NCBI GenBank assembly: GCA_003170995.1
Contig: PMXT01000075.1
Location: forward strand, 1 to 22,417
Source: Actinomycetota bacterium
GTDB lineage: Bacteria > Actinomycetota > Thermoleophilia > Gaiellales > Gaiellaceae
Length of the DNA stretch: 22,417 nucleotides
Direction: 5' to 3'
This document shows positions 1-22,417 of this stretch, piece after piece (the stretch's first letter is position 1; each line of letters starts with the position of its first letter). Position numbers and translations under genes: made by a program. A model generated the notes under the pieces. That model was given only the letters and a program-made list of their open reading frames with translations, ran no database searches and was not told the DNA's origin.

Positions 1-485
1 TGCGCCAGCTCGGCCGCGGCCTGGGTGCCCGAGACGCCACCGCCGATGACGAGCACCGAGTCGACCTTGCGCTTGAGCACGAGCTTGTTGGAATGCGGCC
101 CCGGAAAACGGACAGCGGCCTCGATGATCCGTGCTGCCTTGTCGGTGACCGCCTCGCCGTCGTTCTTGTCGTGCACCCACGAGCAGCCTTCGCGGATGTC
201 GGCGACCTCCATCTCGAGGCCGCGCGCGTAAAGGCGCTGAAAGCGCCGTGCGACAAAGTCCTGCGAGCAGCCGGCGAAGACGAGCGGGCGCCCGTCCGCC
301 TCTTCCGTCATTTCCTGTAGGCGCGCCTGACCCTCGCGGCTGCACCAGGTTGGGCTACGCAGCACCTCGCCCTGTTCCGAGGCCGTCTGCTCTAGCCGCT
401 CGAAATCGACGTTCGAGGCCATCGTGCCCGCGCACTCGCAGAGCAGGATGCGAGGCCGGCCGCTGTTACCGTTCGCCGCGCTCAT
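1..485 (-). CDS. HdrA-like FAD/Fe-S protein, N-terminal part (partial)
   Basis: This gene starts at an ATG at 485 and runs off the left edge, so only about the first 161 residues are visible. The N-terminus has an LLCECAG motif (Cys16, Cys18), and the visible part ends in an FAD-binding Rossmann start (VLVIGGGVSGTQAAAEL). The same layout opens the large HdrA at 1365-4721: a CxC motif, a cysteine-containing segment near 'AGCSQDF', a 'REGCSWVH' block, then the FAD motif. It is therefore a second HdrA-like subunit of the same operon. Its ATG overlaps the stop of the upstream ferredoxin gene (ATGA, 4 bases), so the two are probably translationally coupled. HdrA proteins carry the FAD where electrons split in heterodisulfide reductase complexes. 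Whether this copy has the later ferredoxin domains cannot be seen. The family call is firm; the function within the complex is inferred. Confidence 0.85.
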   Translation of the reverse strand, partial: MSAANGNSGRPRILLCECAGTMASNVDFERLEQTASEQGEVLRSPTWCSREGQARLQEMTEEADGRPLVFAGCSQDFVARRFQRLYARGLEMEVADIREGCSWVHDKNDGEAVTDKAARIIEAAVRFPGPHSNKLVLKRKVDSVLVIGGGVSGTQAAAELA

Positions 486-907
486 CCGCTCACCCCCGCG
501 CCGATTTCCTCAGCCGGAACGGGCAGCGCCTCGGCCGCCCCGGTCGGACAGGCGCGAGCGCAGGCGCCGCAGCCGATGCACCTGGAGGCGTCGAAGACGA
601 TCGTACGGAAGGCTGATACGCGCTCGGGCACCGCGATCGAGCCCGAGGGTTGGTGCCGTGCAATCGCGCGCAGAGCGGTACCGATTGCACCGCGACGGCT
701 ATCCGGCGGCGCCGAGTAGAGCTGCATCGGGTCGAACATGTCTCCCTTCAAGGTGGCGCCCGACGGGCAAGCCGAGGCACAGCGGCCGCAGCCGATACAG
801 AGCTCCTCGTGGCGGACGATCTGGCAGCCGATCGCACCGGTGCTCTCGCGTGGCGCCGCGCCCGGAAGCCGCTCGAAGATCGCTTCGCCTCTCGCCGTCA
901 GTGGCAT
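482..907 (-). CDS. Ferredoxin-like protein with two [4Fe-4S] clusters (HdrC-like)
   Basis: A 141-residue protein with two classical cluster motifs: Cys37, 40, 43 and 47 (CIGCGRCASACP) and Cys110, 113, 116 and 120 (CIGCGACARACP), about 60 residues apart. The ATG at 907 is chosen because longer in-frame versions overlap the mvhD-like gene, whose stop is at 919-921. An AGAGGAAG stretch lies about 14 bases upstream. The gene sits 11 bases after the mvhD-like gene and overlaps the next HdrA-like gene by 4 bases. It probably shuttles electrons between the two HdrA-like subunits, or between HdrA and HdrB, in the place HdrC has in methanogen complexes. It lacks clear HdrC features beyond its two clusters, so 'HdrC-like' is inference from position. 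No membrane segment is visible; it should be cytoplasmic. Confidence 0.85.
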   Translation of the reverse strand: MPLTARGEAIFERLPGAAPRESTGAIGCQIVRHEELCIGCGRCASACPSGATLKGDMFDPMQLYSAPPDSRRGAIGTALRAIARHQPSGSIAVPERVSAFRTIVFDASRCIGCGACARACPTGAAEALPVPAEEIGAGVSG

Positions 908-918
908 CGTGACATCAC

Positions 919-1368
919 TTACTTCCTCTTCAAGGGCGGTAGAGCCGAGATCGTCTCGTGCATCTTGCGGGCCGCGGCGACGAATTTGGGCGAGTCGGCG
1001 GCGCTCATCGTGAACATCTGCACCCGCTCGGGCTCGACTCCGACCGACTCCAGAAGCGCACGGGAAAACTCGATCCGGTCGAGTGCGTGCAGGTTGCCCT
1101 CGCGGTAGTGGCACTGGCCCTCGAGGCAGCCGGCGACGTAGACGCCGTCAGCACCATCGGCGAGCGCTTTGAGTAGATGGAGCGGACTGACCCGGCCGGT
1201 GCAGGGCACGAGCACGCTGCGGATCGTTGTCGGTAACGAGACACGCGCGTTACCGGTCGCATCCGCGGCGGCGTAGGCGCACTCGCGGCAGAAGAAGGCG
1301 ACGATCTTGCGCTCGGCGCCGTCCTCCGTCTCGGGTGCCCGGGTGTTCTCGGCAGCGGTGCTGGTCAC
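919..1368 (-). CDS. mvhD: MvhD-like hydrogenase/Hdr iron-sulfur subunit
   Basis: A 149-residue protein with the MvhD/FlpD signature: FFCRECAYAAAD (Cys27, Cys30), VPCTGRVSP (Cys56), and VAGCLEGQCHYREGN (Cys81, Cys86). In MvhD these cysteines bind a [2Fe-2S] cluster that passes electrons from a hydrogenase, formate dehydrogenase or NAD(P)H-oxidising partner into HdrA. The chosen start is the GTG at 1368, which overlaps the TGA of the upstream hdrA gene (GTGA). No [NiFe]-hydrogenase large subunit is visible in the window, so the electron donor is likely something else. The GltD-like module in the neighbouring HdrA is an obvious candidate. The first 20 residues are a low-complexity acidic extension not expected in the core family. 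Confidence 0.9.
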   Translation of the reverse strand: MTSTAAENTRAPETEDGAERKIVAFFCRECAYAAADATGNARVSLPTTIRSVLVPCTGRVSPLHLLKALADGADGVYVAGCLEGQCHYREGNLHALDRIEFSRALLESVGVEPERVQMFTMSAADSPKFVAAARKMHETISALPPLKRK

Positions 1369-4300
1369 ACCATCACCTCGGCCAGGATCTCCTCGTCCGA
1401 GTAGCCGCCCAGTGTCATCGCGCCCGACGGGCACTCGGCGGCGCAGATCCCGCAACCGCGGCAGGAGTTGGCGTCGACCACCGAGTGCGGGTTGTCGCCC
1501 CCGGAGAGCTTGACGGCGCCTTGCGGGCAAACCGACTCGCAGATGCCGCAGCCGATGCACTGTTCGAGATTCGACGACGCTACCTGTGCCGGCGTCAGCA
1601 CGAACCCGGCCGAGAGCATCGAGACGACGCGCGCGGCGGCCGCCTTGGCTTGAGCGATCGTGTCGGGGATGTTCTTGGGGCCCTGCGCCGTACCGGCGAC
1701 GAAGATCCCGGCTCGCTGCGTGTCGACCGGCTTCAGCTTGGGGTGGTACTCCTTGATGAACCCGGCCGAACCCTGTTGCAGTCCGGCGACGTGGGCGATC
1801 TCGGTCGTCCCGGCCGAGGCCTCGAGACCCGCCGAGAGCACGACCAGGTCGAACAGCTCCTCGTTCTTACGCTTGGTGACGGTGTCCTCGAAGCGCACAC
1901 GCAGGCTTTTGTCGGCCTCCTCCATCACCTCGCCGACGCGGCCGCGCACGTAACGAACGCCGCGCTCCTGCACGAGCCGGTAGTACTCCTCGTGAGACTT
2001 CCCCGGCGCGCGCAGGTCGGTGTAGCCGATGGTGATGTCGACGTCGGGGTAGTGCTGCTTGATCAGCGAGGCGTGCAGGGTCGCGAACAGGCAGCAGATC
2101 GCCGAGCAGTGCTCGTTGCCCGAGGAGGTACAGTCGCGCGAGCCGACGCACTGGAGCATGAAGATCTTCTTCGGGACGGCGCCGTCGGAAGGTCGCTCAA
2201 GCTCGCCGGCGGTCGGCCCGGAAGGTGCGAGTAGGCGAGCGAGTTGGCTCTGAGTGACGACGTTGCTGAAGCGCCCGAAACCGAGTGGGATCTTGCGCCG
2301 GGCATCGAACTCCTTGTGTCCGGTGGCGACGATGATCGCGCCGACGGCGAGCTCCTCGGTCTCCTCCTGCTGATCGAGCTCGATTGCGCCGGCCGGACAG
2401 GCACGGACGCAGGCCTCACACTCCGAGCAGACAGCGCAGGCCAGGCAGCGGCTCGCCTCGGCGATCGCCTCCTCTTCGCTGTAGCCGCCCACGACCTCGG
2501 CCCAGGAAGCGCAGCGATCGGAGCGATCGAGAAGCACAGCTGGAATGCGCTGGCCAACTTCGCGCCGTGCAAGCTCCTCGGCACTGGGACGGGCCTCGGC
2601 CGCCTTTGCCGGCCAGACCTCGAACAGTTTCTCGCCGCGCAGGTAGTTGTGAATCGAGTGCGCCGCGCGCGTACCTGCCGCGATCGCCTCGATCGCAGTC
2701 CAGCCGCCTGTGGCCGCGGCATCGCCGCCCGCGAAAACCCCGCTCTTGCCGGTCATCAGGGTGTCGCGATCGATCCGTATCTGACCCTTCTCGACAGAGA
2801 CGTCCTCGCAGCCCTCGAGGAAGTCGCAGACGATGTCCTGCCCGATCGCAAGAACGACCGTGTCGGCTTCGATCTCGGTCACGTCGCCCTCGATCGGAAC
2901 GGGACGGCGCCGGCCCGACGAATCGGGCTCACCAAGCTTGCAGCGCTGTAGCTTGAGCGCCGAGACGCGTCCCTTCTTTCCGACGATCTCGAGCGGAGCA
3001 ACCAGGAACTCGACCTTCAGACCTTCCTCGATCGCCTGCTCGTCCTCCTCGCCGAGAGCCGGCATCTCCGCGCGCGTCCTACGGTAGACGAGCGTGACGT
3101 TGGGCTCGCGACCGGAGGTTTGTTGCAGGCGGATGGCACTGCGAGCGGCGTCGAGCGCCACGTCGCCGCCACCGATGACGACAACCCGATCGCCAACCGA
3201 GACCGACTTGCCGAGATTGAGCCGGCGCAGAAACTCGACCGCGCGCTCGGTGCCCTCCAGCTCCGCGCCCGTAATCTCGACCTCGCTCGACTTCTGCAGT
3301 CCAACGGCGAGGAAAGCGGCGCCATATCCGTTTTCGAGCAGCCCGTCGACAGTGAAGTCCTTACCAGCCCGCTGCCCGAGCTTGAGCTCTACGCCGAGCG
3401 CCGTAATTTGATCGATCTCGCGCTCGAGCACGTCCTTGGGCAAGCGGTAGTCGGGAATGCCCGTCTTCAGCATCCCGCCGGCGACCGGCAGCGCCTCGAA
3501 GACGGTGGTCCGGTAGCCAAGCTTGGCAAGGTCGCGAGCGCAGGTGAGGCCGGCCGGGCCGGCACCGATTATCGCCACCTTCTCGGAGTGGATGACCGGC
3601 ACCTTCTCGATCACCGTCTCGGGTCCAACGTGGTCGGCGACAAAGCGCTTCAGCGCCGCGATCGCAACCGGCTCGTCAACCTCGCCGCGGGCGCACGCGC
3701 GCTCGCAGGGATGCGTGCAGATTCGACCGCAAACGGAGGGGAAGGGATTGGGGCCTGAGGCGACGCGATAAGCCTCGTCGAAGCGTCCCTCGGCGACAAG
3801 CGCCACGTAACCCTGGGCCGAGGTCCCGGCCGGGCAGGCCGACTTGCACGGTGCAGGCCCGCGCTTGTCGATCGCGTACAGCGACGGCACCGCGTTTGCG
3901 AACGGCCGCGAGATCGCCTTGCGCTTGGTGACGCCGAGCTCGAACTCACTCGAGACCGAGACCGGGCAGGCCGCGGTGCAGTCGTCGCAACCGACGCAGG
4001 CCTCGCTGACGAAGCGCGGCCGCTGGCGCAACTTGACCCTGAACTCGCCCGGTGGGCCCGAGATCTCGGTCACGTCGGTGAGTGTGCGAATGTGGATGCG
4101 CGGATCGAGGGCAGCTCCGGTCAGCTGCGGCGCGAGCGAGCACATGGCGCAGTCCTCGGTGGGGAAGGTCTTGGAGAGCCGGGCCATGTAGCCGCCAAGC
4201 GACTGCTCGCGCTCGACGAGGTGCACGTCGATACCGGCGCCGGACAGTTCCTCGGCGGCCGTGATACCTGCGATACCGCCACCGACAACCAGCGCCGAGC

Positions 4301-4721
4301 GGTGCAAGAAGGTGCGACCGCGCGGCAGATCCGACTGGAAGCGCGCTCGGGCAACCGCGGCCGAGACGATCTTCTCGGCCTTGAGTTGCGCCTTCGCCGG
4401 CTCGTCGCGGTGGATGAACGAGCAGCCCTCGCGCAGGTTGCCGAAGGCGACGGCGTTCTCGCCCAGCCTCAGCTCACGCGCGATCCGCTCGAAGGTCGGA
4501 CCCTGGAAACGGCGCGAGCAGGCGCCGATCACGATGCGATCGAGCCCACGCTCCTCAACCGCCTGCTCGATCATGCGGCGCCCCTCGGTGCCGCACATGA
4601 ACTGGTTGCGCGAGATCGAGACGACGCCGTCGTGAGTCCTGGCCGAGTCGGCCAGCGAGTCGAGGTCGAGAACTCCGGAGATGTTGCCTCCGCACTCGCA
4701 GAGGAAGACGCCACAGCGCAT
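1365..4721 (-). CDS. hdrA: HdrA fused internally to a GltD/NfnB-like NAD(P)H oxidoreductase module
   Basis: A large flavoprotein of 1118 residues. HdrA part 1: a CxC at Cys8/Cys10, an FAD Rossmann motif (VVGGGIAG, about 145-152), CAMC at 191-194 and a [4Fe-4S] motif at Cys242, 245, 248 and 252. Next comes a full GltD-like module (about 290-700): N-terminal cluster cysteines 292, 296, 331, 335, 339 and 343 around NPFPSVCGR, an FAD motif GAGPAG at 386-391, a second Rossmann fold for NAD(P)H (IGGGDVALDAA, about 516-526) and YRRTRAEMPA (546-555). HdrA then resumes at a cysteine-rich stretch (Cys759-775, ending CVRACPAGAIEL), with its FAD half and GIFVAGTAQGPKNIPD (1005-1020). Two more [4Fe-4S] motifs close it (1055-1065 and 1087-1097). 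The ATG at 4721 overlaps the hdrB stop by one base (TGATG). A longer reading frame exists upstream but overlaps hdrB. The protein can plausibly exchange electrons with NAD(P)H directly; substrates are unknown. Confidence 0.93.
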   Translation of the reverse strand: MRCGVFLCECGGNISGVLDLDSLADSARTHDGVVSISRNQFMCGTEGRRMIEQAVEERGLDRIVIGACSRRFQGPTFERIARELRLGENAVAFGNLREGCSFIHRDEPAKAQLKAEKIVSAAVARARFQSDLPRGRTFLHRSALVVGGGIAGITAAEELSGAGIDVHLVEREQSLGGYMARLSKTFPTEDCAMCSLAPQLTGAALDPRIHIRTLTDVTEISGPPGEFRVKLRQRPRFVSEACVGCDDCTAACPVSVSSEFELGVTKRKAISRPFANAVPSLYAIDKRGPAPCKSACPAGTSAQGYVALVAEGRFDEAYRVASGPNPFPSVCGRICTHPCERACARGEVDEPVAIAALKRFVADHVGPETVIEKVPVIHSEKVAIIGAGPAGLTCARDLAKLGYRTTVFEALPVAGGMLKTGIPDYRLPKDVLEREIDQITALGVELKLGQRAGKDFTVDGLLENGYGAAFLAVGLQKSSEVEITGAELEGTERAVEFLRRLNLGKSVSVGDRVVVIGGGDVALDAARSAIRLQQTSGREPNVTLVYRRTRAEMPALGEEDEQAIEEGLKVEFLVAPLEIVGKKGRVSALKLQRCKLGEPDSSGRRRPVPIEGDVTEIEADTVVLAIGQDIVCDFLEGCEDVSVEKGQIRIDRDTLMTGKSGVFAGGDAAATGGWTAIEAIAAGTRAAHSIHNYLRGEKLFEVWPAKAAEARPSAEELARREVGQRIPAVLLDRSDRCASWAEVVGGYSEEEAIAEASRCLACAVCSECEACVRACPAGAIELDQQEETEELAVGAIIVATGHKEFDARRKIPLGFGRFSNVVTQSQLARLLAPSGPTAGELERPSDGAVPKKIFMLQCVGSRDCTSSGNEHCSAICCLFATLHASLIKQHYPDVDITIGYTDLRAPGKSHEEYYRLVQERGVRYVRGRVGEVMEEADKSLRVRFEDTVTKRKNEELFDLVVLSAGLEASAGTTEIAHVAGLQQGSAGFIKEYHPKLKPVDTQRAGIFVAGTAQGPKNIPDTIAQAKAAAARVVSMLSAGFVLTPAQVASSNLEQCIGCGICESVCPQGAVKLSGGDNPHSVVDANSCRGCGICAAECPSGAMTLGGYSDEEILAEVMV

Positions 4722-5674
4722 CAGACCACCGCTCTTTCCCGCGCGCCGATCCGCTCCAGGATCGGCTCTACGTTCTGGGAGTGGGCCTTGACGCCGCAGA
4801 CCGTGTCGGGATCGGCCCCGAGCGCGAGCGCCACCAGCTGCTGGGTATGCAGGTGGACGAACGGGTACTCCTCGTTCGCGCTCTGCTCGATGATCGAGTG
4901 GTGACGGTCGAACTGGAGGGCGCAGTTCGGGCACATGTGCACGCAGACGTCAATCTTCTCCTCTGCGAGCCGCCGCAACTTCTGGCGCGTCACCGCAACC
5001 GAGATGGAGGGATTGACAAAGCGCTGGCGGAAGCCGGCGCCGCAGTGAGTCGTCTTCTCGTTGTAGTTGCCGGTCTTGATCACCCCGGTCGGCTCGAGCA
5101 GGTCCTCGGGGATCATGAAGTTCTCGGCATCGCCCACAACCTCATCGGGGAAGACCTTGCAGTAGTGGCAGGCGGGGTGGGTGGCGACCTTGATCCCGTC
5201 CAGGCGGCGCTTGATCAGCCCCGGGATCGAGTGATGGCGGCTCCAGAGGATCTCGAGCGTGTGCATGTGCCGGATCGTGCCGGCGACCTCGTCGTTGTAC
5301 TCGCGCCCGATCTTGGCCAGCGCTTTGTTCGATTCTTTGCGAAACTCGGGCACCTCGAGCACGTTGCGCGACTTCTTGTTGATCGCGTAACAGGTCGAGC
5401 AGAGGTAGCTCTGGATCGGATGCCCGGCCTCGACCGCGACGCAGGCGTTACGCGCCGCGACTCCTAGTGTGGTCGGAAACGGCAGCAGGTCTGAGTAGTA
5501 GCCGAGCCCGGTGCAGCAGGTCTGGTCGGGGTTGACGATGTACTCGACGTCGAAGCGATCGAACAGCCACTTCGACGCCGACTCCACGCCGGGGTACTCG
5601 GTCGTGACCAAGCAGCTTCGGAAAAGCTGGACACCGCCGGTGATCGGCTCGATGTCCGGAGTTGTTGGTGCCAT
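4721..5674 (-). CDS. hdrB: HdrB-like heterodisulfide reductase subunit (CCG domains)
   Basis: A 317-residue protein with two CCG-type repeats. The first is complete: Cys21, Cys53-Cys54, Cys92 and Cys95 (C-x31-CC-x37-CxxC), which in HdrB binds a noncubane [4Fe-4S] cluster. The second has Cys169, His210-Cys211, Cys248 and Cys251, so the first cysteine of its CC pair is histidine (THCGAG). In the family, HdrB reduces a disulfide such as CoM-S-S-CoB at these clusters. An actinobacterium is unlikely to have those coenzymes, so the real substrate is unknown. The ATG at 5674 is preferred because it has a good Shine-Dalgarno (AGAGAGG, 7 bases away) and lies just downstream of a strong promoter; a longer frame upstream crosses that promoter. 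This is the first gene of the operon and overlaps hdrA by one base. Confidence 0.92.
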   Translation of the reverse strand: MAPTTPDIEPITGGVQLFRSCLVTTEYPGVESASKWLFDRFDVEYIVNPDQTCCTGLGYYSDLLPFPTTLGVAARNACVAVEAGHPIQSYLCSTCYAINKKSRNVLEVPEFRKESNKALAKIGREYNDEVAGTIRHMHTLEILWSRHHSIPGLIKRRLDGIKVATHPACHYCKVFPDEVVGDAENFMIPEDLLEPTGVIKTGNYNEKTTHCGAGFRQRFVNPSISVAVTRQKLRRLAEEKIDVCVHMCPNCALQFDRHHSIIEQSANEEYPFVHLHTQQLVALALGADPDTVCGVKAHSQNVEPILERIGARERAVV

Positions 5675-5707
5675 CAGGTCGCCTCTCTCGCGTGAGTGCT
5701 GACGCGA

Positions 5708-5736
5708 ATTATCGATAGCGCGCGCTTGTAAGTCAA
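5708..5736 (-). promoter_or_regulatory. Sigma70-type promoter of the hdr operon
   Basis: On the minus strand a -35 box TTGACT (5736-5731) and a -10 box GATAAT (5713-5708) are separated by exactly 17 bases; each differs from consensus at one position. The predicted transcription start near 5701 gives a leader of about 27 bases containing the hdrB Shine-Dalgarno (5688-5682). It is the best promoter seen in the window and marks the start of the hdrB-hdrA-mvhD-ferredoxin-hdrA2 transcript. Confidence 0.75.
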
Positions 5737-5750
5737 ATAAGTGCGGCTTA

Positions 5751-5765
5751 TTCGTGTTGCACGAA
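5751..5765. promoter_or_regulatory. Palindrome beside the hdr promoter, possible operator
   Basis: TTCGTG-TTG-CACGAA is a perfect 6+6 inverted repeat with a 3-base centre. It lies 14 bases upstream of the -35 box of the hdr promoter, where an activator or repressor could bind. It also lies about 40 bases downstream of the stop of the preceding minus-strand gene and could form a small hairpin there, but there is no T-run, so a terminator is less likely. It does not match a regulator site I recognise. Confidence 0.4.
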
Positions 5766-5805
5766 CTTCGGCTGACCACCACGAATACGGCCGCGAGCTC
5801 GTTCG

Positions 5806-7899
5806 CTATCGGTTTGTCGCATCCAGAGCGGCGAGTTGGCGCGTGGGTGGCTGGAAGAGCGTGAGATCGAAGCTCGTCCAGCGCACGGTCGGCTTTCCGG
5901 TTGTCGTCTCCTCTTTGGCCCGTTGCGCCAGAACGGCCCACCTCGGCCAACCGGACGCGAACACAAGCCGTCCCTCGTACAACCACAGTGACACCAGAAC
6001 AGGCTTGGTCGTATGACCGTGCATGAGACCTCCGTAGAGTGCCCGGACTATCCGGCCGGTCTGAACCACGCCGGTGAGCCGTTCTTGTGCGACCTTCACC
6101 GTTACGTCTGCGTTCAGTGTCGTGGTTTGCACAGCAGCGGGCTTGTAGGTCAACACTCGCTCTTGCGTCAACAGGATGAGGGTCTTTCTACCGACTCGGT
6201 AAAGCTTCAGTTGCAGCGCGTGGCCGCGGAGCGGATCGGCGATTGCGACTCCGATCCTGCCGCCGCGCAGGTTGCCGAGCGCAGCGCGGGTGTGCACACC
6301 GAAGGTGCGATGCTCGAGCAGAGAGAGGTCGTCGCTTCGGCGCTCGAGCACGAGCCGGTTCTCGCGATCGCGGAAGATCAGCGCGATCTGAGAGCCTCCC
6401 GCGACCAGTTCGAGCCCGGGCCTAGCCGCAACCGAGATCGGGCGAGACCAGCGCCCGGCGCGCGAGCGGGTCAGCTCGAGCGCGGATCCTCCTGGCCGCG
6501 AGACGATTGCGGCAAGCGCGAGTTCGCCACCGGGTAGCGGCGCTAGACTAACCGCCTCGGCGCGGGCGGCAAGCAGGCGCCTGGGCCGCCAGGAAGGGCT
6601 TTCGGCGATGTAGACGCCGCCGGATCGCGAAAAGGCCACTACTAGGCTTTCGTTCGACCGATAAGCGGCGGCGACGGCGCCCGTTTTCGCTCCTTCGAGA
6701 TGAACCACCTCACGCCACGACGCGCCGCGATGGCTTCTGGGCTTGAGAACGTCGCACCAGGTATTCGTTCTCGGCGCCAGCGGGTCTCCGTTCAGCCCCG
6801 GTTTCATCGCGCCGCACGGTCCCGGCTGAGACCGCGACCAGCGGCCTTCCCAGATCTCGAGCTCCACCGGCCCGGGGCGCGGCGGCTGCTCGAACTTCGG
6901 TTGGGTCTTCCAGACCTCGATCGCGGCGGCCAATCGCCTTCCCTTGAGCGCGACCGCTCCCTGTGAGCCCGCCGGCCCTATGGGCAAGATCACGGCTACG
7001 GGATGGCCGCTTGTGTACTCCATTACCTGCTCAGGGCTCGGGCCGCAACCGCCCGGAAACGTGCACAGGGCCGTCGAGCTGAACCCGCTCTTGGCGCCGA
7101 CAGCGAGCATCGGAGCGAGTGCGAGCAGAGCGAATAGCGGCGCTCTGGCTAGTGGAGCCAGCCGTCCGACCAGGATCGCTCTGGCCGCTCGGGTCAGAAA
7201 GACCGCGAAGAGGAGCACCGCTCCGATCTCGACCAGTATCGCGGCGAGAAGCCAGCCATCGTGCCCCTGGTGCAGACGGTGCCATTCGAAGGCAAGCGCG
7301 ATCTGAAGCGAGACGGCTGCCACCAGGGCGCCGCCGCCCGCGAGCGCGAGTCCCGAGCTGAGCCGGCGCCGCCGCTGCACGAACGCCAGCGCCGACTCGG
7401 CGAGAATAAGCGCAATCGCGACCAGGCACACACTGAGGGCGAGCTTCAACGAGAGGTAGCGTGGCGGGAGGTAGAGATCGAGCACCCGAAAGTGATGGGA
7501 AAAGCCCTCTCCGCCGGTATTTTCGTCAACGTTCGCCGGGAAGGTTACTTCGCCCCCGCGCCGATAGCGACGAACCTCGAGCACCTTGAGCGCGATCACC
7601 GTGATCGCCAGCAGGATCGGAATCGCCGCCGCCAGAACCACCTGCGCATTGACACGAGCCCATCGGGCCAGCATCCACTCATGCACTTCTTGGGCTACCC
7701 GCTCCGGCTTTCCGAGACTAGCCAGTGCCCGCTTTTCTACCTCGGCGTCGCTCGCTCCTCGTTTTCGTTCCTCCTTCTCCAGCCGGGAGAGGCGCCGTCG
7801 CGCGGCGGCAAGCGCCCGGCGGCGTTCCCGCCCGTGCAAGACGAGGAGCCGATCGATCTCGGCCAGGTAGCGGTCGGTTGGGCTCGTCGTCTCCGACAT
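5806..7899 (-). CDS. Membrane protein: HAAS-like N-terminus, five TM helices, large C-terminal domain
   Basis: A 697-residue protein of unknown function. Residues 1-80 are charged and helical and resemble HAAS/DUF1700 domains (YLAEIDRLL, a long basic helix, then ASLGKPERVAQEV). Hydrophobic segments follow at about 87-108, 150-173, 183-205, 215-236 and 253-272. With the N-terminus inside, this puts the last 400 residues or so outside the cell. That part contains repeated short beta-strand-like blocks (for example GGVYIAESPSW, GGELALAAIV, GSQIALIFRD), suggesting a beta-propeller-like fold, and a few cysteines (residues 279 and 285 and later pairs) that could form disulfides. The start is an ATG without a strong Shine-Dalgarno. 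HAAS domains often go with PadR regulators, but none is visible nearby. It lies 64 bases after sufD and may be cotranscribed with suf; the link is unclear. Confidence 0.8.
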   Translation of the reverse strand: MSETTSPTDRYLAEIDRLLVLHGRERRRALAAARRRLSRLEKEERKRGASDAEVEKRALASLGKPERVAQEVHEWMLARWARVNAQVVLAAAIPILLAITVIALKVLEVRRYRRGGEVTFPANVDENTGGEGFSHHFRVLDLYLPPRYLSLKLALSVCLVAIALILAESALAFVQRRRRLSSGLALAGGGALVAAVSLQIALAFEWHRLHQGHDGWLLAAILVEIGAVLLFAVFLTRAARAILVGRLAPLARAPLFALLALAPMLAVGAKSGFSSTALCTFPGGCGPSPEQVMEYTSGHPVAVILPIGPAGSQGAVALKGRRLAAAIEVWKTQPKFEQPPRPGPVELEIWEGRWSRSQPGPCGAMKPGLNGDPLAPRTNTWCDVLKPRSHRGASWREVVHLEGAKTGAVAAAYRSNESLVVAFSRSGGVYIAESPSWRPRRLLAARAEAVSLAPLPGGELALAAIVSRPGGSALELTRSRAGRWSRPISVAARPGLELVAGGSQIALIFRDRENRLVLERRSDDLSLLEHRTFGVHTRAALGNLRGGRIGVAIADPLRGHALQLKLYRVGRKTLILLTQERVLTYKPAAVQTTTLNADVTVKVAQERLTGVVQTGRIVRALYGGLMHGHTTKPVLVSLWLYEGRLVFASGWPRWAVLAQRAKEETTTGKPTVRWTSFDLTLFQPPTRQLAALDATNR

Positions 7900-7954
7900 G
7901 GCGGCTCTACGATTACTTCGAGCCTCTCATCGGCAACCGCGCCGGACGGCTAGA

Positions 7955-7974
7955 GGATTCCGCCTACGGAATCC
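7955..7974 (-). terminator. Hairpin at the end of sufD (weak terminator candidate)
   Basis: A perfect 8-base inverted repeat, GGATTCCG and CGGAATCC, encloses a 4-base loop. The sufD stop codon (TAG, 7966-7964) starts inside the loop. There is no T-run after it, so it is not a classical intrinsic terminator. It could protect the 3' end of the suf mRNA or lower read-through into the gene at 7899. Confidence 0.35.
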
Positions 7975-9154
7975 GCGCCTCGAGTGCGTTTGCCAGCGCC
8001 TCGCGAATCGGCTCGCGCTCGATCCGGTCGAGCGCCTGGGCGAAGAAGCCGTGCACGATCAGGCGCTCGGCCTCGCTCGCCGGTAAGCCGCGGCTCATCA
8101 GGTAGAAGAGCTGCTCGCGATCGACCTGGCCGACCGTGACGCCGTGGCTGCAGCGAACGTCGTTGGCCAGGATCTCGAGCCCAGGAATCGCGTTGGCGTG
8201 CGCCTGGCGCGAGAGCAGGAGATTGCGGTTCTCCTGGTAGGCGTCCGTGCCCTGCGCCTCGGGCTCGACCCGGATCATGCCGCGCCAGACCGTCGTCGCC
8301 TCGTCGCGCAGGGCGCCGCGGAAGAGGAAGTCGGAGTTGGTGCGCGGGCCCGCGTGCTCCTGATAGGTGTCGAAGTCGAGGTGCTGCGAGCCGTCGGCGA
8401 AGTAGACGCCGGTCACGCGCGAGGTCGCGCCCACACCGGCGAGATCGTTATAGATCCAGGTCTTGCTCTTCTTCGAACCGAGCCCGGCGCAGACCCAGTC
8501 GAGCTCGCAGTCGCGCTCCAGCCGGGCGTGCTGACGACTGAAGTGCCAACCCCGGCACGAGAGCCGCTGAACCGAAACAAACTCCAGCTTGGCGCCGGCC
8601 CCGACGTGGATCTCGACGGCGCAATTCGTCAGAGCATGGAGGTCTTCCCCCGCCGAGACGTGCTCCTCGATCAGCGTGAAGCGGCTGTTCTCTCCGGCGA
8701 CGATGAGCAGCCGGGTCGGCAGCGAGCCGTTCGGAACGGTGCTCTCGATCCGCACGTGCAGTGGTTTCTCTAGCTCCACTCCGGCCGGTACCTCGACCAG
8801 TAAACCGTGCCTCCAGAAGGCGGCGTTGGCAGCCGCGATCTTGTCGTCCGCCTCGATCAGCGCGCCGATGCGCTTGTCCTTCTCCCCGAGCGGCGCGAAG
8901 ACGATTCCCTCGGGCGCCGCGAGAATCTCGACCCCGCTTTCGTCAATTCGCGCGTCTCCGGCCAGCTCGAGCTCGACCAGCGGCGCGATCTTGGCCGACC
9001 GAGCTTCGTCCGCGACCGGGTAGGCGTCGAGGTCGAGACCGGCCAGATCGGTGAAGCGCCAGCCCTCTTCCGAGGTCGTCGGTAGCGGCAGCTCGCGGTA
9101 GCGCTTGAGCGCGGCGGCGCGCTTCATCGCGAGGCGTATCTCCGCATCAGCCAA
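7964..9154 (-). CDS. sufD: SufD, Fe-S cluster assembly scaffold subunit
   Basis: A 396-residue SufD. It has the N-terminal [10 protein letters not shown] block (residues 28-37), the beta-helix core, and the C-terminal RCSHGVTVG motif. His337 in this motif corresponds to the SufD histidine (E. coli His360) needed for cluster assembly at the SufB-SufD interface. The [10 protein letters not shown] block follows, as in the family. The start taken is a TTG at 9154, which overlaps the sufB stop by 8 bases and has GGAAGG 5 bases upstream. An in-frame ATG at 9127 (giving 387 residues) is the alternative and has only a distant GGAG. Acts in the cytoplasm in the SufBC2D complex. Confidence 0.95.
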
Positions 9155-10556
9155 CGCTCCCTTCCATCTGCAGCTGGATCAGACGGTTCATCTCGACGGC
9201 GTACTCGAGCGGTAGCTCCTTGGTGATCGGCTCTACGAAGCCCGAGACGATCATCGAGCTGGCCTCCGACTCCGACAGGCCTCGGCTCATCAGGTAGAAG
9301 AGCTGTTCCTCGCCGATCTTCGAGACCGTCGCCTCGTGCTCGACCTCGGCGTCGGACTCGTGCACGCGGATCGTCGGATAGGTGTCGGAGCGCGACTCCT
9401 CGTCGAGGATCAGCGCATCGCAGACGACCTTCGATTTCGCCCCGCGCGCGCCGTTCGCGACGTTGACAAGGCCACGGTAGCCGGCCCGCCCGCCGCCGCG
9501 CGAGATCGACTTGGCCGTGATCAAGCTTGTGGTGTTCGGAGCCGCATGCACGGCCTTGGCGCCGGTGTCCTGATGTTGGCCCGGGCCGGCGAAGGCGATC
9601 GATAGCACCTCACCGTGCGCGCCCTCGCCGGTCAGCCAGATGGCCGGGTACTTCATCGTCAGCTTCGAGCCGAGGTTGCCGTCCACCCACTCGACTGTCG
9701 CGTTCTCCTGGGCGACGGCGCGCTTGGTGACGAGGTTGTAGACGTTGGTCGACCAGTTCTGAATCGTCGTGTAGCGGCAGCGCCCGCCCGGCTTGACGAT
9801 GATCTCGACCACGGCCGCGTGCAGCGAGTCGCTGGAGTAGATCGGAGCTGTACAGCCCTCCACGTAGTGCACGAACGCCCCCTCGTCCACGACGATCAGG
9901 GTGCGCTCGAACTGGCCCATGTTCTCGGCGTTGATGCGGAAGTAGGCCTGTAGCGGCATCTCGACCTTGACGCCCGGCGGCACGTAGATGAAGGAGCCAC
10001 CCGACCAGACCGCCGTGTTGAGCGCCGCGAACTTGTTGTCGCGGAAGGGAACGACCGTGCCGAAGTGCTCGCGCACGATCTCCTCGTGCTGGCGCAGGCC
10101 GACGTCCATGCCTAGGAAGACGACGCCCTGGCGCACCAGCTCTTCCTGCAGCTTGTGGTAGACGACCTCCGACTCGTACTGAGCGCCCACTCCGGCCAGG
10201 TATTTCTTCTCGGCCTCGGGGATACCGAGCCGATCCCAGGTCTGCTTGATATCCGGCGGCAGCTCCTCCCAGGAGGAGGCCTCGGTCTCGGTCGGCTTGA
10301 CGTAGTAGAAGATCGAGTCGAAGTCGATCTTCGAGAGGTCGCCACCCCATTCCGGTACGGGCCGAGTGAGGAAGTGCTCGTAGGCCTGGAGCCGGCGCTC
10401 GAGCATCCAGTCGGACTCGCCCTTCTGCGCCGAGATCGTCTCGACCACCTCGCGGGTGAGCCCGCGCCCGGTGCTAAACGTCGGCTTGTCGGTCGTGTGG
10501 AAGCCGTACTTGTAATCGCGCCCGATCTGCGAGACGTCTGTCTCGGGCTTTTTCAC
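9147..10556 (-). CDS. sufB: SufB, Fe-S cluster assembly scaffold subunit
   Basis: A 469-residue SufB of normal length. Typical blocks are [31 protein letters not shown] (Cys235), [13 protein letters not shown] and the C-terminal [10 protein letters not shown]. Cys379 in KVVCDALIL lines up with E. coli SufB Cys405, the residue on which the nascent cluster or sulfur is handled, and His407/Glu408 lie the expected distance after it. The start is a GTG at 10556 that shares one base with the sufC stop (TAGTG), so translation is coupled. With SufC and SufD it builds [4Fe-4S] clusters. This suits a genome that also needs many clusters for the Hdr operon nearby. Confidence 0.97.
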
Positions 10557-11335
10557 TAGCGGTCTCCGCTGCTCGCTTCGGGGAGATAGGCGTCGTAGCC
10601 TTCCGACTCCAGTTGCTCGGCCAGCTCGGGGCCACCCTCGGCGACGAAACGACCGCCGGCGAAGACATGCACGAAATCGGGGCGTATGTAATTGAGGATG
10701 CGCTGGTAGTGGGTGATGACGATGGCGCCCAGCTCGGGCCCGATCAGATCGCTGACACCGCCGGCGATCGTCTTCAGGGCGTCGATGTCGAGGCCGGAGT
10801 CGGTCTCATCGAGAACCGCGAGGCGCGGATGTAGGAGCGCCAGCTGGAGGATCTCGATCCTCTTCTTCTCTCCGCCCGAGAAGCCGTCGTTCAGGTAGCG
10901 GCCGAGCAGCTCGCGCGGCACCTTCAGCCGCTCAGTCGCAGCCGCCAGCTGCTTGCGAAACTCGGGAATCGGAATCGGATCGTCTTCACCACCGGCTCGC
11001 GCCTTGCGCAGCGCGTTGATCGCCGAGCGCAGGAAGCTCGTCACCGTTACGCCCGGGATCGCGTAGGGGTACTGAAAGGCTAGAAACAGTCCTTGCTGAG
11101 CGCGCTCGTCGGGCCCCAGCTCGAGCAGGCTCTTGCCGCCTAAGAGCACGTCGCCGGAGGTGATCTGATAGGCGGGATGACCCATCAGCGCGTGCGCGAG
11201 CGTGGACTTGCCCGAGCCGTTCGGGCCCATGATCGCGTGCACCTCGCCGCCTTCGACCGAGAGGTCGATGCCCTTAACGATTTCGCTGCCGTCGCTCAGA
11301 GCGACGTGAAGATCTCTTATCTCGAGTAGTGCCAT
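10556..11335 (-). CDS. sufC: SufC, ATPase of the Suf Fe-S assembly complex
   Basis: A 259-residue ABC-type ATPase with Walker [10 protein letters not shown] (37-45), the signature FSGGEKKR (152-159), and Walker B with the SufC-specific [12 protein letters not shown] (172-183), followed by HYQRIL. Length and motifs fit SufC closely; ordinary transporter ATPases lack the DETDSGLD sequence. It is the first gene of the sufCBD set. The ATG at 11335 is directly preceded by AAGGA, too close to act as a Shine-Dalgarno; a GGGAAGG 11 bases upstream is more plausible. No SufR-type regulator, SufS desulfurase or SufU is visible in the window. A weak -10-like TAGAGT lies at 11398-11393 without a good -35 box. 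Confidence 0.97.
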
Positions 11336-11438
11336 TCCTTATGGCGCCTTCCCTTCCGAAGACTCGCCATTTGAGCTTGCGCCTGCCTTTTCACTCTAGC
11401 GGTCCAGGCTTCGATCTCTTCAGCGCCGGAATCGGCGC

Positions 11439-11513
11439 AGAACTCGAATCAGAATGGCGACCCGCCGCCGAGCGCGGTCAAGCGGCGGAGTGCTTCGTTT
11501 TGATTCGAGTTCT
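11439..11513. repeat. Nested inverted repeat between sufC and the ABC exporter genes
   Basis: AGAACTCGAATCA (11439-11451) is repeated in perfect inverted form at 11501-11513, 49 bases apart. Inside it, CCGCCG (11462-11467) and CGGCGG (11483-11488) form a second inverted pair. The outer right arm begins in the stop codon of the ABC permease gene (minus strand). It could form a long cruciform or an RNA hairpin ending the exporter transcript. No T-run follows, and no other copy was seen in the window. Confidence 0.55.
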
Positions 11514-12355
11514 TACAGATCGCGGCGGGCGAAGGCGAACACGGTCGCGCCTGCCACCACCAGCACGTACACGGCCGACCAGAGCCAGACCGTCGTACCG
11601 CCCTGAACCGAGCCGCCGAAAGGCCCGAGCCCGAGCGCGATCTGGGTTATGCCGTTCTCGCCCTGGATCAGGCGACCGAGCGAGCTCTGGTAGAGCCACT
11701 CGAACGGCGTGACATAGCGAATGACAGTCGCGGTTTGCCCCAGCTTGGGAAAGCTGCCATTCGCGTCGATCTGGCCGAGCAGTCCGCCGAACAAACCGGC
11801 ACCGAAGAGCATGAAGATACCGATGCCGTTGGCGACTCCGCTCAGATAGACGGAGCTGAGCATCGAGACCACGGCCACAACGGCGATCGCGGCGCTGATC
11901 TCGAGTCCCGCCGCCAGCGCATGGTGCGGCGTCCAGCCGAGCGTCACGTCAGTGATCGCGAGCGCGGCAGCAAAAGTTATCGCTACGTAGATAACGGCGA
12001 CGGTGATCGCCGCCAGAAGACGCCCGAACAGGAACTGCCAGCGCGCGAGCGGCCGCACTATGAGCGCCTGCAGAACGCCCTGCTCGGCGTCGCCGCGCAC
12101 TGCCGAAATGGTCAGGAAGATCGCCAACGAGACGCCGAAGAAGTAGATGGCGAAAACGGCCAAACCGAAAATGACCGCGGCTGCGTAAACGTCCACCTTC
12201 TCGCCGATGATGTTCGCCTGAGGAACGTGCACGAACGAGCAACCCAGCGTGTAGAGGCCGAGGAAGACCGCGGTCAGTACGAGCCCGGCGTGAAAGACAC
12301 GACGGCGCAGGCTCTCGCGCAGCGCATAGCCGAAGACGACCCAGGTGCTTCTCAT
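11513..12355 (-). CDS. ABC-2 type transporter permease
   Basis: A 280-residue integral membrane protein with about six hydrophobic segments. After the first helix it has the ABC-2 layout: an N-terminal amphipathic stretch (GYALRESLRRRVFHAGLV), a long cytoplasmic loop with AVRGDAEQGVLQALIVRPLARWQFLFGRLLA, and later helices (residues about 120-140, 155-200 and 260-275). The AEQGVLQALIVRPLAR block, where the coupling helix meets the ATPase, is typical of NosY-like permeases. Its ATG overlaps the stop of the ATPase gene by 4 bases (ATGA), so the two form one exporter. The substrate cannot be told from sequence. Confidence 0.93.
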   Translation of the reverse strand: MRSTWVVFGYALRESLRRRVFHAGLVLTAVFLGLYTLGCSFVHVPQANIIGEKVDVYAAAVIFGLAVFAIYFFGVSLAIFLTISAVRGDAEQGVLQALIVRPLARWQFLFGRLLAAITVAVIYVAITFAAALAITDVTLGWTPHHALAAGLEISAAIAVVAVVSMLSSVYLSGVANGIGIFMLFGAGLFGGLLGQIDANGSFPKLGQTATVIRYVTPFEWLYQSSLGRLIQGENGITQIALGLGPFGGSVQGGTTVWLWSAVYVLVVAGATVFAFARRDL

Positions 12356-13242
12356 TCGCCTTCCTCCGCGACCGCATCCAGGTAGACCTCCTCGAGCGTG
12401 GCCGAGCGAACGCGCAAGCCGTAGATCCGCTCGCCTTCGGCCACGAGCCGCTCGACGAGCTCGGGGACATCGTCGCGGCTTATCCCCTCAAAGAGACGCG
12501 CGCCACTGGCCAGCTCGACCTCGACTCCACGCGGGCGCGCGAGCTCCTCCAGCCGCCCAGCCTCGACTACGTGGCCGCGATCGACGATCACGACATGGTC
12601 GCAGACCAGCTCGACCTCGCTCAGAAGGTGCGAGTTGAGCAGAACGGCGACGCCTTCGGCGCGGAGCTCTTCGAGCAGGGTGCGCATGTCCCGACGGCCG
12701 CCCGGATCCAGCGCGCTCGTCGGCTCGTCCAGGAGAAGCAGTCGCGGCGAGCCAACCAGCGCCTGCGCAACGCCGAGGCGTTGCTGCATTCCCTTCGACA
12801 TCGCTCCCACACGCTTGCCGGCGGCCGCGTTCAGCCCGACTCGCTCGAGCAGGCGTCCGCGCTCGATCGATCCGCCGCGCGAGCCGGCAAGCCTCTGATG
12901 CAGCCTGAGCACCTCGTCGGCAGTGAGCCAGCCCGGATAGCGAAACAGCTCGGCGAGGTAGCCGATCGCGCGGCAGGCTTGCCGCGACCCGGCGCGGGCG
13001 CCAAAGATCTCGACCTTACCGCTCGTGGGCCGCACGAGCCCGCAGGCGATCTTGGTCAGCGTGGATTTTCCTGCGCCGTTCGGGCCCAGCAGGCCCACGA
13101 GCTGACCCGGTCGCACCTCGATGTCCACGCCTCCCAGCGCATCCGCTTTACCGAAGCGCTTGACCAGCCCGCGTACGCTGAGTGCCGGGGCCGAGCCGTG
13201 CTCAGAAACTCGTTCCGCCGGGCCATTCTGTAGCTCAATCAC
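12352..13242 (-). CDS. ABC transporter ATP-binding protein
   Basis: A 296-residue ATPase with Walker A GPNGAGKST (53-61), a modified signature MSKGMQQRL (148-156; the canonical LSGGQ is reduced to SKG, common in ABC-2 exporters of this type), Walker B LLLLDEP (168-174) and the switch histidine in LLNSHLLSE. A C-terminal extension of about 75 residues (from VEVELASG) is seen in CcmA/NosF-like exporters. The start is a GTG at 13242; no earlier start exists in frame. A TATAGT lies exactly 6 bases upstream with no Shine-Dalgarno, which suggests a leaderless mRNA. Pairs with the permease downstream. Confidence 0.95.
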   Translation of the reverse strand: MIELQNGPAERVSEHGSAPALSVRGLVKRFGKADALGGVDIEVRPGQLVGLLGPNGAGKSTLTKIACGLVRPTSGKVEIFGARAGSRQACRAIGYLAELFRYPGWLTADEVLRLHQRLAGSRGGSIERGRLLERVGLNAAAGKRVGAMSKGMQQRLGVAQALVGSPRLLLLDEPTSALDPGGRRDMRTLLEELRAEGVAVLLNSHLLSEVELVCDHVVIVDRGHVVEAGRLEELARPRGVEVELASGARLFEGISRDDVPELVERLVAEGERIYGLRVRSATLEEVYLDAVAEEGE

Positions 13243-13248
13243 AGCGAG

Positions 13249-13254
13249 ACTATA
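13249..13254 (-). promoter_or_regulatory. -10 box for a probably leaderless ABC operon
   Basis: TATAGT (13254-13249) lies 6 bases before the GTG start at 13242, so transcription would begin at or within a base or two of the start codon. No recognisable -35 box lies 16-18 bases upstream and no Shine-Dalgarno is present. This is the spacing seen for leaderless genes in actinobacteria. Confidence 0.4.
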
Positions 13255-13349
13255 AAGATTGACATTCGCTGCTATCTCGGCTCTTCTCTCTCTTCTCGCC
13301 CCTGAGCAAGCCTCCCGCAGGCGGTCGATGAACTCGGAGGGTCCGCGGC

Positions 13350-14570
13350 TCAGGCAGCCGAGAAGAAGTGCTCGCGCTCGGCCATCACCGCGCAGAAGGC
13401 GCTGACGACAAGCGGGTCGAACTGGCTGCCGGCGTTTTGCTCCAGCTCGGCCATGGCCGTCTCGATGCTCATCGCCTTACGGTAAGGACGATTCGAGATC
13501 ATCGCATCGAACGCGTCGCAGACGGCAATGATGCGGGCGCCGAGCGGTATCTCGTCGCCGCTCAGGTGATCAGGGTAGCCGGTTCCGTCATAGTGCTCGT
13601 GCGTCCAGCGAATGATCCGCGCGACCTTGTGCAACGCCGGGGCCGCGTGCAAGATGCGCTCGCCGATCATGGAGTGGCGCTCTACGAATTTCCGCTCCTC
13701 GGCATCAAGCGGGAAGCTCTTTTGCAGGATCGTCGTCGGAAGCGCCGTCTTGCCGACATCGTGCAGTTCGGCCACCAATCGCACCTGCTCGAGCTCCTCT
13801 AACCCGATGCCCAATCTGCGAGCAACAGCCTCCACGAGCTCGGTGAGTCCGTGCAGATGGTCACCACAATCGGGGCCGCGCTTCGCGAGCGCTGCCATCA
13901 GCACCTCGTTCGACTGAAGCGAACCGGTGGACGGCCGCAACGAGTACTTGAGTGCGTACATACGCTCGTTGGCCACCCGCATTGCATCCGAGGCTGTCCT
14001 TCCATCCTGCGGAAGCAGCGCCGTTCCGTAGCAGGGTGCGACGGCAAACCCGTCGCCTTCCTCGACCAGAGCGGACGCAATCAGGTCGGCAAGCTGGCCG
14101 ATATCGTCCTCGACCATGAGTAGAACGGCGAATTCGTCGCCGTCGAGACGATAGGCGCTACCCCGCGTTGCCACAACCCGAGAGAGCTTGCTTGCCAGGC
14201 GCTTGAGCAGAGCGTCGCCGGCCGGGTAGCCGAAGGTGTCGTTGTACTCCTTGAAGCCGATGAGATCGAGCAGGACGAGTGCGACGGGACGGTCGGATGC
14301 GGCCATCAGGGATCGGTCGAGATCGGCGAGAAGCTGCGCGCGACCGGGCAAGCCGGTCAACGACTCGATTGCCGGCTGCCTTTGAGCCAGCCGGCGCCGG
14401 AGATACTCGGCTCCGGTCAGCGCACAGATCGCGGTGACGACCCCCGCGAACGCATACAGAAGCTGCGTCGTCTGACGGGGTGTCGACAGCCCATAACCGG
14501 TGGCACAGAAAGAGAGCGCTGCAACGACGTAGAGGACTAAAAGAGTCGGACGAAACAGCCTTCTGCTCAT
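13350..14570 (-). CDS. Membrane-anchored GGDEF / HD-GYP cyclic-di-GMP protein
   Basis: A 406-residue protein. Two N-terminal hydrophobic helices (about 8-28 and 35-55) anchor it in the membrane. A GGDEF-family domain follows (about 68-215), with SLTGLPGR at the start, GFKEYND, and DGDEF at 143-147 in place of GGDEF. An HD-GYP domain fills the rest (about 235-400): HD at 270-271 (ELHDVGK), RHSMIGERIL, HEHYDGTGYP (324-333) and AVCDAFDAM. HD-GYP domains hydrolyse cyclic-di-GMP; the histidines and aspartates needed for metal binding appear present. The altered signature may still allow diguanylate cyclase activity, since the first glycine varies in active enzymes, or may only bind GTP. The ATG at 14570 lacks a Shine-Dalgarno. 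It is divergent from rmlB, with 54 bases between them. Confidence 0.93.
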   Translation of the reverse strand: MSRRLFRPTLLVLYVVAALSFCATGYGLSTPRQTTQLLYAFAGVVTAICALTGAEYLRRRLAQRQPAIESLTGLPGRAQLLADLDRSLMAASDRPVALVLLDLIGFKEYNDTFGYPAGDALLKRLASKLSRVVATRGSAYRLDGDEFAVLLMVEDDIGQLADLIASALVEEGDGFAVAPCYGTALLPQDGRTASDAMRVANERMYALKYSLRPSTGSLQSNEVLMAALAKRGPDCGDHLHGLTELVEAVARRLGIGLEELEQVRLVAELHDVGKTALPTTILQKSFPLDAEERKFVERHSMIGERILHAAPALHKVARIIRWTHEHYDGTGYPDHLSGDEIPLGARIIAVCDAFDAMISNRPYRKAMSIETAMAELEQNAGSQFDPLVVSAFCAVMAEREHFFSAA

Positions 14571-14624
14571 ATTGCGATCATCGGTTGCCGCCCAACGCGC
14601 ATAAGGTGATTAGGCTTCCCCGGA
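14571..14624. promoter_or_regulatory. Divergent intergenic region of the GGDEF/HD-GYP gene and rmlB
   Basis: These 54 bases separate two divergent starts and must hold both promoters. On the plus strand TAGGCT (14611-14616) stands 8 bases before the rmlB ATG, consistent with a leaderless transcript; TTGCCG (14585-14590) is an imperfect -35 box at an over-long 20-base spacing. No clear minus-strand -10 box was found. Confidence 0.35.
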
Positions 14625-15626
14625 ATGCGCGTACTCGTCACAGGCGGCGCCGGCTTCATCGGCTCTCATTTCGCCAAGCGCTTACTGCGCTCCGGCGACG
14701 ATGTCGTCGTGCTCGACAAGCTCACCTACTCCGGCAACCCTGCCAATCTCGAGGGAACCGAAGTCGAGCTCGTCGTCGGGGATATCTGCGACCCGCGGGC
14801 GGTGGAGCGAACCGCAAAGGGATGCGAGGCGATCGTCAATTTCGCCGCCGAGACACACGTCGATCGCTCAATTCTCGGCGCCACCGACTTCGGGCGCACG
14901 GAGTTCGTCGGCACGCAGACTCTGCTCGAGCTCGTGCGAAAAACCGAGGCGCGTTACGTCCAGGTCTCCACCGACGAGGTCTACGGCGATCTCGAGACAG
15001 GCGGCTCGTCACGCGAGAGCGATCCGTTGTGCCCCTCGAGCCCTTACAGCGTCGCCAAGGCCGCGGGCGATCTCCACATCCCCGCCTACGTTCGTACCTT
15101 CGGTATTCAGGCCTGCATCACACGCGGCTCGAACACCTACGGGCCAAATCAGTATCCCGAGAAACTGATTCCGCTCTTCGCCACCAACGCGCTCGACGGT
15201 AAACCGCTCCCGCTCTACGGTGACGGCAAGCAAATCCGCGACTGGCTCTATGTCGAAGATCACTGCGCCGGGATCGAAGCCGTGCTTCGTCGCGGCCGGT
15301 CGGGCGAGATCTACAACATCGGCGGTGGCCAGGAAGTCGAGAACATCGAGGTCGCCGAGCGGATCATCGAGCTCACCGGTGCCGACCCGCTGCTACTTCA
15401 GCACGTCGATGACCGACCGGGTCACGACCGGCGCTACTCGCTCAGCTGCGAGAAGGCGACGCGGGAGCTCGGTTGGGAGCCGGTCGTCCCCTTTACAGAA
15501 GGGCTCGCACAGACGGTGGCGTGGTACGACGAGAGCCGTCCTTGGTGGGAGCCGATCAAATCGGGCGAGCACTACCAAGCCTATTACGAGCGTCAGTACG
15601 CCGATCGCCTCGGCAACGTCGAGTAG
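14625..15626 (+). CDS. rmlB: dTDP-glucose 4,6-dehydratase
   Basis: A 333-residue extended-SDR enzyme. It has the NAD motif TGGAGFIGS (6-14), FAAETHVDRSI (73-83), STDEVYGD (115-122), and the catalytic YxxxK at Tyr141/Lys145 (YSVAKAAGD), followed by RGSNTYGPNQYPEKLIP. These are hallmarks of RmlB/RfbB, which turns dTDP-glucose into dTDP-4-keto-6-deoxyglucose, precursor of rhamnose and other deoxysugars of cell-surface glycans. UDP-sugar dehydratases are close relatives and cannot be fully excluded. The ATG at 14625 is the only possible start, because an in-frame stop lies just upstream. No rmlA, rmlC or rmlD is in the window. Confidence 0.92.
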   Translation: MRVLVTGGAGFIGSHFAKRLLRSGDDVVVLDKLTYSGNPANLEGTEVELVVGDICDPRAVERTAKGCEAIVNFAAETHVDRSILGATDFGRTEFVGTQTLLELVRKTEARYVQVSTDEVYGDLETGGSSRESDPLCPSSPYSVAKAAGDLHIPAYVRTFGIQACITRGSNTYGPNQYPEKLIPLFATNALDGKPLPLYGDGKQIRDWLYVEDHCAGIEAVLRRGRSGEIYNIGGGQEVENIEVAERIIELTGADPLLLQHVDDRPGHDRRYSLSCEKATRELGWEPVVPFTEGLAQTVAWYDESRPWWEPIKSGEHYQAYYERQYADRLGNVE

Positions 15627-15739
15627 GTCTCACCGCCCGCACGGCGAAGTCGTATCTGAGGTGTATTTGAAGTTTCCGGCACGATCTCTCTCACATCGAG
15701 CCGCGCGAAGCGGATTCGCTAGCCTCGAAGCTTGATCTT

Positions 15740-17152
15740 ATGGTTCATCGCGCTCACGCAGCTCTCGTCATAGGCGCCGCCGCACTCGCGTTGGCGCTCG
15801 TTCCTCTGAGTGCGATCGCCAGCTCTGAGCGCACTGAGACGGCATCACCGACGCTTGTCTGGTCACCGGCATCGCTGGTCATTTCGGGGCACGGCTGGGG
15901 TCACGGGGTTGGACTCAGCCAGTACGGCGCTTATGGCTACGCACAACACGGTTACACCTACGATCAGATCGTGGCTCACTACTTCCCGGGCACCGATCTG
16001 GAGCCCGCAGGCTCCAAGACGATCAGGGTTCTACTCGCAAGCGGGGCGTCGAGTCTCACCATCTCCTCATCCGCCCCGTTCTCGGTCACAGACTCGAGCG
16101 GATCTTCCTCCGGCCTCCCCGATCTCTCGGTGAAGCTGACCTCATCGCTCGAGATCGATCTCGGCGACGGGAGCGGAAAAGTCGCCCTTTCCGGGCCACT
16201 CACGTTCAAGGCCGGTACGGCACCGCTCATCTACGCAGGGCACAAATACCGAGGCAAGTTTCGCGTCATCGTCGTTGGGAGCAAGCTGCTCCTCGTCAAC
16301 TACGTCGGCCTCGAGAGTTACCTGTACGGCGTCGTCCCCTGTGAGTCGCCCCACGACTGGCCGGCCGATGCGCTCGAGGCACAGGCGATAGCTTCTCGCA
16401 CCTACGCGCTCACTTCGATCAAATCGAGCTCTAACTTCGACGTCTACCCGGACACGCGCAGTCAGGTCTATCTCGGTATCTCGGGCGAGTACCCGGAGTC
16501 GACCAGTGCCGTAAAAAACACCTCGGGCGAGGCCGTTTACTACAACGGCGAACTAGCGCGGACGTTCTTCTTCTCGACCTCTGGCGGACGAACGGCCGCG
16601 ATCCGGGATGCCTGGCCGAAGGCCAAACGCGAGCCTTATCTGATCTCGGTGAACGATCCCTACGACAACACTTCTCCCTATCACAACTGGGGCCCCGTGA
16701 CGGTCTCGTCGCTGACGCTTGCCACGCGCCTCGGCGTCAGCGGGCCGGTCTCCGATCTGACAACCAAGGCGAATGCCTCCAAGCGAGTCGCGACGGTCAC
16801 GATCACCGGCGCCGGTGGTGAGACCTGGCAGGTCGCCGGCGACAGTGTCAGGCAGGCGCTCGGCCTACGCTCGACCTGGTTCAAGGTGACCGTCCTCGCG
16901 CTCCAGTATCCGAGCAAGGCTGTCTCTTCTGGGGCCAAGCTGCGGATCACAGGGCGAGCCCGGAATGCGAAATCGCCGACGCTAGAGACGCGCCCGTCGG
17001 GCGGTACCTGGCAGAAGGTCCGCGACCTCAACCCCGACTCGTCCGGCCTCTTCAAGGTGACGCTCAAACCGGTTACAACCGCCTACTATCGCCTCGTCGC
17101 CAAAAACGCAATCGGGTCGCCGGTGCGAATCAAGGTGGCTTCCGCAGGCTGA
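15740..17152 (+). CDS. Secreted SpoIID/LytB-like protein with N-terminal GWGHG motif
   Basis: A 470-residue secreted protein. Residues 1-28 are a signal peptide (basic start, hydrophobic core, cut near AIASS). Residues 50-68 carry GHGWGHGVGLSQYGAYGYA, followed by YDQIVAHYFPGTDL. The SpoIID core comes after: ESYLYGVVPCESP with the presumed catalytic Glu202, WPADALEAQAIASRTYAL, SQVYLG (241-246) and FFSTSGGRT (278-284). In SpoIID the GWGHG block lies at the C-terminus; here it is at the N-terminus, as if circularly permuted. The last 80 residues look like a beta-sandwich domain. SpoIID cleaves glycan strands of peptidoglycan lacking stem peptides, so this is probably a cell-wall lytic enzyme; spore formation is not implied. 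It lies 113 bases after rmlB, with no clear terminator between. Confidence 0.92.
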   Translation: MVHRAHAALVIGAAALALALVPLSAIASSERTETASPTLVWSPASLVISGHGWGHGVGLSQYGAYGYAQHGYTYDQIVAHYFPGTDLEPAGSKTIRVLLASGASSLTISSSAPFSVTDSSGSSSGLPDLSVKLTSSLEIDLGDGSGKVALSGPLTFKAGTAPLIYAGHKYRGKFRVIVVGSKLLLVNYVGLESYLYGVVPCESPHDWPADALEAQAIASRTYALTSIKSSSNFDVYPDTRSQVYLGISGEYPESTSAVKNTSGEAVYYNGELARTFFFSTSGGRTAAIRDAWPKAKREPYLISVNDPYDNTSPYHNWGPVTVSSLTLATRLGVSGPVSDLTTKANASKRVATVTITGAGGETWQVAGDSVRQALGLRSTWFKVTVLALQYPSKAVSSGAKLRITGRARNAKSPTLETRPSGGTWQKVRDLNPDSSGLFKVTLKPVTTAYYRLVAKNAIGSPVRIKVASAG

Positions 17153-17402
17153 ACCAACCGGTTCTTTGCGCCGTACGCTCCAGCGCAACTCCCGGCTCGC
17201 CTGCACCGCCGCCAGCGACGGGGTCACCAATCCCGCGCCGATCAACGGCAACACGCGCCGCTCCTACTCGATCGACGGCGACGGCGACTTCCGCGTGCGA
17301 GCGAAGAACTACTACAAGCGCGGCGCGCTGAAGATTTCCGGGCCGAGGCCCAGACTGGCGGTTCGCGGAAATCGTTCCACTTTCGTGACGAACGCTCCTT
17401 GA
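17153..17402 (+). pseudogene. Possible decayed coding remnant after the SpoIID-like gene
   Basis: In one plus-strand frame this stretch reads as a coherent tail ending at a TGA at 17400-17402, with SYSIDGDGDFRVRAKNYY and ALKISGPRPRLAVRG. These alternate like beta-strands of an extracytoplasmic domain. There is no upstream signal peptide or convincing start. I do not recognise a family. It may be the end of a gene whose front has been lost, next to the mobile-element region, or it may be a chance open frame in GC-rich DNA. Confidence 0.3.
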
Positions 17403-17437
17403 CACCGGACAGTTCTTCTGACCGGTGTCTGACACCA
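17401..17437 (+). repeat. REP-like palindrome, downstream side of the RAYT gene
   Basis: GACACCGG (17401-17408) and CCGGTGTC (17422-17429) form an 8-base stem around a 13-base loop, and GGTGTC-T-GACACC (17424-17436) forms a second overlapping palindrome. It lies just past the stop of the RAYT transposase gene (17449-17451). CGGTGTCTGACACCA recurs exactly at 18134-18148 on the other side of that gene in the same orientation. Such short palindromes next to a RAYT are typical of REP sequences it mobilises. Confidence 0.75.
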
Positions 17438-17448
17438 TTGCTCCGCTC

Positions 17449-18033
17449 TCAAGAACCGAGCTTCTTATGATTGGGCGGCGGTACGACGGGAGTATCCGCT
17501 TCAACAAACTCGCGGTAACGGTCGCGCCAACCGTCGCCACCCCCGAGCACGCCGGCAAGAAGCCGCTCATTCAGGAATCGCTGAGCCGGGTCGATGCCGA
17601 CGGTCGCGCGATAACTACTCCACTTCCATGCCGACGGCTCTTGACACAGACCGGCCCGAACTGGGTTGTGTGCGACGTAACGGCAGGCGGTCAGCAGATA
17701 GGAGTCGTTGTCGATCAACTGGGCCATGAACCTGTTACGAAACAGGTGCGCACTCCGCTCGTGAATCGCGTTGAATCGCTTCGAGTAGCCGCCGTTAAGC
17801 TCCTGCATCACAGCGGAAAGGCGCGCGTCCGGAGTTATTACGATCAGGTGGTAGTGGTTGTCCATCAGGCAGTACGCAAGGCATGGAAGTCGATAACGCT
17901 CGACCGTCAGCTGGAGTCGTTCTAAAAAGAGCTCGCGATCCTCATCGAGCCGAAAGATGGGCCTTCTATCGCTCCCTCGGGAGGCGACGTGATAGATGCT
18001 GTTCGGGAGGAATATGCGGAGAGGGCGGCCCAT
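17449..18033 (-). mobile_element. RAYT: REP-associated tyrosine transposase (TnpA_REP / Y1_Tnp family)
   Basis: A 194-residue, full-length Y1 transposase-like protein. It shows YHVASRGSDRRPIF (14-27), the metal-binding HUH triad in LMDNHYHLIV (His60 and His62), the catalytic tyrosine in GGYSKRFN (Tyr83), HLFRNRF, and the family's YVAHNPVRAGL (119-129) and WKWSSY (136-141) blocks. RAYTs nick single-stranded DNA at REP palindromes and are usually single-copy domesticated genes instead of free insertion sequences. All key residues are present, so it may be active. REP-like repeats flank it at 17401-17437 and 18132-18161. The ATG at 18033 has TAGGCT 6 bases upstream and no good Shine-Dalgarno, so it may be leaderless. 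Confidence 0.93.
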
Positions 18034-18131
18034 TTCGACAGCCTAGAGTCGGCCTCCGGCCGCGAATAGGTCTCTCTACTGGATGTCACAAACTCGTTAC
18101 AGTTACGCCTTGACGCGAAGCTCCTCCTCTG

Positions 18132-18161
18132 AGCGGTGTCTGACACCAGTTTCTGACCGCT
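18132..18161 (+). repeat. REP-like palindrome, upstream side of the RAYT gene
   Basis: GGTGTC-T-GACACC (18135-18147) is a perfect 6+6 palindrome. AGCGGT (18132-18137) and ACCGCT (18156-18161) pair around it to make a longer hairpin. Besides the 15-base exact match to the other side of the RAYT gene, the following CTGACCG also matches the copy at 17401-17427 (AGTT, then TCTGACCG). It sits about 100 bases before the RAYT start. Confidence 0.75.
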
Positions 18162-18320
18162 GCCAGGCTAGCGCCCCCCTGCCGGAGCGTACCTTCGAGC
18201 TCCGCCAGATCGTCCAGATGACTCTTACTCCGACGAACCAGACAACTGTCGATAAGAACGGGCTCTCCGCTACCGCCGTATTCGTCTGAAGCCTCAGCTG
18301 TGCACGGTTTTTCGCGATAG
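18162..18320. other. Stretch with no intact gene, probable remnant of a lipoprotein gene
   Basis: No convincing complete gene is seen between the REP-like repeat and the end of the small lipoprotein-like ORF. On the minus strand, fragments in two different frames look protein-like (for example HLDDLAELEGTLRQ in one, AIAKNRAQLRLQT in another). This would fit a lipoprotein gene that begins at 18434 and was broken by frameshifts. The evidence is only compositional. Confidence 0.3.
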
Positions 18321-18434
18321 CTAAATCAGGCTCGCTCGCGCCTTGTGCGTGTCGACAGGCTTCCGAGCTCCGTCTCCGCAACCCGCAACAAGCACGACCA
18401 GCACCAACCCGATTCCGACGAGCGCTCTCTGCAC
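18321..18434 (-). pseudogene. Very short lipoprotein-like ORF (truncated or small lipoprotein)
   Basis: A GTG-started ORF of 37 residues, with a lipoprotein signal peptide: MQRALVGIGL, then a valine/leucine-rich core and a textbook lipobox LVAGC at residues 15-19, followed by GDGARKPVDTHKARASLI and a TAG stop. Only 18 residues follow the lipid-attachment cysteine. This is short for a functional lipoprotein, so it is more likely the front of a gene truncated by a nonsense mutation or frameshift. A -10-like TACGAT lies 7 bases before the GTG, as for leaderless genes. It starts 30 bases after the acyltransferase gene on the same strand. Confidence 0.5.
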
Positions 18435-18450
18435 GAGCGGGATCGTACTA

Positions 18451-18463
18451 GGCGAGACTCGCC
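18451..18463. repeat. Short perfect palindrome after the acyltransferase stop
   Basis: GGCGAG-A-CTCGCC is a 6+6 inverted repeat with a one-base centre. It begins just past the acyltransferase stop (18467-18465) on the minus strand and upstream of the lipoprotein-like ORF. It could be an operator half-site pair or a weak hairpin; no T-run follows it. Confidence 0.35.
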
Positions 18464-18464
18464 G

Positions 18465-19124
18465 CTACTGGTTTTCGAACAGCTCTTCTTCGGGAACGTC
18501 GCGCAGGTGCCGGGCGGGATTGCCTACGACCACGGTGCGCGGCGGAACGTCCTTGGTGACCACCGCTCCCGCTCCCACGAAGGCCTCCTCGCCGATCTCG
18601 ACGCCCGGGCAGAGAACCGAGCCGCCGCCGACGCGCGCGCGACGCCGGATGGTCGCGCCCTTCATCAGCTTCAGGCGCTTCTCGGTACGACCCATGAAGT
18701 TGTCGTTGGTGGTGTGCACGCAGGGTGCGATGAAGACGTCTTCCTCGATCGTCGTGTAGGCGGTGATGTAGGCGTTGGCCTGAACGCGAGTGCGATCGCC
18801 GATCGTCGTGTCGTTCTCGACCAGCGAGCCACGACCGACGACGGTGCTCGCGCCCAGGATCACGCGCTCGCGTACGCAGGCCTGGTCGCCGACAATGGCG
18901 TTCTCGCCGACCGTGGCGCCTGCAAAGACGATGGCGCCCGTCGAGATGGTCGCCCCGGCCCCGATGACCGCGGGCGGGAGAGGCTCACGCTTGGCCGTCG
19001 AGCGCTTCCCCAGCGAGGGTTGCTTGCCGACCACGGCGTTGTCGAGGATCTTGCAGCTCTCGCCGAGCACAGTGCCCGGATAGACGATGGCGCTGGCAGC
19101 GATCTCGCAGTCCTCGCCCGTCAT
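18465..19124 (-). CDS. Left-handed beta-helix acyltransferase, probably WbpD-like N-acetyltransferase
   Basis: A 219-residue hexapeptide-repeat protein. Isoleucine/valine-spaced repeats (for example AIVFAGATVGENAIVG, VILGASTVVG, VEIGEEAFVGAGAVVT) run across most of its length, indicating a trimeric left-handed beta-helix. The APCVHTTNDNF block (133-143) contains the TND motif of WbpD/WlbB, which acetylate the 3-amino group of UDP-2-acetamido-3-amino-glucuronate with acetyl-CoA. The ending VVVGNPARHLRD is a standard NPA tail. Its N-terminal part is longer than in typical WbpD proteins. The gene overlaps the Gfo/Idh/MocA gene by 4 bases (ATGA). A sugar N-acetyltransferase is near certain; the exact substrate is inferred from neighbours. 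Confidence 0.88.
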   Translation of the reverse strand: MTGEDCEIAASAIVYPGTVLGESCKILDNAVVGKQPSLGKRSTAKREPLPPAVIGAGATISTGAIVFAGATVGENAIVGDQACVRERVILGASTVVGRGSLVENDTTIGDRTRVQANAYITAYTTIEEDVFIAPCVHTTNDNFMGRTEKRLKLMKGATIRRRARVGGGSVLCPGVEIGEEAFVGAGAVVTKDVPPRTVVVGNPARHLRDVPEEELFENQ

Positions 19125-20110
19125 CTCTGATCACCGGCAACGAGCGACTGCTGGAGTTGATCGAGCGTGCGGGCGACCGTGAGCCCGCTGTGGGCGACGG
19201 CGAGCGCGTCGCCTTTGCCCTCCAGCAGATCGAGGAAGGAGCGGCACTCAAGACGCAGAGGCTCGTCGTTCGGGATCTTCGGCGAGTACTTGTCGCCGGT
19301 GCGCGTCTGCCACTCGCCGTAGGTATCGGTCGGCTGTTCGGGTGCCTTGTCGTAGATGGTGATCTTGTGATCGAGCTCCATGTCGTCGAATACGACCATC
19401 TTCTCGCGCCCGACAACGGTCATTTTGCGCATCTTCTGCGGATCGAGCCAAGAGAGATGCATGTGCGCCGCCTTCCCGGAGGGGAAGCGCAGATAGCAGA
19501 AGACGACGTCCTGGACGCCTTCGGTGAGGAAGGACTGGCCGTGCGCCCAGGCCTCGCTCGGTTCCTCGCCGATCAGATAGAGGATGACCGAGAGGTCGTG
19601 AACGCCGAGCGACCAGAGCGCGTTCTCGTCGCGGCGAATCTTGCCCAGGTTCTGACGGTTCCCGTACAGGTAGAGGACCTCGCCCAGCTGGCCGGAGTCG
19701 ACGATCTGCTTGAGCATCAGAACGCCGGGGTGGTAGAGAAGCAGGTGCCCGGGCATCAATACGAGATCGTTCGCCGCTGCCAGCGCGGTGATTTCCTCGG
19801 CGCCGGCAGCGTTCATCGCCATCGGCTTTTCGACGAAGACGTGCTTGCCGGCCTCGAGCGCCTGTTTGGCCAGCGGCGCATGGGTCGGTACCGGCGTGGC
19901 GATCACAACGGCGTCCAGCTCCGGGTCTTCGAGCAAGTCCTCGAAGCGGGTGGTCGCGCGAGCATTCGGATACCGCTTCGCCTGTTTCTCGAGCAGCTCG
20001 GGCGAGGCGTCGCAGACCCAACGCAGATCGGTCAGAAGATCGAAGTTGCGGGCCAGATTCGGGCCCCAATAGCCGAGACCGACGACACCTACTTTTGCGC
20101 GTTTTTCCAC
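19121..20110 (-). CDS. Gfo/Idh/MocA oxidoreductase, probably WbpB/WlbA-like UDP-sugar 3-dehydrogenase
   Basis: A 329-residue NAD-dependent dehydrogenase. It has the nucleotide-binding motif GLGYWG (11-16), ATPVPTHAPLAKQALEAGKH, the family EKP motif (94-96, FVEKPMAM) and LWSLGVHDLSVILYL with a catalytic His171-Asp172. This pattern is typical of WbpB/WlbA, which oxidise C3 of UDP-GlcNAcA before a transamination. The start is a GTG at 20110 that shares one base with the upstream stop (TAGTG). Flanking genes for a UDP-sugar 6-dehydrogenase and an acyltransferase support this role; the alternative is another Gfo/Idh/MocA sugar dehydrogenase. Confidence 0.9.
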   Translation of the reverse strand: MEKRAKVGVVGLGYWGPNLARNFDLLTDLRWVCDASPELLEKQAKRYPNARATTRFEDLLEDPELDAVVIATPVPTHAPLAKQALEAGKHVFVEKPMAMNAAGAEEITALAAANDLVLMPGHLLLYHPGVLMLKQIVDSGQLGEVLYLYGNRQNLGKIRRDENALWSLGVHDLSVILYLIGEEPSEAWAHGQSFLTEGVQDVVFCYLRFPSGKAAHMHLSWLDPQKMRKMTVVGREKMVVFDDMELDHKITIYDKAPEQPTDTYGEWQTRTGDKYSPKIPNDEPLRLECRSFLDLLEGKGDALAVAHSGLTVARTLDQLQQSLVAGDQR

Positions 20111-21372
20111 TACAGCTTCCAGATCTTTCCTTCGCGTGGAGCCTGGGCCTTGGTCGCGTTACGAAAATCGACTACCAGCTTGGCGCGGGAGGCAACGTCT
20201 TCGTAGTCGATCTCGGAGTGATCGGTGACAACGGCGACGCAGTCGAAGTCCTCGGGCGCGAGCTCTACCGACTTCAGCTCGAACTCGGGCAGCTCGGCCA
20301 CGAACGGGTCGTGGTACGAGACGAGCGCTCCCTGCTGAAGCAAGAGCTTGATCACCTTCAGCGCCGGCGACTCGCGCATATCCGAGATGTCCTTCTTGTA
20401 GGCCACTCCGAGCACGAGTATCTTCGAGCCCCGTATCGGCTTGTGCTGCGAGTTGAGCGCCCGCGTGATCTTGCCGCGGCAGAAGTAGGGCATGCTCTCG
20501 TTGATCTTGCCGGCCAGCTCGATGAACTCGGTCGAGAAGTTGTGCTCGCGCGCCTTCCAGGTGAGGTAGAAGGGATCGATCGGGATGCAGTGACCGCCGA
20601 GCCCGGGCCCGGGCACGAACTTCATGAAGCCGAACGGCTTGCTCGCCGCGGCTTCGATGATCTCCCAAACATCCAGGCCCATGCGATCGCAGAGCTGAGC
20701 GAGCTCGTTCACGAGTGCGATGTTGACCGAGCGAAAGATGTTCTCGAGCAGCTTCGTCATCTCGGCCGACTCGGGCGAGGAAACCTCGATGACCGTGTCG
20801 ACCGCACCGCGGTAGAGGTCGGCGACCTTCTTGGTCGAGATCTCATCCAGACCGCCGACGACCTTGGGCGTCGTCTTGGTGGTGAAGTCCTCGCGGCCGG
20901 GATCGACGCGCTCGGGCGAGAAGGCGAGGAAGAAGTCTTTGCCGGCCTCGAGCCCACTGCCTTGCTCGAGCAGCGGGCGCAGGCGATCACGTGTGGTGCC
21001 CGGATAGGTGGTCGATTCCAGCACCACCATCTGGCCCGGCTGTAGACGGGTCGCGATCTGCTCCACCGCCGACATCACGATCGTCAAATCGGGCTCGCGC
21101 TGTTTCGACAGTGGCGTCGGCAGCGCGATCAAAATCGCCTCGACGCCCTTCAGCTCGTCGTAGTCAGTCGTCGCCCTTACGCGCCCAGACTCGACAAGTC
21201 GACCCAAAACCGAGGACGGGACGTCTTCGATGTAGCTGTCGCCCTTGTTGATGCGTTCGACCCGCTCGGGACTGATGTCGACGAGCAGCACATCCTGACC
21301 GGCCTCGGCAAAAACCTGAGCCAGCGGGACACCGACGTAACCGGCACCGACGATTGCGATCTTTCTAGACAT
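20110..21372 (-). CDS. wbpA: UDP-sugar 6-dehydrogenase, WbpA-like (UDP-GlcNAc dehydrogenase)
   Basis: A 420-residue nucleotide-sugar dehydrogenase. It has GAGYVG (9-14) for NAD, LPTPL, ESTTYPGTT, ENIFRSVNIALVNELA, and the catalytic Cys262 in GPGLGGHCIPIDPFYL. It oxidises C6 of a UDP-sugar to the uronic acid in two NAD-linked steps. The GLGGHCIPIDPFYL form and the neighbouring genes point to WbpA (UDP-GlcNAc substrate) over WecC (UDP-ManNAc) or UDP-glucose dehydrogenases. An imperfect promoter, TTGAGT-17-TATTTG (21407-21379), ends 6 bases before the ATG, so the gene may be leaderless and read on its own as well as with the epimerase upstream. Confidence 0.9.
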   Translation of the reverse strand: MSRKIAIVGAGYVGVPLAQVFAEAGQDVLLVDISPERVERINKGDSYIEDVPSSVLGRLVESGRVRATTDYDELKGVEAILIALPTPLSKQREPDLTIVMSAVEQIATRLQPGQMVVLESTTYPGTTRDRLRPLLEQGSGLEAGKDFFLAFSPERVDPGREDFTTKTTPKVVGGLDEISTKKVADLYRGAVDTVIEVSSPESAEMTKLLENIFRSVNIALVNELAQLCDRMGLDVWEIIEAAASKPFGFMKFVPGPGLGGHCIPIDPFYLTWKAREHNFSTEFIELAGKINESMPYFCRGKITRALNSQHKPIRGSKILVLGVAYKKDISDMRESPALKVIKLLLQQGALVSYHDPFVAELPEFELKSVELAPEDFDCVAVVTDHSEIDYEDVASRAKLVVDFRNATKAQAPREGKIWKL

Positions 21373-21378
21373 CTACGG

Positions 21379-21407
21379 CAAATACCCTACCCGCGCAGGA
21401 GACTCAA
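21379..21407 (-). promoter_or_regulatory. Possible promoter before the UDP-sugar dehydrogenase gene
   Basis: TTGAGT (21407-21402) and TATTTG (21384-21379) are spaced by 17 bases on the minus strand. The -10 box is imperfect and lies only 6 bases before the ATG at 21372. It falls in a 51-base gap, the largest inside this operon. Confidence 0.3.
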
Positions 21408-21423
21408 ATACGGTCGATACGTA

Positions 21424-22417
21424 CTAGATCCGTGCGATCAAAGCAGCGGCGATACGCTCGGCCGCGTGCCCATCGCCATAGAGCTTGGGCAAATTCTCCG
21501 GCATCCGGGCGATCTTCACCGCCTGCGCTATCTTCCCCGGGTCGTCGTCGACGAGCACGTTCGCTCCCAGCTCGACCGTGTCCACCCACTCCGTCGAGGG
21601 ACGAGCGGTCACGCAGGGCACGCTGTACCAGTAGGCCTCTTTCTGGAGGCCGCCCGAGTCGGTAACGATCACTCGCGCCTGCGAGGCGAGCGCGGTCAGG
21701 TCGAGATAACCGAGCGGCGGCAGCGCGATCACTCGCGGACCGAGCGTTAGCCCTTCGCGCTCGAGCGCAGCTCGCGTACGCGGGTGGATCGGAAATACGA
21801 CTCTATCGGGAAGCGCGTTCAAGCCCTCGACGATGCAGCCAAGGCGAGGCTGGCTCGTGTTCGCCTCGCGGTGAACGGTGGCCAGAACGAACCCGGCCGG
21901 CTTTAACGACAGGCGCTCGAGCACGTCAGAGCGCTTGCGCGCGAGCGGGCTGAAGAGCCTCGCCGCGTCTGCCATAACGTCGCCCACAACCTCCGCCTCG
22001 CCGACCACACCCTCCGCGGCGAGGATGTCCCGCGAGCGCTCATCGGGGCAGAGAAGGAGCTGCGCCAGGCGATCGACCTCGACCCGGTTTCGCTCCTCGG
22101 GCATCGCCCAGTCGCCCGAGCGCAAACCGGCCTCGACATGTGCGATCGAAACACCGGCATCACGCGCCGCGAGCGCCCCGGCCAGAGTCGAGTTCGTGTC
22201 GCCGTAAACGAGCACCCAATCGGGTTTCTCGATTTCGATCGCCGCCCCGATGCCGGGCCGCATCAGCTCTACCATCTCCTCGCGCGGCAGCGCACCCGCT
22301 TCGAGCCTGTAAGCCGGCTCGCCCAGCCCGAGCTCCTCGAAAAAGAGCTGCGAGAGCTCGCGGTCGTAGTGCTGCCCGGTGTGGAGCAGAACCTCTTCAA
22401 TCCTGGCCACCTTCAGG
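21424..22417 (-). CDS. Non-hydrolysing UDP-GlcNAc 2-epimerase (WecB/WbpI family), partial
   Basis: The gene runs off the right edge, so about 30-40 N-terminal residues, including the start codon, are missing; an in-frame GTG at 22410 is too far inside the family to be the start. Visible motifs are TGQHYD, VYGDTNSTLAGALAA, HVEAGLRSGDWAMPEERNRVEVDRLA, ATVHREANT, FPIHPRTR and TDSGGLQKEAYWYSVPC. These match the WecB/WbpI epimerases that invert C2 of UDP-GlcNAc or of UDP-GlcNAc(3NAc)A. With the neighbouring enzymes, WbpI, the last step to UDP-ManNAc(3NAc)A, is a likely role. WecB-like activity on UDP-GlcNAc is the alternative. Confidence 0.93.
   Translation of the reverse strand, partial: LKVARIEEVLLHTGQHYDRELSQLFFEELGLGEPAYRLEAGALPREEMVELMRPGIGAAIEIEKPDWVLVYGDTNSTLAGALAARDAGVSIAHVEAGLRSGDWAMPEERNRVEVDRLAQLLLCPDERSRDILAAEGVVGEAEVVGDVMADAARLFSPLARKRSDVLERLSLKPAGFVLATVHREANTSQPRLGCIVEGLNALPDRVVFPIHPRTRAALEREGLTLGPRVIALPPLGYLDLTALASQARVIVTDSGGLQKEAYWYSVPCVTARPSTEWVDTVELGANVLVDDDPGKIAQAVKIARMPENLPKLYGDGHAAERIAAALIARI

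Follow-up and report, generated by a model that had tools for sequence, protein, structure and literature searches.

A bacterial clade of HdrA–GltD fusions that appears to have lost the bifurcation-linked flavin residues of HdrA

When a complete NAD(P)H-oxidizing module is built into the chain of an HdrA, does that chain split electrons itself or does it feed them to a partner? The question is raised by a gene in a 22,417-nucleotide stretch of DNA from a Gaiellaceae MAG (assembly GCA_003170995.1, contig PMXT01000075.1), which was analysed as a whole and is here called the window (Table 1). A preliminary description had read the gene as an HdrA with a whole GltD/NfnB-like module inserted in its ferredoxin region, and our alignments and domain searches bear this out. 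Solved HdrA chains match fusion residues 2-286/288 and then again from 765 onward, while residues about 285-766 match the GltD-like chains of NfnABC (9bov_A, E 1.9e-126), Stn (8oh5_C) and NfnB (4ylf_B), and Pfam places Fer4_20 at 290-365 and Pyr_redox_2 at 381-683. That the middle part is ordinary HdrA is ruled out, since residues 288-764 match GltD-like chains and not HdrA. The break and restart had been put near residues 285 and 771; the insertion exists, but the alignment fixes its edges at 287/288 and 764/765. In 5ODC_A the two HdrA parts correspond to residues 5-291 and 293-635, and hardly any HdrA sequence is therefore absent from the fusion. The first part contains the N-terminal cluster domain, the FAD-binding half and Cys motif I of HdrA's own inserted ferredoxin, and HdrA resumes at Cys motif II of the same ferredoxin, so that the module sits between the two motifs (C242-C252 before it, C765-C775 after it). 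As had been proposed, a single chain combines two FAD sites with an NAD(P)H site; it has a single HdrA flavin domain, the second HdrA being a separate gene. In an AlphaFold model the HdrA core fold is kept across the insert, with 420/428 residues of 8rwn_A at 2.2 A.

Table 1. Features of the fusion gene and its neighbours, in window coordinates
Feature	Position	Strand	Basis
hdrB, 317 aa; 5ODC_B Cys193 = His210	4721..5674	-	family matches, alignment
hdrA-GltD fusion gene, start codon (ATG) at 4721, last base of stop codon at 1365; 1118 aa	1365..4721	-	ORF and translation; PDB, Pfam and NCBIfam matches
HdrA first part, residues 1-287	3861..4721	-	HdrA chains align to 2-286/288
Inserted-ferredoxin Cys motif I: C242, C245, C248, C252	3966..3998	-	aligned to 5ODC Cys 246-256
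GltD/NfnB-like insert, residues 288-764, own FAD and NAD(P)H folds	2430..3860	-	9bov, 8oh5 and 4ylf alignments; Fer4_20, Pyr_redox_2; predicted structure
Lys358 at StnC K170 place (ligates a cluster in one state); NfnB has Glu	3648..3650	-	K in 120/120 clade members
NAD(P)H Rossmann motif (GxGxxA) and VYRR site, NADPH-like	3051..3173	-	sequence motifs
C759-x-x-C762, 'EA.RCLxC' motif, C-terminal end of module	2436..2447	-	alignment to 4ylf_B, 9bov_A, 8oh5_C
HdrA second part, residues 765-1118	1368..2429	-	HdrA chains align from 765 on
Inserted-ferredoxin Cys motif II: C765, C768, C771, C775	2397..2429	-	aligned to 5ODC Cys 293-303
Ala828 at HdrA E356 place	2238..2240	-	alignment
Cluster site of HdrA thioredoxin-reductase domain, kept: C858, C872, C876, C877	2091..2150	-	alignment
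Leu882 at HdrA K409 place (bifurcation lysine)	2076..2078	-	alignment
mvhD/FlpD-like electron-transfer protein, 149 aa	919..1368	-	PF02662
Small protein, two 4Fe-4S motifs, 141 aa	482..907	-	Fer4 family matches
Second HdrA start, first 161 aa, cut by contig end	3..485	-	NF040770 match; full-length homologues in relatives

The fusion recurs in 25 named MAGs (loci L008-L032) and in 6/6 genomes of the genus, two sets that partly comprise the same genomes. In L027, L030, L031 and L032 a contig end cuts the gene, frame breaks occur in L011, L024, L027 and L032, and genus genome G205 covers only residues 35-988. This recurrence, even between overlapping sets, rules out a misassembled or misjoined contig, and the gene is no artefact of read joining. 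Neither is it a one-off oddity, as the broader architecture has been published and is found widely: it also turned up in genomes from the class and phylum of the window, in MAGs carrying the labels Dormibacterota and Desulfosarcina, and among archaea of the class to which a Bathyarchaeota record belongs. The host is apparently an uncultured, probably anaerobic actinobacterium; 14 of the 25 named MAGs of the clade are labelled fen, bog or palsa. Literature searches returned nothing for heterodisulfide reductase in Gaiellales or for NfnABC in Caldicellulosiruptor, only an unrelated soil paper for HdrA in Thermoleophilia, and a sediment-MAG paper for heterodisulfide reductase in Thermoleophilia. 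The clade is not described in the accessible portions of PMC11237513, PMC6085437, PMC6405883, PMC5736913 and PMC7325909.

What sets this clade apart, at the level of aligned residues, is the loss of the flavin-site residues linked to bifurcation. Among the clade proteins examined, K409 is replaced by Leu and E356 by Ala, Ser or Gly in 120/120, and none of the 120 keeps either residue (the alignment behind the HdrA tree included both columns). In contrast, HdrA–GltD fusions outside the clade have Lys together with Glu or Asp in 38/38 of those retrieved and readable. The window protein keeps all HdrA Fe-S cysteines, and across the clade those of the HdrA domains are kept; the exceptions are a small number of gaps and, in the N-terminal cluster, a single Trp.

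The operon offers another candidate for electron splitting. The gene order HdrB, HdrA–GltD, MvhD, ferredoxin, second HdrA was found in all 21 loci on long-enough contigs, an HdrD-like gene follows the second HdrA in each of the 14 loci with genes called, and HdrC also occurs in relatives. Likely partners therefore exist, and the earlier expectation that the fusion would need no separate partner is not supported. The window's own piece of the second HdrA matches NF040770 below the family cut-off, since it is short, but among its relatives the second HdrA has Lys at K409 in 20/20 and the inserted-ferredoxin cysteines in 19/20, with gaps at motif I in the remaining row. In L010, where it was scanned, this protein bears an MvhD tail. 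Its E356 column holds Ala in 16, Ser in 3 and Thr in 1 of the 20, never Glu, and it thus falls short of the full published bifurcation criterion. In eight rows inspected, a Glu stands one place after this column and a Glu or Asp two places before it. The later part of a second HdrA, K409 included, is found on contig C22 of the same MAG; its overlap with the window has only 91% DNA identity, so this copy comes from another strain.

We propose, with about an even chance of being right, that the fusion serves as NAD(P)H intake for a heterodisulfide-reductase-like complex containing two HdrAs, and that any bifurcation takes place on the partner HdrA. NADPH, or NADH in some members, would reduce the GltD FAD, and electrons would leave singly through the GltD clusters to the adjoining inserted ferredoxin and on through what remains of the fusion, with its HdrA flavin as an ordinary relay. 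The partner HdrA would receive them and split them: one branch would reach ferredoxin by way of the partner's inserted ferredoxin domain, the other an acceptor of thiol/disulfide type, with HdrB or the HdrD-like subunit as its putative site. The reverse direction, confurcation to NADPH, would be equally possible. An intake role is suggested by the loss of K409 and E356 throughout the clade while the Fe-S cysteines are kept, and is favoured by their retention in outside fusions, by the constant operon order with the HdrD-like gene next, by the preserved HdrA core fold of the model, and by Lys358 and Arg426, as in StnC, whose FAD is argued by its authors to be non-bifurcating in the accessible text of PMC10482914. 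Bifurcation is assigned to the partner on the strength of its invariant Lys at K409, and this assignment is weakened by its lack of Glu at the E356 column. The intake reading is also weakened by the cut second HdrA of the window, with its C22 copy from another strain; by HdrB, where a conserved cluster cysteine is replaced by His in 25/25; and by StnC Cys114, which replaces the lysine in StnC's second state and is Ala302 in the fusion. The further step, that the NAD(P)H-oxidizing HdrA gave up bifurcation and a second, MvhD-fused HdrA performs it, so that the two paralogues serve as intake and splitter, would be a new division of labour, for which we put the chances slightly short of even.

Of the alternatives, the one that fares best holds that nothing bifurcates: the complex would be a plain NAD(P)H-dependent reductase of a disulfide or other acceptor, every flavin acting as a relay. 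The absence of E356 from both HdrAs and of K409 from the fusion is consistent with this, as is the His in HdrB, and non-bifurcating HdrA complexes are reported in PMC9430772, in the portion available. Nonetheless, the partner's conserved lysine and inserted-ferredoxin cysteines argue against it, and bifurcation would be of use to the genus, which has a POR-family ferredoxin oxidoreductase in 6/6 genomes and COX1 in 0/6. We consider this reading rather unlikely. Two other candidates were examined in the same genomes and set aside: DsrC as an obligate partner, which is found in 2/6 and is absent from the window's own genome (84% complete), and a Wood-Ljungdahl acetogen, ruled out by CdhC in 0/6.

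A second alternative places bifurcation on the GltD FAD, as in NfnB. NfnB is among the module's relatives, and Arg426, the equivalent of NfnB R187, is kept in 120/120 clade members. The same arginine is present in StnC (R239), however, with its reportedly non-bifurcating FAD, the cluster-ligand position holds Lys as in StnC rather than Glu, the module's best matches in both sequence and structure are NfnABC/Stn chains, and no NfnA-type partner is present among the annotated operon genes. The 'EA.RCLxC' motif, N-terminal in NfnB, lies at the C-terminal end of the module in the fusion; the match of module residues 448-476 to 4ylf_B residues 15-43 is weak alone (8.6 bits), but the motif segment, aligned with the rest of the module, matches the same place in 9bov_A and 8oh5_C. 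Judged by these residues, the GltD site appears closer in type to Stn/NfnABC than to NfnB, although the replacement of Cys114 makes the likeness to Stn incomplete, and bifurcation on this flavin is improbable. For nucleotide preference, 120/120 clade proteins have GxGxxA as their NAD(P)H Rossmann motif, and the module's FAD motif is GxGxxG; a GXGXXG nucleotide motif has been taken as a sign of NAD preference in type III HdrA, according to the available text of PMC12054007 / PMC9012536. Least probable of all, if by little, is the mechanism of the preliminary description, in which the fusion's own HdrA flavin bifurcates within one chain: its cluster ligands are retained, the neighbour of the lost lysine, residue 883 (His in 103/120, Asn in 17/120), might substitute for it, and bifurcation has been proposed for the published type III HdrAs, but L882 and A828 stand where the clade has lost both residues that separate bifurcating from non-bifurcating HdrA.

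The clade allows the residues that bifurcation requires of HdrA, and the possibility that two HdrA subunits share the work, to be tested on a natural case. It also points to a possible enzyme for NAD(P)H/ferredoxin coupling in actinobacteria whose genomes showed no heme-copper oxidase. Another two-gene HdrA–GltD system in the same bacterial class has the opposite arrangement, the GltD-bearing HdrA keeping K409 in 8/8 pairs and its partner having His in 8/8. Thus, in both two-gene types, as far as they were read, the lysine is present on one HdrA of the pair, which also favours the proposed split of roles. If that split is right, it would show that an intake module and a bifurcating flavin can be re-paired in evolution.

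The fusion architecture itself is already known; judging from the aligned genes, what is new is a bacterial clade without the bifurcation residues, with a K409-bearing partner HdrA adjoining in relatives. The architecture has been published as "type III HdrA", comprising classes A9 and A10, with HdrA9-11 in ANME-1, where a GltD/NfnB-like module is said to interrupt HdrA's inserted ferredoxin domain (PMC12054007, PMC9012536, available parts). The type III HdrAs of methane-metabolising archaea resemble the window protein, which has the A10-like full pattern, in having GltD inserted in the ferredoxin of a single-flavin-domain HdrA, and they are proposed to bifurcate with NADH (PMC12054007). In the available accounts, nine archaeal sequences were found and K409 and E356 occur in all the type III sequences analysed, a reported property rather than part of the type's definition (PMC12054007 / PMC9012536). 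The window clade differs in the loss of both, in its bacterial hosts, and in a second HdrA downstream, followed by an HdrD-like gene in relatives.

The MetVF-HdrABC-MvhD complex of Moorella thermoacetica has a 162.8 kDa HdrA in which a GltD domain interrupts a thioredoxin-reductase-like domain, and a reported NADH:benzyl viologen activity of 190 U/mg (PMC9430772, as far as available). That HdrA carries two flavin domains per chain, both with the E and K residues, and is partnered by MetVF. In the window clade the two HdrAs are encoded by separate genes, and a MetV/MetF partner was discarded, with none among the annotated operon genes of the window and relatives. The closest solved relatives of the insert are Stn transhydrogenase and NfnABC (StnC 8oh5_C, 9bov_A, 9n5u_A), which share the Lys at the cluster-ligand site, the flavin-side arginine and the C-terminal 'RCLxC' motif. 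The StnC module continues into a NuoG-like part that feeds the FMN bifurcation site of StnAB, whereas the window chain lacks such a part and continues as HdrA. NfnB differs in using Glu as ligand at its flavin-proximal 4Fe-4S cluster. Finally, HdrABC-MvhADG of methanogens (5ODC) shares the HdrA fold, the cluster sites and the HdrB and MvhD neighbours, with HdrC in relatives, but it has no NAD(P)H module, and the window system in turn has a fusion without K409 and E356 and an HdrB with one Cys replaced by His.

The preliminary description placed an entire GltD-like module within HdrA and proposed that the resulting single chain carries out NAD(P)H-coupled bifurcation. The first of these claims is confirmed: solved HdrA chains align with the fusion in two separate stretches, residues 2-286/288 and then 765 onward (5ODC_A residues 5-291 and 293-635), whereas about residues 285-766 between them match the GltD-like chains of NfnABC (9bov_A, 9n5u_A), StnC (8oh5_C) and NfnB (4ylf_B). 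Pfam and NCBIfam matches agree with this domain picture. The observation therefore stands, with borders at 287/288 and 764/765. The window is the entire contig C71 of its MAG, which is 1.91 Mb in size and 84% complete.

Genes of the hdr operon in the window
Feature	Position	Strand	Remarks
hdrB	4721-5674		upstream of the fusion
HdrA-GltD fusion gene	4721-1365	minus	ORF and translation, 1118 aa
mvhD			downstream of the fusion
small protein with two 4Fe-4S motifs			downstream of the fusion
second HdrA			downstream of the fusion; first 161 residues, cut by contig end

The inserted ferredoxin domain of HdrA carries two Cys motifs. In the fusion, motif I (C242-C252) and motif II (C765-C775) are separated by the entire GltD module, which has cysteines of its own at its start (C292, C296, C331, C335, C339 and C343) and at its end (C759-x-x-C762). 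The end segment also aligns to the NfnB N-terminus (4ylf_B 15-43), although weakly when taken alone (8.6 bits; 17.1 bits for 5jca_L), and ends the module likewise in the 9bov_A and 8oh5_C alignments. By these alignments, the 'RCLxC' motif lies at the opposite end of the module from that of NfnB, as it does in the Stn/NfnABC chains. Motif II begins three residues after 'RCLxC', an arrangement that we infer links the GltD clusters with the HdrA ferredoxin. In an AlphaFold2 model built from 61 aligned proteins (mean pLDDT 83.2, pTM 0.74), the HdrA core is predicted to be kept despite the insertion, with 420 of 428 residues of 8rwn_A superposing at 2.2 Å on model residues 138-1038, and 9bov_A superposes on the insert over 474 residues at 1.9 Å. 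Complete HdrA chains superpose at 10-13 Å only, so the relative position of the end domains is unsure in this model, in which pLDDT is <50 in segments 132-137, 184-194, 862-871, 905-909, 1039-1045 and 1103-1118.

The proposal of one-chain bifurcation is not supported by our results. K409 and E356 of Methanothermococcus thermolithotrophicus HdrA are published as marks of the bifurcating HdrA flavin (PMC9430772, PMC12054007). We aligned 120 fusions, namely the window protein and 119 of the best 120 of 7219 database relatives (P0116, at <1050 aa, was omitted). Throughout this set, Leu stands at K409 (L882 in the window; 120/120), while E356 is replaced by Ala in 94, Ser in 25 and Gly in one. The alignment at L882 is not in doubt, as it runs without a gap from the kept C877; at residue 883 beside it, 103 of the same 120 have His and the other 17 Asn. 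These are not 120 independent events, since the three sources (database, named loci and genome surveys) share members, and a single ancestral loss would explain them all.

We found 28 loci in named records, of which 25 (L008-L032) have the fusion and three (L033-L035) are only partial matches. The fusion is preceded by hdrB in 25/25 loci (incomplete or split over two frames in L021, L022 and L024) and followed by MvhD, Fd and a second HdrA in 21/21, the remaining four contigs stopping within the fusion. K409 is Lys in all 20 second HdrAs aligned (L003, L008-L012, L014-L026 and L029), and we infer that any bifurcation would take place on this partner; the main argument against this reading is that its E356 column holds no Glu (Ala 16, Ser 3, Thr 1).

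Downstream of the second HdrA, the 14 loci with genes called share a homologous gene (14/14) and another (11/14). A family scan of L010 found HdrC-type 4Fe-4S motifs in the first and identified the next as HdrC; the second HdrA of this locus ends in an MvhD/FlpD domain. We call the first gene HdrD-like because two CCG-type cysteine sets are present in its predicted protein and conserved in 13/13 aligned; a domain scan reported no CCG domain in the L010 protein at E 1e-6. Contig C22 of the window's MAG likewise carries a second HdrA without GltD, an HdrD-like gene and an HdrC gene. Its bases 1-211 overlap window bases 1-214 within the second HdrA at only 91% DNA identity over 214 bases, so C22 stems from another strain, and the bin seems to mix strains.

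Several further observations concern these loci. In the HdrB of the operon, an invariant His (His210; 25/25 aligned HdrBs, including the window's) takes the place of Cys193 of 5ODC_B, which is a conserved cysteine in the C-terminal cluster motif. A family scan of L026 found HoxF/HoxU-like, NiFe hydrogenase small and large subunit, maturation protease and HypA genes (2679-7885) directly upstream of the hdr operon; L022 and L023 have homologous genes, and all three belong to MAGs labelled Dormiibacterota or Changshengia. Upstream of hdrB in the window (7964-11335), ORFs resemble, by eye, sufD, sufB and sufC, and four loci (L008, L010, L011 and L029) have genes of about equal length at this position. 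The ORF at 17449-18033 resembles a REP-associated tyrosine transposase. Elsewhere in the MAG, contig C174 (L089 2280-6657) carries a POR-family gene, ORFs resembling other 2-oxoacid:ferredoxin oxidoreductase subunits and, beside these, a stand-alone GltD-like ORF of 459 aa.

Other HdrA-GltD fusions served as controls. Among 299 genomes of the window's class, taken from a larger group, 20 have the window-type fusion (pieces at least 64% identical), namely the six belonging to the window's genus and 14 from another family, f6. The same survey revealed type (ii), of about 1490 aa with two HdrA flavin domains and GltD in the first, and type (iii), of about 950 aa, without N- and C-terminal cluster domains and followed by a separate second HdrA. 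Three type (iii) matches (L042, L054 and L055) have one in-frame TGA, either a selenocysteine codon or a real stop. Full-length fusions of 40-43% identity, type (iv), came from a survey of 296 genomes of the phylum; MvhD directly follows in 6/7 with the gene end on the fetched stretch (none in L076), and no second HdrA was seen on these stretches, several of which are short. Full-length fusions also occur in 12/201 genomes of the archaeal class of L034 (titled Bathyarchaeota), and a Desulfosarcina MAG has several.

In the subset of these fusions that we read, Lys at K409 and Glu/Asp at E356 are present in 38/38: type (ii) 7/7, type (iii) 10/10 (one from a Dormibacterota MAG), type (iv) 7/7 readable (3 of 10 end before the site), Desulfosarcina 4/4 and archaea 10/10 (of 12). 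The loss is thus, as far as read, peculiar to the window's clade. The type (iii) partner HdrA has His at the K409 place (8/8 examined), whereas its GltD-bearing HdrA has Lys; as the window type has Lys in its second HdrA, one HdrA retains the lysine in both two-gene types, as far as read. The second half of type (ii) has both E and K in 5/6 examined, the sixth being cut.

A tree of 313 HdrA columns, those of K409 and E356 included, separates the window's clade from the rest by a single branch (SH-aLRT 100), with type (ii) nearest to it (support 90, not starred). The clade is not clean on GltD columns, where two type (ii) rows fall within it (99), which hints at exchange of the module. Both trees are quick ones without bootstrap, and the HdrA tree has flagged long branches.

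Within the GltD module, Lys358 occupies the position of the StnC cluster ligand K170 (Glu in NfnB) and R426 that of NfnB R187 and StnC R239; both are invariant in the 120 fusions (window plus 119 from the best 120 of 7219), and two Desulfosarcina type (ii) rows have His at 358. According to one study, K170 acts as a ligand in just one of two states, with Cys114 entering in the other, and the StnC FAD was argued from structure and mutants to be non-bifurcating (PMC10482914). Cys114 is replaced by Ala302 in the window protein. In all of the same 120 fusions, the Rossmann motif for NAD(P)H reads GxGxxA. A YRR stretch occurs in 89 of them, the window protein among these, whereas 26 have an acidic variant and 5 another sequence. 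From GltD/NfnB chemistry, we take YRR to be an NADPH mark.

The nearest relatives carry labels such as Gaiellaceae, Thermoleophilia and Actinomycetota. Fen, bog or palsa appears in the labels of 14 of the 25 named loci; the taxon labels include five Dormiibacterota, one Changshengia and one Acidimicrobiaceae. Searches of the six genomes of the genus, three of them <90% complete, found COX1 and CdhC in none, POR and NiFe hydrogenase families in all and DsrC in two. The host would thus be an anaerobe and not a Wood-Ljungdahl acetogen.

Type III HdrA was defined from nine archaeal sequences, with K409 and E356 in all those analysed and NADH proposed as mid-potential partner (PMC12054007). A literature search, with most subscription papers outside it, returned no paper on the clade or on K409/E356 loss in an HdrA-GltD fusion. 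The fusion architecture is already known: another paper describes a Moorella HdrA with a GltD domain (PMC9430772), in the same arrangement as we see in type (ii). What is new is that the bifurcation residues are lost in every clade member examined and that the partner HdrA bears the lysine.
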